Assembly: GCA_021817045.1 (NCBI GenBank)
Contig: JAKAWG010000010.1
Location: 34,211-98,210 of the forward strand
Source: Acidobacteriota bacterium
Lineage (GTDB): Bacteria > Acidobacteriota > Terriglobia > UBA7540
Length of the DNA: 64,000 nt
Reading direction: 5' to 3'
In this document: positions 1 to 64,000 of the stretch, piece after piece
Layout: every line of letters starts with the position of its first letter
Numbering within the stretch: the first letter of the stretch is position 1
Position numbers and translations under genes: made by a program
The notes under the pieces: model-generated
Database searches by the model: none
The model's input: the letters and a program-made list of their open reading frames with translations, nothing else
What the model was told of the DNA's origin: nothing

Positions 1-944
1 CCGTTAATCCGGACGGGGTAGCCATCACGGGCGATCCCCCGCTCGATCATTTCAAAACCCACCAGCTTCTTGCGAACGCCTTTCTGCTTCTGTTCGGCGA
101 GCGACGCTTTGCCGATGAACTCGCCTTTATCCAGCTTCGAGATCCAGCCGAGATTCGCTTCGAGCAGCGTGGTTTCCTCGTCCAGTTCATTGCCATATAG
201 CGGGTACGCCGCTTCGAGCCGGAGCGTATTGCGCGCGCCAAGTCCGGCAGGAATCAGGCCGTGCGGCCGGCCAGCTTCCAAAAGCCCATTCCATACCGTC
301 AGCGATTCGGCGGGAGGAAAGTAGAACTCAAAGCCATCCTCGCCCGAGTATCCGGTTCGCGCCAGGAGCCCGTCCACTCCGCAGCAGCTTGCCGCGCGGC
401 ACCAATAGGTTTTGAGGGTAGCGGGGTCCGGAGCGGTTACCTGCGCAAGAATCACGACAGCCGCCGGACCTTGAAGAGCAAGCTGCGAATACCCTTCTGA
501 AACGTCGCGAATTTCCACGTCAGAGGTGGCCGGGAACGGGTTGTTGGCCAGAACGTATTCGTAATCCTTTTGCGTATTGGCGGCATTGACGCAGATGAAA
601 AAACGATCTTCGCCCAGGCGATGGATCACGCAGTCGTCCACAGCGCTGCCCTGCGGATACATGAGGGCCGAATACTGCGCCTGATTCAGGGCAAGGCGCG
701 CCACGTCATTGCAGGTGAGGTGCTGCAAGGCCGCGAGCGCCTTCGGCCCTCGCGCTTCAATTTCGCCCATGTGACTCACGTCAAACAACCCGGCGCGCGT
801 ACGGACAGCCAGATGTTCCTCAACAATTCCGGTATATTCCACCGGCATTGCCCAGCCGGCAAAATTCACCATGCGCGCTCCCGCCTGCCGGTGCGCGTCA
901 AACAGAGCTGTTCGCTTGAGCGTGATTTCCGCCGGGGTGGCCAA
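1..944 (-). CDS. gcvT: Glycine cleavage system aminomethyltransferase (T protein), 3' end truncated by window edge
   Basis: Own minus-strand translation (absent from ORF track because it is open at the edge): TTG start at 944 after [71 protein letters not shown]..., typical GcvT N-terminus. Confidence 0.93.
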
Positions 945-1171
945 AGAAACTCCCAGATTTGAGAACCCCGGCTGAGTGCGCTGCCTTAGATGCCAAGGTC
1001 CTTCGCCGGAGCTAGGCACGATGTAAACGCGAAGGCCGCGAACGCGCCGCCCACGGCAAACGTAACACACGCCGCGCGAGAGGGTCAAGGCGCGGGCTCG
1101 TAAGTGGAGCTCAATATTGACCCAGACGGCGCCTTTCGTGTACCGTCTATTCTCCAAGCGAGACACGAAAA

Positions 1172-2524
1172 ATGGCTGAGAAGTCCAAGCTTCCCCAATA
1201 TCTCTCTCTATCGACGCCGGTGCCTGCTGCCAGCCGTGCGCCCTGGTACAAGAACACGTTCCCCACCTATATGGCAATTTTTCTGTGGGTAGGATTCTAT
1301 TTGAAGCTGGCGGGGCCAACCATCGGCTACGCCAGCGTTGGCGTATGCCTATGGGGGCTGCTGGTGGCAGGAATTCTGTGTTTCGCGCTCTACTACTACG
1401 CTCCCGCGATGTTAGGCATGAAGACCGGGCGTCCGCTTTACGTCGTCGGCAGCTCCACTTTTGGGACCGCCGGCGGTTATCTTATGCCCGGCCTCTTGAT
1501 GGGATTCCTGCAACTGGGTTGGGTGGCAGTGGCGACGGCAGTTTCCACCGACTTCATCATGGACGGGCTAAACAAGACCTCAAAGAGTCTCTCCATCTTA
1601 ATTGCTTTAATCTGGGTCTACGTGTTGGCATGGATTGCGATCAAGGGAATCCGGTACGTGGCTAAAATGGCGCAGGTCTTTAATTGGGTTCCGCTGTTCA
1701 TGCTTTTTGTTGTCTTCTGGGCCAACCGCAGCGGCATCGCGCGCTACCAACCCGCGCACCACGATCCTTTGACGGGGTTTTTGAGTGTCCTGACCATTGT
1801 GATCGGTTATTTCGCGACCGCCGGGGCGGCGGGCGCGGACTTTGGCATGAACAACCGCGACCGCCGGGATATTTTCTTAGGGGGAGCTTGCGGCATCGTG
1901 GGTGGGGTCGTTGTTGCCGGCGCGCTTCCTATGCTGTCCGTCGCGGGTTATCTCGGCAGAGGCGCCAGCCCCGTGAGCTACGATTACAGCGCCGCAATCT
2001 CCAGCGTAGGCGCTCTGGCGCCTATCATGTTTTTTCTCTTCGCAGCCGCTTCACTCGCTCCGACTTGTTTCTCCACCTTTATCGCCTCGAACAGCCTGAG
2101 CACCATGCTTCCAAAGATTCCGCGCAGTGTCTCGACTCTGGTCGGAGTCAGCATCAGCGCGGTCCTCGCAATCACGGGCGTGGCCAATAACGTGGTCGGG
2201 TTCTTCGTCATCGTCGGCGCGTCGTTCGGGCCGATCTGCGGCGCGATGGCGGCGGATTATCTCCTCGCAGGAAGGAGCTGGTCAGGCCCGCGCCTGGGAA
2301 TCAATTGGGCTGGCTACGCTGCTTGGGCGGCCGGTTTTGTCGCGGGCATTCCCGACCACATTCCCGGAATTCCAGCCGCCTGGGTGAAGGCGGATAATCC
2401 CTCCGTGCTGTTCTCGTTTATCGTCGGGTTTGTAGTCTACCTGGTTCTGGCTAAGGCTGGAGCGCTGCCACCGGTGGCAGCGGAGCAGATGGTACCCATC
2501 AGCAATGAGTCTCCCGCACTGTAG
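1172..2524 (+). CDS. NCS1-type purine/cytosine permease-like transporter
   Basis: 450 aa polytopic membrane protein; N-terminal PAASRAPWYKNTFPTYMAIFLWVGFYLKL... resembles cytosine permease (CodB/NCS1) family. Confidence 0.8.
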   Translation: MAEKSKLPQYLSLSTPVPAASRAPWYKNTFPTYMAIFLWVGFYLKLAGPTIGYASVGVCLWGLLVAGILCFALYYYAPAMLGMKTGRPLYVVGSSTFGTAGGYLMPGLLMGFLQLGWVAVATAVSTDFIMDGLNKTSKSLSILIALIWVYVLAWIAIKGIRYVAKMAQVFNWVPLFMLFVVFWANRSGIARYQPAHHDPLTGFLSVLTIVIGYFATAGAAGADFGMNNRDRRDIFLGGACGIVGGVVVAGALPMLSVAGYLGRGASPVSYDYSAAISSVGALAPIMFFLFAAASLAPTCFSTFIASNSLSTMLPKIPRSVSTLVGVSISAVLAITGVANNVVGFFVIVGASFGPICGAMAADYLLAGRSWSGPRLGINWAGYAAWAAGFVAGIPDHIPGIPAAWVKADNPSVLFSFIVGFVVYLVLAKAGALPPVAAEQMVPISNESPAL

Positions 2525-2745
2525 GGTCCTTTAGTTCGAAGCGCGCTGCTTGGAGTACGGCGGCTTGCCGCCGCTCTGTGCCCACGAGCTTGCTCGCGGC
2601 CTGGAGTTTTTATATTTGTCAGGCCCGAAGGGCCGATCTACGCCAGCCCTGGGCAACGCCCAGGGTCAGCGGAGACGCTCCCCGAACCATCCAGCCCCGA
2701 AAGGGCGGCCCAGACTCAATTCGAAGAAGGGTCAAACGCATTTCG

Positions 2746-3075
2746 CTACCGGCGCTTGGCATGCGGCTTCCCTTGATGTCGGGAGATGTAACGAGCTGGT
2801 GTCGCGCTGCGCTTTTTCGGTGGCTGGGAAGGCTCCGGGGTGTCAGCCGCTGGCATCTTGGCGGCGACTTGATCAAATAAACTGGCGCGATAGTCCGGAG
2901 ACTTCTTCTTGCCTCCTTCACCGTGCCGAAAGGGATGCTCGGTGTGGCAGGTTTGGCAGACTACTTTTACAACCTCGCCGTTCACCATGCTAGCCACGGC
3001 ATGGTTCAAAAGAAGGCGACACCTCGGGCAATAGTCATCGATCAAGTCGCCCAGACGTTTCTCGGAAGCCGTCAT
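2746..3075 (-). CDS. Small zinc-ribbon-like hypothetical protein
   Basis: 109 aa ORF with CPRC...CQTC pair (YCPRCRLLLNHAVASMVNGEVVKVVCQTCHTEHPFRHG) and basic C-terminus. Confidence 0.6.
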   Translation of the reverse strand: MTASEKRLGDLIDDYCPRCRLLLNHAVASMVNGEVVKVVCQTCHTEHPFRHGEGGKKKSPDYRASLFDQVAAKMPAADTPEPSQPPKKRSATPARYISRHQGKPHAKRR

Positions 3076-3599
3076 TCAGGGCCCTTTCTCGAGCACGAGG
3101 ATCATTGAGGCGATTATAACTCGTGACTAATGGAAATCAACGGCATCCTGCGGACTTGGCACTCGATCGATCTGACGTAGCGGCGCCTTCAAGCCGCCCT
3201 TTCGCCAACAAAGAGCCTCTACCTCAACATTGGCCGGCATGAGTTAGGCCCAATTGCTCCTCGACATTCTGGGGGATGAAAATTTTCTGTCTCATTTGTC
3301 TCACCTGTCTCCACGATCCCACTCTCGAAGCGTACAATTAGGGCTTGCAGGTGAACCGAACGTTGATATGGGAGGCCGAGAAGCTCGTGCGATAATACGC
3401 ATAAAATGACCCACTTAACTGATAATAATGGACTTAAGCGAAATGAATTTATTGTTTCTTTCCCCCGGTGGCAAGCTTTGCCCATCCACGCCCAAGGGCG
3501 AGATCCCCGTGCCGCAGGAGTGCGAAAGAAACACCAAAAGAATGTTTAGGGGTCATCGATATAACTCATTGAAAACAAATGGCAATTAGCACGAGCAAT

Positions 3600-3668
3600 G
3601 ACCAACAATCTCCTGGAGACCATCTAGGTCTATGATTATAAAGGAGTAATTAAAACAGATTGTTGGTC
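3600..3668. repeat. 12-bp inverted repeat (GACCAACAATCT / AGATTGTTGGTC) with 45-bp spacer
   Basis: Perfect complementary arms at 3600-3611 and 3657-3668, upstream of the gene at 3756; GGTCTATGAT also repeated directly. Confidence 0.8.
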
Positions 3669-3755
3669 TATGATCGAAGTGATAGAAAATATGCAGGTTA
3701 ACAGCAAATGGAGCGGAAAAAACCGAAATTGTTTGCGCGAAATGTGGGTTCTTAG

Positions 3756-6308
3756 ATGAGCCAGCTCAAGAGACGAGCCTTTCTGCAGCACGCGCTGGCG
3801 GTGCCGGGTCTTGGCGCAGCAGCCAGGATCGCTTCTGCCGAGCCTGCGCCGCAGAAGCCAGAACCGCGCGACCCATCCGCTCTACCAGCGCGCGTCCCGA
3901 ACGAATACACGCTGTTTCTGCCCGGCGAGCGCGAAGCCCTCGCGGACATTCCGCGCGCCGAAGCGATTGAAGGCCGCACGGTCCGAGCGCGGCACGGCTC
4001 CGAAAGCAAGACCATGCGCTCCGGCGAATCAATTGGCGGGTGGGAATTGCTGGCCGTAGTTCCCTGGCTAAACGGCGTGGCCACGGCCGTTTTTGAAAAA
4101 CACGTCACTCACCAGGGGGCCATCGCCTTCATCACCGTCGCGGGGGAAATCGCTCGCGTCCCCAAGCGCATCGGCGATCTTTCCAAAATTCGTCCCCGAT
4201 CTGTGGCCTCACCGCCTGGCCTTGATTTTACTCTCCCAGCCCGATACATTCCCGGACCGGACAACCTCGGCAATTACATCCTGAATTCCTCAGAAGACCC
4301 GAGCTACGAGAACATCGCTGCCCTCGGCCCGGAATTCATCGGTTGGATGCTGGTGGCCAATGAAGAAGCTGGGCCGGAAAAATCGCTTTGGCTCGAGGCC
4401 GATGGCACATCGCGGCAGTTTGGCGATAACCCGCAGTCGCTCTGGGCGCCGGACCTCACCGGAAGGCTCTTTGACCCGCACCGCTTCTTGCCCGGTGAAT
4501 ATCAGTATCAGTACGTCCACGGGTACAGCAAGCGCACGATGCTTGCGGGCTTCTTGCCGGCAGCGGACATCGGCGCGTGGAACCCGCATTACAAAACAGG
4601 ATACGAAGTGATGGTCCTGTTGCCGCCCGGCGGCGACGCGAAACCCATAGGCCGCGTGCGCGCGCAGCGCCTGCCGCAGCAAGGCCAGCAGGCTGAATCC
4701 ACCGGCGATCCGCCTGCCTTTGAAAACCGCTATTGGAACTGTTCGCCCGAAGCGTTCTATTCGGCTCTTGCGGGAATTTGGAATCGCTGGCACGACTTCT
4801 TCAACCAGAAAATGCAGGTGGAAATTCCCGATGAGTGGCTCCTGGACGCTGCTCGCGCCGGGATCGTGATGTGCCGGTGCAGCTACCGCGGGCTGAATCC
4901 AACCTACCAGATCGGCGAAGGCGGTTACACCAAGATTCCCGAGCGCAGCCACGCGCTCTTTCCCGTGGCGCACTATGAGTTCGTCTGGGCGCACCAGCTC
5001 TGGAACCTGACTGAAGAAGTGGAGCCCTACTTCGAGCACTACCTTGAGAACTACATCCTTCCCGATGGCAATTTTCTTTACAACATGCAGGACCAAGTAG
5101 AAGCGCCGCTCAATGCCGGCGTGTTCCTGGAGAATTCGGCTCGCGCTTACGACTACACCCATGATCTGGATGCGCTGAAGCGGCGGCTGCCCACGCTGCG
5201 GCGGATGATCGACTTTGTCGTGAAGCGCTACGAATACTCGAAGCGATCTTTCCCGCCGAGCGACCCGCGCCACGGGCTGATCTGGGGATCACCGGAAGCC
5301 GACAACGGCGAGCCGGACAATGACTTTCCGGAATCCCACCCTTATTACTATCAGAACGCTTCCTGGACGTGGCGCGGCCTGCACGAGCACGCGCGCTCGC
5401 TGGCGCTCGCCGCCAGTGAAAATGGGGACGATGACTTGCGGCGAGAATCTGCCAGGATGGCTTCGCTTGCGGCTGAAATGCGGGCGAACATCGAGCGTTC
5501 CCTGGGCACAGCGCTTGCGGCGCGAAATCCGGCGATGAAGGCGGCTGGGATCACGCCCTTCACACCGTTCGACACCAAACGCCAACCCACCGAACTTTCG
5601 AGTTACGAAAATCACCGTTACATGATGGACTGGTGGACGAGCGATTGGGGCGATCCGGCGCTGGATGAAGGTCACTTCAAGCATCGGCTGATTGCGGGCG
5701 AGCAGATTCTCGGCATGAATACGGACGGCGATTATCCTCGCACGTCGAATTTCATGTCTCACGGGACGCTCGCCGGGCGCATCCGCCAGGAAGACTATCG
5801 CCCATTTTTGCTCACGCTCTACGCTCTTTGTTGCTACACGATGGATTCCGGCAGCCGGTATTCGCCGGAAGATGCGTTTTTGCCGGGAGGTTATCCCGGA
5901 GAAGGCAGTCCATACGGCTGGTCTGCGGTGGTGAATAGCGAGCTTCAGCCGGCGCTGGGCCTGCGATGGCTATTGTGTTATGAAGAGCACGACCGCGATG
6001 TGGTTCACTTGCAAAAGACCGCGCCGAAGCACTGGTTCGCGGCGGGAGAAATGATCCGGGTCGCGCACTGTCCTACGCGTTTCGGGCCGCTGAGCTGGAC
6101 TACGGTTTCAGAGAAGCAAGGAAGAGCGCGATGGCGCGTGCGGATTGAGTGTGAGAAACCTTTCGCCGCCGAACTCGTTGTTCACATCCATGCTCCGGAT
6201 CGCAAGCCCCTTGCGAGCACCTCGCTCGGGCGATTGGAAAGCGACCGCGTCGTACTGCCGGCCGCAACGCTTGCCGGGAAGAAGGAAATCGAGCTTGAAA
6301 TCACGTAG
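3756..6308 (+). CDS. Tat-exported putative glycoside hydrolase (six-hairpin-like)
   Basis: 850 aa; N-terminal KRRAFLQHALAVPGLGAAARIASA Tat-like signal; long alpha-rich region with WGSPEADNGEPDNDFPESHPYYYQNASWTWRGL reminiscent of (alpha/alpha)6 glycosidases. Confidence 0.65.
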   Translation: MSQLKRRAFLQHALAVPGLGAAARIASAEPAPQKPEPRDPSALPARVPNEYTLFLPGEREALADIPRAEAIEGRTVRARHGSESKTMRSGESIGGWELLAVVPWLNGVATAVFEKHVTHQGAIAFITVAGEIARVPKRIGDLSKIRPRSVASPPGLDFTLPARYIPGPDNLGNYILNSSEDPSYENIAALGPEFIGWMLVANEEAGPEKSLWLEADGTSRQFGDNPQSLWAPDLTGRLFDPHRFLPGEYQYQYVHGYSKRTMLAGFLPAADIGAWNPHYKTGYEVMVLLPPGGDAKPIGRVRAQRLPQQGQQAESTGDPPAFENRYWNCSPEAFYSALAGIWNRWHDFFNQKMQVEIPDEWLLDAARAGIVMCRCSYRGLNPTYQIGEGGYTKIPERSHALFPVAHYEFVWAHQLWNLTEEVEPYFEHYLENYILPDGNFLYNMQDQVEAPLNAGVFLENSARAYDYTHDLDALKRRLPTLRRMIDFVVKRYEYSKRSFPPSDPRHGLIWGSPEADNGEPDNDFPESHPYYYQNASWTWRGLHEHARSLALAASENGDDDLRRESARMASLAAEMRANIERSLGTALAARNPAMKAAGITPFTPFDTKRQPTELSSYENHRYMMDWWTSDWGDPALDEGHFKHRLIAGEQILGMNTDGDYPRTSNFMSHGTLAGRIRQEDYRPFLLTLYALCCYTMDSGSRYSPEDAFLPGGYPGEGSPYGWSAVVNSELQPALGLRWLLCYEEHDRDVVHLQKTAPKHWFAAGEMIRVAHCPTRFGPLSWTTVSEKQGRARWRVRIECEKPFAAELVVHIHAPDRKPLASTSLGRLESDRVVLPAATLAGKKEIELEIT

Positions 6309-6347
6309 CGGCACAACCTTAAGTGCTGGCACAGCCGCCCAGGTCTG

Positions 6348-6440
6348 TCATGCTGAGCTCCGCGAAGCATCCCGGCATTTAGAACGGGGCAAATACTGGG
6401 ATTCTTCGTCGTCCCGCCGCGTCGGGACTTCTCAGAATGA
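6348..6440. repeat. Dispersed intergenic palindromic element (TCATGCTGAGCTCCGCGAAGCATCC ... TCTCAGAATGACG)
   Basis: Imperfect inverted ends typical of intergenic repeats; related elements near 40302-40401 and 44842-44948. Confidence 0.5.
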
Positions 6441-6522
6441 CGCCCCCAGCAAGTTTTTCAACAAACTGAGAAGGAAAAAATTCAACGCCGTCGGTCATGC
6501 CGATTTGTGCTGCTTCAAAACA

Positions 6523-7617
6523 TCAGCGATCGGGTTGGAAGGCGTCGTCGCAGCCGATCAGCCGGAACTGCGGAAGCCAGACGCGCTTCATTTCGTCCTT
6601 CACCGCACGCCCGATCACGTGGCTTTCCACGCCGTGCTCAGCGGCAATCGTCTGAACGCGCGGAGCGTCGTCCGGGGGAACAACCACGCAGAAGCCGATT
6701 CCCATGTTATAGGTGAAGAACATCTCCTCGTCACTTACCTGCCCGTATTTTTGGATGAGCTGGAAGACGGGCTGAGGCTCAGGCAGATGATCCAGCACGT
6801 ATCCGGCGGGCGAGTCCGCGCGAGAGAGGTTGAGGAAGCCGGTGCTCGTGATGTGGGCGAGGGCTTTCACGCGCACGCCAGCGCGGAGCATGGCTCGCAC
6901 TTCCTTCACGTAAATGCGCGTGGGTTCGAGAAGTTCCTCGCCGATCGTCCGCCCGAGTTCCGCACAATGGCGGTCCGGCGCCCAACCGAGCTTGGTGAAG
7001 AAGATGCGGCGGGCGAGGGTGAGGCCGTTCGAGTGAATGCCCGAAGAGCGCAGGCCCACGATGACGTCGCCCTCCGCGGTGTCCTTGCCGGTGAGGATGT
7101 GATCGAGCGGCACTTGCCCCACACAGCTTCCTACCAGGTCAAAGGCCCAGCCTTTGCGCACTCCATGGATTATTTCTGTAACCTGCGCGATTTCTCCGCC
7201 AGGGATCGTTACGCCCGCCATCTCTGCTCCCCGGTAAAGGCCCTTCGCAATCGGCTCCAGGAGCTCGCGGCGAGGTTCTTCGACCGCAAGGTAATCGAGC
7301 ATGGCCAACGGCTCGGCTCCCACGCAGAGCACGTCGTTCACGTTCATCGCCACGCAATCAATGCCGATGGTGTCGTACTTGCCGAGCATCTCCGCGATCA
7401 TGATCTTCGTGCCCACGCCGTCGGCGGAGAGGGCGAGTCCCACGCCGTTGCCGATGTCGATGACATTCGCAAAATAGCCGAGGGGCAGGACAACCCTTCC
7501 GTGACCTGGCCGAAGCGCGAAGGTGCGCTCGACCCAGTGAGTAAGGAGGGGCATGGCTTCTTCTTGCTTTTCGCTGTCCACGCCTGCCGATTTGTAGGTC
7601 AACGGTCCTTCCGTCAT
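6523..7617 (-). CDS. purM: Phosphoribosylformylglycinamidine cyclo-ligase (AIR synthetase)
   Basis: YKSAGVD..., LALSADGVGTKIMIAEMLGKYDTIGIDCVAMNVNDVLCVGAEPLAMLDYLA; canonical PurM motifs. Confidence 0.95.
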   Translation of the reverse strand: MTEGPLTYKSAGVDSEKQEEAMPLLTHWVERTFALRPGHGRVVLPLGYFANVIDIGNGVGLALSADGVGTKIMIAEMLGKYDTIGIDCVAMNVNDVLCVGAEPLAMLDYLAVEEPRRELLEPIAKGLYRGAEMAGVTIPGGEIAQVTEIIHGVRKGWAFDLVGSCVGQVPLDHILTGKDTAEGDVIVGLRSSGIHSNGLTLARRIFFTKLGWAPDRHCAELGRTIGEELLEPTRIYVKEVRAMLRAGVRVKALAHITSTGFLNLSRADSPAGYVLDHLPEPQPVFQLIQKYGQVSDEEMFFTYNMGIGFCVVVPPDDAPRVQTIAAEHGVESHVIGRAVKDEMKRVWLPQFRLIGCDDAFQPDR

Positions 7618-7796
7618 CGGATCACCTCTGGGGGAAATTCAATTTTCCGAAGCGCTCTTTCTTTGCATCCCTCAATGGTAGCGCATCTGGCCACTCGCCA
7701 TTTTAGCTCGGCGCGAGCCCGCCTTTGCACTTTCAACCGATCGTGGCGTAAATTCACTTGGCTATCCCTAAGCGGCCGATGGAGTGAGTATCTCGA

Positions 7797-8849
7797 ATGA
7801 TCGCTCTGGTTCATTACAAATTGGCAAAAGGTGGGGTGGAGTTACGAGAAGTTCCGCGCCCCCTCGATCTTGCGAAGGATGAAGTGCTGCTGGCAAGTCG
7901 GGGAGTGGGAGTCTGCGGCAGCGACTTACATCAATGGCACAATACGCAAAGCTGGAACGTGAATGTGCCCGTCATTCTCGGGCACGAGTTTTGCGGCGTT
8001 GTCGCGGAATGCGGCCAGGACGTGCGGGAATTCAAGGCGGGCGACCGCGTGGCTTGCGAGACGGCGGCGCGCATCTGCGGGCGCTGCGTTTATTGCCGAA
8101 GCGGAGAATATAACCTTTGCCCGCAGAGGCTGGGTTTTGGTTACGGTGTGGACGGGGCGATGGCCGAGTACGTAAAAGTGCCCGCCCGCTGCCTTCACCA
8201 TTTGCCGGCTTCCGTGTCATTTGTTAAGGCAGCGCTTACTGAGCCGTGCTGCGTGGCTTTCAACGCCACCTGCACGAAGACGCAAATCCGCCCGGGCGAC
8301 AACGTCCTTGTCTTAGGCCCGGGCACGATCGGTTTGTTGTGTCTCGTGTTTGCCAAGCTGGCGGGAGCCGCGACGCTGGGAATTACCGGGCTTCCACAAG
8401 ACAGACAACGGCTGGAGCTGGCTCGGTCGCTGGGCGCAACCTACGTTCTGACCGAAACGACGAACGAGAGCCTGCAAACCATCCGCAGCACAGGCGACGG
8501 GCTGGGAATGGACGTGGTGATCGACGCAACCGGCTATTCCGCCGCGCTGCAATTTGCACTTGCCGCCGTCCGTCCGGGTGGTCAGATCACGAAAGTCGGC
8601 TGGGGCGCGGAGCCGCTCCAGTTTTCGCTGGATCCAATTGTGCAGAAGGCGGCGCGAATCCAGGGGAGCTTCAGCCATAATTATCCCATTTGGGAACGAG
8701 TGATCGGCCTGGTCGCCTCCGGCCTGTTCGATCCGACTCCGCTTATTGGCCGCGTCGAGCCGCTTGAGAACTGGAAAGTGTGCTTCGAGGAAATGAGCTC
8801 GGGGCAAGTCGTCAAGGATATTCTTCGCCCCGCGCCAGAGGGGAGCTAG
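7797..8849 (+). CDS. Zinc-dependent MDR-family alcohol/polyol dehydrogenase
   Basis: CGSDLHQWH, GHEFCGVV, structural Zn CGRCVYCRSGEYNLC, Rossmann VLGPGTIGLL. Confidence 0.9.
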   Translation: MIALVHYKLAKGGVELREVPRPLDLAKDEVLLASRGVGVCGSDLHQWHNTQSWNVNVPVILGHEFCGVVAECGQDVREFKAGDRVACETAARICGRCVYCRSGEYNLCPQRLGFGYGVDGAMAEYVKVPARCLHHLPASVSFVKAALTEPCCVAFNATCTKTQIRPGDNVLVLGPGTIGLLCLVFAKLAGAATLGITGLPQDRQRLELARSLGATYVLTETTNESLQTIRSTGDGLGMDVVIDATGYSAALQFALAAVRPGGQITKVGWGAEPLQFSLDPIVQKAARIQGSFSHNYPIWERVIGLVASGLFDPTPLIGRVEPLENWKVCFEEMSSGQVVKDILRPAPEGS

Positions 8850-8958
8850 TGTCGCGTCGCATAAACGCGCCTAACAAGCAGGCTATCATTCCGAGCACGG
8901 CGAGGTATCTGTTTGTGGGCGGGGGCTGGAAACAAAGCAGATCAAGCGAAGATCTTCT

Positions 8959-9331
8959 TGGTGGAGGCGGGGGGAGTTGAACCCCCGTCCGAAAAGCCTA
9001 ACGGCTGGAAGACTACATGCTTAGACCGTTCGCTCGAAAGATTCGTCAGCGGCTCTCAGGAACGGACAAGAACGAACCGCCGACTAGCCTGATCCTCTTC
9101 CGTCGCCGGAAGAGATTCACCCCCTGGTTTCAGGCGGCAACCAAAGAGCTAGCCCGCTACATCGACATCTTTCTCCGCCCGGCGGGCCGGACGAAGAAGA
9201 CGCGCTACCTAATTAGGCAGCGAGAGCAAACTGCGTGTTGGCAGTTGTCTTGTTCCACTCCGATCACGGGTGGTGTGGCCCCCGGCATGCCTTCCAGGCG
9301 TAACAGCTTCCGTCGAAACCGGTACACCCCC
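8959..9331 (-). ncRNA. ssrA: tmRNA (transfer-messenger RNA)
   Basis: 5' end GGGGGUGUACCGGUUUCGACGGAAGC and 3' end CGGGGGUUCAACUCCCCCCGCCUCCACCA; 7-bp acceptor stem GGGGGUG/CGCCUCC closes; internal tag reading frame ...ANTQFALAA-TAA. Confidence 0.95.
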
Positions 9332-9413
9332 TTTAAATATTGTACATGTGGGCCAGACTTGTTTGTCAAGCCGTAGTCGGGTGGTGCGAGCACGCGCGAA
9401 GAATGCGCTCAAT

Positions 9414-11102
9414 TCATCGCCGGTAGGGTCTGGAGGCGAGAATCTTGCCGCCTTCTTGGACGACGTAGGTGTGGTTTGCGGGCAGCGACTTCAACTCGTC
9501 GGTCTGGCCGCTCGGCCAGACAATTTCCACGCCGTCGGCGCGATCCTCTCGCTCCAGGCCGAAGGTCAGAGTGAGCTCGCTTTGCGAGCAGTAGCTTGAG
9601 CCGGAGTGAACGGTCTGTTCGTTGAGTCCTGTAGGCGTCTTGACGCGGACCACGGCCCCGATGCCGTCGCGGTTCGAGCGCACGCCGCGGGTTTGGATGC
9701 GGATGGAGTTGTACCGGTCAGGGCAGGAGTTATGGTAAAGATAAGCCGGACCGTCGTTCGTCGTAAGCAGAACATCTGGCGCCCCGTCGTTGTCAGTATC
9801 CGCATGAGCCGCCCCGCGCGCCACCAACGGCCGAGTAAAACCCAGTTGCTGGCCAGCGCTCCGGAAACGGTTGCGCCCCAGGTTGTTAAACACAAGGGGC
9901 AGCTCCGCGTATCCCACGTCAGATTGTACTTCGCTGATGTCAGGCGAGATGTGGCCGTTCGCCACGAAGATGTCCTCAAGGCCGTCGAGATCGTAATCGA
10001 AGAAAAATAACCCGAACGAAAGCGAAAGAAGGCTGGCGCGGCCTACCGGCGAAGATGGAGCAACATCTACGAAGAAGCCACGCCCATCGTTGTGATAAAG
10101 CGCCAGCATCTGGTTGGAGAAATTTCCTTCGAGGATGCTCACATGACCCGAGTCGTCAAAGTCGTCGGCGTCAATTCCCATGCCGCTGCGGGCAATGCCA
10201 TCCTCGCTGAACGCCGTTCCGGCCTTGACGCCGACTTCGGTGAACGTGCCGTCGCGGTTGTTGCGGTAAAGCTTGTTGGGCTGAGTATCGTTGGCGACGG
10301 CGACATCGGGCCATCCGTCGTTGTTGTAGTCCAAAATCGCCACGCCCAGGTTTTTGCCCGTCGGATCGTAGATGCCCGCCTTCGCGGTCACATCCTCGAA
10401 GCGGCCGTTGCCGAGATTGTGAAACAGGCGGCACGTATCGCCGGGATAGGCTTCCGGGGTGCAATAGGTTTTGTGGCGTCCATCAAGCGAGCAGTAGATA
10501 TCCGTCTTCTCCGACCACTTCACGTAATTACAAACCCACAAGTCGAGCAGCCCGTCGCGGTCATAGTCAAACCATGCAGCGCTCGTGCCGAACCCTTCAT
10601 TGTTGACGCCCGCCTGTCGAGTGACGTCGCGGAACGACCCGTTACGCTCGTTGTGAAGCAGGCGCGCCTCGCCGAGCCCGGTGATGTAAATGTCATCGTA
10701 GCCGTCGTTGTCGTAATCGCCCACGGCCACGCCCATCCCGTACATTTCGATGGCTAGCCCCGTGCGGTGGGTGACGTCCGTGAACGCCCCGTTGCCGTTG
10801 TTGCGATAAAGCTTCTGCGTGGTGTGGCGCTGAAAGTGACCTGGGAAGTTGCTGCCCTGAATCAGGAGAATATCCGGCCGACCGTCGTTGTCGTAGTCGA
10901 TGAAAGCGCATCCCGACCCGATGGTTTCCGGCAGATACTTCTTGCCGAACGCTCCGTTGTAATGAACGAAGTGCAGGCCAGTGCTGCGGGTGACATCGAC
11001 GTAGCGGATAGCTTGCCCGGCGGAGGCGATCGCCGGGGCACGAAAGAGTGCGGCCGCGGCCACAGACTTCAGAAAATGACGTCGCGTGAGGCTTGGATTC
11101 AT
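9414..11102 (-). CDS. Tat-exported VCBS-repeat / ASPIC-UnbV domain protein
   Basis: SLTRRHFLKSVAAAALF Tat signal; repeated DYDNDGYDDIYITGLG/DYNNDGWPDVAVAND FG-GAP motifs; C-terminal SNRDGIGAVVRV...SGSSYCSQSELTLTFGL...EIVWPSGQ. Confidence 0.92.
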   Translation of the reverse strand: MNPSLTRRHFLKSVAAAALFRAPAIASAGQAIRYVDVTRSTGLHFVHYNGAFGKKYLPETIGSGCAFIDYDNDGRPDILLIQGSNFPGHFQRHTTQKLYRNNGNGAFTDVTHRTGLAIEMYGMGVAVGDYDNDGYDDIYITGLGEARLLHNERNGSFRDVTRQAGVNNEGFGTSAAWFDYDRDGLLDLWVCNYVKWSEKTDIYCSLDGRHKTYCTPEAYPGDTCRLFHNLGNGRFEDVTAKAGIYDPTGKNLGVAILDYNNDGWPDVAVANDTQPNKLYRNNRDGTFTEVGVKAGTAFSEDGIARSGMGIDADDFDDSGHVSILEGNFSNQMLALYHNDGRGFFVDVAPSSPVGRASLLSLSFGLFFFDYDLDGLEDIFVANGHISPDISEVQSDVGYAELPLVFNNLGRNRFRSAGQQLGFTRPLVARGAAHADTDNDGAPDVLLTTNDGPAYLYHNSCPDRYNSIRIQTRGVRSNRDGIGAVVRVKTPTGLNEQTVHSGSSYCSQSELTLTFGLEREDRADGVEIVWPSGQTDELKSLPANHTYVVQEGGKILASRPYRR

Positions 11103-11186
11103 TTTTTTCTGCAGGGTAACGCAGCCGGATGCGGTAAACCTTTCGCGTTGTTTTCCTGACGGAGAGGCGCGACCTCGTAGAAGAAG

Positions 11187-12890
11187 CTAGCGCCGGAAAG
11201 GCTTGCGCGAGAGGATCCCTCCTCCCTCCTGAACGGTGTAGGTCGCGTTGGCCGTGACGTTTTTCAGCGAATCACGCTGGCCGCTAGGCCACTCGATCTC
11301 GATCAAGTCCGCTTGTGTCGCGCGGCCTAGGCCGAAGGTCAGCGTCAACTCGCTCTGCGAGCAATAGCTTGAGCCGGAGTGCACGGTCTGCCACTTGACC
11401 ACACCATCCGAGTGGACGCGCACCTCAGCTCCAATGCCATCGCGGTTCGAGCGCGTACCGACCGTGTGAATACGAATGGCATTGGCGCGATTTGGCCCAA
11501 CGTTCTTATAAAGATAGGCAGGCCCGTGGTTGGTGGTCAGAAGGACATCCAAATAGCCGTCGTTGTTAATGTCTGCGTAGGCGGCGCCACGCGCAACCAG
11601 TTTCTGAGTCAGACCAACTTCCCGTCCCACTTCCTGGAACCTGCCGTGGCCTTGATTGTGGAATAACAGCGGACGCTCCGCATAGGTGACCTGCGGCTGG
11701 ATGCTGACGATGGTGGGATCAATGTTGCCGTTAGCCGCCAAAATGTCCATGCGCCCGTCGAGGTCATAGTCATAAAAGAAAAGCCCGAAGGTCAGCGAAA
11801 GGCGGCTGTCCTGGCCGATCGCGCCAGCAGGCGCTACATCAATGAAGAGGCCGTGCGCCTCGTTCTGATAAAGGCCCAGCATCTGGTTTGAGAAGTTGCC
11901 GATGACGATGCCCGCATAGCCCGAGTCGTTGAAGTCGGCGGCAGCGATACCCATCGAGCTGCGGGCGACACCGTTTTCGTCGTAGGCGATCCCGGCCGGG
12001 ATGCCGACGTTCGTAAATGTCCCGTTGTGATTGTTGCGATATAGCTTGTTGGGCTGTGTGTCATCGGAGACTGCAATGTCCGGCCAGCCGTCGTTGTTGT
12101 AGTCAATGATCGCCACGCCCAGGTTCTTGCCCGTGGGGTCATAAATGCCCGCTTGCTTGGTGACGTCTTCGAACCGGCCGTTGCGGAGGTTGTGAAAGAG
12201 TCGGCAACTCTCGCCTTTATAAGCGGAAGGAATGCAATATGACTTGGTGTGGCCGTCGAGCGAGCAGTAGATGTCCGTCTTTTCAGACCATTGGACGTAG
12301 TTGCACACAAACAAATCCAGCCAGCCGTCGCGGTCATAATCAAACCAAGCGGCGCTCGCTCCAAAGCCGGTGTTATTGACACCCGCCTCGCGAGTCACGT
12401 CCCGGAAGTGTCCGCGGTCATTGTGAAAAAGCTTCGCCTCACCCAGCCCGGTGATGTAGACGTCGTCCCAGCCGTCATTGTCGTAATCACCCACCGTCAC
12501 GCCCAATCCATACATTTCCACATCGAGCCCCGTCTCGCGGCTGACGTCGGTGAACGTGCCATTCTCGTTGTTGCGATAAAGTTTTGACGGCGTTCGCCGG
12601 CGGAAATGGCCTGGGAAGTCCATGCTGTTCACTAGGAAAATGTCCGGCCGCCCGTCGTTGTTGTAATCAATGAACGCGCACCCCGAACCCATCGTCTCCG
12701 GAAGGTACTTCTTGCCGAATGCGCCGTTGTTGTGGATGAAATGGATCCCCGCCTGGGGAGCGACGTCAACGTAACGCCTTCCCGAGGGCGAAGCGCTGGC
12801 CAGCAACCTTCCCGGATCGATAAACGACGAAGCGGCGGCCAAGGCCGGAAAGCTCTTCAGGAAATTGCGACGCGACCAGAATCGTGTCAT
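11187..12890 (-). CDS. Tat-exported VCBS-repeat / ASPIC-UnbV domain protein (paralog of 9414-11102)
   Basis: SRRNFLKSFPALAAASS Tat signal; same repeat and ASPIC/UnbV architecture, colinear with neighbouring paralog. Confidence 0.92.
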   Translation of the reverse strand: MTRFWSRRNFLKSFPALAAASSFIDPGRLLASASPSGRRYVDVAPQAGIHFIHNNGAFGKKYLPETMGSGCAFIDYNNDGRPDIFLVNSMDFPGHFRRRTPSKLYRNNENGTFTDVSRETGLDVEMYGLGVTVGDYDNDGWDDVYITGLGEAKLFHNDRGHFRDVTREAGVNNTGFGASAAWFDYDRDGWLDLFVCNYVQWSEKTDIYCSLDGHTKSYCIPSAYKGESCRLFHNLRNGRFEDVTKQAGIYDPTGKNLGVAIIDYNNDGWPDIAVSDDTQPNKLYRNNHNGTFTNVGIPAGIAYDENGVARSSMGIAAADFNDSGYAGIVIGNFSNQMLGLYQNEAHGLFIDVAPAGAIGQDSRLSLTFGLFFYDYDLDGRMDILAANGNIDPTIVSIQPQVTYAERPLLFHNQGHGRFQEVGREVGLTQKLVARGAAYADINNDGYLDVLLTTNHGPAYLYKNVGPNRANAIRIHTVGTRSNRDGIGAEVRVHSDGVVKWQTVHSGSSYCSQSELTLTFGLGRATQADLIEIEWPSGQRDSLKNVTANATYTVQEGGGILSRKPFRR

Positions 12891-13546
12891 CGTTCGAACC
12901 CTCGGCCATCGTTGGGAGACGGCTCGGCTGAAGCCGCCGCTGAAGCTGACGGAAGAAGCCGATTGAGACTATTGAGAAGCTTGCTGCCCGCTAGTATGGT
13001 TTTGCCGTCGCCAGAGACCAGCAGAACCTTGCGCTGCGGGTCGAGAAGGATAAGAGTCGGATAGAAACGAACTTTCAAATCGTGACGGACGACCACCTTG
13101 GTGCTCGCTGGCGAAGACTGAAGCCAAGGGATGTGGTGCTGTTTCACAAAGCGCCGCGCAGTCTGCGTCCTTTTGTCGCTGTTCATTCCGACGATCTCGA
13201 GTCCACGGGAGCGATATTTGCGATAAGCCTTCTCCAGCGTCCCCACCTCCTCGATGCAGGGTGGGCACCATGTCGCCCAGAAGTCCAGCAAGACATATCG
13301 CCCTGTAAAGTCTGACAGGCGATGGGTGTGGCCGGCAAGGTCGGCGAAAGAGAAATCCGGCAGCGTCGCGCTAACTTTGGGTCGAAGGCGCTCCTCCCGG
13401 CTTTTCAGTCTGCGCGGGTTCGCAGCACCAAGAGCAGTAGAAGTCACAAAACCCGCTGGCAGCAAGAATGCCGCCAACAGGAGCTGCAGCCTCAACTTAA
13501 CCAATTTACCCACCACCTGTGAACGATTGATCCTATAGGATAACAA
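12887..13546 (-). CDS. TlpA/ResA-like thioredoxin-fold protein
   Basis: FSFADLAGHTHRLSDFTGRYVLLDFWATWCPPCIEEVGTLEKAY; WCPPC active site, N-terminal hydrophobic segment; start overlaps the upstream end of the 11187-12890 CDS. Confidence 0.9.
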   Translation of the reverse strand: MLSYRINRSQVVGKLVKLRLQLLLAAFLLPAGFVTSTALGAANPRRLKSREERLRPKVSATLPDFSFADLAGHTHRLSDFTGRYVLLDFWATWCPPCIEEVGTLEKAYRKYRSRGLEIVGMNSDKRTQTARRFVKQHHIPWLQSSPASTKVVVRHDLKVRFYPTLILLDPQRKVLLVSGDGKTILAGSKLLNSLNRLLPSASAAASAEPSPNDGRGFER

Positions 13547-13635
13547 CGTTCGCGCAACTCCGGCGACGCTTCATTCCGCTCAGGACAAGTCCAGCCGGCG
13601 CCGCGACGATGTTTTGTCATTCTCTTTCGCAATTC

Positions 13636-14637
13636 TCAGTGAGCTCGCCACGGGGAACCGAACCGGAAGCTATAAGTAGCCGAGACCATCACCCCTGGAA
13701 TCGTTGCGTCAGTAACGTCCAACACCCGGTTACCGAAGATGTTTGGTTGAATCGGAGGCTTGATGTTGTAATACGTCAGCAACGGCACGCCAAGCGTCAA
13801 CACTTGCCCGGCGATCGCGAGATTAAAACCCGGCGCAACATATTCAAGCGTTGCAGGCCGGCGAAATCCGTCCGACCCTCCGATCAAATCACGGCGAGGT
13901 ACACCCGAAACGACGTAAGCAACCGTAGGCGATATCCACCGAAGCGGCGAGGGGAATGACAAACCGCTCTCAGCAAAATACTGATCGGCGCTTGAATTTA
14001 CTACCGACGTTTGTCCATAAAACAGGTCCGGGGAAAAAACCGGCGTCCCGGTAGTATCGCGAGGAGTAATCAAGTAGGTCGCCGCTCCGTAGGCCGTCAT
14101 GCCCCAGCGAAGGTTTCGAAACGCCCTGATCGTGGGAACCAATCCCCAAGACCCACCGCCCGGTTGGACGTTCCACTCGACCGGAATGGTGCGGCCATAA
14201 ACCTCCGACGTGGCATCGGTGTTGCCCGTTGGGATGCTAAGACCGAAAGATAGACTCACATTTCCCTTGGATTGCTCAGTCGAAAACATCCAGCGGCTCG
14301 CGCTCACAACGATGTCTCCAAACCCGTCAGCGCCCGTCTTCACGGGAACCCTGGTGGTGGAATACCCATAGACAGGCCAGAAACCGTCGTAGCTTTGGAA
14401 TTGGACAGGAACGTCCAGCGATAATTCCCACCGATTGGTTAGCCCATAGAACAAGCGAAAATCAAACTGGGTGCGCTTGTTGAACGGCCCGTAAGGATTG
14501 ATCGACGGATTGGGATGTGTCCCCACATAGTGCTTGTGAGAGTACCAATTAAGACCCGTTGCGGTAAATTCCCACTGTCCTTTCTGCAGAAAGGTGCTCT
14601 GTCCCTCAAACACGGAGAGGCTCTGTCTTTGGCACAC
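13636..14637 (-). CDS. Putative outer-membrane beta-barrel protein (transporter/MetA-pathway-like)
   Basis: Alternating aromatic beta-strand pattern, C-terminal ATYSFRFGSPW; ORF begins at GTG directly after an in-frame TGA and lacks a signal peptide. Confidence 0.6.
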   Translation of the reverse strand: MCQRQSLSVFEGQSTFLQKGQWEFTATGLNWYSHKHYVGTHPNPSINPYGPFNKRTQFDFRLFYGLTNRWELSLDVPVQFQSYDGFWPVYGYSTTRVPVKTGADGFGDIVVSASRWMFSTEQSKGNVSLSFGLSIPTGNTDATSEVYGRTIPVEWNVQPGGGSWGLVPTIRAFRNLRWGMTAYGAATYLITPRDTTGTPVFSPDLFYGQTSVVNSSADQYFAESGLSFPSPLRWISPTVAYVVSGVPRRDLIGGSDGFRRPATLEYVAPGFNLAIAGQVLTLGVPLLTYYNIKPPIQPNIFGNRVLDVTDATIPGVMVSATYSFRFGSPWRAH

Positions 14638-14842
14638 TCAGCCCTGGCCTGACGCTATGCGTACAATGGAAAAAAGAACGTCAAGGGTTGATACCAGGTT
14701 CATTGTTCGCGTGCGAGTGTGAAGCATCAATTCTCCCTGTCATGATTCGTCTCCAATCTTTCGCTTTCGGGCTTCCACTTCTTTGCACACGAAAGCGACG
14801 ATCCGTGTCGGTGCTGGACGGTTCTGCGAGAACGCTCCAGAT

Positions 14843-17800
14843 CTACGGGACAGCTCTTGCTTGGGCGACAAGCCCGTGCGCCACACCCCCCTGAGGCTTG
14901 GCCTGTTTGTGAGCGGCTACCAAGCGGACTTTGGCCTTCCGCATGGCGGCGAGATAGCCGTAGCTTCCGTTCTTTCGGAAGCGCGTCAACGCGAGTTGTT
15001 GTTCCTGGCCTACTTTGCCCGGTAGCCAAGCCCATTGCTGACCATAATTCCAGTAAAAGTCCAGTTGTTTTGGATTTTCGTCGTTGATGGAGACCTCTTC
15101 GTGAATCGGCTGCGCCTCGTTATCGTCCTCGGCATGGTTGCGCTCGTAAGGCCCGGCGATCGCCTCCGCGGCTTCATCCTCCTTGAAGCGTAAGAACAGC
15201 TTCTCTTCCCGGTCCGATTTAGCGTATTTCTGGAGGCCGCGATAGCACAGCATTAAGTTGTAGTGGGCGCCGAGATTTTCCGGATCGATACTGAGAGTGT
15301 GTTGAAATTGTTTAACCGCCTGCGCGTACTTCTGCTCGAGAAAGAGGACACGACCCATCGCGTTGCTCACCACCCGGTCCGCGGGATGGATGTCGGCGGC
15401 TATCGCGTACTCAGCGTAAGATTGCGGATAATCTCCCTTCGTCAGGTCGACTTGGCCCATGTAGTAATAGGCGCTGGCGAGCTTACGGTTGAGCGCGATG
15501 GCTCTTTTGAGGTACGGAATGGCCTGATCGACGTTGCCTTCCTGCACCAGCGCCCGGGCAACATTCACCCACCCGTCCGCATACTTCGGATTGATCTTCG
15601 TGCATATCTTGAAAGCTCGCGCCGCGCCCGTCAGGTCGCCCTGAAGCAGGAGCCCGATGCCGTAGTCATTCCAGCGATAAAGATCCTGAGGGAGCAGTTT
15701 GATCTGCTGCTCGAAAGGCTGACTCGACGCCGCCAATACCGGCACCGTCACGATGGCTTTGGACATCACGACGATGGGAACGTTGGGAATCTCCTTGTAC
15801 TTGGCGGAGACGTTGTCGGGATCGCCATTGAAAAGCCAACGCGTGTTGTCGTAATCAGGAGTTGTGTGGCGGTTCTTCTGGTAAACATCACGTCGGCCCG
15901 CAAAAGCCCATTGCGTGATCCACCAATCGAACTTGCGGTAGTTCAGTGTGGCAGTGAAGGTGATCTTGTTGCCGCAATCTTTCGGGATCTTGATTCGGAA
16001 GTGAACAGTATCCGCTGAACCGGGAGGAATCAAGTGCGCGTAAACGCCCTCGTGTTCCGCCCAGGCGTTGCGCTTGTTGATCCAGTGCCCGTGCGCGTCG
16101 AGGCCGAGCGAGCGATAAAACTGGGCTCCGGGATCAACTGGCCCCCTGCCGTGGTCAGCCACTTCGCCGCTCCAAAAAATAACGTGCCCTTTGTTGTCCA
16201 CTGCCTTGAGTTCCACCCAGGCCTCATCAGAGTCCACCGTGCCGCCTGGAAAGAAATGCCCTACGCGCCGGGTGCGGACGACCACCTCGACTCGAGCCGT
16301 TTCCCCGCGTCGCAGGTAAGCCACGCCGCGCCCGAGCGGCGCCATCAGCTTGACGGGAGGCGCCGTGCTCACCTCCTGAGATTGGAGACCGCGGGCCGAC
16401 TCCTCGCCCACAGCAAACATGGTCGAAAGCTGCGGCCCTCCGCTCAGCAAGCCCGGTTCGACGAGCCGTTGGGAAGAAAGTTTGGGTTCCTGGGCGATGG
16501 CGAACAGGTCCACGGTGGCCGCGCCTTTCAGAAACTTTTCGACATCTTTGACCTGCCGCATATGCCCGTAGCTGAATGGGACGGCGGTGTTGGCCGCCAC
16601 AAAGCGGTGCGAGTTGACGTAACCGTGGATGTTGCCGTAGTCGTTGGAGCGCACTAAGGGCATATGGCAGTCCACACACGTCAGCGGATGCTTCGGATAA
16701 TAAAACGATCGGGCGCTGCCCCCTGAGACCCCGCTCGCCTGCCAATGGTCGTAGTCGTCGAAGCCGCGAATCCAGCGGTAATGATTCACGGGAATATCCA
16801 AATGCACCTTGTGGCAAACTGAGCAGAACTCGGCCACTTCCGTGCGCTTTCGCATGAATGGCTTGAAGAAAGCGGCGCGATGCGGCTTCGGGTCAAGAAT
16901 GATAGCGTAATAGGCAATATCGCGTATCAAAGGATTCTTACTGTTTACCAATCGGTCGAGCGGAGGGTACTTGATGATATAGCTGCCGTTGCCCATGGTG
17001 CTCGTTACGCCGACGATGGCGTGGCAGGAAATGCAACTGAGCCCTGCCTGGGCCTCCGGCGTGAACTCGATCTTTCGGATCGGGTGTTTCTGCATCATGC
17101 CGGTAAAAGCAACCGCCTGGTCGTGGCAGCCCGCGCACCACATCGAAGACTTGATCCCCACTGTGTCCTGCATATATTCGATGGACTTTCGATACCACTG
17201 ATCATTGAAGGACGAATAGTGGTGCATGGAGTCGTGCCATTGACGGTAAACATCCTTGTGGCACGGCTCGCAACTCTTGGCCTCCAGAAAGAAACTTTTC
17301 GGGATCGTCTTTCCGTTCGTGCTTTGGGCTGAACTGGGCCACATCAGGCTGTTCTGGCCCCCGCCTTCTTGGTACATGCTGAGGGGAGCAGTGAGTGGAT
17401 TATGAATGATGTATTCCGGATTCGGATCGAAGTGATGGTAAAGAGCGACGCCAGTGTAAAACACCAGACAAGCGGGCATCACAATTACGGCCCAACGCCA
17501 CGCCGTCGTAGCTCCCCTCCTCGTTGAGGAGGGGTGGAGAGCTGGCGTTACGCTCGCCGCGCTTGCCACTCCTTTGTCTCCTCCTAAGATAGGAGGGGAG
17601 TTTACAGTCCGTGCCCAGCTTCGGAGCCGTACAAGCACAAAAAACAGGCCCGCCATCGCAAATCCGACGTGCAGGTAAAGCGCCAGGCTGTGCGGGCGCG
17701 TCATGCCTACAAAGATCAGGAAAATTCCGTAACCCGCTGAGACTGCCAGCAGCGCGACAGATCCTTTTCCCGCGAAGTCGGCAAAGTAACTACGATTTCG

Positions 17801-17986
17801 TCTGAGGAAGCGAATAAAGAGAATGCCGACTAAAATTCCCAGAACGGGGTGCAGCAGATCGTTGAGGACATAAAACAGATTTGGACTGCCGTATGCTGCG
17901 ATGTAGGCGCTGTTCGCCACTAGAACCAGCGCCGCCACCAGTAGCAACTTCCCAAGCCACCGTTTTCCTACTTCACCGATCTTCAT
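14843..17986 (-). CDS. Membrane-anchored multiheme cytochrome c with TPR repeats
   Basis: N-terminal TM segments, five CxxCH motifs (CEPCH, CAGCH, CISCH, CSVCH, CVDCH), TPR-like C-terminal region (NPKYADGWVNVARALVQEGNVDQAIPYLKRAIALN). Confidence 0.85.
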   Translation of the reverse strand: MKIGEVGKRWLGKLLLVAALVLVANSAYIAAYGSPNLFYVLNDLLHPVLGILVGILFIRFLRRNRSYFADFAGKGSVALLAVSAGYGIFLIFVGMTRPHSLALYLHVGFAMAGLFFVLVRLRSWARTVNSPPILGGDKGVASAASVTPALHPSSTRRGATTAWRWAVIVMPACLVFYTGVALYHHFDPNPEYIIHNPLTAPLSMYQEGGGQNSLMWPSSAQSTNGKTIPKSFFLEAKSCEPCHKDVYRQWHDSMHHYSSFNDQWYRKSIEYMQDTVGIKSSMWCAGCHDQAVAFTGMMQKHPIRKIEFTPEAQAGLSCISCHAIVGVTSTMGNGSYIIKYPPLDRLVNSKNPLIRDIAYYAIILDPKPHRAAFFKPFMRKRTEVAEFCSVCHKVHLDIPVNHYRWIRGFDDYDHWQASGVSGGSARSFYYPKHPLTCVDCHMPLVRSNDYGNIHGYVNSHRFVAANTAVPFSYGHMRQVKDVEKFLKGAATVDLFAIAQEPKLSSQRLVEPGLLSGGPQLSTMFAVGEESARGLQSQEVSTAPPVKLMAPLGRGVAYLRRGETARVEVVVRTRRVGHFFPGGTVDSDEAWVELKAVDNKGHVIFWSGEVADHGRGPVDPGAQFYRSLGLDAHGHWINKRNAWAEHEGVYAHLIPPGSADTVHFRIKIPKDCGNKITFTATLNYRKFDWWITQWAFAGRRDVYQKNRHTTPDYDNTRWLFNGDPDNVSAKYKEIPNVPIVVMSKAIVTVPVLAASSQPFEQQIKLLPQDLYRWNDYGIGLLLQGDLTGAARAFKICTKINPKYADGWVNVARALVQEGNVDQAIPYLKRAIALNRKLASAYYYMGQVDLTKGDYPQSYAEYAIAADIHPADRVVSNAMGRVLFLEQKYAQAVKQFQHTLSIDPENLGAHYNLMLCYRGLQKYAKSDREEKLFLRFKEDEAAEAIAGPYERNHAEDDNEAQPIHEEVSINDENPKQLDFYWNYGQQWAWLPGKVGQEQQLALTRFRKNGSYGYLAAMRKAKVRLVAAHKQAKPQGGVAHGLVAQARAVP
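17512..17600. repeat. Palindrome-bounded small repeat inserted in the cytochrome CDS
   Basis: CTCCCCTCCTCGTTGAGGAGGGG (from 17512) and CTCCTCCTAAGATAGGAGGGGAG (17578-17600) flank a low-complexity in-frame insertion encoding SPPILGGDKGVASAASVTPALHPSSTRRG. Confidence 0.7.
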
Positions 17987-18219
17987 TCCTCCGATAGCAC
18001 CCGATCAGCCCAGAATGGATGCGGGCAGTCTAACCAATGCCGCTCCGCGTTACAATAGAGCTACAGGCTACACGACCGATTTTTTTATATTAAGGAGGGG
18101 CGGGGACTGATATTAGGCATGAGGGCGAGCCTTTAATCGCGCCTCTATCCTTAACTCAAGTTCAACGAATCATTCGGGCTAGTCGCGGCGGCGAATATTA
18201 CCTAGCTTACCTTACCACC

Positions 18220-20982
18220 TCAGAAATGGAACTCCAGCGTCCCGTAAACGGTGATCGGCGCCCCAGGATAGGCAAAGGTGTAACCAGCAGACGAAGTGCC
18301 ATAGTAACCGCCGGAGGAGATGTATTCGTAGACGTTGTATCGCCTGTTCAGCATGTTTTGCAGGTCGACGTCGAAGGTGAGGAACTTGATGGGGAGACTA
18401 AGGGAAAGGTTGGCCGTTTCGTATGCGGGCATAGTCAGGTGGCTGGGTGCGGCGGTGGTGCACGCCCCGCTCACCAAGCCGCAGTTGTCGAAGATGTGTT
18501 GCGGGCCGACAAGCTGGAACCACAACTGAGGAAAGAGAATCGCGTGGTCCTTGCGCTGGACGGTGTAATTGAACCCTGAATTCCATGTGGTGGTGGGAAC
18601 ATAAGGCACCGGTAGCCCGCCAAAGAAGACGCCTCCGCTATAGAACGAGGTGTACTGCGCTGATTCACCGTTCAAGTTGGTGAAAACGCGCAGGTCAGTA
18701 ATCGGATCGACGTCAAAATACGCGTTGACGCCCTGATACCACGAGCTGCCGCTAGTGTTAATCACGTTGCCGTTTCCGAGCTCGACAGACAACTGCTCGT
18801 TCGCGTACCGCAGGTGATAATAGGAAGCGCCGAGCAAAACGTTCTTCACGTGGCCGATGCTCGGGAAATGAACCTTGAAACCTCCTTGGGTGTATATTGC
18901 GCTCGCGAGGATGTAGTTCGTTGCGGGATCAAGGCTCTGGAAAAGCCCGCCGCCGCCGCCCAGAGACGGCGACCGATAAACCTTCGCGTAACTGCCGTAG
19001 AACGACAGCCAGGACCACGGCTGAAAAGCACCGCTGAGGGAAGGCTCGACTCCAGTACGAGCCGCTTTCGAGCCGCACGAGGAGCCTTGGTCCACAGTGA
19101 CGACTGGCACGTCCGGGGTGAAAGACGCGCCCGTAAGAACGCAGTGACTGGTAAGCGTAGCCAGCACGCCTGGAGCAAACGTGAAATCCTGCAATGTGCC
19201 GGAATAGGAGTTGACTGCGAATCTGTCAAACCGCACACCGGGCGTGATGCTCACACTCCCGATCGGGTGGAAGGCATCCTGAACGAAGCCCGCGAAGTTA
19301 TCCTGGTCGAAGTATGTGGAGCGAATCTTACCGCCAATGTTGACGATCTGTCCGGAACCACTGCCGCCCAAAGCCGGATCAAAGAAGTTGTTCCGGGTGT
19401 TGTAAATATCATGAACAAAATAGCCGCCTTCAGAGATCTTGTTGTGGGGAAGATCTTCGCTTACCAAGAGTTGGTCACCTATCGTATTCTGGCGCGGGTT
19501 GTTATATTCGTTCACTTGGTTGGGAGTGATATAGAGGTCGTTCGTGCGCCTGTGCTGGCGGAATTCGTTCGTGTACCAGGTCTGGTTTTGCACGCCGGTC
19601 GAAGCAGTAAGCAGAAAAATCTCTTTTGCGTAAACCATTCCCAACTGGTCGGCGTCGTACTTGTTGTAGTTGTCAAAAGGCAGGGTGCTGTAAAAGCCCG
19701 AAGTTGCCTGGCTGTAAAGCTCGGCACCCGGAACGTCAAGTCCTTGCATGGTAAGGCCCGGCACGTCCGTCATCGGAATGATCTGGGTGCGGTAGCCGCC
19801 GGCTCTCGCATAATAACCCCCAACGTCAAAGATGCCTGTCTGGAATGATTTCGTCGTCTTGACGTAGAGCGCGCCGTCTCGGCTTGGGTTTGCGAACCCG
19901 TCTGGGCCGACCCGGAAGTTGTTGCCGTCGCCTAACCCGCCGGCAAAGGCCGCTGACCAGCCGTGCCAGAGGCCGCTCACCGCGTTCAGCTCGAGATTCT
20001 TCTGATCGTAACTTCCGCCGCTCAGATAGGCATCGAGGTGCGCCTTGGAAGCGGGCTGCACAGGTACGAAATCAACGGACCCGCCAATATCGGTGTAATA
20101 GCGATTCGCAGGATCACCCGGCCCATAGGTGACGTTCGTGTTCTGGAACATTTCGGTCTGTGGCAGAGATGCTGACGGCCACAGCCCGCTGGCCGCATCC
20201 ACGATCGGGATGCCATCGAGTGTGACGCCGAGCGAGCCAGGGTATGTGTAGCCGCCGTAGCCGCCCCAGCCCTGGTTAATTCCGTTGATGGCGATAGTGG
20301 CTTTCGTTTGCCCGGTGGGACCGTAGCCGGTGACGTTTGCGCCTGGAGCCATGGAAATGATCTGTGGCGCGCCGGCCAGCGGACCGACGGCGTCCATCTC
20401 CTTCCGGCCGAGTACCCGCAGAGTCTGGTCCGACTTGAATACGTCCTGCTGCGATGGCTGGAGCGTTGCTCCTGGCACGGCGCTCGCCGTCACCTGCACG
20501 GTTTGCTTTGCGCCCTGGAGCACGAGCTGCGCGTGCACGGTGGCGTGCTCTTGAGCCTGTAATGCGACTTGTTCTGTGTAAATCTGGAAGCCGGTTTGCT
20601 TGATCGTTACCAGGTAACGAGCAGTGGTCAAGCTGCTTACGCTAAAGCGTCCTTGGGCGTCCGTCGTCGTACCCGTGGCAGTACCGGTTGTGGTATCCGT
20701 CACCGTAACGGTCGCCCCAGGAATCGCGCCACCCGAGGGATCCAGCACCTGCCCGCTAATGCTGCCGCCCGATATCGCATTGGAATTGCCGGAGTCTGCT
20801 ACCTGAGCGCGAGCCGTAACGACCGCTCCAATCCAAAACAGTAAAGCGCTGCCCGTAATGATGACGCCTGCCCGGATCAGTCTTAGTAACATCAAATCCC
20901 TCCTCCACTCTTGACGTCTGATCGTGTTACGCCCCGATGACGGCAAGGTCATGAAATGAGCATGTTGTCGCTTGGATCGCAT
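18220..20982 (-). CDS. TonB-dependent receptor with N-terminal carboxypeptidase-regulatory-like domain
   Basis: SGGSISGQVLDPSGGAIPGATVTVTDTTTGTATGTTTDAQGRFSVSSLTTARY...; plug and barrel-like sequence; ends ...YGTLEFHF. Confidence 0.92.
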   Translation of the reverse strand: MRSKRQHAHFMTLPSSGRNTIRRQEWRRDLMLLRLIRAGVIITGSALLFWIGAVVTARAQVADSGNSNAISGGSISGQVLDPSGGAIPGATVTVTDTTTGTATGTTTDAQGRFSVSSLTTARYLVTIKQTGFQIYTEQVALQAQEHATVHAQLVLQGAKQTVQVTASAVPGATLQPSQQDVFKSDQTLRVLGRKEMDAVGPLAGAPQIISMAPGANVTGYGPTGQTKATIAINGINQGWGGYGGYTYPGSLGVTLDGIPIVDAASGLWPSASLPQTEMFQNTNVTYGPGDPANRYYTDIGGSVDFVPVQPASKAHLDAYLSGGSYDQKNLELNAVSGLWHGWSAAFAGGLGDGNNFRVGPDGFANPSRDGALYVKTTKSFQTGIFDVGGYYARAGGYRTQIIPMTDVPGLTMQGLDVPGAELYSQATSGFYSTLPFDNYNKYDADQLGMVYAKEIFLLTASTGVQNQTWYTNEFRQHRRTNDLYITPNQVNEYNNPRQNTIGDQLLVSEDLPHNKISEGGYFVHDIYNTRNNFFDPALGGSGSGQIVNIGGKIRSTYFDQDNFAGFVQDAFHPIGSVSITPGVRFDRFAVNSYSGTLQDFTFAPGVLATLTSHCVLTGASFTPDVPVVTVDQGSSCGSKAARTGVEPSLSGAFQPWSWLSFYGSYAKVYRSPSLGGGGGLFQSLDPATNYILASAIYTQGGFKVHFPSIGHVKNVLLGASYYHLRYANEQLSVELGNGNVINTSGSSWYQGVNAYFDVDPITDLRVFTNLNGESAQYTSFYSGGVFFGGLPVPYVPTTTWNSGFNYTVQRKDHAILFPQLWFQLVGPQHIFDNCGLVSGACTTAAPSHLTMPAYETANLSLSLPIKFLTFDVDLQNMLNRRYNVYEYISSGGYYGTSSAGYTFAYPGAPITVYGTLEFHF

Positions 20983-21125
20983 TGTCGTTTGCGAAGGTTA
21001 AGCTTGTGTGATCGCTGAATGAAATCTTGATTACGGATCGTCAGGGCGTTCGTTCGGCAGAAAGGCGGGGAAATGTCTTTCGGGAGGTTTGGGACAGAAA
21101 CCAGGGCGAAGAGCGGCAGCCTGCT

Positions 21126-23165
21126 TCAGGAGTCTCTCAACCTCTTGCTCGGGATGCGCACCAGACAGTAAGCGATGATGGCGAAGGCGATGAGAGAAAG
21201 CCAGCCGCCCCAGCGCGGGACGAAAGACAATGTGGTGACGCCGATTAGAACGTATGTGATTGAAGGGACGCCGGTGATAAACAGCGTTGCGAGCAGAATG
21301 CCCATAATGGCCTCGCCGGCAATGAAGCCAGAAGCGATCAGCGTGCCGCGCTCGTCGAATCGGGCCTTTTGTTCACCGGACAAAGTGGCGCGCCGAGCCA
21401 CCCGGTCCGCTGCCCACTTCAGCAAGCCGCCCACAAAGATCGCGGAAGTGGTTTCAAGAGGCAGATACATGCCGACAGCGATCAGCATGGGCGAAGGCGC
21501 CTGAATCAGGATGAGCGCCAGGCCCAGCAGAATGCCCATCAGCAGTAATCCCCAGGGCATCTGCCCGCCAACAATGCCTTGCGCGAGCTGCGCCATCAGG
21601 CCCGCTTGCGGCGCCGGCAACTGCAGCCCACCAATGCCGCCCGTATTGAGGTTAGCCTGGTTCAGCACGACGATCGGCCACATCAAAAAGAACGCCAGTG
21701 CCGTGACGCTGAAGATTTCGGCCACCTCCATTTTCCACGGCGTGCCACCGAGGATGTAGCCGGCCTTCAGGTCCTGCATCAGGCTTCCCGAAACGCAACA
21801 CGCGCAACAGACCACCGACGCCACGCCCAGAACCGCGGCCACGCCGCCAATACCTTTCACGCCGATGCCAACCATCAGCAGCGCGGCAACTACGAGCGCC
21901 ACCAAGGTGAGGCCCGAAACCGGATTGTTCGAGGAGCCGACGAGTCCTACCAGGTAACCCGCCACGGCCGCCAGGAAAAAGCCGCTGCCTGTCATCACCA
22001 GTGCCGCCAGGAGCGCGGCCCGCCAGCTATGAGCGAAGTGCTGATAGATGATGGTGATGGGAATCACCAGCGCGATGATGGCGCCGACGATCCATTGAAT
22101 AGGAATGTCGATATCCAGCCGCGTCCAGCCGCCATCTCCGTGGCCTGCTTCTTCGGAGGCGTGAAAGGCTCCGCGGATCGAGCGCAGGATGGAGCCGCGC
22201 ATTTTGAAGAGAGTATAAACCGCGCCGATGAGCATCGCCCCCACGGCGATGGGTCGCACCACGCTGAACCAGACGCTGTAGCTGAGCACGTTCCACGGGG
22301 CTACGCCGCCGGGCAGGGTCGCCCCCAGACGGTGCGGCAGGTCCGGATCGATAAAAAGCACAAGCGGGATCAGCACCAGCCACGCGAGCGCACCGCCGCA
22401 AAACGTAATCGCGGAAAGCATTGGCCCGATGATGTAGCCGATGCCGATGAGAGCGGGTGACGCGGAGGGCGTAGTGTAAGCGATTCCGCCGCTGTAGCTC
22501 ACCGTGCCCAGCGTGCGTTGTTCAAAACCTGAAAAGGTGATGAGAGACTTGGGAAAACGGACAAAAAAGGAGACGGAGTCCATGAACAGTTGGAAGCCTT
22601 TTTGGTCCTTCAGCACCTGGAGCAGAGCACCCAGACCCATCGCGCCGAAAATATATCGCGGAGCATCCGCGGCCCCGGTTTGGCCTGCCTTCACGATCTC
22701 CGCGCTGGCCGTGCTTTCCGGAAACGGCAAATCCGATTCCACGCACAACGGGCGGCGCAGAACAATGATGAAGAAGATGCCGAGCAAGCCGCCCGCCAGC
22801 AGAATCATGGCGCTCACCCAAAAATGGCCGCTGAGGTTGCTCCATAGGCGATGCCCCCCCACTTTCACCATCAAGAAGGCGGGGATCGTGAAGATGGCTC
22901 CGGCCACCAGCGCTTCGCCCACCGAGGCTGCGGTTCGCGCGATGTTTTGCTCGAGTACGCCGCCACGGAAGAACGGCAGCCGGAACAGTGCAACCGCGAT
23001 GACGGCGGCGGGAATTGTAGCCGCCACAGTTTGGCCCGCCTTCATCCCGAGGTACGCGTTGGCGGCTCCGAAAATGAAGGCCATCACGATCCCGGCTATC
23101 ACTGCCTTGAGTGTGAATTCGCGCTCCTTCGAATCGTACGGGACGTAGGGCTTGAATTCGGACAC
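21126..23165 (-). CDS. OPT family oligopeptide transporter
   Basis: 679 aa polytopic protein, EFTLKAVIAGIVMAFIFGAANAYLGMKAGQTVAATIPAAVIA..., typical of OPT superfamily. Confidence 0.9.
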   Translation of the reverse strand: MSEFKPYVPYDSKEREFTLKAVIAGIVMAFIFGAANAYLGMKAGQTVAATIPAAVIAVALFRLPFFRGGVLEQNIARTAASVGEALVAGAIFTIPAFLMVKVGGHRLWSNLSGHFWVSAMILLAGGLLGIFFIIVLRRPLCVESDLPFPESTASAEIVKAGQTGAADAPRYIFGAMGLGALLQVLKDQKGFQLFMDSVSFFVRFPKSLITFSGFEQRTLGTVSYSGGIAYTTPSASPALIGIGYIIGPMLSAITFCGGALAWLVLIPLVLFIDPDLPHRLGATLPGGVAPWNVLSYSVWFSVVRPIAVGAMLIGAVYTLFKMRGSILRSIRGAFHASEEAGHGDGGWTRLDIDIPIQWIVGAIIALVIPITIIYQHFAHSWRAALLAALVMTGSGFFLAAVAGYLVGLVGSSNNPVSGLTLVALVVAALLMVGIGVKGIGGVAAVLGVASVVCCACCVSGSLMQDLKAGYILGGTPWKMEVAEIFSVTALAFFLMWPIVVLNQANLNTGGIGGLQLPAPQAGLMAQLAQGIVGGQMPWGLLLMGILLGLALILIQAPSPMLIAVGMYLPLETTSAIFVGGLLKWAADRVARRATLSGEQKARFDERGTLIASGFIAGEAIMGILLATLFITGVPSITYVLIGVTTLSFVPRWGGWLSLIAFAIIAYCLVRIPSKRLRDS

Positions 23166-23582
23166 GTTCTCACCTCTCTCGAATTCGGCGGCCGAAGCAG
23201 GAAAGCCGCGTCGATTGATGCGAAAGTGGAATATAGCATGGTAGGAATTCTGTTGCTAAGGAATGCAAACTGAGTTGAACGGTCCCGCCGACCAGCAAGG
23301 CATCTTCCTCTCTTTTGCAGGTCGCCCAGCAAAGCAAAACGGAGTGGGATTCATCACAAGAAGGTGTGAGCGTCATCACATTAAAAGGTACTAATCTGTG
23401 CCATTCTTTTTCCCAGTGGCGTGGAAACGGGAGTTGTTGAGCGTGTGGTTTCCAATCAACAGCATCGAAAAATCCAGCTAAGAGACGCCAGGCGGTGTGT
23501 CGCTATTTGATGAGCGACCGAGTCTCGCATCTCCAGCCTCCCGTGGGGGAAACAATCACCACAAATGATGAGGAGGCGAAGC

Positions 23583-24773
23583 ATGTCAACCGAGCGTGAA
23601 GTCATCGTGTTAAGCGCGGTTCGAACCGCGATTGGGAGGTACGGTGGTTCACTCAAGGATTTATCCCCCACCGAGTTGGGCGCAATCGTTACGCGGGAAT
23701 CCATCAAGCGCGCGGGAATTGAGCCCTCCGAGGTGGGACACGTAGTATTTGGAAACGTCATCCATACAGACGCCAAGGATATGTACCTGGCGCGCGTGGC
23801 CGCGGTCCGCGGTGGAATCCCGGTAGAGACACCCGCCTTTACCGTCAATCGAGTTTGTGGAAGCGGATTGCAGGCGATCATTTCGGCGGCCCAAATCATT
23901 CGCCTGGGAGAGACCAATGTGGCTGTGGCCGGCGGGACGGAGAGCATGAGCCGCGGTCCCTATTGGCTGCCCAACCTCCGCTGGGGACAGCGCATGAACA
24001 ACGCCACGGCGGTGGACGTGATGGTTGGCGCCATCACCGACCCGTTTGACGAAGTTCACATGGGTATAACCGCGGAGAATGTGGCACGGAAATGGGAAAT
24101 TTCGCGCGAGGATCAAGACGCCTTTGCTGCCGAAAGCCACCGGCGTGCTCTCGAGGCGATTCAGGAATGCCGGTTCGCCTCACAGATCGTGCCGATCGAG
24201 CTCAAGGTCAAGGGTGGTTCGGTGACATTTGACAAAGACGAAGGTCCCAGGAAGGATGCGACCCTGGAGAATCTCGCCAAGCTAAAGCCGGTTTTCGACA
24301 AAGCCGGCACGGTCACTGCCGGCAACGCGTCAAGCATCAATGACGCCGCGGCCGGCGTAGTTTTGATGGAAAGAAGAGCTGCCGAAGACCGCGGGTTGAA
24401 ACCCCTCGCCAAGCTCATGGACTACACCACGGCGGGGGTCGAACCCAAGTACATGGGCATTGGTCCGGTGCCGGCGGTCAGAAAGCTCCTGGGGAAAACG
24501 GGCCTGACGTTCAACGATCTGGACGTGTTCGAAGGCAACGAAGCTTTTGCCGCGCAGGCGCTGGCCGTCATCCGCGAGCTCGAAGTTCCCCTTGACAAGG
24601 TAAATCCCAACGGCGGCGCCATCGCTTTGGGACATCCCATCGGAGCGAGCGCCGCGATTCTCGTTGTGAAGGCGCTGCACGAACTGCGCCGCACCGGCGG
24701 CCGGTGCGGGCTCGTCACGCTGTGCATTGGAGGCGGCCAGGGCATCGCCGCCATTTTTGAAAACCTGAATTGA
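23583..24773 (+). CDS. phaA: Acetyl-CoA acetyltransferase (beta-ketothiolase)
   Basis: VVLSAVRTAIGRYGG, NRVCGSGLQAI, GGTESMSRGPYWL, NPNGGAIALGHPIGASAA, CIGGGQGIA; GAGGAGG RBS before ATG 23583. Confidence 0.93.
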   Translation: MSTEREVIVLSAVRTAIGRYGGSLKDLSPTELGAIVTRESIKRAGIEPSEVGHVVFGNVIHTDAKDMYLARVAAVRGGIPVETPAFTVNRVCGSGLQAIISAAQIIRLGETNVAVAGGTESMSRGPYWLPNLRWGQRMNNATAVDVMVGAITDPFDEVHMGITAENVARKWEISREDQDAFAAESHRRALEAIQECRFASQIVPIELKVKGGSVTFDKDEGPRKDATLENLAKLKPVFDKAGTVTAGNASSINDAAAGVVLMERRAAEDRGLKPLAKLMDYTTAGVEPKYMGIGPVPAVRKLLGKTGLTFNDLDVFEGNEAFAAQALAVIRELEVPLDKVNPNGGAIALGHPIGASAAILVVKALHELRRTGGRCGLVTLCIGGGQGIAAIFENLN

Positions 24774-24801
24774 CTGCCGAATGGGCAAAGGAGGATAAGC
24801 C

Positions 24802-25587
24802 ATGTCGACCCTCCAGGTTGAATACGCAAAAGAGGTTCACTTTGTTAAAGAGCTCGAGGGAAAAGTTGCCCTCGTGACCGGCGCAAGCCGAGGGATTGGG
24901 CGCGCAATAGCGCTCGAGCTTGCGGCCCACGGGGCGACCGTGGCGATCAACTTCCGCACCCGCCTGACTCAGGCCGAAGCGCTTCGCGATGAATTGCGCG
25001 AGGCAGGTGTGGAGGGCATCCTCGTGCAAGGGGATATTGCCCTGCGCGATGAGGCTCGCCGCGTGGTGAAAGCGGTGCTTGATTCCTGCAAGCACCTCGA
25101 AATTCTCGTCAATAACGCCGGCATCACGCGCGACCGCTCGTTGCGCAAAATGACGGACGACGAATGGACGGCTGTGATCAACACGAACTTGAACGGCGCC
25201 TACTACTGCATGAGCGCGGCACTATCGGCGATGATCGCGCAGAAGTACGGGCGCATCGTAAATATCAGCTCGTTTGTAGGCCAGGCCGGTAACTTCGGGC
25301 AGGCAAACTACGCAGCCAGTAAGGCGGCCCTCATCGGTTTCACCAAAGTTTTGGCGCTCGAGATGGCGCGTTATAACATCACCGCCAACGTCATCGCGCC
25401 GGGATTTACCGAAACCGACATGCTCGCGCACATTCCGCCGGAGATCATGGAGCAGATTAAAGCCAGGATTCCGCTGGGACGGCTTGGGCTGCCGGAAGAG
25501 GTCGCCAAAGCGGCCGCCTTCCTGATTATGAACGGCGACTACATCACCGGCCAGCAGATCAACGTGAACGGCGGCATTTATATGTAA
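24802..25587 (+). CDS. phaB: Acetoacetyl-CoA reductase / 3-oxoacyl-ACP reductase (SDR)
   Basis: VTGASRGIGRAIALELA, NNAGITRD, YAASKAALIGFTK; directly follows phaA. Confidence 0.88.
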   Translation: MSTLQVEYAKEVHFVKELEGKVALVTGASRGIGRAIALELAAHGATVAINFRTRLTQAEALRDELREAGVEGILVQGDIALRDEARRVVKAVLDSCKHLEILVNNAGITRDRSLRKMTDDEWTAVINTNLNGAYYCMSAALSAMIAQKYGRIVNISSFVGQAGNFGQANYAASKAALIGFTKVLALEMARYNITANVIAPGFTETDMLAHIPPEIMEQIKARIPLGRLGLPEEVAKAAAFLIMNGDYITGQQINVNGGIYM

Positions 25588-25591
25588 CCTC

Positions 25592-26158
25592 TTACCGCGT
25601 GGAACGGCCGGGCGGCTTCCGGCTGCGGGGTGAGGGGTGGGGTTTGCGGGTTGAAAGCAACCCCTCCAACTCCTCCACGCGGCGGCGAAGCGCGGCGACC
25701 TCAGTGCTCTCGGCTTCGCGGCTACGGGGGCCCGGCGCCGTTTCAGAGTCGGACTCCCGCGTGGCGCTGGGGCGTGCCGCGTGCGGCTCGCGAGGCGAAC
25801 TTATAAAATCGAACGGATTCAGCGCCGGCGACATCGCGCGGAGCGCGGTCTGGTACATCTCGAACGCAGCTTTGATGTAGTTCAGCGCGCCCTCTTGAGT
25901 CACACGGCCCGAAGCCACCACCATCTGGCGTAATACATTGAGAGGAAAGACAGAATCGGGCGACTTGGCGTGTTCCACGATGATCTGCGTGAGGATGAGG
26001 CGGGTAAGGTCCTCGCCGGTTGCCGCGTCCAGCACCTGCACCTCATTCCCGTCGCGGACGAGCTGGGCCACTTCGTCCAGATTGACGTATTGGCTGCGAG
26101 CCGTGTCGTAAAGGCGGCGGTTCTCATACTTCTTGATCACGATCTTCTTGGGCGCCAT
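25592..26158 (-). CDS. phaR: Polyhydroxyalkanoate synthesis regulator PhaR
   Basis: KKIVIKKYENRRLYDTARSQYVNLDEVAQLVRDGNEVQVLDAATGEDLTRLILTQIIVEH; hallmark PhaR N-terminal DNA-binding domain. Confidence 0.95.
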   Translation of the reverse strand: MAPKKIVIKKYENRRLYDTARSQYVNLDEVAQLVRDGNEVQVLDAATGEDLTRLILTQIIVEHAKSPDSVFPLNVLRQMVVASGRVTQEGALNYIKAAFEMYQTALRAMSPALNPFDFISSPREPHAARPSATRESDSETAPGPRSREAESTEVAALRRRVEELEGLLSTRKPHPSPRSRKPPGRSTR

Positions 26159-26198
26159 TTGTGAATTCCCTTTGCATCATTTTTTCTTCATTTTTCAC

Positions 26199-26226
26199 TT
26201 GACAGCGACAGCCGAAGCGGTATGAT
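26199..26226 (+). promoter_or_regulatory. Sigma70-like promoter for the phasin/PhaE/PhaC genes
   Basis: TTGACA (26199-26204) - 16 nt - TATGAT (26221-26226). Confidence 0.75.
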
Positions 26227-26233
26227 GTAGATG

Positions 26234-26263
26234 AATGCTGCAGTGCAGCATTTCCTGCAGCAT
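26234..26263. promoter_or_regulatory. Putative PhaR operator (TGC/GCA-rich palindrome)
   Basis: AATGCTGCAGTGCAGCATT, symmetric around a central base, plus a third CTGCAGCAT site immediately downstream of the -10. Confidence 0.65.
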
Positions 26264-26292
26264 ATCACGATGGACTAAGAAAGGAGCAGAAC

Positions 26293-26637
26293 ATGCCAGC
26301 ACCAGCGAAGTCAAGCAAAGACGCCGCGAAGGGGGTGTACGAGTTCGCGGAGACCTTCCTTCCTCTGTATGAGAAAGGTGTAGAACACATGGCGGAGATC
26401 CAGAAGAAGTCCCTGGAGCTTGCCGCCCGGCAGAACACAGAGTGGACCGGAGCGTTGAAGAAAGCGTTCCATTTCGCGCCCGAGACGCCAGCCGCATTCT
26501 GGATCGATGCAGCGGGACGGACGTTCGAAAAATACGTGGACATTCAGAAGGAGTTCATTGAGCACGTGGTCGACCAAGCCCATGCCGCGGCCAAGTTCAA
26601 TCGGGAATACGGCGAAGCAGAGCGCAAGGAAGCGTGA
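26293..26637 (+). CDS. phaP: Phasin-like polyhydroxyalkanoate granule protein
   Basis: 114 aa amphipathic helical protein (YEFAETFLPLYEKGVEHMAEIQKKSLELAARQNTEWTGALKKAF) in PHA cluster. Confidence 0.65.
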   Translation: MPAPAKSSKDAAKGVYEFAETFLPLYEKGVEHMAEIQKKSLELAARQNTEWTGALKKAFHFAPETPAAFWIDAAGRTFEKYVDIQKEFIEHVVDQAHAAAKFNREYGEAERKEA

Positions 26638-26897
26638 GGCCGCGCCGAGGGGGCCTTTGCCAGGGATTAACTTCGCCGCCCGCGTGGAGGGTGTGGAGAA
26701 CCGGGTGGGGGCGTGAGAAACGGTGTGTGTCTCGGTGACGAGCGTCACAGCCGGAAGCTGAAAGCTGCTGCAGGCTTGCAGGTGTAGGATGCTCGTCTCT
26801 GAGGGACCGCCGAGAGGTCCAGCCTGCACCAGGCTTGCCGCGAGGATGCCGGGTGTAGTGTCCGAGGCGGTAACTACTGGGGCGAAAGGAGTTGCGA

Positions 26898-27284
26898 ATG
26901 GCCAACGAACAGACGAACGATGGCAATGCCAGCGAAGCGACGGACGCCTGGCGGCAGGTACGGGACGCTTGGCTTGAGAACTGGGCGAAGGTCATGGTCG
27001 AAGCCGTAAATACGGATGCCTATGCCAAAGCGACCGGGACGCTCCTCGATAGTTACCTCACGGCGTCGGGGCCGGTCCGGGAGGCGATGGAGAAAGTCAT
27101 GTTGTCGCTTCTCGCGCAGCTCAGTATGCCTTCCCGTGCCGATGTCTTAGGCGTCGCGGAACGAATGACGAATATCGAGATGAGGCTCGACGACATGGAT
27201 GCCAAGCTGGATCGGATCGAGCGATTAGTTTCCAAATCGCCCATGGGGACACCGGCGGGAAGAGCTAAGAAACGGCGGCAGTAG
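26898..27284 (+). CDS. phaE: Short PhaE-like subunit of class III PHA synthase
   Basis: 129 aa; WRQVRDAWLENWAKVMVEAVNTDAYAKATGTLLDSYLTASGPVREAMEKVMLSLLAQLSMPSRADVLGVAERMTNIEMRLDDMDAKLDRIE resembles PhaE C-terminal region; RBS AAAGGAG. Confidence 0.7.
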   Translation: MANEQTNDGNASEATDAWRQVRDAWLENWAKVMVEAVNTDAYAKATGTLLDSYLTASGPVREAMEKVMLSLLAQLSMPSRADVLGVAERMTNIEMRLDDMDAKLDRIERLVSKSPMGTPAGRAKKRRQ

Positions 27285-27286
27285 CC

Positions 27287-28369
27287 ATGATGCTCGGGGC
27301 GAAAGCGGCGGATTCGGTTACGAAATTTGACGAGCGGCTTATGACGCTTGTCGAGGCGATGACCACACAGGCGGCGATCGCGCAAACGCCGAAGGGGTTG
27401 CTGTGGGCGCTGAACAAGGCCAGGCTTTATCGGTACGTGCCGGTGCGGCCTGCCGGACAGCGGCATCCGGTTCCTCTCCTGCTTGTCTTTGCACTGATGA
27501 ACCGGCCTTACATTATGGATCTGCGGCCGGGTCACAGCTTCGTAGAGTTCATGCTCGGCCGCGGCTACGATGTTTACCTGCTCGATTGGGGAGTTCCCGG
27601 CCCGGAAGACAAGAACCTGAAGTTCGATGATTACACTCTCGACTATCTGCCGCGCGCCATCCGGAAAATGAAAGCCGTGAGCGGCGCGGAAGAGTTCAGC
27701 TTGCTGGGCTGGTGCATCGGGGCAATTCTGGTGACGGTCTACGCGGCTTTGCGTCCGGACGCCGGCCTGCGTAACCTGTTGCTGCTGACGGCGCCGCTGG
27801 ACTTCTCGAAACCAGAAAAGATTACGTTCGCACATTGGGTGGGCGAGCGTTACTTCGACGTTAACAAGGTGCTCGCCGCATTTGGCAACATGCCCGGCGA
27901 GATGATCGATTACGGCGCCAAGGCGCTGAAACCTGTGGAGAATTACATCGGAAACTATGTGAAGCTTTGCGACAGCCTGGAAAATCCCAAAGCGGTTGAA
28001 TCCTGGCACGCGATGAACACCTGGGTGACGGACAACATCCCGATGGCCGGCGCTACCTTCCGGCAGTTGATTGTGGATCTCTACCGCAACGACCGCCTCA
28101 TGAAAGGAACCTGGATGATCCGGGGCGAGCGCGTGGATGTGAGCCACATCCGCGCCAATCTGTTCACCCTGATCGCCGAGGCTGATCACATCACGCCTCC
28201 GTGCCAATCCGAAACCATCAACGAACGGGTCGAAAGCAAGGACAAAGAGCTTTTGCGCATTCCCGGCGGCCACATCGGCATTATGGCCGGGAGCGCAGCG
28301 GCAAAGACCACTTGGCCGCGTATCGATCAATGGCTGTCGGCACGCTCGCGGAAACTACCCCGCCGGTGA
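27287..28369 (+). CDS. phaC: Class III poly(3-hydroxyalkanoate) synthase catalytic subunit
   Basis: RPYIMDLRPGHSFVEFMLGRGYDVYLLDWGVPG, lipase-like box GWCIGA, LIAEADHITPP, GGHIGIM. Confidence 0.93.
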   Translation: MMLGAKAADSVTKFDERLMTLVEAMTTQAAIAQTPKGLLWALNKARLYRYVPVRPAGQRHPVPLLLVFALMNRPYIMDLRPGHSFVEFMLGRGYDVYLLDWGVPGPEDKNLKFDDYTLDYLPRAIRKMKAVSGAEEFSLLGWCIGAILVTVYAALRPDAGLRNLLLLTAPLDFSKPEKITFAHWVGERYFDVNKVLAAFGNMPGEMIDYGAKALKPVENYIGNYVKLCDSLENPKAVESWHAMNTWVTDNIPMAGATFRQLIVDLYRNDRLMKGTWMIRGERVDVSHIRANLFTLIAEADHITPPCQSETINERVESKDKELLRIPGGHIGIMAGSAAAKTTWPRIDQWLSARSRKLPRR

Positions 28370-28451
28370 CGTGAGTGCATTGCCGGGTGTGACGTCGCCG
28401 GGGGTTTCGCCATCGGCGGGGAAACAGCCGAAGCAGTCGCGGAGGGGTGCT

Positions 28452-29267
28452 ATGGAAATCAAAAATGGAGTCGGAGTAGTGACAGGAGCGGCGAGCGGTA
28501 TTGGCCGCGCGGTCGCCAATGAATTAGCCCGCCGGGGTGCCAAGGCGATCGCGTTGGTTGACCGCTCGGAAGCGGTGATAGAGACGGCCGACCAGATCAA
28601 GCACCTTGGCCACACAGAGCTTCAGCCCTTCGTGGGCGACACCACGAGTGCTGAGTTTCGCAAGCATGTTTTCGATAGAGTGTGCGGCCAATACGATGAC
28701 GTGAATTTTTGCGTTCCGGCCGCAGGGATCACGCGCGACGCGCTCGCCGTGAAAATCAACCGCGAGACAGGCGAGCCGGACATCTATCCCTCGGATACGT
28801 TTCGTCTGGTCATCGAAGTCGACCTCGTCGCGCCCGTCTATTGGGCGCTCGAAACCGTAGCGCGGATTGCAAAGTCGCGCAAACGGCGAAATCTGCGGCG
28901 TTGGGAGCCCGAAGAGGGAATGCAGGGAGCGATTGTCCTTGTCAGCTCTGTTTCGAGCAATGGAGTTAAAGGCCAGATCGCCTATGCCGCCGCGAAAGCG
29001 GGCTTGGATGGAGCTGCCGCGACCCTCTCTAAAGAGGCAATCTTTTATGGCGTGCGCTGCGCCGTCATTCACCCCGGGTTTACAGACACACCGATGGTTA
29101 GGGTGCTTGGCGACGAATACATCAGCACTCACATCCTGCCGGATACGCAACTCAGGCGCTTGATCCGGCCGGAAGAAATCGCCGATGCCATCTGCTTCAT
29201 GATTTCGAATTCGGCGGTGAGCGGAGAACTATGGGCCGATGCCGGCTGGCATCCGTCAGCGGCCTAG
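28452..29267 (+). CDS. SDR family oxidoreductase
   Basis: GVVTGAASGIGRAVANELARRGAKAIALVDRS; ATG 28452 after GGAGGGG; YAAAKAGLDGAAATL. Confidence 0.85.
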   Translation: MEIKNGVGVVTGAASGIGRAVANELARRGAKAIALVDRSEAVIETADQIKHLGHTELQPFVGDTTSAEFRKHVFDRVCGQYDDVNFCVPAAGITRDALAVKINRETGEPDIYPSDTFRLVIEVDLVAPVYWALETVARIAKSRKRRNLRRWEPEEGMQGAIVLVSSVSSNGVKGQIAYAAAKAGLDGAAATLSKEAIFYGVRCAVIHPGFTDTPMVRVLGDEYISTHILPDTQLRRLIRPEEIADAICFMISNSAVSGELWADAGWHPSAA

Positions 29268-29355
29268 CGCGCAACGAAAGGTTTGAATTCGGCCACGCTT
29301 CATCTCGAACAGTTTGTCGAAAAATCCTTGGAAAGTGTCATTTTGAGGCGTGAGG

Positions 29356-31290
29356 CTAGAAGTCTGTCAGGCCGCCTGGCGGAAGTGACATGCGCAGGGC
29401 GTTCAACACTGCCAAGAGGTCGATGATCTCCTGCGCCACGGCGCCGGAAACCGGAGGGAGGAAACCGGCGGCTGCGAAGAACATTCCCAAAATGCTGAGC
29501 GCCATACCGCCCACGGCGCTCTCGAGCGCAATGCCACGCATTCTGCGCCCGATGTGCATGAGCTCGTCAACTTTATTCAGCGACTGTTCCATAATGACCA
29601 CGTCCGCAGCCTCGGCGGTCACGTCGCTGTTGGTGCCGAAAGCAACGCCAACCGTGGCGGCGAGCAAGGCAGGCGCGTCATTAATCCCGTCGCCGACAAA
29701 GAGCGTCTCTGCGTGTTGTCTCGCCTCGCGCACCATGGCAACTTTTTCTTCCGGGCTCGTCCCCGCGTGAATTTCGCTGATCCCGACTGATTCGGCGAGA
29801 TAACGCACTTCCGACTCGCGGTCGCCGGAGAGCAGCATCACCCGGGTCACCTGATGTCGAGGGTGCAGATGGCGGATAAACTGATGGCTTTCGCGGCGTG
29901 GTGTATCACGGAAGCGGAACAAGCCTGCATAGGCGCCATCGATGAAAACCAAGCACTCCAGGCCACCGGCCGGGGGAGGCAGCTCATCAGGCGCGCGGAC
30001 CGCTCTGCCGCGGCCGGTGATGTGAACGAGATGACCCTCAACGGTGCCCTGCAGGCCCTCGCCGGGCTTCTCGCTGACCTTGTCCACGCGTTGAAGGGGA
30101 AGTCCATCGTTCTTTGCGGCCTTCAGAATCGCGCCCGCCAGGGGATGCTTGGAGTAGCGTTCCAAGCTCGCCGCCGCCCCCAAGACCTGCTCTCGACTAA
30201 ACCCAGAAGGACACAGCACTTCGGTCAACGTCGGGTTTCCGTAAGTCAGCGTGCCCGTTTTGTCAAAGATGAGAGTCGTACAGGAGTCGATTTGTTCGAG
30301 AGCGGCAGGATTCTTAATCACAATCCCGCGACGCGCCGATAGCGAAATGGCCCCAATCACTACCACGGGAATCGCGATGAGCAAGGGACACGGCGTCGCG
30401 ACCACCAGGACCGCGAGGAACCGGTGGGAACTTCCGCTGAGCAAGCCGCTGAGCCCGGCCAGGGCGACCGCGGCCGGGGTATACCAGGCGCCAAGCCGGT
30501 CACCAATTCGTCGTAGACGCGGTCGGCTGATCTCCGAACGCTCCACCACCTTCATGATCTTTGCGTAGCGGGAATCGACCGGTAGCTTTGTGGCTGTGAT
30601 CGTGAGCGCGGTATCCTCATTAACCGCTCCGGATATGACTTGCGAGCCGGGAGCTTTGGACATCTCGAACGGCTCGCCGGTCAAGTACGATTCATCCATG
30701 GCTCCGTGGCCCTCGGCGACAACGCCATCCACAGGACAAATTTCGTGCGGAAAGACAACGAGCGACTCGCCGATGGCAATTTCGTCGAGCCCAATATCGG
30801 TTACCCCGCGTTCGTCCTTTCGGTGCGCGATTTGCGGCATCCGTTTCGCCAGCGCTTCGAGCACCGACGACGCGCGGCGCGTGGCATAGTGTTCGAGCGC
30901 TGTGCCTCCCGAAAGCATCAGCACCACGATCACGCCCACAAGATATTGTCCCAGCAAGGCCGCAGTAAGAATGGAGATACCCGCCAGAAGATCCGATCCA
31001 AACTCGCGCCGCCAAACCTTCGTGGATAAATCCCAAAGCAGCGGCACGCCGCCGGCGGCCAGCGCGACGTAAAGGGGAATCTGCCAGGCGAGGAATGGGA
31101 ATTTGAAGACGTATCGGAACAAGAGGTGAAGGAAAATCGCAGCGGCGGAAAGAATCGCGATATAGCTTTCCTTGCGAGAGCGCGGCGGCTGCTTCCGCGG
31201 CCCCGGTCGGTTACCGCTTGCCTGGGCGCCCGTGTTGCCGGATCGGTCCGTCGCCTCGTTCCGTGTTAAGACTTCGGGATGAAATGACAT
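29356..31290 (-). CDS. Heavy-metal translocating P1B-type ATPase
   Basis: TPCPLLIAIPV (CPx motif), DKTGTLTYGNPTLTE, GDGINDAPALLAATVGVAFG. Confidence 0.92.
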   Translation of the reverse strand: MSFHPEVLTRNEATDRSGNTGAQASGNRPGPRKQPPRSRKESYIAILSAAAIFLHLLFRYVFKFPFLAWQIPLYVALAAGGVPLLWDLSTKVWRREFGSDLLAGISILTAALLGQYLVGVIVVLMLSGGTALEHYATRRASSVLEALAKRMPQIAHRKDERGVTDIGLDEIAIGESLVVFPHEICPVDGVVAEGHGAMDESYLTGEPFEMSKAPGSQVISGAVNEDTALTITATKLPVDSRYAKIMKVVERSEISRPRLRRIGDRLGAWYTPAAVALAGLSGLLSGSSHRFLAVLVVATPCPLLIAIPVVVIGAISLSARRGIVIKNPAALEQIDSCTTLIFDKTGTLTYGNPTLTEVLCPSGFSREQVLGAAASLERYSKHPLAGAILKAAKNDGLPLQRVDKVSEKPGEGLQGTVEGHLVHITGRGRAVRAPDELPPPAGGLECLVFIDGAYAGLFRFRDTPRRESHQFIRHLHPRHQVTRVMLLSGDRESEVRYLAESVGISEIHAGTSPEEKVAMVREARQHAETLFVGDGINDAPALLAATVGVAFGTNSDVTAEAADVVIMEQSLNKVDELMHIGRRMRGIALESAVGGMALSILGMFFAAAGFLPPVSGAVAQEIIDLLAVLNALRMSLPPGGLTDF

Positions 31291-31429
31291 TTTCGTACTA
31301 CTGGGAAATCAGCACACTTCGCCGCTTTCTTTTCTTACCCTTTTTCTCGACTTCGGTGCTGTAACGCGGATCACATGGCCGAGCAAGGCGGAGGTCTTAC
31401 CGCGGTTTTCATATCATGGTGGCAAGGTT

Positions 31430-31506
31430 TTCTGTAGCGGCGCTCGGAGCCTGCCCTGACGCAGGAAGGGAGCGCCGAACTACCGGCGGCGAGACGCCGC
31501 TACAGC
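31430..31506. repeat. Intergenic palindromic repeat (GTAGCGGCGCTCGGAG ... GCCGCTACAG)
   Basis: Ends GTAGCGGCG / CGCCGCTAC are inverted; related fragments near 37970-37982 and 44094-44101. Confidence 0.5.
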
Positions 31507-31687
31507 AATGGAAGTCACTTTAACTATGAGGTCTGTGCAAAACGATTGGTGGTGCTCAAAGCGGGAAGCACAAAATGCACGAATCGGTCCGAGAAGCAAC
31601 CGCTGGCCAAAGGCAATTCGGCACCATCTTGGACGTCGGAGAGAGCGGAAGGCTGAAGCCATGCCCTGATACGCGGCCAAACCAGAG

Positions 31688-31930
31688 TTATCTTCGCGGG
31701 CCTGGACGAGGTCCATTGGTTTCGACTTTTGGCGCAGGCCTGTACATTTCGACCGTTCGCAGATGGATAACCTCGCCTGTCTCGGGATTCATCTCCGGCA
31801 AGATCTCATAAGACTCCAGGCGTACCCTGTAACCGCTATCTTCCAATTCAAGCACGCGCCGCTGAAAGACCTCGGGATCCCATTCCCGGACGACGACGAT
31901 CTCCGGTTCGTCCATTTCTTTTTCCATCAC
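31688..31930 (-). CDS. Small conserved-looking hypothetical protein
   Basis: 80 aa, PEIVVVREWDPEVFQRRVLELEDSGYRVRLESYEILPEMNPETGEVIHLRTVEMYRP. Confidence 0.55.
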   Translation of the reverse strand: MMEKEMDEPEIVVVREWDPEVFQRRVLELEDSGYRVRLESYEILPEMNPETGEVIHLRTVEMYRPAPKVETNGPRPGPRR

Positions 31931-32078
31931 GCGGGCAACCTTGGTCTCCGGAAATCAAAATAGGACCCGGCGTCACTCATTGTACTTTACAGAACACGGC
32001 ACGACCAAGTCCAGCGGTGCGTTGAAGAAGCCAGGCAGAGTCTCGCCCGCTGGGGACCAGCAACCGTTGTCCAACATC

Positions 32079-32825
32079 TTAGAGTTGAATCCTGGAAAAC
32101 AGGTAGCTGCCAATTGCCAGTAAAATCGCCGTAAGGATCCCAAGCACGGCGAAATCGGTTCCCAAGCCGAAGTGAAAACCGTGGCTCAATGCGCCGCGGA
32201 TTCCGTCGACGCCGTAAGTCACCGGATTCACCCGCAGCACGGCCCGCAGAAACTTCGGTAATCCTCGCATCGGGAACAAAGCGTCGGAAAAGAAAAAGAG
32301 CGGCAGCACGATGAAATTCATGATGAGCTGGAAACCTTGCATGTCTTCAAGCACCGAAGCGATGGAGGTGCCGATCGCCGTGAACAGCACTGCGATCAGA
32401 AACATGAATGCCAGCGCCACCGGCACCAGCCTAACCCGCTCTACTCGGAATCCCGCTACGACGCACACGACGAAAATAAACGCACCCTGTAGCAGCGCCA
32501 CCGTCGCCCCGCCCAGTGTCCGGCCCAGAACGATTTGCAGCCTCGAGACGGGAGCAACCAGCGTTTCCTTCAGGAAGCCGAACTGGCGGTCCCAGATGAT
32601 TTCGATTCCCGTGAACACCGCGGTGAACAGGATGGCCATGGCAATGATTCCCGGCGCCAAAAACTGGATGTAGCTGCCGCCGCCGGCTTTGGCGAAGATG
32701 GGGCCGAAACCGAAGCCCAGCGCGAGCAGAAATAGCACCGGCTGGCCCAGCGAGCCGACGATGCGCGACCGGGAGCGGAGGTAGCGTTTCAGTTGCCTCA
32801 GCCAGAGAATATAGATCGCGCTCAT
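32079..32825 (-). CDS. ABC-2 type (DrrB-like) transporter permease
   Basis: LWLRQLKRYLRSRSRIVGSLGQPVLFLLALGFGFGPIFAKAGGGSYIQFLAPGIIAMAILFTAVFTGIEIIWDRQFGFLKETLVAPVSR. Confidence 0.88.
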   Translation of the reverse strand: MSAIYILWLRQLKRYLRSRSRIVGSLGQPVLFLLALGFGFGPIFAKAGGGSYIQFLAPGIIAMAILFTAVFTGIEIIWDRQFGFLKETLVAPVSRLQIVLGRTLGGATVALLQGAFIFVVCVVAGFRVERVRLVPVALAFMFLIAVLFTAIGTSIASVLEDMQGFQLIMNFIVLPLFFFSDALFPMRGLPKFLRAVLRVNPVTYGVDGIRGALSHGFHFGLGTDFAVLGILTAILLAIGSYLFSRIQL

Positions 32826-33622
32826 CGTCTCCCCCTCCATACCCGTCCCATCATTCTCAACTGATCGACCGAAGACGCCTCTTCCTCGCGAATGGTATGT
32901 CCAGTGACCGCGATGAAAGCGTCTTCGAGAGTGGCGCTGCCGGTTTTTCGCTTCAATTCCGCGGTCGGGTCTTGCGCCACGATTTTCCCGTGATCGATCA
33001 CGGCGACCAGATCGGCAACCCGGTCTGCTTCCTCCATGTAGTGCGTGGTGAAGAAAACGGTTACTCCTTTTTCCTTGGCGAGGCTTTGAATGAAACTCCA
33101 GATATGGTTGCGCGTCTGGGGATCGAGGCCGAGGGTTGGCTCATCGAGAAAGAGGATTTTCGGCTGATGCAGCAGGCCGCGGGCGAGCTCCAACCTCCGC
33201 TTCATGCCGCCGGAAAATTGTTTCACCTGGTCATTGCGCCGGTCGGCGAGCTCGACGAAAGCGAGCAGCGCACCAATCTTCCCCTTCCTCTCGGCGGGCG
33301 CAACCCCGTAGAGCACGGCGTGCAATTCCATGTTTTCAAATGCGGTGAGTTCGTCGTCCAGGCTCGGGTCTTGGAAAACGATTCCAAACGATCGCCGCAC
33401 CCGCTGCTGATCGCGAGTGGGATCGTAGCCGTCCACCCGGATCGTGCCGCTGGTGGGGCGCAAAACGGTGGTCAGCATTTTGATCGTGGTGGTTTTTCCG
33501 GCGCCGTTCGGACCCAGAAAGCCAAAAATGGAACCTTCCGGCACGCGGAAGGAGACGTGGTCAACGGCGCAAAAAGCGCCGAAGTTTTTTACCAGGTCGT
33601 TTACTTCGATGATCGCACTCAT
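32822..33622 (-). CDS. ABC transporter ATP-binding protein (DrrA/daunorubicin-resistance type)
   Basis: GFLGPNGAGKTTTIKMLTTVLRPTSGTIRVDGYD, QFSGGMKRRLELARGLLHQPKILFLDEPTLGLDPQTRNHIW. Confidence 0.93.
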   Translation of the reverse strand: MSAIIEVNDLVKNFGAFCAVDHVSFRVPEGSIFGFLGPNGAGKTTTIKMLTTVLRPTSGTIRVDGYDPTRDQQRVRRSFGIVFQDPSLDDELTAFENMELHAVLYGVAPAERKGKIGALLAFVELADRRNDQVKQFSGGMKRRLELARGLLHQPKILFLDEPTLGLDPQTRNHIWSFIQSLAKEKGVTVFFTTHYMEEADRVADLVAVIDHGKIVAQDPTAELKRKTGSATLEDAFIAVTGHTIREEEASSVDQLRMMGRVWRGRR

Positions 33623-34159
33623 TGTTTCCTAGATTCCTCGCCTTTTCCGGCTGCATTGCCGGTAGCAGCAAAAACGCCGCTCGTGCTTCGCCACCTGCGG
33701 ACTCAAAGTCGTTCTTCCGCGGGCCGGTCGGTCCAGCCTGTGGCTGATGAGAGAATTCTAATGTTGTTGATTCTAAAGGGTTGGTAGGCTTCGTTCCGAA
33801 ACTTTTTTGGCTCGCGCCTCTCCTTCTCTTCACCTCTCGATCTTCCGCGTCACAATCACCGAGAGGATTCTATCAGACTGCGATGAGACAGTTGCGACAG
33901 TTGATACGGATGAGACAGTTTTTCTCTCTAAAAGCCGCACACCCGGAAACGCACGGGACGCGCTACCCTGCTCCCGACTCCATCGCTTCCCGCAGGAGCC
34001 GATATGGCATGGCGGCCCTCGGTTACATTCGGAGCGAAGGTTATGTGGTGAGAATGCCAGGCGTCCGCGAACTAAGAGTGGAGGTATTCGTTCCCGGAGA
34101 ATGATAGAATTTACGTTACTCCGGGCGCTTGCGACCCTGGTGCAGGATAGGGCTTGGTG

Positions 34160-36343
34160 ATGATTGAAAGGGATTTCGATGTCTCCTTTGTTGCTGATCT
34201 CGCCTTGAGAGAGAAGCAGATTCAGCAGAACTACCGACCGGTTATCGCGGTCCACAAGTGGTTCGCTCGCCGTCCTGGAACACTCTTTAGAGCCCTTCTT
34301 CTCTCTGAGTTTGGCTCGCGCCCTCTGCGCGAGGCTTTCTATGAGGCCAACGACCTGAGGGGAAAACGGGTGGCGGATCCTTTTATGGGAGGCGGAACGC
34401 CGCTTCTTGAGGCAAACCGTATCGGCTGTGACGTCATCGGCTGCGACATCAATCCAATGGCATGCTGGATCGTTCGGGAAGAAATTGACCACATTGATCT
34501 TAGAGAATACCGAGCGTCGGCAAAGAGAATCCGGACACAGCTTGAGACGAGCATTGGTGACCTCTACAGAAGTACTTGCCTTTGCTGTGGTTCTCCGAAG
34601 GCACATGTTAAGTACTTTCTTTGGGTCAAGACGCAGCCATGCCCGAACTGCTATGCGAGCGTTGACCTTTTTCCTGGATATCTTGTTGCACAAAACCGGC
34701 GGCATCCCAAGAATGTCCTCGTTTGCGCGAGGTGTGGTGAACTCTGCGAATGCCAAGACCAGTTCAATCCGGGTAAATGTCAATTTTGTGGGGCGTGTTT
34801 AGTGCTTCGGGGACCAGCCAGCAGAAACTCGTGCCGATGTCCTCATTGCGGCGAGGTCATCAAGTATCCGAATCCAGGTCTCGGCGCACCTCGACACCGA
34901 CTGTTCGCTATCGAGTATCACTGTCCTGATTGTAAGGGCAGACACAAAGGCAGGTTCTTCAAGAGGCCAGACGAACGGGACCTTACAAAACTGTCTGAAG
35001 CTGAGGCACTGAGGAGCGGAATTACCGCCGAGTTTATTCCCTCAGATACGATTCCTGACGGGGACGAGACCGACAGACTCCACCGATGGGGATACACCTA
35101 TTACCAGCAAATGTTTAACGCACGGCAACTGGTCGGCCTAGAGTTCATCTGCCAAATTATCAGCCGCGAGCCGTGTGAGCGTGTCCAGCACGCTCTTGCC
35201 ACAAACCTGTCAGATTTGCTTCGTTACCAGAATATGCTTTGCCGCTATGACACCATGGCTTTGAAATCGCTAGACATATTTTCTGTCCATGGGTTTCCGG
35301 TGAGCCTGGTGCAATGCGAATCGAACATTTTAGGAATCCCTAATGGGCCGAAGGACGCTAGTATCGGAAGCGGAGGATGGTCAAACATTTCGGAGAAATA
35401 TGTTAAAGCGAAGGCGTATTGTGATCATCCGTTCGAGGTTCGCCACAGCGGCTCAAGGAAGTTGAGGGTTTTTATCAATGGTGAGTGGATCGGTGAATCA
35501 AGGAATGACTCGCTTGGGCGGGAATCTAGAGATGTGGACCTCAGGTGCGCAGACGCTGCTTCCGTTGCGATGACTCCAAATAGCTTGGATGTGGTATTGA
35601 CTGACCCCCCTTACTTTGGAAACGTTCAATATGCCGAGCTAATCGATTTTTGCTACGTCTGGTTGCGCCGTCTCGCAAGACGTAGCGAGCCGCTTTTCAC
35701 TCAGGCTTCCACGAGAAACTGCTGTGAGCTGACGGGGAATGAAAACATGAAGCGAGATCTTGCAAGCTTTACGGATGGACTTTCGAGAGCTTTTCAAAAA
35801 ATGTCCGAAGGCCTGAAGGCAGGGGCACCGCTGATTTTCACATATCACCACAACCTGCTCGAAGCTTATTACCCCATTGCCGTGGCAATCCTCGATTCTG
35901 GGCTGACCTGCTCAGCCTCGATACCGTGCCCTGCAGAAATGGGAGCCTCGATTCACATCAACGGAACAGAATCGTCCATAATTGACACTGTTTTCGTGTG
36001 CAGGAAAACTGGTACCACACGCCGCGAACTTATCGTGACCAGCGTTGAGGAGACTGCGGGTCTAGTACGGAAGGATTTGGTGAGGCTAACGGTTGGGGGA
36101 GTGAAACCGACGCGTGGCGATGTGCGCTGCATTGCCCGTGGGCATTTGATACGCCTCGCGATTTGGCACCTGCGGAAAGAGTGGGATTGCCGACTATCTA
36201 CTCGGTCAAGGCTAGCGGCCGTCGAACGATATGTCAACCAGCATGGAGGGTCGGCCGCCATCGAGAAATTCCTGGTCGGCATTCCAGAGAAGGCCAGAAA
36301 TCTCACGCACAACGTGCCAATGCCACTAGACCATTCAGCTTAA
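34160..36343 (+). CDS. DUF1156-like DNA adenine/cytosine methyltransferase with multiple zinc ribbons
   Basis: VHKWFARRPGTLFRALLLSEF, DPFMGGGTPLLEANRIGCDVIGCDINPMA (motif I), VVLTDPPYFGNVQYAELIDFCYVWLRR (DPPY motif IV), four CxxC-type pairs between the motifs. Confidence 0.8.
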   Translation: MIERDFDVSFVADLALREKQIQQNYRPVIAVHKWFARRPGTLFRALLLSEFGSRPLREAFYEANDLRGKRVADPFMGGGTPLLEANRIGCDVIGCDINPMACWIVREEIDHIDLREYRASAKRIRTQLETSIGDLYRSTCLCCGSPKAHVKYFLWVKTQPCPNCYASVDLFPGYLVAQNRRHPKNVLVCARCGELCECQDQFNPGKCQFCGACLVLRGPASRNSCRCPHCGEVIKYPNPGLGAPRHRLFAIEYHCPDCKGRHKGRFFKRPDERDLTKLSEAEALRSGITAEFIPSDTIPDGDETDRLHRWGYTYYQQMFNARQLVGLEFICQIISREPCERVQHALATNLSDLLRYQNMLCRYDTMALKSLDIFSVHGFPVSLVQCESNILGIPNGPKDASIGSGGWSNISEKYVKAKAYCDHPFEVRHSGSRKLRVFINGEWIGESRNDSLGRESRDVDLRCADAASVAMTPNSLDVVLTDPPYFGNVQYAELIDFCYVWLRRLARRSEPLFTQASTRNCCELTGNENMKRDLASFTDGLSRAFQKMSEGLKAGAPLIFTYHHNLLEAYYPIAVAILDSGLTCSASIPCPAEMGASIHINGTESSIIDTVFVCRKTGTTRRELIVTSVEETAGLVRKDLVRLTVGGVKPTRGDVRCIARGHLIRLAIWHLRKEWDCRLSTRSRLAAVERYVNQHGGSAAIEKFLVGIPEKARNLTHNVPMPLDHSA

Positions 36344-36350
36344 TCCATCA

Positions 36351-37382
36351 ATGCCATTAAATCCTTTCGAAGTTCCATTTTCGGAGCTCAAAGCGAATCC
36401 TGAGCCGTATGTTACCTCTGTGTTTTCCAACTTAATCTCTGAGTTTCTTGTCATGCCCAAAGGAGAGGGCTTTGTTGAGTATTCAGTCTTTGATGACGCA
36501 TACGAAAAACTCAAACAGGCCACCTCGGGCTTCCAACGAATTACCGCAGACGTAGTCCTCCCCGTAGCAATCACGTATCCGATCTCAATCGTGGTCCTTC
36601 GATCCATGCTGGGGTTTTCTCCCTCAGAATGGGCATACTTGGCAAGCCAGAAAGGGGGCACCGAGGTTACCCAAGGATTCGTGCGCTCATTTGACCGTAA
36701 AATCAGGATGCGACCTTCCGAGGCGTTGAAACTCTCTCGCATGGTCCTCGAAAGGCTCACGGTGCTTGTGGAGGCGGCTTGCCAACTCTTGAATGAGGGA
36801 TCTCCGGAAGTTGATTCTCGAAAAATCCATCGGCTGGATAAGGCAGACACAAAGAAAGGAGCTGACAGCATTCGGAGCCTTTCAGGGATTGGCGTACCTT
36901 ACTCGATCCTTCTTTACGAACGATTCCTCGGGAGGCCATTTGCCGGGCACCGGGATTCCGTGAGCGAGCTTGTCGGAGATAATCTGGAATTGGCAGTCGA
37001 GAACGTTCTCGACAAGGCCGGTATCAGTTACCGGAAGACGAAACGTGCCGAGCGAATTCCCGGCTTTGACCAGGCTCCGGATTTTATTGTCCCGAATGAA
37101 TTCAACCCCAAAGTAGTTATAGAGGCCAAAATCACCGAAGACGACGGAACGGCCCGAGATAAAGTCACGCGAATTCAGCACCTGGGCGAACTCAGCTTGG
37201 CCGGGCAGCCTACGGGTCAGCCGAAATATGAGGTCATAGCTTGCATTGGTGGCCGGGGGTTTGGTGTTCGCCGAGAAGATATGCGGAAGATGCTGCTTGC
37301 CACGAGAGGAAAGGTATTCACTTTAAGAACGATTGAACGCATGGTGGATTGTTCCGCATTGAAGAATTCTCGAACAAAGTAG
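36351..37382 (+). CDS. Putative restriction endonuclease, PD-(D/E)XK type, partner of the upstream methyltransferase
   Basis: GDNLELAVENVLDKAGISYRKTKRAERIPGFDQAPDFIVPNEFNPKVVIEAKITEDDGTARDKVTRIQHLGEL: PD...(E)xK-like catalytic signature; starts 7 nt after the methyltransferase stop. Confidence 0.7.
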   Translation: MPLNPFEVPFSELKANPEPYVTSVFSNLISEFLVMPKGEGFVEYSVFDDAYEKLKQATSGFQRITADVVLPVAITYPISIVVLRSMLGFSPSEWAYLASQKGGTEVTQGFVRSFDRKIRMRPSEALKLSRMVLERLTVLVEAACQLLNEGSPEVDSRKIHRLDKADTKKGADSIRSLSGIGVPYSILLYERFLGRPFAGHRDSVSELVGDNLELAVENVLDKAGISYRKTKRAERIPGFDQAPDFIVPNEFNPKVVIEAKITEDDGTARDKVTRIQHLGELSLAGQPTGQPKYEVIACIGGRGFGVRREDMRKMLLATRGKVFTLRTIERMVDCSALKNSRTK

Positions 37383-37476
37383 ATAACAACGGGCGTCGTG
37401 AGCTGCGGCTTTAGACCGGAATCCGACGGCGCGTACTCCGAGGACGTCCCGCCGGAAGCGCGGGGCCCCTGTGTTG

Positions 37477-37591
37477 GCGGCTATCAAGCGAAGACCAGCT
37501 GCGCTACTGCAAAGTGGCCACGGCCCTGTCTGATACCATCCGCTTGATGGCGGAAATTGACAGGGCTATTCCCAAGTGGCCCATCGAATAG
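37477..37591 (+). pseudogene. Possible C-terminal remnant of an N6-adenine DNA methyltransferase
   Basis: Open frame lacking a start: SSEDQLRYCKVATALSDTIRLMAEIDRAIPKWPIE-stop; resembles C-terminal tails of large restriction methylases. Confidence 0.35.
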
Positions 37592-37697
37592 GGCCGGTCG
37601 TCGAGATTTGTTAGGCAGGAACAGTGAGAGGGCGGGGCAGAAGCTGTGCCGACAGAGATCGCGGCACAGCCCGCCGCGCTCAGGAAAGGATCGGCCC

Positions 37698-37742
37698 GAT
37701 GGGTGGCGCACACATGGCGTGGTTTGCCATGTCGGCGGATTC
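37698..37742. repeat. GGGTGGCGCACACATGGC-type dispersed repeat, copy 1 (partial)
   Basis: gggtggcgcacacatggcgtggtttgccatgtcggcgg; related to repeats at 40443-40556, 42084-42160 and 52297-52336. Confidence 0.6.
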
Positions 37743-38035
37743 CTGAGGTCCAATCTTTTCTCGCGTCATCGACACCCTCGCCTTCCTGATGGCAGACATC
37801 ACAGAGCGCTGTCTGCCACCCGCGGTTGAAAAATCAGCCCGGATTGTTATACTTGCTCGTTACAATTCATGCCCGGTTCGTCCGCCGCAGCGGATAGCAA
37901 GCACTGCGAAGTCTTGGTAGTTTTTCAGTTTGACGTAGAGGCGGCGCGGAACCTTGTTTGGCGAGGTAAACTCGCCGCTACAAAATCATTCTGAGACACC
38001 AGCGGATTCTTATCCATCATGCGAGGGGGTTCACC

Positions 38036-40273
38036 ATGAAAAAGTGTGACAAAGCTTCCGGCAAGCCGGTGAGTCGGCGTGACTTTTTGGCGCTGGCCGG
38101 CGGCGGGGCGGCGCTGGCAATGACGGGATGGCCGGACAAGCAGGCCATGGGCCAGACGCCTATGGGCGCGTCGGCAGGGACGGCGGAATCGCTGGATACG
38201 GGCGGAATCGCCATGGAGCATTTTGAAAGCGCCCGCAAGCGCGCGGCGGCCATGGTGGCTAAGCTGACGCTCCCCGAGAAGATCTCGCAGTTCGGGTCCA
38301 CGGTCCCTGGCATCCCGCGCGTTGACTTGCCCGCGTTCAAATACTACGGCAGCGAAGCCTTGCACGGGCTGATTCACGCCGGGCCGATCACGTCGTTCCC
38401 CTTGCCGCTGGCGCTCGGGTGCTCGTGGAATCGCGAATTGGTGGAGCGAGTTTTCACGGCGGTCTCGGATGAAATTTGGGCGTGGCACAAGAAAGACGGC
38501 CAGAGCCTGGCGATGTTCTCACCGCCAACGGTCAACATGGGCACGCGCGATCCCCGCTGGGGACGCATCGGTGAGAACTATAGCGAGGACCCGTACCTAG
38601 TGAGCCAGATGGCAATTCACACGATTCACGGGATGCAAGGTCACGATCCGCGCTATCTCAAAACGATCGCCTGTGCCAAGCATTTCATCGCCAATGATAC
38701 CGAAGATGACCGCGAAGAGACATCGGCGACGGTTGACCCGCGCAGCTTCTGGGAATATTACAGTCGCGGGTTTGAAGCGTGCGTGCGAGAGGGCCACGTG
38801 TTCACCGTGATGAGCTCTTACAACGCGATGAACGGCATCCCGACAACTGCCAACCGGTTTCTGCTGACCGACCTGCTGCGCGGGCGCTGGGGATTTCGCG
38901 GCTACGTGGTCTCGGATTGCGACGCGGTAGGCGACATCTGCCGCACGCACCATTTTGTGCCGAACTATGCGGAGGCGGCGGCGCTGGCGGTGAATGCCGG
39001 CTGCGACATCAACTGCGGCGATACGCTGCAAAAGTACTTGGGCAAGGCGGTGGAAGAACAGCTCGTCAGCGAAGCGGCGCTGGACCATTCGCTGATCCGG
39101 TCGTTTACAGGGCGAATCCTGCTGGGTGAGTTCGACCCGCAAGAGCAGGTTCCTTATAGCAACACGCCGATTGCCTGTCTCGAGAGTGCCGCGCATCAGG
39201 AACTTGCGCGCGAAGCGGCGCGGCAGTCGATTGTGCTTTTCAAGAACGAGAACAACACGTTGCCTCTGGATAAGAAGCACCTCAAGAAGATCGCCGTCAT
39301 CGGGCCAACGGCCGATGTCTGCCACCTGGGCAATTACAGCGGTAAGCCCAGCTTCCTGGTCTCACCGCTCGAAGGAATCAACGCGTATTTAGGCGCGTCG
39401 GCCGCGGCCAAAAAAGTTCTCTATGCTACAGGCTGCAGCGTGGTGGGCGAGAAGCATGCGGCCGAGTTCGCCGAAGCCGTCAAAGCTGCCAAAGAGGCGG
39501 ACGTCGCTTTGGTCTTTGTCGGAGCCGATCAGCAGGTCGATGCGGAAGGTCATGACCGTCGTCGTATCGACTTGCCGGGCGTTCAGCACGAGCTGGTGCA
39601 GGCCGTGTACGCGGCCAATCCTCGTACCATCCTCGTCATTTCCTCCAATTGTCCCGTAGCCGTCAATTGGGAGCAGGATCACCTGCCGGCGATTGCCGGC
39701 GGTATGTTCTTGGGCGAGCAGCAAGGCCACGCGCTGGCCGAAGTCTTGTTCGGGGATTACAATCCCGGCGGCAAGCTTAACACCACGTGGTACCGGCGGG
39801 TTGAGGACCTGCCCGACTTTCACGACTACGACCTCCGCCACGGCCGCACTTACATGTACTTTCATGGTGAGCCGCTCTATCCGTTCGGTCACGGCCTGAG
39901 CTACACGCAGTTTCAATACAAAAATCTGCGGCTGAGCGGCGACACGCTCGGGCCGGGCGGCAAGGCGACCGTTTCCTTGGATGTCACCAACTCCGGCGGT
40001 CGCGATGGTGATGAAGTCGTCCAGGTCTACGTTCACGTGGCGGGCAGCAAGGTGGAGCGGCCCATCAAGCAGCTTGTGAATTTCGCGCGCGTGCACATCA
40101 AGGCGGGCGAATCCAGGACGGTGAGCTTTGACCTGCCGTATGACGAGCGCGCGCTCGCGTACTGGGATGATGGCAAATACGACTTTGTCGTGGAAGCCGG
40201 CACGGTGGACGTGATGGTCGGCGCATCGTCGGCAGACATCAAGCTCAAAGGTCAACTTCAACTCGTTGCATAA
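38036..40273 (+). CDS. Tat-exported glycoside hydrolase family 3 (beta-glucosidase/xylosidase-like)
   Basis: VSRRDFLALAGGGAAL Tat signal; VMSSYNAMNGIPTTANRFLLTDLLRGRWGFRGYVVSDCDAVGDI (GH3 nucleophile region), C-terminal fibronectin III-like domain. Confidence 0.92.
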   Translation: MKKCDKASGKPVSRRDFLALAGGGAALAMTGWPDKQAMGQTPMGASAGTAESLDTGGIAMEHFESARKRAAAMVAKLTLPEKISQFGSTVPGIPRVDLPAFKYYGSEALHGLIHAGPITSFPLPLALGCSWNRELVERVFTAVSDEIWAWHKKDGQSLAMFSPPTVNMGTRDPRWGRIGENYSEDPYLVSQMAIHTIHGMQGHDPRYLKTIACAKHFIANDTEDDREETSATVDPRSFWEYYSRGFEACVREGHVFTVMSSYNAMNGIPTTANRFLLTDLLRGRWGFRGYVVSDCDAVGDICRTHHFVPNYAEAAALAVNAGCDINCGDTLQKYLGKAVEEQLVSEAALDHSLIRSFTGRILLGEFDPQEQVPYSNTPIACLESAAHQELAREAARQSIVLFKNENNTLPLDKKHLKKIAVIGPTADVCHLGNYSGKPSFLVSPLEGINAYLGASAAAKKVLYATGCSVVGEKHAAEFAEAVKAAKEADVALVFVGADQQVDAEGHDRRRIDLPGVQHELVQAVYAANPRTILVISSNCPVAVNWEQDHLPAIAGGMFLGEQQGHALAEVLFGDYNPGGKLNTTWYRRVEDLPDFHDYDLRHGRTYMYFHGEPLYPFGHGLSYTQFQYKNLRLSGDTLGPGGKATVSLDVTNSGGRDGDEVVQVYVHVAGSKVERPIKQLVNFARVHIKAGESRTVSFDLPYDERALAYWDDGKYDFVVEAGTVDVMVGASSADIKLKGQLQLVA

Positions 40274-40442
40274 GGGGCTGCTGAAAAGCGCTTCGGTACC
40301 GTGTCATTCCGACTCCGAGTAGAGCGAGGCGGAGGAATCTCGCTTTGAAAAGGCCGCGCCTTCGAGATTCCTCGTCGCCTACGGCTCCTCGGAACGACAT
40401 GCTGTATACATCTTCCATCAACCTGATGATACGTATTTGAAG

Positions 40443-40556
40443 CTACACACAGGATAAAATCCGGGTGGCGTACATATGGCGGTTTGTGCCATGTGTGCGA
40501 GTGTGCGTCATCGCATACATCCCAAATAGCGGGATGTATGCGCCACCCCGAATTAA
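40443..40556 (+). repeat. GGGTGGCG-type repeat, copy 2 (left inverted copy flanking GDSL gene)
   Basis: cacacaggataaaatccgggtggcgtacatatggcggtttgtgccatgtgtgcg...gcgccaccccgaatta; inverted relative to 42084-42160. Confidence 0.85.
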
Positions 40557-40597
40557 ATCTCTAGGTATGTCGCCAAATTGGTATAAGGGGGATATTC

Positions 40598-41995
40598 ATG
40601 CGGGTCTCAAAATGGCACGTCGCGGTCGTGGCGCTGGCGATGGCATTTCCCTGGAAGGCTCAGGCTGCGCCGGAGAGCTTTTACCTGCGAAACGGGGAGC
40701 GGGTGCTTTTTTACGGTGACAGTATCACCGAACAGCGGTACTGGCCGGTCGCGATTGAAACCTACGTTCGAACCCGGTTTCCTGACTTGCGCGTGAAGTT
40801 TCGCAATTCGGCCGTAGGTGGCGCAATGGTCACCGGGAATTGGACGGCGCCGGTAGACCTCAGCCTGAAGCGCGACGTGTTCCCCTTCAAGCCCAATATC
40901 GTCACGATCATGCTGGGGATGAACGACGGGCGCTATCGCCCTTTTGACCCGGCTATTTTCAACACGTATAAGAAAGGCTACGAGCACATTATTCAGTCTC
41001 TTCAGGCGCACCTGCCGGGAGTAAAAATTGTCCTGATTGAGCCCACGCCTTGGGACGACATCACGCAAAAGCCGTCCTATCCGAATAATCCCAAGCATGC
41101 CTCCGGAGGGTATGACAGCGTCATTCGGCGGTACTGCCAGTTCGTGCGAAAGCTGGGGACGGAACATCATCTTTCGGTGGTCGATTTTCATACTCCATTG
41201 ATCAACCTGATGAAGGAGGCGAAGAAGACTGATCCCGCACTGGCGGAGAAGATTATTCCGGGGCGAGTCCATCCCGGTCCCAGCACCGAGTTGGTGATGG
41301 CCCAGACGCTGCTGAAGGCCTGGAATGCACCCGCAATGGTAAGCCGTGTCGTGATCAACGCATCCAGTTCAACAACGGAACAGTCGGATAACACCAGAAT
41401 CACCGGCTTGTCCGCCGAACACGGGCAGCTTCAATGGACCGAAACCGATAAATCGCTGCCTTACCCGATTATGACCCTTCACTCGACGAGGTGGCCACAG
41501 TTTCCCCCAGATCCGTGGGGCGGATTTACGGAGGAAATTTTCTGGCCGTTGCCGCCTCTAAGCTCCCCCACGATCAATCCCGTGGCCGCGATGGTGACGA
41601 AGCTGGCTGGGATGTACCGAGCGCTTGACTTGGAAACGCTGCAGGTCTCGGGGCTGAAGGCGGGCAAGTATAGCGTCAAGATAGACGGGAACGAAGTGGG
41701 GACATTCGGCGAAGCACAGCTTGCGAGCGGAGTTAACCTGGCCCGTTACGACACGCCGATGATGGAACAGGCGGACAAGGTCCTGACTCTGGTCTGGCAT
41801 CGCGTCGACATCCGCTTTTATGGGTGGCGAGCCATCCAAGTTCCGCTACAACACGATGAGACACCGGGCCTTCAGCAGGCGATCTCCAATATATTGACAA
41901 TTCTGGACCGCGAGCAGGATAACCTGATCGCCCAGACGCGCGCCGCCGCGCAGCCACTGGCGCATCATTACGAGCTAGCGCCGGCAACGCCATGA
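40598..41995 (+). CDS. Secreted SGNH/GDSL hydrolase
   Basis: RVLFYGDSITEQRYWPVAIETYV (block I GDS), VTIMLGMNDGRYRPF, signal peptide VVALAMAFPWKAQAA. Confidence 0.88.
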   Translation: MRVSKWHVAVVALAMAFPWKAQAAPESFYLRNGERVLFYGDSITEQRYWPVAIETYVRTRFPDLRVKFRNSAVGGAMVTGNWTAPVDLSLKRDVFPFKPNIVTIMLGMNDGRYRPFDPAIFNTYKKGYEHIIQSLQAHLPGVKIVLIEPTPWDDITQKPSYPNNPKHASGGYDSVIRRYCQFVRKLGTEHHLSVVDFHTPLINLMKEAKKTDPALAEKIIPGRVHPGPSTELVMAQTLLKAWNAPAMVSRVVINASSSTTEQSDNTRITGLSAEHGQLQWTETDKSLPYPIMTLHSTRWPQFPPDPWGGFTEEIFWPLPPLSSPTINPVAAMVTKLAGMYRALDLETLQVSGLKAGKYSVKIDGNEVGTFGEAQLASGVNLARYDTPMMEQADKVLTLVWHRVDIRFYGWRAIQVPLQHDETPGLQQAISNILTILDREQDNLIAQTRAAAQPLAHHYELAPATP

Positions 41996-42083
41996 GCGGC
42001 TTGCATATGCCCAACTTCCCTCGGCGTACTTATGAGGCGGTCTATTTTCAAGCTCTCATACCAATTTGACGACATTCACAGCG

Positions 42084-42160
42084 AGTTAATTCGGGGTGGC
42101 GCACACATGGCACAAACCGCCACATGTGCGCCACCCGGATTTTATCCTGTGTGTGACCTC
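42084..42160 (-). repeat. GGGTGGCG-type repeat, copy 3 (right inverted copy flanking GDSL gene)
   Basis: Reverse complement reads cacacaggataaaatccgggtggcgcacatgtggcggtttgtgccatgtgtgcgccaccccgaattaac. Confidence 0.85.
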
Positions 42161-43157
42161 AAATGCGTGTCAGCAAGCTCGCCAGATAGTCTCGCTCCCG
42201 CTTGACGTCTTCCAACTGTTCCGGCCCGGAAATTTCCCGCTCGATCGTGACCGGCCCCTGATAATTCAGTTTCCTGAGCCGCGCGAAAAGCTTTGGAAAG
42301 TCAACCAGGCCGTGCGGGATAGCAACCTCTCTGCCGAGATCGCGGGGATTGGTCGGGTAAAAACCATCCTTGGCGTGCATATTCTTGACGTATTTGCCAA
42401 TCACATCGAGCGCGTCCACCGGGTTGGCTTTACCATAAAGGATTAGATTCGCCGTATCGAGGTTGGCGCCTTGGTTATCGAATCCTACGTCTTCGAACGT
42501 CCTTAGCAGCGTGACCGGCGTTTCCGTTCCTGTTTCATAAAGGAAGTCTTGCCCGTTCCGCTTGCAGTATCCGACGATTTGCTTGAGCGTCTCGACCGCT
42601 TCGCGATAAAGGATTTCGTTGGGATCTTCAGGAATGAATCCCACGTGGATCCGCACTGCCGGAATTCCCAGTTGCTTGGCATAATCAGAAAACTTGAGAA
42701 TTTTTTCGATCCGCTGCGCCCGATACGTTCGCGGGACAATGCCCAGCGTCAACGGGCCGTCGTAAAAATTGTAAACATCCGGGCCGGGCCCCGAAGTTCC
42801 GATGGCCGTCGCGACGACGTTGTATTTCTTGAGAGCGGCCGTCAGCCGCCGGACCAAATCATCGTCCAGGTACCCGATTTCGAACTGGCAGGTGGGAAGG
42901 CCCAGGCTGTGAACCTTGGCGACGGCGGTCTCGGGATCATTTCCAATGCCGATGATGAGCCCGAGGGCGAAAGGCTTGTAACCCGGTGATTCGGGGGAAG
43001 GCGCGGCTTGCGGGCTTCCGGGACTTGCGGTTTCCGCCCGGGCCAGCAAAGTTTTCCCCGTGGTTCCTAGCCCCGTCGCGATGGCCGCGGTTTTCAGAAA
43101 ATCGCGGCGACTGCTGTTATTCATCTGTATCCTCCTAATGTGCTGCGGTGGGCGCAA
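42159..43157 (-). CDS. Tat-exported sugar phosphate isomerase/epimerase (xylose isomerase-like TIM barrel)
   Basis: SSRRDFLKTAAIATGLG; VDALDVIGKYVKNMHAKDGFYPTNPRDLGREVAIPHGLVDFPKLFARLRKLNYQGPVTIEREI. Confidence 0.88.
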   Translation of the reverse strand: MRPPQHIRRIQMNNSSRRDFLKTAAIATGLGTTGKTLLARAETASPGSPQAAPSPESPGYKPFALGLIIGIGNDPETAVAKVHSLGLPTCQFEIGYLDDDLVRRLTAALKKYNVVATAIGTSGPGPDVYNFYDGPLTLGIVPRTYRAQRIEKILKFSDYAKQLGIPAVRIHVGFIPEDPNEILYREAVETLKQIVGYCKRNGQDFLYETGTETPVTLLRTFEDVGFDNQGANLDTANLILYGKANPVDALDVIGKYVKNMHAKDGFYPTNPRDLGREVAIPHGLVDFPKLFARLRKLNYQGPVTIEREISGPEQLEDVKRERDYLASLLTRI

Positions 43158-43160
43158 GCA

Positions 43161-44120
43161 TCAAGGTACGAGCAGCGTTAGCGCGCCGGGACGCACCTCA
43201 AAATTTGCAGGTAGTCTGCCGACGAGTTCCCCGTCAAGTTCGTAATAGACCTCGGCCCCGGACCACGCCGCTTCAAAGCTGGCGGCGCTGGTTTCCAATT
43301 GCTTAAAATCGCTAGGGCGCTGCCGCGTGACGACCGCGGCCGTGTACCTCAAAAAGCGAAGTCTGCCTGGCCTCGTAAACAGCGATACGCTAAACAGGTC
43401 GTTCGTGAGCGTTTGATGGGGAGCGGTGCGAAACCAACCCGCATAGAGGCTCGTACGCTGCAGAAGAACAAAAATGGCTTCCATCGGGCGTCCGTTCACG
43501 CGGCAAGCGAGGGCCGGGAAAGGGTAGCGCATCCATTGCCGGATGCCCTCCAAAACGTAAGCCGGGACGCCGAGCGAGAGCTTAAACTCGAGCGCCAGCT
43601 TGTGGATGACGTAGGCGTCAAAACCGATCCCTGCCACACTCAGGAAATAACGGCTACCCGCTCCACCGTCGCCAAGCGCGCAGCCGCTGGCGTAACCGAC
43701 AGCAATCCGCCGCGGCTTCCAGGCGGGAAGTTCGCGCGCCGCACGGACGGGGTTGAGCGGCAGGCTGAGCTCGTGCGCCGCAATATTGGCCGTGCCGCCG
43801 GGCAGAATCGCCAGGGGAACCGTGCTCGGGACGATGCCGTTCACCACCTCGTTGAGCGTGCCGTCGCCGCCGCAAGCGATAATCAGCTCCCCTCCGCAGT
43901 TCACCGCATCGCGCGCCAATTGAGTGGCTGTGCCGGTTCCCTTGGTCGGCTGCGCGCGGCAGTCGATGCCAGCTGACCGGAGCGCCTGGACGGCCTCGGT
44001 GATCTCGCGCTGGCGTCGCGCGGGATTCCGCCCGGCCACAGGATTGTAAATGAGTGTCGCCGTTCTCACAGGCTCTCCGAACGCCGCGGCGGAGCCGCTA
44101 CGGAACGCCCGTGACGTCAA
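43161..44120 (-). CDS. Diacylglycerol/lipid kinase family protein
   Basis: ATLIYNPVAGRNPARRQREI, IIACGGDGTLNEVVNGIVPSTVPLAILPGGTANIAAHEL. Confidence 0.93.
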   Translation of the reverse strand: MTSRAFRSGSAAAFGEPVRTATLIYNPVAGRNPARRQREITEAVQALRSAGIDCRAQPTKGTGTATQLARDAVNCGGELIIACGGDGTLNEVVNGIVPSTVPLAILPGGTANIAAHELSLPLNPVRAARELPAWKPRRIAVGYASGCALGDGGAGSRYFLSVAGIGFDAYVIHKLALEFKLSLGVPAYVLEGIRQWMRYPFPALACRVNGRPMEAIFVLLQRTSLYAGWFRTAPHQTLTNDLFSVSLFTRPGRLRFLRYTAAVVTRQRPSDFKQLETSAASFEAAWSGAEVYYELDGELVGRLPANFEVRPGALTLLVP

Positions 44121-44496
44121 GCCCGCGCACTACCTTTTTGGCGAGCATGTCCCCCGTCTTTTTGTTGGTCTTCACATCCACGTAAACCTGATCGCCCACT
44201 TTGAACTGGCTCACCGAGCTGCGCTTGCCGTTGCGAATAAATTTGGTTTTGCGATCCAGCTTGATCGTTTCCGGTATGCCGAATTTGGTCTTAGTCAGCA
44301 CGAAATCGTTTTTCCCGACTTTGGCGATGACGCCATACATATAATCCTGGTAAACGCGCGCGATTCCTGTGGGGATCCCGAAACGCTCGTTATTCGGAGC
44401 CTGAGGCGCCGTCGTTCGCTGCGCCCAGGCACATGGCGCCGCCACAGCGACCGTGATCAGTATGCCCACTAATGTCCCGTTCCTTCTCATAGCCAT
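44098..44496 (-). CDS. Secreted DUF5666-like hypothetical protein
   Basis: Signal peptide GILITVAVAAPCAWAQ; FGIPETIKLDRKTKFIRNGKRSSVSQFKVGDQVYVDVKTNKKTGDMLAKKV. Confidence 0.6.
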   Translation of the reverse strand: MAMRRNGTLVGILITVAVAAPCAWAQRTTAPQAPNNERFGIPTGIARVYQDYMYGVIAKVGKNDFVLTKTKFGIPETIKLDRKTKFIRNGKRSSVSQFKVGDQVYVDVKTNKKTGDMLAKKVVRGLDVTGVP

Positions 44497-44965
44497 TCAT
44501 GCTCCAGCCGCCAGCGCCCAAAGGACGCGCCGGCACGGAAAATAGTTTGCCTTCTACCCATTCAGAAGTTAGAGCCGAACGTCAGCCGTGTCAAGAGACA
44601 GCAGACCGGCACGCGTTGGTGCTGCCGCCGTACGATTTTGTTGTAGCGAGGTTTAGCGCGCCAAATGGAGCTCCTGCGCCGCCGTGTCAACAAACCGAGA
44701 TACCAACGTACGTTTTCGGCAGTTGCAAAAAAGATCCATTTCTGTCATAAGCGTTAGTTGCCGTTGGCACGGGGCGATCCTTGGCCGAGCCCAAAGCAGA
44801 TACTTCGTCCCGATGAGCTTCGTCGGAGCTCGGGATGGCGTCATTCCGAGCGCGGCGGGAGCCTGTCCTGAGCGGAGCGAATCTGCTTTTCTTCGCGGGT
44901 CGCTAAGAAGCCTGGGGCTACTCGTACGCAGCGACTCCGCGCAATGAAGGTGGGAAAAAGGAGAG

Positions 44966-45430
44966 TTGATCGGAAAACACGTTCAGGTGGGTGGCTCAGC
45001 TCCCGACTTCACGCTTCGGGACCAGAACGGACGGGAAGTCTCGCTCAGACAATTTCGAGGGAGCCGGGATGTGATCCTTGCTTTCTACATCAAAGCTTTC
45101 ACTGGCGGGTGAGCGAAAGAACTCAAAGCATATCAGGCTGATATGGCCAAGTTCGAAAGTTCGGGAGCGCAGGTGATTGGCATCAGCGTCGACCCGCCTG
45201 AAAAAAACAAAGTGTTTGCAAGTGTGTTGGGCCTGACTTTCCCCCTCTTGAGCGACACTGACCGGACCGTGTCGCGGGCCTATGGTGTTTTGATTCCGGT
45301 GCTGCGCCTGGCACATCGAGTCACCTTCGGGATCGACCAGCGAGGAACCGTTCGGTTTATTCAACGAGGCAAGCAAGCTCTTGATCCGCGGAACGCCGCC
45401 GTAAATTTCAGCGTGGCTATCGGAAGCTGA
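44966..45430 (+). CDS. Peroxiredoxin-like protein with in-frame UGA, putative selenocysteine (cytosolic copy)
   Basis: Continuous frame through TGA 45110-45112: MIGKHVQVGGSAPDFTLRDQNGREVSLRQFRGSRDVILAFYIKAFTGG-U-AKELKAYQADMAKFESSGAQVIGISVDPPEKNKVFASVLGLTFPLLSDTDRTVSRAYGVLIPVLRLAHRVTFGIDQRGTVRFIQRGKQALDP...; TTG start closely preceded by AAGGAGAG. Confidence 0.82.
45128..45147 (+). promoter_or_regulatory. Candidate bacterial SECIS hairpin 1
   Basis: CATATCA-GGC-TGATATG: 7 bp stem, loop GGC, extended by one G-C pair across a bulged G; loop begins 23 nt after UGA. Confidence 0.6.
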
Positions 45431-45568
45431 AATCGCGTGACGGCGCAGCGCACTCTCGAGTTGCTGAAAGGACCGTTTGCCTCGTGTTATTCCGGCGCGA
45501 AGCGCGTTCGCTCTTCCGGTGCGACCGCGTCTTCCGCAGCCTGCCAAGGATTGAAGGAGGAATTTCAA

Positions 45569-46102
45569 ATGCAAAGACATTGTCGGCTTCTTACTGCAGC
45601 CCTGACGGTCGCGCTCGCGCTCCCGACGGTGATGCGTGGCGCAGAGTTGCGCGTGGGCGAAAGGGCTCCCAACTTCACCTTGCCGGATCAGAATGGCAAG
45701 CCGGTCAGCTTAAGCCAGTTTCGCGGCAAGAAGGATGTGGTCCTGGCGTTTTATGTGCTCGCCTTTACAGGTGGCTGAACGCAAGAGCTTAAGGCGTATC
45801 AGTCTGATATCGCCAAGTTTCAGAAGATGGGCACGCAGGTCTTGGGTGTGAGCGTGGACAGCCAGTTTGCCAACGACGCCTTCGCGAAACAGATTGGCGT
45901 GACGTACCCCCTGCTCAGTGACTTTCACCGAACGGTGAGTGAAGAATACGGCGTGTTAAACGCTAAAGCCGGGGTTGCCAACCGGACAACGTTTGTAATC
46001 AATAAGGAAGGCATTATCACTCACATCGACCGGCAGTCTGCGGCACTGAGCCCAAGCGGCGCCATGCAGGCGTGCAGCCTGGCGGCGCACCACGGCCGAT
46101 AA
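45569..46102 (+). CDS. Peroxiredoxin-like protein with in-frame UGA, putative selenocysteine (signal-peptide-bearing copy)
   Basis: ATG 45569 with AAGGAGG RBS; continuous frame through TGA 45776-45778: [177 protein letters not shown]. Confidence 0.87.
45793..45814 (+). promoter_or_regulatory. Candidate bacterial SECIS hairpin 2
   Basis: GGCGTATCA-GTC-TGATA(T)CGCC: 9 bp with one bulged U, loop GUC; loop begins 23 nt after UGA, same spacing as hairpin 1. Confidence 0.65.
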
Positions 46103-46205
46103 TTGAGCTTCACAGGCCGGCGGCAAGCGCGGGCTGGCGCCTGCGACAAACGACAGCCTTGATGCCGCGGCGCTTCGCTGCGAGCCGCAAGGCCGGCTGG
46201 AGACG

Positions 46206-46955
46206 TTAGGTCTTTGCTTCAGCGTGGTGCCGCACATCCACACCGTCGACAAGGAACAGAACGTCTTCGGCAATGTTGGTGGCGTGGTCGGCGATCCGCT
46301 CAAGGAAGCGCGCAACGGAGATCAGGCTGACGCACTGGGGAATGCTTGAAGGGTCTTTTTGCATGTAGCGGACCAGCTCTTCATAAATTTCGGTCCGCCT
46401 ATCGTCAACGGCGTCGTCCCCCAGCAGCACGCTGCGGGCGAGATCGCCATCTTTCTTGACGAAAGAATCGAGCGCCTTGCGCACCATCGATTCGACAAGG
46501 CTCGACATGTAAGGAATGTCCACCGCAGCCTGGACCGGCGGCTCGTGCATGAGGCTAAGCGCGCGCTCGGCAATGCTGACGGCGTTGTCGCCCATGCGTT
46601 CAAGGTCGTTATTGATTTTGATGGCTGAGGTAATAAAGCGCAGATCGGAAGCTACGGGCTGCTCAAGGGCAAGCAGACGAACGGCCATCTCGTCGATCTC
46701 GATTTCCATCTGGTTTACGCGCGCCTCGTTTTTGAAAACCTGGTGCGCCAGAGCTTCGTCCTTTTCCACCAGCGCCTGAACGCTGCGATAGATGGCCGCT
46801 TCCACCAAGCCGCTCATCTCCAGAAGACGCTTGCGAAGCTCGTCGAGTTCCTCTTCAAAGTGCCGCAACTCCCTCGTCCTCCTCCATCCCGCGCGCCTGT
46901 GAGAACGCCGAAACCGCTTCGAATCACCAATGCCCCAGAACGACCGCGCTGGCAT
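46206..46955 (-). CDS. phoU: Phosphate-specific transport system accessory protein PhoU (true start may be internal)
   Basis: HFEEELDELRKRLLEMSGLVEAAIYRSVQAL, LERMGDNAVSIAERAL, RFLERIADHATNIAEDVLFLVDG. Confidence 0.95.
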   Translation of the reverse strand: MPARSFWGIGDSKRFRRSHRRAGWRRTRELRHFEEELDELRKRLLEMSGLVEAAIYRSVQALVEKDEALAHQVFKNEARVNQMEIEIDEMAVRLLALEQPVASDLRFITSAIKINNDLERMGDNAVSIAERALSLMHEPPVQAAVDIPYMSSLVESMVRKALDSFVKKDGDLARSVLLGDDAVDDRRTEIYEELVRYMQKDPSSIPQCVSLISVARFLERIADHATNIAEDVLFLVDGVDVRHHAEAKT

Positions 46956-47788
46956 TATCCGAAGCGGCCTGTAATGTAATCCTCCGTTTCCTTGCAGGCG
47001 GGCTTCTTGAAAAGCAGGCTGGTCTCGTTGAACTCGATCAGCTTGCCCATCAGGAAAAAACCTGTGTGCTCCGAGACACGCGCCGCCTGCTGCATATTAT
47101 GCGTTACGATCACGATCGTGCACGTATCCGTGAGGGCGTACAGCAATTCCTCGATTTTTGCCGTCGCGATCGGATCGAGCGCGGAGCACGGCTCGTCCAA
47201 AAGCAACACCTCCGGATTCACAGCCAGGGCGCGCGCGATGCACAGGCGCTGCTGCTGGCCCCCCGAAAGCGCGTAGGCAGACTTCCGCAAGTGATCCTTA
47301 ACTTCATCCCATAGCGCTGCACGCCGCAGGCTCGCTTCCACCAAGTCGGCCAGGGACGTTCCATGCGCGAGACCGTTGATGCGCGGCCCGTAGGCGACGT
47401 TGTCGAAAATGCTTTTAGGAAACGGATTCGGCTTTTGAAAGACCATGCCGACGCGGCGGCGCAACGTCACCACATCCATGGCAAAAACGTCTTCCTGGCC
47501 AAGCAGTATCTCTCCCGTTGCACGCGTGCCGCGCAGCGTTTCAGACATGCGGTTAAGCGCGCGCAGAAACGTGGATTTCCCGCAACCCGACGGCCCGATT
47601 AAGGCCGTAATTTTGTTGCTGAGAATTCGCAGCGACACATCATGCAGGGCCTGATAGGACCCGTAATAGAAATTGAGGTTGGACACCTGGATCTTTAAGG
47701 CAGCCTGGGCGACCGCTTGCGCTGTCATCACGCGTTCCGCCTTTTCGTCTTCAGTCTTCTTCACCGCTATTTTGGCCACCGTTTCCAT
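46955..47788 (-). CDS. pstB: Phosphate ABC transporter ATP-binding protein
   Basis: [86 protein letters not shown]. Confidence 0.97.
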
Positions 47789-47898
47789 ACAACATTCGAC
47801 CTTCGGAGATAGCTGCTCACTCGATTACGGCACGCGCACCAATGTTAGCAAGAAGCACTGGAGCAGACAAGACGAAGCCTGCCGCCAGAGAGCTTGTC

Positions 47899-48804
47899 TT
47901 AACCCTGGTGGCGACGGCGCCAGCCGGCATTCTCGTCCAGCACCAAGCGAGAGAGAACGCTGATCACCAGCACAAACAAGGTGACAAAAAGGGCCGCCGC
48001 GTACGCAAGCGCGTGGGCGCTAGAAAAAGGCTCGGTGATGAAGGCCCAGATCGCGTAGGTCAGGTAACCAACCGGTTCTTTGATAAGATGGCCTGTCCAT
48101 AGATAATTGGACCACCCTGCCGTATATAGCAGTGGCGCTGTCTCTCCAACCGAGATCGCGAGGGCCAGCAAGACTCCTGTGAGAATCGCGGGCAGGGCCG
48201 CCGGTACACAGATACCTAGGACCACCTTTCGGTCCCCGGCGCCCAGAGCGTAGCCTGCCTCGCGCAGCGAGCGTGGGACCTGGCGAAGCGCCATCTCGCT
48301 GGTCCGGCAGATGTAGGGAAGCGAGATGATGGCTAGCGCGATGCTTCCGGCCGCAACCGAAAAATTCCACCCGAGACCAGCTACCATCGTGACATAGCCG
48401 AAATAGCCGATCACGATAGAAGGTACGCCCACCAACACGTCCGCCAGGAAGCGGATGGCCGGGGCCAAGTATCCACTATCGAATTCCGCAAGATAGATGC
48501 CGGCCGCAAGTCCCGGCGGAACAGCAAGGATGATGCCTCCCAAAGCGAGAATCAGGGTGCCCTCGATGGCGTTAAGCAGCCCACCGCCGTATCCCGAGGT
48601 GATTTGCGTAATCACCGTCAAATTGAGCGCATGTAATCCGCGAAGGAAGACCACGACCAGGATCCACACCATCGCGCTGCCCAGCAGAAGAAAGGCAAGG
48701 ACAGTCAGGAACCAGCCGAGATAATCAAAGAAACGCCGACGCAGACGGACGCCATTGGCGGCCTGGAGGCTGGCAGGACTTGCGGCGGCCGTCAAACCCA
48801 TCAC
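47899..48804 (-). CDS. pstA: Phosphate ABC transporter permease
   Basis: GVPSIVIGYFGYVTMV, ALRQVPRSLREAGYALGAGDRKVVLGICVPAALPAILTGVLLALAISVGETAPLLYTA. Confidence 0.94.
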   Translation of the reverse strand: MMGLTAAASPASLQAANGVRLRRRFFDYLGWFLTVLAFLLLGSAMVWILVVVFLRGLHALNLTVITQITSGYGGGLLNAIEGTLILALGGIILAVPPGLAAGIYLAEFDSGYLAPAIRFLADVLVGVPSIVIGYFGYVTMVAGLGWNFSVAAGSIALAIISLPYICRTSEMALRQVPRSLREAGYALGAGDRKVVLGICVPAALPAILTGVLLALAISVGETAPLLYTAGWSNYLWTGHLIKEPVGYLTYAIWAFITEPFSSAHALAYAAALFVTLFVLVISVLSRLVLDENAGWRRRHQG

Positions 48805-49763
48805 ATAACCCCCGCGCTCTGGCGGCCTTCGTAATAAAGCAGAAGGCGCGCGAAGCCGTTGACGATGATAGAAATCACGCAGAGAACCAGCGCCACCTCG
48901 GCCAGCGAGCGCACGGCCATCCCGGTCGGGTCGGTCAAGGCGCTATCAAGCTGCGAAACGATGAAAGAGGCCATAGTAGAAATCGGCGCGTAAATGTTAC
49001 TGGGCAGGTAATTCAGCGCGTTGCCGCTGATCATCAGAACGGCCATGGTCTCGCCAAGCGCCCTGCCGGTGGCGAGGATGCTGGAACCAATCAACACCCG
49101 GCGCACCGCCGGCAGCAACACCCCCCATTGGGCCTCAAAGCGGCTTGCGCCAAGCGCCAGCGCTCCCTCGTGGAGAGAGGCCGCTTGGCTCACGAGAGCG
49201 TCGCGCAAAGTTGCGGTGATTAAGGGCACGATCATCAAGGCCAGGACGAAACCGCAGGTAAGGAGCCCGTAGCCACTGCCCGCGGCACCGCCAAAAAAGG
49301 GAATGAAACCCAGGTGCTCCACCAAAAACGGAAAAAGATGGTGGCCAAGAAACGGAATCACGACCACGTAGCCCCAAAGGCCGTAAACTACGCTCGGGAT
49401 CGCGGCCAACAACTCAACAAAGAGAGAAATCCACGTGCGGATCATCGGAGACACACCCTCAGCCAAGAACATCGCGGCGCCAACACCCACAGGAACGGCG
49501 ATGAGGAGCGCAATCATCGTGCTCAGCAGCGTGCCGACAATCAGGAACAAGATCCCGTAATGAGCGCCAGGCATAATCTGCTGACCATGAACCGTGATCG
49601 GATTGGCATAAAGACTGCCGAGATTCCAGTTGTTGTCGGTCAAAAACGCGAAGCCATTAAGGCGCACCGCTGGCCAGGCGTAGAGCGCAAGGAAGGCCAC
49701 GATCACGATGAGGGTAGCTCCCACGATGCTGCCGAGCAGGGCGACAAACCTTCGAAAACTCAC
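48801..49763 (-). CDS. pstC: Phosphate ABC transporter permease
   Basis: ELLAAIPSVVYGLWGYVVVIPFL, EGALALGASRFEAQWGVLLPAVRRVLIGSSILATGRALGETMAVLMISGN. Confidence 0.94.
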   Translation of the reverse strand: MSFRRFVALLGSIVGATLIVIVAFLALYAWPAVRLNGFAFLTDNNWNLGSLYANPITVHGQQIMPGAHYGILFLIVGTLLSTMIALLIAVPVGVGAAMFLAEGVSPMIRTWISLFVELLAAIPSVVYGLWGYVVVIPFLGHHLFPFLVEHLGFIPFFGGAAGSGYGLLTCGFVLALMIVPLITATLRDALVSQAASLHEGALALGASRFEAQWGVLLPAVRRVLIGSSILATGRALGETMAVLMISGNALNYLPSNIYAPISTMASFIVSQLDSALTDPTGMAVRSLAEVALVLCVISIIVNGFARLLLYYEGRQSAGVM

Positions 49764-50863
49764 TACCGAATCTCCGCGATCTGGGCTGCCGTGAGCTTGG
49801 CAATGGGAGCCGGGAGCGGCACGAAATGCACCGCATTCATGAAACGAGGTGAGCTTCCGCCACGCACACTCATCGCCCAGGTGAAGAACTGGCGCAGCGC
49901 TGCCGCCATTTCAGGCGAGGGCTGATTCCGGCTCACGAGGGCGTACTCGTAGTTGATAATGGGATAGGATTCGGCGCCGGGCGCAAAAATCAGGCTCACG
50001 CGCTCATCCTTCGGCGTCTTGGCCACCATGACCGCTGCCGCCGCGTCTGCTGTCCGCGTGCTGGGGAGAAGGAAGCTGCCCGCACGATTCTTGAGCATGG
50101 CGATGCCAAGCTCTGCGTGTTCGATTTGGTTCTCAAAGCTGGTGCCGATGTAGGCAATTGAATAAGAGTTATCCTGGGTCGCCGTGAACATGCCGGGATT
50201 TCCTTCAGCGCCGAGACCACCAGGAACAGCTGGCCAACTCACGGTCGTGCCGTAGCTGACACTATTTGCCCACTCCGGGGTGCTGAAAGCGAGATATTGC
50301 GTGAAGATAAACGTGTCGCCGCTGCCGTCGGAACGATGCACCGGAATGATGACATGATGCGGCAGGTTCACACCCGGGTTAAGCCCTCGGATCGCGGCGT
50401 CATCCCAGTATCGGATTTTGCCCTGATAGATGCCAGCTAGTACGGGACCGCTGAGCTTTAGATGCCGCTGGTTAAGACCAGGCAAGTTGTAGTTCACCAT
50501 CTGCATCGAGATGCAAAGCGGAATATTCAACAACGGCTTCTGTTTCATCTGCGCCGGGCTCATGTAAGCATCCGACGCACCGATCTGCACGATCCCCGCA
50601 ATGGCTTGGGCGATGCCGGTGCCGCTGCCTGTTGACTGAGGCGTAATCCTCACGCCCGGATGGCTCTTTGTATAAACCGGGACCCAGAGGTTGAAGAGCG
50701 GATAAAGCAGACTCGACCCGGTTTCAAGGATACTGACGTTTCCCGCTGCCCGGCTGGTGCCGACACCGATCATGGAAATGCTAGCAAGAGCGACGGCAAA
50801 CAGAGCGCCCTTCAAGATCGAACGGCGCGCAAGAGTCAAAACAGCTTTTCGGTGAAGTGACAC
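49763..50863 (-). CDS. pstS: Phosphate ABC transporter substrate-binding protein
   Basis: GTG start at 50863 after AAGGAGGG; ILETGSSLLYPLFNLWVPVYTKSHPGVRITPQSTGSGTGIAQAIAG, PVHRSDGSGDTFIFTQYL. Confidence 0.93.
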   Translation of the reverse strand: MSLHRKAVLTLARRSILKGALFAVALASISMIGVGTSRAAGNVSILETGSSLLYPLFNLWVPVYTKSHPGVRITPQSTGSGTGIAQAIAGIVQIGASDAYMSPAQMKQKPLLNIPLCISMQMVNYNLPGLNQRHLKLSGPVLAGIYQGKIRYWDDAAIRGLNPGVNLPHHVIIPVHRSDGSGDTFIFTQYLAFSTPEWANSVSYGTTVSWPAVPGGLGAEGNPGMFTATQDNSYSIAYIGTSFENQIEHAELGIAMLKNRAGSFLLPSTRTADAAAAVMVAKTPKDERVSLIFAPGAESYPIINYEYALVSRNQPSPEMAAALRQFFTWAMSVRGGSSPRFMNAVHFVPLPAPIAKLTAAQIAEIR

Positions 50864-51193
50864 GATACCCTCCTTAGTTGGAGCGATGTTTGGAACGTGA
50901 ATGCGAGCAAGACATTGATCTTGTTCGAGGTCACCCATCCTATCAGCGAATTGTGACGGCTGTGTTGCGGATGTATGTAGCTTGGATGACACGAACCCAA
51001 TCGTTAAACGTTCCTGCGAATCGATGGGGGCGGGAGCGGGGAGTTGAGTCATTCATTGCAGACGGTCCAATCCTCAGCGTCTGTTGAAAAGCCGCGCCTG
51101 GGAGCAACGGACGATGCTATGCCGCCACGAATGCCCCATTGCTAATCGGCTAAGGCGGGCATAACGGGATCGCACCACGTTTTCAACAGACTC

Positions 51194-51553
51194 TTAACTG
51201 CCTACGCGTGTCGGGTTGTCTTGGCTCAGCCCAGGACTTTTTGGCGAATCGTTAACCTCAAATTGCTGGCGCGGATGTTTCTTCACGGCGCGCTCAAGAC
51301 CCCAAACTGTTGAGTCCCGGCCCTCCGCCTTGAGTTCCGCAAACGACTTGGTATTGTTTTTGCCGCAACGAGGACATTGCTGGATCGGCCGGCCCAGAAC
51401 CAGAATCTTGGCGGCTTTTGTATGGAAGATCGCCTTGGCCTCGTCGTGGTCGTTTTCGCCCAAGCAGTCGTAGCAGATGAACCAGTTCTCCCGGTCCAAT
51501 CTCAATCGAGAAAGAATGCTCATGGGATTTTGCGTCTGGAAACTAGCGTCCAT
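51194..51553 (-). CDS. Hypothetical protein with two CxxC zinc-ribbon knuckles
   Basis: ICYDCLGENDHDEAKAIFHTKAAKILVLGRPIQQCPRCGKNNTKSF. Confidence 0.55.
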   Translation of the reverse strand: MDASFQTQNPMSILSRLRLDRENWFICYDCLGENDHDEAKAIFHTKAAKILVLGRPIQQCPRCGKNNTKSFAELKAEGRDSTVWGLERAVKKHPRQQFEVNDSPKSPGLSQDNPTRVGS

Positions 51554-52296
51554 TATGAGCGCGACAGACCGATTTTTTCAAGGGGAAGGCGGCGTCAATT
51601 GTTACGGGCCGTTTGTGTGCGGGGCAGGCGCGGCGCTTCAGGCGATGCGGGGTGCAGCTTGCTTGCGCTAGTAGCATCCAGAAACGCTGTCTTGTCGAAT
51701 CGCAGGGTTACTCTCTTCGGCTCCCTTGGGCCACGGTAGGCCCGCTTGATTTGGCTCATATTTTGTAACGCCGGACTATTTGTTTATGTGGCCTGTTTTC
51801 TACAACTTATATGAATTGGGAGCGCTCTCCTAGCCATTATAAGTTGATAATTCTAAATAGCTTAATCCATTTCAGGCCGAAAAGTTTGGGTTTGCTTTTG
51901 GGTTTGGTCGTCATAAGCAAATTTTAATGTTGTTTGTTTTCAAAAACTTGGTGGGTTTCCCGAGCAAAAACGGCCCATCAATTTCGCTCAAAGTCCCTAG
52001 CCTAGCCATTTTTTGAAACCCGTAAGATTGAGCCTTGGCCGACCGGTTTTAAGGGTATCGCTGAACAAAATTGCTGTTGGGTGGCAGTCAGGGTTCGTCA
52101 GAGGCATGGCAGACTTCCAATCAGTAATTTTTCGAGGGGTCTGATTACTTAATAGTATACACGCGGGCCAGAACTGTCAAGCTCGCGAGGTGAACCCTCT
52201 CCGCCGGGCGGCGCGGTACGAAGGACAGCAGCAGGCAGTGGTTCAGTTTGATGTAGAGGTAGCTGGGGGTTCCCACGAGTGGCGGATAAAGCCGCG

Positions 52297-52336
52297 GGTG
52301 GCACACACCTCCCAAACAACGGGATGCATGCGCCGG
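52297..52336. repeat. GGGTGGCG-type dispersed repeat, copy 4 (diverged)
   Basis: gggtggcacacacctcccaaacaacgggatgcatgcgccg; matches internal segment of copy 2 (catcccaaatagcgggatgtatgcgccacc). Confidence 0.5.
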
Positions 52337-52358
52337 CCCGAGCGATTCCGAGACGCGC

Positions 52359-52832
52359 CTACGGACTCGCCGCACAATCAGGCAGCCGCTCGATAGGCTG
52401 ATAGCCTGCCGCAAGCTTCAATTCCTCACTCGGATTCGTGTTTAGGGTCCTAATCTGTGGACATCGCAGACAGGCGGCACGGCCTTCCTGGCTGTACCAG
52501 CGGCAATTCGCACGCACGACGCACGGCGGCAACGTGCTTACAACTGCCGGTAGAATCCGGACGATCCGCGTAGCTAGCTCGCACTCACATCCGTTGAAGT
52601 GGACACACTTCTTCGCTTCGCAAGTTGCTGCAAATCGGAACACTTCCCTTGGAGCCGCTTCCCCGGCTAGGGATAGAATCTCGCCAGTAACTGCGACATG
52701 CTGATTCAGGTATGAAAGCATCGGTTTATCCCCATCACCCTCAAGGACGCCCAGCACTTGACAATTTTCCATCCCAGGCTGTGCGCTCGGGCACAGGAGA
52801 GTTTCATTGTTTCCACAGCGCGGTTGATTCAT
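52359..52832 (-). CDS. Cysteine-rich hypothetical protein
   Basis: 157 aa with about 13 Cys, including CEAKKCVHFNGCECELATRIV and CVVRANCRWYSQEGRAACLRCPQI; possible Fe-S/Zn protein. Confidence 0.6.
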   Translation of the reverse strand: MNQPRCGNNETLLCPSAQPGMENCQVLGVLEGDGDKPMLSYLNQHVAVTGEILSLAGEAAPREVFRFAATCEAKKCVHFNGCECELATRIVRILPAVVSTLPPCVVRANCRWYSQEGRAACLRCPQIRTLNTNPSEELKLAAGYQPIERLPDCAASP

Positions 52833-52842
52833 GGCGCACCCG

Positions 52843-53364
52843 CTACTCTAACGTGAAAATATCCTCGGGAGGCGGGAGAAAGCCGCATATTACAATGCGG
52901 TCGTGCGAGTAAATCGCCGCATCCTGCACCGCCCCTCCAGCAATGCTACCTGCCGCCGTGTCTTTTTCTACCTGTTCGGCAACACGACTGGCCACGTGCT
53001 GGTATTCCGCCAGGTTCTGTGGATCTGCGTTCCGAAAGATGATTCCCATAATCCATGGCGGGCGCACAACGATCCCCCTCTCGGGCTGCTGGGCTTGCAG
53101 GGTCTTGCTTTGACTCAGGGCCGCTTTCGCTGCGCGGTGTGCCACCGCCGAGAGTTGTGCAACAGAGACAGTGCGGGCTCTTTCAGCCATACAGTTCCTC
53201 CTTAAAGTGGCCAGCCTTGGGCACTCGATGGTCGAGGCGATTGGCTCAGCTTGACTTTGCCCGATCAGGGTATTAAGCTTCCAGCCATTCTGCAATGGTC
53301 TAAAAGGCCATTTCTCACGGAGAAAGAGCGCGTAAGTTAGGGGGGAGCGATGCGATTGCGTCAC
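52843..53364 (-). CDS. Hypothetical protein; likely true start at internal MAERARTVSVAQ (about 53190)
   Basis: MAERARTVSVAQLSAVAHRAAKAALSQSKTLQAQQPERGIVVRPPWIMGIIFRNADPQNLAEYQHVASRVAEQVEK...; same strand and adjacent to the Cys-rich ORF. Confidence 0.55.
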   Translation of the reverse strand: MTQSHRSPLTYALFLREKWPFRPLQNGWKLNTLIGQSQAEPIASTIECPRLATLRRNCMAERARTVSVAQLSAVAHRAAKAALSQSKTLQAQQPERGIVVRPPWIMGIIFRNADPQNLAEYQHVASRVAEQVEKDTAAGSIAGGAVQDAAIYSHDRIVICGFLPPPEDIFTLE

Positions 53365-54357
53365 CGCCCAGCAACCGCGTACGATCTAGGGACGTATGTC
53401 AAATACCTGACCGTCTCTGACCGCTATGGTAAGCGCTTCGCCCGGCTCTCGAACGTATGGAACGAATTGCTTCGCCGGGAGTTAATTATTTCTTCAGTCG
53501 TCGAGGATCTGGACCGTGAGCAGGAAGATCGTCTGGTCGGTTTCGCCTTGTGCACCTTCCTCACGGACTGGTTCACCCGCCACGCCAAGACGCCTCCGCT
53601 GTTCTGGATCGGACCGGAATTGATTCGCCGTATGGATGAGAACGAGTCGCCGATTCTGGATTATTTTGGAATACGAGCCGCAAACTCCGGTGATGGATTG
53701 AACTTATTCGTTTGGGAAGCGGACGCACGGGCAACCACCGAACTGGGATTTCTCGCGGTGGTTACAGAGTTGGGCAAGGCCTTCGTAGAATGCCATTCCG
53801 GATTCAATGTCAAACAAGTGATCGGACAGCAGCCCCGGAGTCTAATCCAAGCAGCTGTCCGCGGTGGTAGTTGGTTCGTGCACCATCAGACCGGCGAGTA
53901 CGTTGCGCCATACGATTCGGCCGCAGTGGGATGGGCGAGAAGCCCGTTCATCTTGGGCCTCTCGCGCGAGCTTGCTCACAAGCTACCGGGAAGTTTACTT
54001 AGTCCTCTGTTCTGCCGCGCTTGCCCTCGCGTCTTTTTCACCCGCGCCGAGCAGCGATTGCTCAATGTGGCTCTCAGCGGCGGAACGGACCGGGAAATTG
54101 CGGATGCCTTGGAAGTATCCCTGCCTGGTGTCAAGAGGTGCTGGGAATCCGTGTACGCGAGAGTATCATCCCAATTGCCGGGGTTGTTGCCTCAGGACTG
54201 TCTCGGCTTGTCGCTCACCAGGGGACGGGGGATGGAGAAAAGGCGGCGTCTTCTATCTTACTTGCGGGATCACCCCGAAGAGCTGCGCCCAATATTACCG
54301 AATGCCGCGATCGGCCCGGCCCGTCGGGTGCGCACAGCAGGCGGTAATGCGCAATAA
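53350..54357 (+). CDS. LuxR-type HTH transcriptional regulator with large N-terminal sensory region
   Basis: C-terminal FFTRAEQRLLNVALSGGTDREIADALEVSLPGVKRCWESVYARV (LuxR HTH-like); divergent from the 52843 ORF. Confidence 0.65.
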   Translation: MRLRHRPATAYDLGTYVKYLTVSDRYGKRFARLSNVWNELLRRELIISSVVEDLDREQEDRLVGFALCTFLTDWFTRHAKTPPLFWIGPELIRRMDENESPILDYFGIRAANSGDGLNLFVWEADARATTELGFLAVVTELGKAFVECHSGFNVKQVIGQQPRSLIQAAVRGGSWFVHHQTGEYVAPYDSAAVGWARSPFILGLSRELAHKLPGSLLSPLFCRACPRVFFTRAEQRLLNVALSGGTDREIADALEVSLPGVKRCWESVYARVSSQLPGLLPQDCLGLSLTRGRGMEKRRRLLSYLRDHPEELRPILPNAAIGPARRVRTAGGNAQ

Positions 54358-54571
54358 GCCCTCATCAGAGGGGCGTCCGCGGACCACGAGATTTCCGTAC
54401 GCACCCCGCCGCGCTGCCGCGCAAGACTCGGACGCCACCGTCAAGTTCCCGCACTCGTCCAGCGTAAGTTGGGCAGCAGCAGATCTTGACAAATAGCGAA
54501 CAAAAAGCGAATATAGGAGCGTGCCGTGCTCAGCTTATCCTCCAAAGGCATCTCTCAGTGGGATCGCCCGG

Positions 54572-55510
54572 ATGGCGGCGGAAAGCCCGCAAGTCCGCGA
54601 GCGCGCCGAGGTGAGTTTTTATGCGCTTCCGGTGCGATCAGTTCTCAACCGCGAATCCAGCGGCCGGCTGCCTTTTGCCTGGACAATTAACCCTTATCGT
54701 GGCTGCGAGTTCGGCTGCAAATATTGTTATGCCCGCTACACCCACGAGTTTATGGAGCTTCGCGACGGGCTGGACTTCGAGCGGAAGATCTACGCCAAGA
54801 CTGGCGCGCCGGAAATTTTGCGCGCGGAGTTGCGCAGGGCTTGCGACCGGGGCCTGCCCATCGCCCTTGGAACAGCCACGGATCCTTATCAGCCCGCCGA
54901 AAAGCGGTTCCGCATCACGCGGCGGCTTCTGGAAGTTTTTGCGGAATTCGAAGGCCTACAGTTTTCCATTACCACGAAATCCGTCGTGATCCTCAACGAT
55001 CTGGAATTGCTGAAAAAACTCGCGGCCATGCACGATCTGAGCGTCCACGTGACGGTCACCACGACGGACGCCCACCTGGCCCGCCGAATAGAACCAAAAG
55101 CTCCTCCGCCGCAGCGGCGATTGGCTGCGGTCGCGCGGCTGGCGGGCGAAGGCATCTTTGTGGGCGTCAACGCCATGCCGGTGCTCCCCGGTCTTACCGA
55201 TTCGCCCGCCGGGCTTGAAGATTTGGCGCGGCAGGCGGCGCAGGCAGGAGCTAAGTTTTTGTATGCCAACCCACTGTTCCTGCAGCCCAGCGCGATGCGC
55301 CAGTTCATGCCCTTTCTTCGCCGCGAGTTCCCTCATCTGGTCCGGCGTTATGCAGCGCTATACGCCCGGTCCGCTTACCTTTCCCAGGAATACAAGGATC
55401 AGCTTGCGGAAATACTCACCAGCCTGCGCGCCCGCTACGGCTTGAACGCGCCGAGGCCGGAGCGCTCCACAATCACCCGGCCCACACAACTCGCGCTTTG
55501 CTACACTTGA
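54572..55510 (+). CDS. SPL-like/Rv2578c-type radical SAM protein (start uncertain)
   Basis: WTINPYRGCEFGCKYCYARYTHEFMEL (CxxxCxxC cluster), LGTATDPYQPAEKRFRITRRLLEVF. Confidence 0.88.
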   Translation: MAAESPQVRERAEVSFYALPVRSVLNRESSGRLPFAWTINPYRGCEFGCKYCYARYTHEFMELRDGLDFERKIYAKTGAPEILRAELRRACDRGLPIALGTATDPYQPAEKRFRITRRLLEVFAEFEGLQFSITTKSVVILNDLELLKKLAAMHDLSVHVTVTTTDAHLARRIEPKAPPPQRRLAAVARLAGEGIFVGVNAMPVLPGLTDSPAGLEDLARQAAQAGAKFLYANPLFLQPSAMRQFMPFLRREFPHLVRRYAALYARSAYLSQEYKDQLAEILTSLRARYGLNAPRPERSTITRPTQLALCYT

Positions 55511-55516
55511 GCTTTC

Positions 55517-55978
55517 ATGCGAGCGGTTATTCAGCGGGTGAGCCGCGCTGAAGTTCGAGTAGACGGCGAATCGGTGGGGCGGATTGGCCGGGGTCTCGCG
55601 GTGCTGACGGGCATCGGCGCCGGCGATACACCTGAGGCCGCCCAGATGTTGGCCCGAAAGGTCATGAATCTGCGTATCCTGGATGACGAGTCGGGAAAAA
55701 TGAACCGGTCGCTGCTCGAAGCGGGCGGCGAAGTTCTGTGCGTTTCGCAGTTCACGCTTTATGGGGACGCCCGGCATGGGCGCCGGCCCTCGTACGTTGC
55801 CGCGGCACCTCCCGAGACCGCTGAGGCGCTATACGGAAAGCTCCTTGAGGAGTTGAGCGTGCTTGGCGCGCCAAGAGGCATTCGGGTGGCCTCCGGCCGC
55901 TTCCAAGCCATGATGGAGGTCGAGCTCGTCAACGACGGCCCGGTGACGATCCTGCTTGATACGGACCGGATTTTCTAG
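55517..55978 (+). CDS. dtd: D-aminoacyl-tRNA deacylase
   Basis: MRAVIQRVSRAEVRVDGESVGRIGRGLAVLTGIGAGDT, SQFTLYGDARHGRRPSY. Confidence 0.96.
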   Translation: MRAVIQRVSRAEVRVDGESVGRIGRGLAVLTGIGAGDTPEAAQMLARKVMNLRILDDESGKMNRSLLEAGGEVLCVSQFTLYGDARHGRRPSYVAAAPPETAEALYGKLLEELSVLGAPRGIRVASGRFQAMMEVELVNDGPVTILLDTDRIF

Positions 55979-56165
55979 TCGAGAAGCATTGAGCCACGTG
56001 GCGCATCTGGAGGACGCCTAAGAAGAGGTCAAAAGTCAAGAGTAAGAAGTTGCGATGATGCTTCGCGTGCTTTTGACTCTTGCCTTGCCCCTCAGCATCG
56101 GCGTAACAGCCCAGCGCAATCTCGTTTAACGCCTTTATATGAGTAGGCCACGGCGGAGGCATCCG

Positions 56166-57089
56166 ATGGGGCTGACGCGAAATCTATTTTTGGCAGCCTC
56201 CGAGAGCCAGTGGTTGCGGGAGCGCGCGCCTCGCTATCGGTTTGTGCGCCGCGCCGTCCGGCGCTTTATGCCGGGAGAAACCCTGACTGAAGCTCTCCGA
56301 GCGGCGCAGGCGCTGAAGGAAAAGTCCATCAGCACGATTTTCACGTACCTGGGTGAAAACGTTGCGGAGGCGAGCGAGGCCGAGCGGGTGACGCGGCACT
56401 ATATTGAAACGCTTGGCCGCATCCGTGAAGCCCAGCTTGATGCCGAGCTTTCCGTCAAGCTCACTGAACTCGGCCTTGACGTTGACCAGGAGCTCTGCTA
56501 CCGGAACTTAGTCCGCATCATTGAGAGCGCGCGAGAGCAGCGCTGCGTGTGGATTGACATGGAGTCTTCCTCCTATGTCGACCGAACGCTCGACCTGTAC
56601 CGGCGCGCTCAAACGAGCTTCCCGAACGTGGGCGTATGCCTGCAAGCTTATCTCTATCGGACGGAGAATGACCTTGACTCTTTGTTGCCGCTGGGCGCGG
56701 CCATTCGGCTCGTGAAAGGAGCCTATAAGGAACCTGCGGACCGGGCTTTCCCACAGAAGCAGGATGTGGATGAGAATTACTTCTCGCTGGGCCTCCGGCT
56801 GTTAAGGGCAAAGTCCGCCGGTGTCCGCGCGGCCCTTGGCACGCACGACCGGCGGCTTATCCAGCGGTTTATCGATTACGCCGAATCGCAGAATCTTCCC
56901 AGGGATCGCATTGAATTTCAGATGCTTTACGGGATCCAGAGGGCAGAACAGGTTCGGTTGGCTCACGAGGGCTGGCGGTCCGTTGTACTTATCAGTTACG
57001 GGAATTACTGGTTTCCCTGGTATATGCGCCGTCTCGCAGAAAGGCCTGCCAACGCCTGGTTTGTGGCTCGCAGCCTGATTTCGCGATAG
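56166..57089 (+). CDS. Proline dehydrogenase
   Basis: STIFTYLGENVAEASEAE, VWIDMESSSYVDRTLDLYRRA, GVCLQAYLYRTENDL, RLVKGAYKEP. Confidence 0.92.
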   Translation: MGLTRNLFLAASESQWLRERAPRYRFVRRAVRRFMPGETLTEALRAAQALKEKSISTIFTYLGENVAEASEAERVTRHYIETLGRIREAQLDAELSVKLTELGLDVDQELCYRNLVRIIESAREQRCVWIDMESSSYVDRTLDLYRRAQTSFPNVGVCLQAYLYRTENDLDSLLPLGAAIRLVKGAYKEPADRAFPQKQDVDENYFSLGLRLLRAKSAGVRAALGTHDRRLIQRFIDYAESQNLPRDRIEFQMLYGIQRAEQVRLAHEGWRSVVLISYGNYWFPWYMRRLAERPANAWFVARSLISR

Positions 57090-57160
57090 GCCTCTGGCCC
57101 TCGCCCACCGCTTCGCGGTCCGTCTCCCCCACCGGGAGAAGGGCAGGGGCGAGGCGGAGA

Positions 57161-58624
57161 TTACACTGGGCCGGTGAGGTTCCGCAGATCAGCTCCGAGC
57201 AACGATGCTGCCTTTTCGATCCTGGCAAGTTGTCGCCCGACGCCCAGCGCGCAGTGGTGCGTAGGACCTTCGGCACACCAGCGGTTGATAAAAGTCGTCG
57301 GGTCCGAGCGAAAGCGGATGCGGCTATTGGTGTTGCCGATCTGGAGATGCTCGCCGCCGAGCGACTCGCCTTCGGCCACCAGGAATTTGAGGGTGCCGGC
57401 GGCCGTCTGAGTGAGGCCGAGAATCGTGACCAGGCCCTTACGGACGCTCGCTTCCACGCTCACCCCAAATCCGCGCTTGCCATGGTACAAGCCTAGCCCG
57501 CGCAGGACGGGACGGCCGTCTGCGATGGCTAGATGGAACGGGCCATCATGACCCATCAGGATAAATCCCTGGCGGAAGTCCATGGCATAAATTTCCGTGT
57601 AGCTGCCCCCGGCGCCCAGCAGGTCCATGATTTTCATGGCCTGGCAGTTTTTCAGATCGCCTTCTCCCGAACAGGGAATCCCGCGAGCCGTCAGCAACGA
57701 GCAGCCGGCGATGAGCCCCGCCTCCAGACGCTCGTAGCGATTTTGGTTCAGGCCGCGATAGTAGTAGGTCAAACCCTGAAGATCGAAGTCTTCCGCCAGG
57801 CGATCAAGGCCCACGGCCACCCGGCAGGCCCAAGTCATCTCTTCCGCCGAAGGCTTCTTCGCCAGCGGGTCGGAAGGACTGTCCTGGCTGATGTCGAAAA
57901 TCGAGCGCAGTTCGTCATCCTTGCGGCGAACATCCGCGTCCGTAGCGGCAACGACCCGCTCATCAAGGTCGCACATCTCCAGAACCTCAATGTGCGTTCC
58001 GAGTTGCGCGTGGTGCTGAGTGAAATCACTGTACATATCCAGCATTCCAGGGTAGGTGTGGCCGAGAAAGCCAATTCGCGCCCGGCGGAGGTTCCGAACC
58101 ACGCCCGCGGCTTCACACCATTGCCGAATTTCATCCCACGCGGCTTCGGCCGGGGCGGAAATTTCTCCGTCCGGCTCCAGCATTCCTGTGACGACGCGAA
58201 AAGGAATCCGGGCGCGGGCGAAGGCGCAGGAAATCTCCGGGACGCAACAGGCGCAACAGTTCGCCAGCCACTCCCCGGTGTCGGTGTGAGCGTAGTCGAG
58301 CGCGGCGATGGGCTGCAGATTTAGGACCACGACGGGAGCCTTAGCACGCTGGGCAACCGGCAGCACGGTCGAAGAAGTTGCGTACGTACCCACATAACAA
58401 AAGACCAAGTCCACTCCGGCGCGGAGAAAAGCGTCGCCGGTTTGCGCTCCCTTCGCGTCATCATCCACCAATCCGCCGCTCACGACGGTGGCCCATTCCG
58501 CGATCCTACTTTCCACCTTGCGCTGGTAGCCTTCCAGCCGCTCGCGCAGGCCGTCAAACTGTGGCCAGTAAGCGGCCAAGCCGATGCCAAACACTCCGAT
58601 GCTTGCTTTCTCGCGTTGTTTCAC
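57161..58624 (-). CDS. L-fucose/L-arabinose isomerase family protein
   Basis: IGVFGIGLAAYWPQFDGLRERLEGYQRKVE, VVLNLQPIAALDYAHTDTGEWLANCCACCVPEI, GHDGPFHLAIADGRPVLRGLGLYHGKRGFGVSVEASVRKGLVTILGL. Confidence 0.85.
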   Translation of the reverse strand: MKQREKASIGVFGIGLAAYWPQFDGLRERLEGYQRKVESRIAEWATVVSGGLVDDDAKGAQTGDAFLRAGVDLVFCYVGTYATSSTVLPVAQRAKAPVVVLNLQPIAALDYAHTDTGEWLANCCACCVPEISCAFARARIPFRVVTGMLEPDGEISAPAEAAWDEIRQWCEAAGVVRNLRRARIGFLGHTYPGMLDMYSDFTQHHAQLGTHIEVLEMCDLDERVVAATDADVRRKDDELRSIFDISQDSPSDPLAKKPSAEEMTWACRVAVGLDRLAEDFDLQGLTYYYRGLNQNRYERLEAGLIAGCSLLTARGIPCSGEGDLKNCQAMKIMDLLGAGGSYTEIYAMDFRQGFILMGHDGPFHLAIADGRPVLRGLGLYHGKRGFGVSVEASVRKGLVTILGLTQTAAGTLKFLVAEGESLGGEHLQIGNTNSRIRFRSDPTTFINRWCAEGPTHHCALGVGRQLARIEKAASLLGADLRNLTGPV

Positions 58625-58951
58625 GGCTCTCCTCGCTTAGCAGGACGCTGAAAAAGGGTGTAGAGGCGGCTTTACGCCGTCATCCGTTGGATTTATGGCG
58701 GGGTGAACCCGCATAAGCGCTAACTTAAGGCAGAATCCCCGTGCTGAGGGACCGTTACCCTCATCCGGGCGACAATCGGCAAGTCTGACCTTAACTTCCA
58801 ACTTCCCAGATGCCGACATAATATCGGGAGCAGTCGCCGGCCCTTGCAGGTTGGGGCGCTAACACGCCCTCGATTGTTTTCGGATGCGCCGTAAACCGAC
58901 AAGAGCGCCGCTCATGTCGGGCCGGGCTGCTCCCGGGCCACCCGCCCAGTG

Positions 58952-59647
58952 TCACTGCGTCTGGTGCAAAACGGTCTGGCTCACGTCCTTGCCGGAGGCT
59001 GGTTTGACATCGCCGTACACGGCATTGGACGTCTCGCCCGTGAGGGTCTGACTGCCGCCGCAGGTATTGGTACTCTGTACTGCAAGCGTGTCTAATGCCT
59101 GGTAGGTTAGGATCCCGCCTCCTGACGTGAATGTGCAGCTGTGGGTACCGCTAGGTGGTCCTACGAGATTGAGCTGGAAGCCATAGATCGCACACAAGCA
59201 GTCAGACGGGAACTCAAACTTGTGGCTGGAAACCTTACTGAAGTCGGGATTGGTAATGCTGAATGTCGCACTCGTCACATTGCCGTTGGAATCAGTGTCG
59301 AGCGCAATTCTCATCACTGAGCCTCTCAGCACCCGATTCGATGAGACAGCGCCGAATGACGAATAGTTGTCAGCCGGGCTAAAACCGAAACCCTTGTCCG
59401 TGGACCAGTACTGGATCCCCCACTGAACCGAGTTGTTTTCTACGGCGATCACGTACTGCATCCAAAACAGCGGCTTGTCCCGATAAGTCGATTGGGGATT
59501 GGTCTGCGGATAGCAATTCAACTGCAGCGAAAAGCCATTATTCCCGTCCGTGATCAAATCCCAATTGACCTGCAGGGTTACAATTAATTTCTGTAGACTC
59601 TGACAATTGTCGAAGAGAATCGCGTTGTTACTGCTGCTCAGGCCCAT
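58952..59647 (-). CDS. Hypothetical protein
   Basis: 231 aa ORF with RBS-like AGGGAGGTGACGA upstream; no recognised domain or signal peptide. Confidence 0.6.
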   Translation of the reverse strand: MGLSSSNNAILFDNCQSLQKLIVTLQVNWDLITDGNNGFSLQLNCYPQTNPQSTYRDKPLFWMQYVIAVENNSVQWGIQYWSTDKGFGFSPADNYSSFGAVSSNRVLRGSVMRIALDTDSNGNVTSATFSITNPDFSKVSSHKFEFPSDCLCAIYGFQLNLVGPPSGTHSCTFTSGGGILTYQALDTLAVQSTNTCGGSQTLTGETSNAVYGDVKPASGKDVSQTVLHQTQ

Positions 59648-60269
59648 GATTCGTCACCTCCCTCACTATTGCGTGTGCAAAGTTAGAGCAGGGTATAATC
59701 CAAGCTAAGGGTTGCCCGCATACGGGCGGTGTCTGTCAACCGGACTTTCCATTTTGTGTGATTTCCTGCCACGGTTCCAGACATTGTACATCGAATGCTC
59801 TATCGATTAGTAAATCTATATAAGCGGCCCTGGAACCCACTAGATTGTGACACAGGTCAGAGTTCTTGCAAGGGAAAACTTGGGGAAATTTGTTATGCAG
59901 CGGCGCTGGGTTCGGGCGTGGCCCTAGGTCGGAATCAAGGTGCGGTCCAGGAGAAGACGGAGAATGAAATTGGATCATCGCTCACCTCCAACGATTTTCG
60001 GGACACCTTCCGGCGTGTAAGTACCGCTTTATTGTCTCATCCCCTAATCCGAGGATGTCAAGCTCGTTCGAAAGCTCCTTTCGGAAGCGACAGTGCGTCC
60101 GTATGGGGCGTGGCACGCTGATGACGCGAGGATGCCTTTTCATGGCGAGTTTGTGGCCACTTGGTCCTGTCGGCTAACCGTTGAAGTGCCACTCGCATGC
60201 AAACGCCCCAGAAACGGGGTTCTGGGAAGTTGCTAGGGCACTTCAAGCCCAAACAGCTTAAGTTAGCGC

Positions 60270-61463
60270 TTATAGGGTGAACCCGCCGCTACCCAAGCTC
60301 GAGGGCTCTTTCATCAACCTGTTAGAACCTTGGTTGGTGAGCAGGGCGTGCGCGGTATAAACGGAAGGCAGAACACGCCGCCCATTGAGATACCCTAGAA
60401 TAACAGGCAAAATCGCGGCGCCATAGTTTTCGGGGAAATAGGCGACCGCGCCAATGAGGGGCGTTCCCTCCCGGCCCAGTTCCTCATCCAGCGCCGGATC
60501 GGGTCCCCAGCCTTGGGCCAAGATCGCCGTATATTTCTCCCTTCGCTTTTCGCGCACCGCTCGGATGGCGCCGCGCGCGCCCTCATCGTTCGCGGCGGCG
60601 ATCACCAGCCGCTCCCGGGGTCCGAGCGAACGGAGAACCCTTTGCGTGGCCATGTAGCCGCCCGTTTCATTGCCCTTGCTGTTCCGGTGAATCACTCGCC
60701 GGGTATTCACGCCGGGCAGGCGGTGCTCGAGGCCGGCCAGCGTCCCGATGACTCGCGACTGCGGCGCCCGGCCCGCATCGGTGAGTTCCAAGAGAAGAAT
60801 ACGATCGATGCACCCGCCCCACTCCCGCTCGGCAAATGCCCCCAGCGTTTCGCCGCCCAGCCATCCAACTTCGTAATTATTGACACCGAAATAGATCGCT
60901 TCCGGCTGCGGAATGTCAATGGCCAGCGTGGGAATGTGGGCTTTGGCGAACATGCTGGCCAGGACGGGAGCGGTCCGATAGTGAAAGTTATATTCGATCA
61001 TGAAATCCAGATTCTGTGTCAGCAACCACCGGGCATTCTCCATGGCCTTATCGGGGTCCTGATGATTATCCGCCACGATGAGCTCAGCGCGGTGCTTCCC
61101 GGCGGCATCAAGAAGACCTTCCGTCACCTTGCGGGAAAACCATTGGTCGGAGGAAAGCTGCGCATAACCGACGCGATAGGAACGATAACCCAGGCATAAC
61201 CGGTACTTTCGAGTCTGCACGTCGCGCAGCAGGTAGCCACGTTGCTCAAACGTACGCAACAGGCGAAAGGTGGTGCTGACGTCGAGGCCGGCCGCCCGGG
61301 CGATTTCGCTCAGCCGCATCTCGACGCCGGAGCTGCGGAGCGCGTCAAGGATGTCCAACGCCTTCGCCAGGACCTCAACGGTGTAGGTAGGCGGTTCTGG
61401 TTTAGTTCCAGGCCGCCCAGGCCGGGCCCTTGGAGACTTCGCGTCGTTTTGCTCGTCGCTCAC
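60270..61463 (-). CDS. Hybrid regulator: IclR-type winged HTH fused to sugar-binding periplasmic-binding-protein (LacI/RbsB-like) domain
   Basis: N-term YTVEVLAKALDILDALRSSGVEMRLSEIARAAGLDVSTTFRLLRTFEQRGYL (IclR HTH); C-term LDFMIEYNFHYRTAPVLASMFAKAHIPTLAIDIPQPEAIYFGVNNYEVGWLGGETLG...AAANDEGARGAI (type I PBP). Confidence 0.85.
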   Translation of the reverse strand: MSDEQNDAKSPRARPGRPGTKPEPPTYTVEVLAKALDILDALRSSGVEMRLSEIARAAGLDVSTTFRLLRTFEQRGYLLRDVQTRKYRLCLGYRSYRVGYAQLSSDQWFSRKVTEGLLDAAGKHRAELIVADNHQDPDKAMENARWLLTQNLDFMIEYNFHYRTAPVLASMFAKAHIPTLAIDIPQPEAIYFGVNNYEVGWLGGETLGAFAEREWGGCIDRILLLELTDAGRAPQSRVIGTLAGLEHRLPGVNTRRVIHRNSKGNETGGYMATQRVLRSLGPRERLVIAAANDEGARGAIRAVREKRREKYTAILAQGWGPDPALDEELGREGTPLIGAVAYFPENYGAAILPVILGYLNGRRVLPSVYTAHALLTNQGSNRLMKEPSSLGSGGFTL

Positions 61464-61637
61464 GTGTTTCGGTTCGCCTCGAACCGTCTTGGATGGGAAC
61501 TTCAGTGTACTTGTACAGCAATGGGCGCGGGCGTGTCAAGAATTTGCAATAAATCAAGACGATATTGCCTTGAGAGACAACCAGAGCCGCACCTGAGGAG
61601 ACCTGTAAATCCTTGCGGAGCGAGCTATCCCCGAAAT

Positions 61638-61715
61638 AAACGAGGAAAGTCCTCGCAATATTAGCTTGATAACCCCTCAAAAAACGAGGAAAGCCCTAAC
61701 AATATTGGGTTGACA
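61638..61715. repeat. Pair of about 34-bp direct repeats upstream of TonB receptor
   Basis: aaacgaggaaagtcctcgcaatattagcttgata (61638-61671) and aaacgaggaaagccctaacaatattgggttgaca (61682-61715), start-to-start 44 bp. Confidence 0.75.
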
Positions 61716-61738
61716 GCCAACGTCTTCGGGAGTAGTAT
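61710..61738 (+). promoter_or_regulatory. Sigma70-like promoter for TonB receptor gene
   Basis: TTGACA (61710-61715) - 17 nt - TAGTAT (61733-61738). Confidence 0.7.
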
Positions 61739-61858
61739 CCGAGCCACCAAAAGGCCAGTGCGAACCGCAGGGAAGCGGCGCGAGTCCGCCATCTTCGCAT
61801 GGCAGACTAAGCTCGCCGCTCATAACGTTACGGGGAAAACGGCCGGGGAGGGTGCTCC

Positions 61859-64000
61859 ATGAAATCCAAGGTCTTCTGCGCATTCCTGATTGGAACGTGT
61901 CTTCTCGTTTGCTTAGGTCAAAGTCGAATCGCCCTTTCGCAGGTTATCACGGGCGATATTGTTGGGACGGTTCGCGATCCAAGCGGCGGCGTCGTTCCCG
62001 GGGCGAAGGTTGTGTTGACGAATACGGGCACAGGTGTGCAAATCAGCACGGTTACGGACTCCAGCGGAAGTTATACTTTCCCGTGGCTGAAGCCCGGCCC
62101 CTACAGCGTGACGGTATCCAAGGCCGGGTTCCAATCCTCGACAATTTCCGACATCGAGTTGCGGGTCGGCCAGCGGGCGGAAGAGGACTTCGCTCTGCGC
62201 GTGGGAGCTGTGAGCACGAAAGTCACCGTCAGCGCCGGGGGTACTCCATTGCTGGACACGCAGACGTCCTCCGCCGGCCAGGTGATCTCGGACCGCAAGA
62301 TTATGCAACTACCTACCCCGATCACAAACGGCCGCAGCTTCATAGAATTAACCACCCTCGCGCCCGCGGTCACTCCCATCCTCAACGGGAATTCGCCGGC
62401 GACAAGCTGGACCGGGACCTCGGATGTTTCCGTAGGCGTGGCGGGACTGAGGGAATCCGACGTCAGTTACCTGATTGACGGCATCGAGACTCGCAACGCG
62501 CGCTTCGGCGCCGCCAACCAGCAGCCTTCCCTCGATACGATCCAGGAATTCAAGATGCAAACGAACGGCTTTTCCGCCGAGTATGGCCGCTCGGCATCGG
62601 TAGTGAACATGACCATAAAATCCGGCACGAACGCGTTCCACGGCGACGTTTATGAATTCAACCAGAACAGCGCCTTTAACGCCAATTCCTTCTTCACAAA
62701 TGAGGCGGGCTTGCCGATACCGCAGTACACCTTGAATGATTTTGGCGCGACGTTCGGCGGCCCGATCCGGAAGAACAAGACGTTCTTCTTTTTGGGATTC
62801 GAAGGCGAGCGCCTGCACCAGGCAACGTTCGGTAGCGCGCTCCTCCCCAGCGCCGGGCAGTGGAACGGTGACCTGGCGGACAACTCGACCGGCACGGGCA
62901 TTTTCCCGACCAGCTCGGCTTTTTGCGCGGCCAACCCCGGCTCCACTCGCTGCGTGAACGTAATCAATCCTTCCACCGGGCAGCCATTTCCGGGCAACGT
63001 GATTCCCACCACCATGTTGGACTCTCGCGCGCAGAAATGGCACGCTTTCAGCCCCGCGCCCAATGTCGCGAGCGCCGTAAACTCGCCCGCACTTCCCCTC
63101 TTTAACTATACGGCCACCCCGCTGGGCATACTTGACTACAACAAGGGCAGCGCTCGCATCGACCAGACGCTGACTTCGAAGGATCACCTTTACGGCAGCT
63201 ACAATGTTGAGGATGTGCCGCACATCGCGCCCAGCGTCATGCCGCTGGGAGGCCACACCTATCCTCTCCGGTCCCAAGTGGCCTCGCTCACGGAAGATCA
63301 CATTTTTTCTCCCACAATCGTTAACGAATTTCGCTTTGGATACAACCGCGGCAAGACTTTTCTGGTGGGTCAAGGTGCAAACACGGCCAACTATGCGGCT
63401 CAGTTCGGCTATACGAATACTTCGCCCAATCCCTTCGATTTTGGCGTGCCTGATGCCGGTATATCCGGATTCACCACCATCGGCTCCCCTAGCGAGTCGA
63501 TTGGCGCGATCGACCAGGATTTTCAATTTTCCGACAACCTGGACATCATGCATGGGAATCACGATCTGAAAGCAGGGCTTGACATAATGCGCGAGCGTTT
63601 TTTTCAAATTACGGACTTCGCCGGGATTCCCAGTTTCAGCTTCACCGGTCAATTTACCGGCTCCGGGCTCGGGGATATGCTGCTGGGTATTCCGTTCTCG
63701 GCCACCACGTCCGTGGGCAACTCGGCGCAAGACCTGCGGAGCACTTACTCAGCGGCATATTTCGAAGACGACTGGAGGGTAAAGCCACATCTTACGCTGA
63801 ACCTGGGCATCCGCTACGAATATGCAAATCCCCCGTATGACGTTTTCAACCATACCGAGTGGTTCAATCCGGCAATCGGCCAGATCCAGTATTCCTCCTT
63901 GCACCAGGTGCGCAATGGAGTTATCAATCCGGATTGGGACAATATCGCGCCCCGGTTGGGCTTTGCCTGGTCGCCAAGCTTTCTGAAGAACACCGTGATT
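61859..64000 (+). CDS. TonB-dependent receptor with carboxypeptidase-regulatory-like domain, truncated by right edge
   Basis: Own translation from ATG 61859: MKSKVFCAFLIGTCLLVCLGQSRIALSQVITGDIVGTVRDPSGGVVPGAKVVLTNTGTG...SYLIDGIETRNARFGAANQQPSLDTIQEFKMQTNGFSAEYGRSASVVNMTIKSGTN; open to the window end. Confidence 0.94.
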   Translation, partial: MKSKVFCAFLIGTCLLVCLGQSRIALSQVITGDIVGTVRDPSGGVVPGAKVVLTNTGTGVQISTVTDSSGSYTFPWLKPGPYSVTVSKAGFQSSTISDIELRVGQRAEEDFALRVGAVSTKVTVSAGGTPLLDTQTSSAGQVISDRKIMQLPTPITNGRSFIELTTLAPAVTPILNGNSPATSWTGTSDVSVGVAGLRESDVSYLIDGIETRNARFGAANQQPSLDTIQEFKMQTNGFSAEYGRSASVVNMTIKSGTNAFHGDVYEFNQNSAFNANSFFTNEAGLPIPQYTLNDFGATFGGPIRKNKTFFFLGFEGERLHQATFGSALLPSAGQWNGDLADNSTGTGIFPTSSAFCAANPGSTRCVNVINPSTGQPFPGNVIPTTMLDSRAQKWHAFSPAPNVASAVNSPALPLFNYTATPLGILDYNKGSARIDQTLTSKDHLYGSYNVEDVPHIAPSVMPLGGHTYPLRSQVASLTEDHIFSPTIVNEFRFGYNRGKTFLVGQGANTANYAAQFGYTNTSPNPFDFGVPDAGISGFTTIGSPSESIGAIDQDFQFSDNLDIMHGNHDLKAGLDIMRERFFQITDFAGIPSFSFTGQFTGSGLGDMLLGIPFSATTSVGNSAQDLRSTYSAAYFEDDWRVKPHLTLNLGIRYEYANPPYDVFNHTEWFNPAIGQIQYSSLHQVRNGVINPDWDNIAPRLGFAWSPSFLKNTVI

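Follow-up and report, generated by a model that had tools for sequence, protein, structure and literature searches.

A compact BREX-related methylase and a PD-(D/E)XK-like nuclease as a candidate two-gene restriction-modification system

Can a DNA methylase of the BREX-related type act with a single nuclease as a simple restriction-modification system? The question is raised by two adjacent genes in a 64,000-nucleotide stretch of an Acidobacteriota genome (assembly GCA_021817045.1, contig JAKAWG010000010.1, positions 34,211 to 98,210), called the window here, to which coordinates refer unless another locus is named. A recent survey of BREX used the insert-type recognition domain of the type-3 methylases as a query, by sequence and by structure, and reported no homologues outside BREX (PMC12839542). 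Full-length homologues of the window methylase, insert included, stand outside BREX in hundreds of genomes, paired with one nuclease gene. The open-access literature searched held no paper on such a gene pair; predicted methylase entries in REBASE are likely.

The gene pair and its genomic setting

The first gene (34160..36343, plus strand; ATG at 34160, TAA at 36341-36343) encodes a 727-aa DNA methyltransferase (MTase) of the compact DUF1156/BREX-related type, with the motif order X-I-insert-IV. The second, on the same strand at 36351..37382, encodes a 343-aa restriction endonuclease candidate, an assignment drawn from conservation, an AlphaFold model, Foldseek comparison and weak Pfam matches. 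The initial annotation, made from the letters alone, had placed the nuclease 7 nt after the MTase stop and quoted from it the motifs PDFIV, VVIEAK and RDKVTRIQ; the start at 36351 lies there, and the motifs read as quoted. Both reading frames are kept at 44-69% identity in unrelated phyla, and chance is thereby excluded for both.

With a GC content of 0.519, where the whole window has 0.579, the pair lies below all 608 sliding 3.2-kb windows, and its GC3 is 0.55 against 0.67-0.76 across nine neighbouring genes, in agreement with the lower GC noticed at first reading. The pair is flanked on the left by genes for an ABC-type exporter and on the right by those for a GH3 glycosidase and a GDSL lipase. 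No convincing promoter, terminator signal or flanking direct repeats were found around the pair. Elsewhere in the window, at 8959-9331 on the minus strand, is a tmRNA gene with the tag peptide ANTQFALAA.

The methyltransferase and its zinc-rich insert

Within the MTase, motif X (HKWFARRP, residues 32-39, in the DUF1156 region) is followed by motif I (DPFMGGGT, beginning at D73), a large insert and motif IV (DPPY, beginning at D482), the wide separation of DPFMGGGT from DPPY being as first described. Motifs I and IV are invariant across 85 sequences. The protein scores above the Pfam cut-off for N6_N4_Mtase, and the DPPY form of motif IV is consistent with methylation of adenine at N6. Its description as DUF1156-like holds as a relation, 40 of 44 homologues matching Pfam DUF1156 (PF06634) at E <= 0.01 (best 5.9e-6), but the window protein itself reaches 19.1 bits against a gathering threshold of 24 bits.

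The insert can be divided into two parts. The zinc-ribbon part, codons 139-259 (34574..34936, plus strand), is delimited by conservation, Pfam and the structural model, and holds all six CxxC pairs quoted in the initial annotation: C140/143, C161/164, C189/192, C207/210, C227/230 and C255/258. The rest, codons 260-455 (34937..35524, plus strand), aligns to the insert of the long methylases and is proposed, by analogy with them (PMC12839542), to be a target-recognition domain. Codons 139-259 are rich in beta-strands in the predicted structure (pLDDT 82-95), some family members match zinc-ribbon Pfam models, and a plasmid homologue is annotated as an 'adenine-specific DNA methylase containing a Zn-ribbon'. 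When the full MTase model was searched with Foldseek, all matches were generic Rossmann methyltransferases, which is uninformative on the insert.

Six CxxC pairs would provide cysteines enough for three zinc sites, the partnering of cysteines at each zinc being a matter of deduction from conservation. Across 85 homologues, C140 and four complete pairs never vary. C143, C255 and C258 are lost together in 11 of the 85, a pattern suggestive of a single zinc site formed by the outermost pairs, 140/143 and 255/258. Since the insert (mean identity 0.56-0.65) is almost as conserved as the catalytic core (0.68), most family members are predicted to read the same target sequence, which would thus be shared by distant hosts.

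The nuclease

The AlphaFold model of the nuclease, built from 60 window and locus sequences (mean pLDDT 85, pTM 0.52), divides the protein into a helical N-terminal domain, codons 1-199 (36351..36947, plus strand), and a catalytic core, codons 200-300 (36948..37250, plus strand). The former, delimited by model and conservation, possibly serves in DNA recognition or dimerisation. The latter, identified from AlphaFold, Foldseek and conservation, contains E213, D244, E258 and K260 and is the best-conserved part of the protein, with a mean identity of 0.76. In order, the model shows a helix at 200-222, strands at 245-247 and 255-261, a helix at 265-283 and a strand at 294-300; the spacing D244-x13-E258-x-K260 fits D-(10-20)-ExK in a predicted alpha-beta-beta-alpha-beta core. 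P243-D244 falls within PDFIV, and E258 and K260 within VVIEAK. All 85 nucleases have D244 and K260, and 84 have E258. The nuclease of L078 has Gly at the position of E258 (VIGAK) and is otherwise intact.

The best Foldseek matches in the PDB are mostly PD-(D/E)XK proteins, with BstEII leading and EcoT38I, BsoBI, the R2 endonuclease and Can2 among them; they are weak (best E 8e-3). Sub-threshold Pfam matches recurring among members, TPD (57 of 60), EcoRII-C (28) and PDDEXK_11 (20), all belong to PD-(D/E)XK families. Topology, structural matches and conservation of the D, E and K residues agree on the PD-(D/E)XK-like nuclease first proposed. Searches of PDB sequences with the nuclease, single or as a profile, gave nothing meaningful, and no family in Pfam, NCBIfam or PADLOC was matched at cut-off. 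Among Pfam restriction families, EcoRII-C gave the window nuclease 13.3 against 25 bits, and DpnII and BanI did not match it; PADLOC defence models left it unmatched and gave just three marginal matches among 60 members. The family would add to what genome annotation could recognise as defence.

Linkage and distribution of the pair

Among about 300 genomes of the host's phylum, full-length nuclease relatives occur in a handful of genera. A GTDB-wide scan gave 308 relatives, the best 80 of which were kept for locus analysis; these come from Thermodesulfobacteriota, Myxococcota, Bacillota, Nitrospirota, Verrucomicrobiota, Planctomycetota, Pseudomonadota, Acidobacteriota, Gemmatimonadota, Chloroflexota and other phyla. 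Cultured strains are among the carriers, such as Desulfocicer vacuolatum DSM 3385 (L046), Desulfacinum hydrothermale DSM 13146 (L053) and Halochromatium roseum DSM 18859 (L093). Linkage is near-absolute. The MTase gene lies directly upstream of the nuclease gene in 80 of these 80 loci, some MTases being cut by a contig end, and in the other complete loci examined; within the phylum, nine of nine genomes with a full-length MTase of the subfamily have the nuclease gene adjacent, one of them frameshifted. Conservation of the two genes together, on which the initial annotation had staked its reading, is thus borne out.

In most loci the two genes overlap by 14-32 nt (median 20), consistent with translational coupling. 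A short intergenic gap is found instead in the window and in three other Acidobacteriota loci (L030, L072 and L080). The window groups with all three in the nuclease tree and with L072 and L080, the two of them taken into the MTase tree, in the latter. The two proteins have diverged together: their pairwise distances correlate with r = 0.87, and none of 2000 permutations reached as high a value. No third gene recurs in the flanks of the 80 loci kept from the 308 relatives. The hypothesis of a third component was rejected: just one flanking cluster exceeds four loci, occurring in 11, and it looks like generic two-component signalling proteins.

More distant relatives of the nuclease adjoin methylases of other kinds. 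In L188 a full-length relative (G432, 33%) faces, in convergent orientation, a methylase of a different type, and on a Microbacterium plasmid one (28.6%) overlaps by 1 nt a 308-aa site-specific methyltransferase. A gene for a Shedu-family immune nuclease is located near this plasmid pair (L194, 7199-7594). L010, L011 and L025 carry relatives of the C-terminal domain only, which adjoin an N6_N4 methylase; that of L011, alone, exceeds the Pfam cut-offs for DpnII and BanI endonucleases. Such module shuffling, in which a methylase neighbour is constant and the methylase family changes, is the behaviour expected of a restriction endonuclease and, read from gene order and homology, gives the strongest functional hint.

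Shuffling extends to the methylase. A sister MTase subfamily of about 30% identity (G219, G339, and plasmids of Tabrizicola, Acidiphilium and Rhodococcus) directly adjoins a protein of 250-290 aa that is annotated as hypothetical or DUF956 and contains PDF...E[LIV]KGLA[WY]PGR, a PD-(D/E)XK-like signature that makes it a candidate nuclease. This sister two-gene module (L117; L118; L196, 1543-4493; L197, 3123-6106; L198, 3196-6049) is apparently undescribed. It resembles the window pair in placing a compact MTase of the same superfamily directly beside a candidate PD-(D/E)XK protein, and differs in that its nuclease is unrelated in sequence, its gene order is variable and its plasmid MTases have two CxxC pairs. 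In the tree the two compact groups and the Hma-like group stand apart from one another with full support, which does not extend to the order of the deep branches. With different nuclease partners in the two compact groups, compact methylases of the superfamily would appear to be paired with at least two nuclease families.

Mobility, phage context and decay

The module is patchy, even within a genus, and mobile. The nuclease is present in none of three same-genus genomes and in 8 of 61 relatives (host included). Copies from the same family are 61-62% identical, compared with 69% for a Desulfobacteraceae copy; together with the patchy presence and the atypical GC, this is in keeping with the horizontal acquisition proposed earlier. 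For comparison with an empty site, the same-genus genome G397 retains the GH3 neighbour (about 75% nucleotide identity) and has no nucleotide match upstream of it, and the ABC transporter is absent from same-genus genomes at the threshold used; for these reasons no clean insertion boundary can be read.

Copies on IMG/VR contigs lie in phage-like or defence contexts. In L139 the pair adjoins the small subunit of a phage terminase, in L137 it is flanked by an integrase and a Prim-Pol/D5 protein, and in L016 it has ABC-3C defence genes as neighbours. On the viral contig L141 (4956-8755), an MTase of the subfamily (49%) stands without a nuclease beside a tyrosine integrase; here a phage or element may be shielding its own DNA. 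Viral contigs L145 and L146 each encode a compact methylase (727 and 751 aa) that has 4-5 CxxC pairs and shares about 28% identity with the MTase of the window. Searched with the MTase, INPHARED phage records gave no homologue at E 1e-20.

Decay is also evident. Remnants of the module are found in G184 and G342, the nuclease has internal stops in L044, L088, L094 and G430 and a frameshift in G024, and the MTase is frameshifted or split beside an intact nuclease in L056 and L186. Draft-assembly error is likely for these last two and possible for the rest. In L035 (4757-10839), an N4/N6 methylase gene and the beginning of the compact MTase are duplicated in tandem; of the two MTase copies, the second is broken.

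Proposed function and alternatives

The pair is very probably a two-gene, type II-like restriction-modification system with a BREX-related methylase. The compact restriction-modification system of the initial annotation is well supported by linkage (80/80, best 80 of 308), by the PD-(D/E)XK fold and residues, and by kin of the nuclease that swap methylases. Such a system would be carried as a mobile cassette. The MTase would methylate one particular sequence of the host genome, most likely at adenine N6, and would recognise it through a target-recognition domain formed by the zinc-rich insert that separates motifs I and IV; the PD-(D/E)XK nuclease would cut DNA in which the same sequence is unmethylated, e.g. 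incoming phage or plasmid DNA, and might in this way protect against phage. Some observations run counter to a restriction-modification reading. Foldseek E-values are weak (best 8e-3) and the pTM of the nuclease model is 0.52; the MTase insert is about as conserved as the core, whereas restriction recognition domains often diversify fast; and a broken MTase beside an intact nuclease, as in L056 and L186, would be toxic if real rather than the assembly error that is likely.

Gene overlap and correlated divergence would fit a complex as well, type I- or IIG-like or as in BREX, where the methylase also recognises targets for defence; specificity would then lie with the MTase alone, the nuclease having none of its own. 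The MTase family does work in multi-protein BREX-related systems (PMC12839542). This arrangement is given a small chance, because full-length nuclease relatives paired with unrelated short methylases fit an independent enzyme better, the nearest structural matches include the stand-alone type IIP enzymes BstEII, EcoT38I and BsoBI, and the locus is without an ATPase or translocase. A more far-reaching proposal would make the module a surviving simple ancestor or a stripped-down derivative of the BREX type 3/DUF499-related methylase, its triple zinc-ribbon insert a new DNA-recognition module that reads one sequence across phyla and directs, in complex, a nuclease lacking specificity of its own; we hold it to be improbable. 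The pair could instead be a satellite of BREX-related (DUF499/Hma) machinery encoded elsewhere, needing a helicase and an ATPase in trans, and the host genome does hold a complete HmaA, HmaB and HmaC set on contig C169 whose MTase is homologous to that of the pair. That host system has its own long MTase, however, the compact MTase group is set apart from the Hma group with full tree support, and no third gene recurs beside the pair in the 80 loci kept, so that dependence of this kind is very unlikely.

Who benefits from the pair is a separate matter. Copies beside a terminase small subunit (L139) and beside an integrase and Prim-Pol/D5 protein (L137), along with the orphan MTase by an integrase (L141), would suit mainly an addiction or competition module, or a phage-borne tool that excludes other phages, rather than host defence. 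Most copies lie on ordinary chromosomal contigs with unrelated neighbours, however, which makes such a main role unlikely; biochemically it would still be restriction-modification, as it concerns benefit and not mechanism. A regulatory or housekeeping methylase beside an inactive or degenerate nuclease is also hardly probable. The broad, partly phylum-wise distribution and the conserved insert do suggest a constant target, and nuclease copies are damaged in L044, L088, L094 and G430 (internal stops) and G024 (frameshift), but D244 and K260 are kept in 85/85 nucleases and E258 in 84/85, the nuclease core has a mean identity of 0.76, and the module is patchy even within a genus.

Relation to BREX-related, Hma and type II systems

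In the methylases of BREX type 3 and of the DUF499-related systems, motifs I and IV are separated by an insert of about 250 aa that contains a four-cysteine zinc finger; in the long Hma-like methylases the recognition insert is large and carries one such finger or, rarely, two, and three HTH domains lie at the C-terminus (PMC12839542). One such system is complete in the host genome (contig C169; locus L165, 4142-14127), with an HmaA-like helicase, a 1001-aa HmaB-like methylase and an HmaC-like ATPase. In a profile comparison with seven long Hma-like methylases, that of C169 included, the window MTase aligned over 598 columns (probability 100, E 3.5e-55); the HmaB/'BR-MTase', BrxXI (PglXI) and COG1743/DUF1156 methylases are its closest known counterparts. 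The order HKW[FW]ARRP, motif I, large insert, motif IV is common to the compact MTase and the Hma-like and BrxXI methylases, as are zinc cysteines in the insert (PMC12839542). These alignments mark the MTase as a short-form relative of the DUF1156 methylases of BREX-related (DUF499/'Hma') systems. It has 727 aa against about 950-1050 aa for the Hma/BrxXI proteins and is without their C-terminal extension: the alignment to the Hma-like profile stops at template column 704 of 913, the MTase ending at residue 727, and the missing C-terminal columns, about 200, correspond to the region of the published triple HTH of the long methylases.

The zinc-binding insertion, called unusually large in the initial annotation, is in its size and zinc cysteines already known in the family (PMC12839542); what is particular is the number of CxxC pairs, expanded to six where the Hma-like proteins examined have 0-2. 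Only this expansion and the short C-terminus distinguish the compact MTase. As a module, the pair has a dedicated nuclease partner and is without the DUF499 ATPase or helicase of Hma systems. Membership of the BREX-related (DUF499/Hma) systems was rejected, no DUF499 ATPase or SWI2/SNF2 helicase being present in the window neighbourhood and none recurring in the 80 loci (best of 308), as was membership of BREX type 3, the BrxC-type ATPase, PglZ and BrxHII being neither in the window neighbourhood nor recurrent in homologous loci. With its two proteins, the pair offers a model for testing how methylases of this family recognise their targets, free of six partner genes, and a handle on the connection between BREX-related systems and plain restriction-modification.

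Unlike classical type II systems, the pair has a BREX-related MTase, not one of the Dam- or beta-class short type, and a nuclease that matches no Pfam, NCBIfam or PADLOC family at cut-off. It is like them (BstEII, EcoT38I, BsoBI, DpnII, BanI, EcoRII) in having separate, adjacent MTase and PD-(D/E)XK nuclease genes and no ATPase. The MTase carries SAM-binding and catalytic motifs, the separate nuclease-fold protein has intact catalytic residues, and the two are adjacent in 80/80 loci (best 80 of 308), with no ATP-dependent translocase or specificity subunit, as in a type II system.
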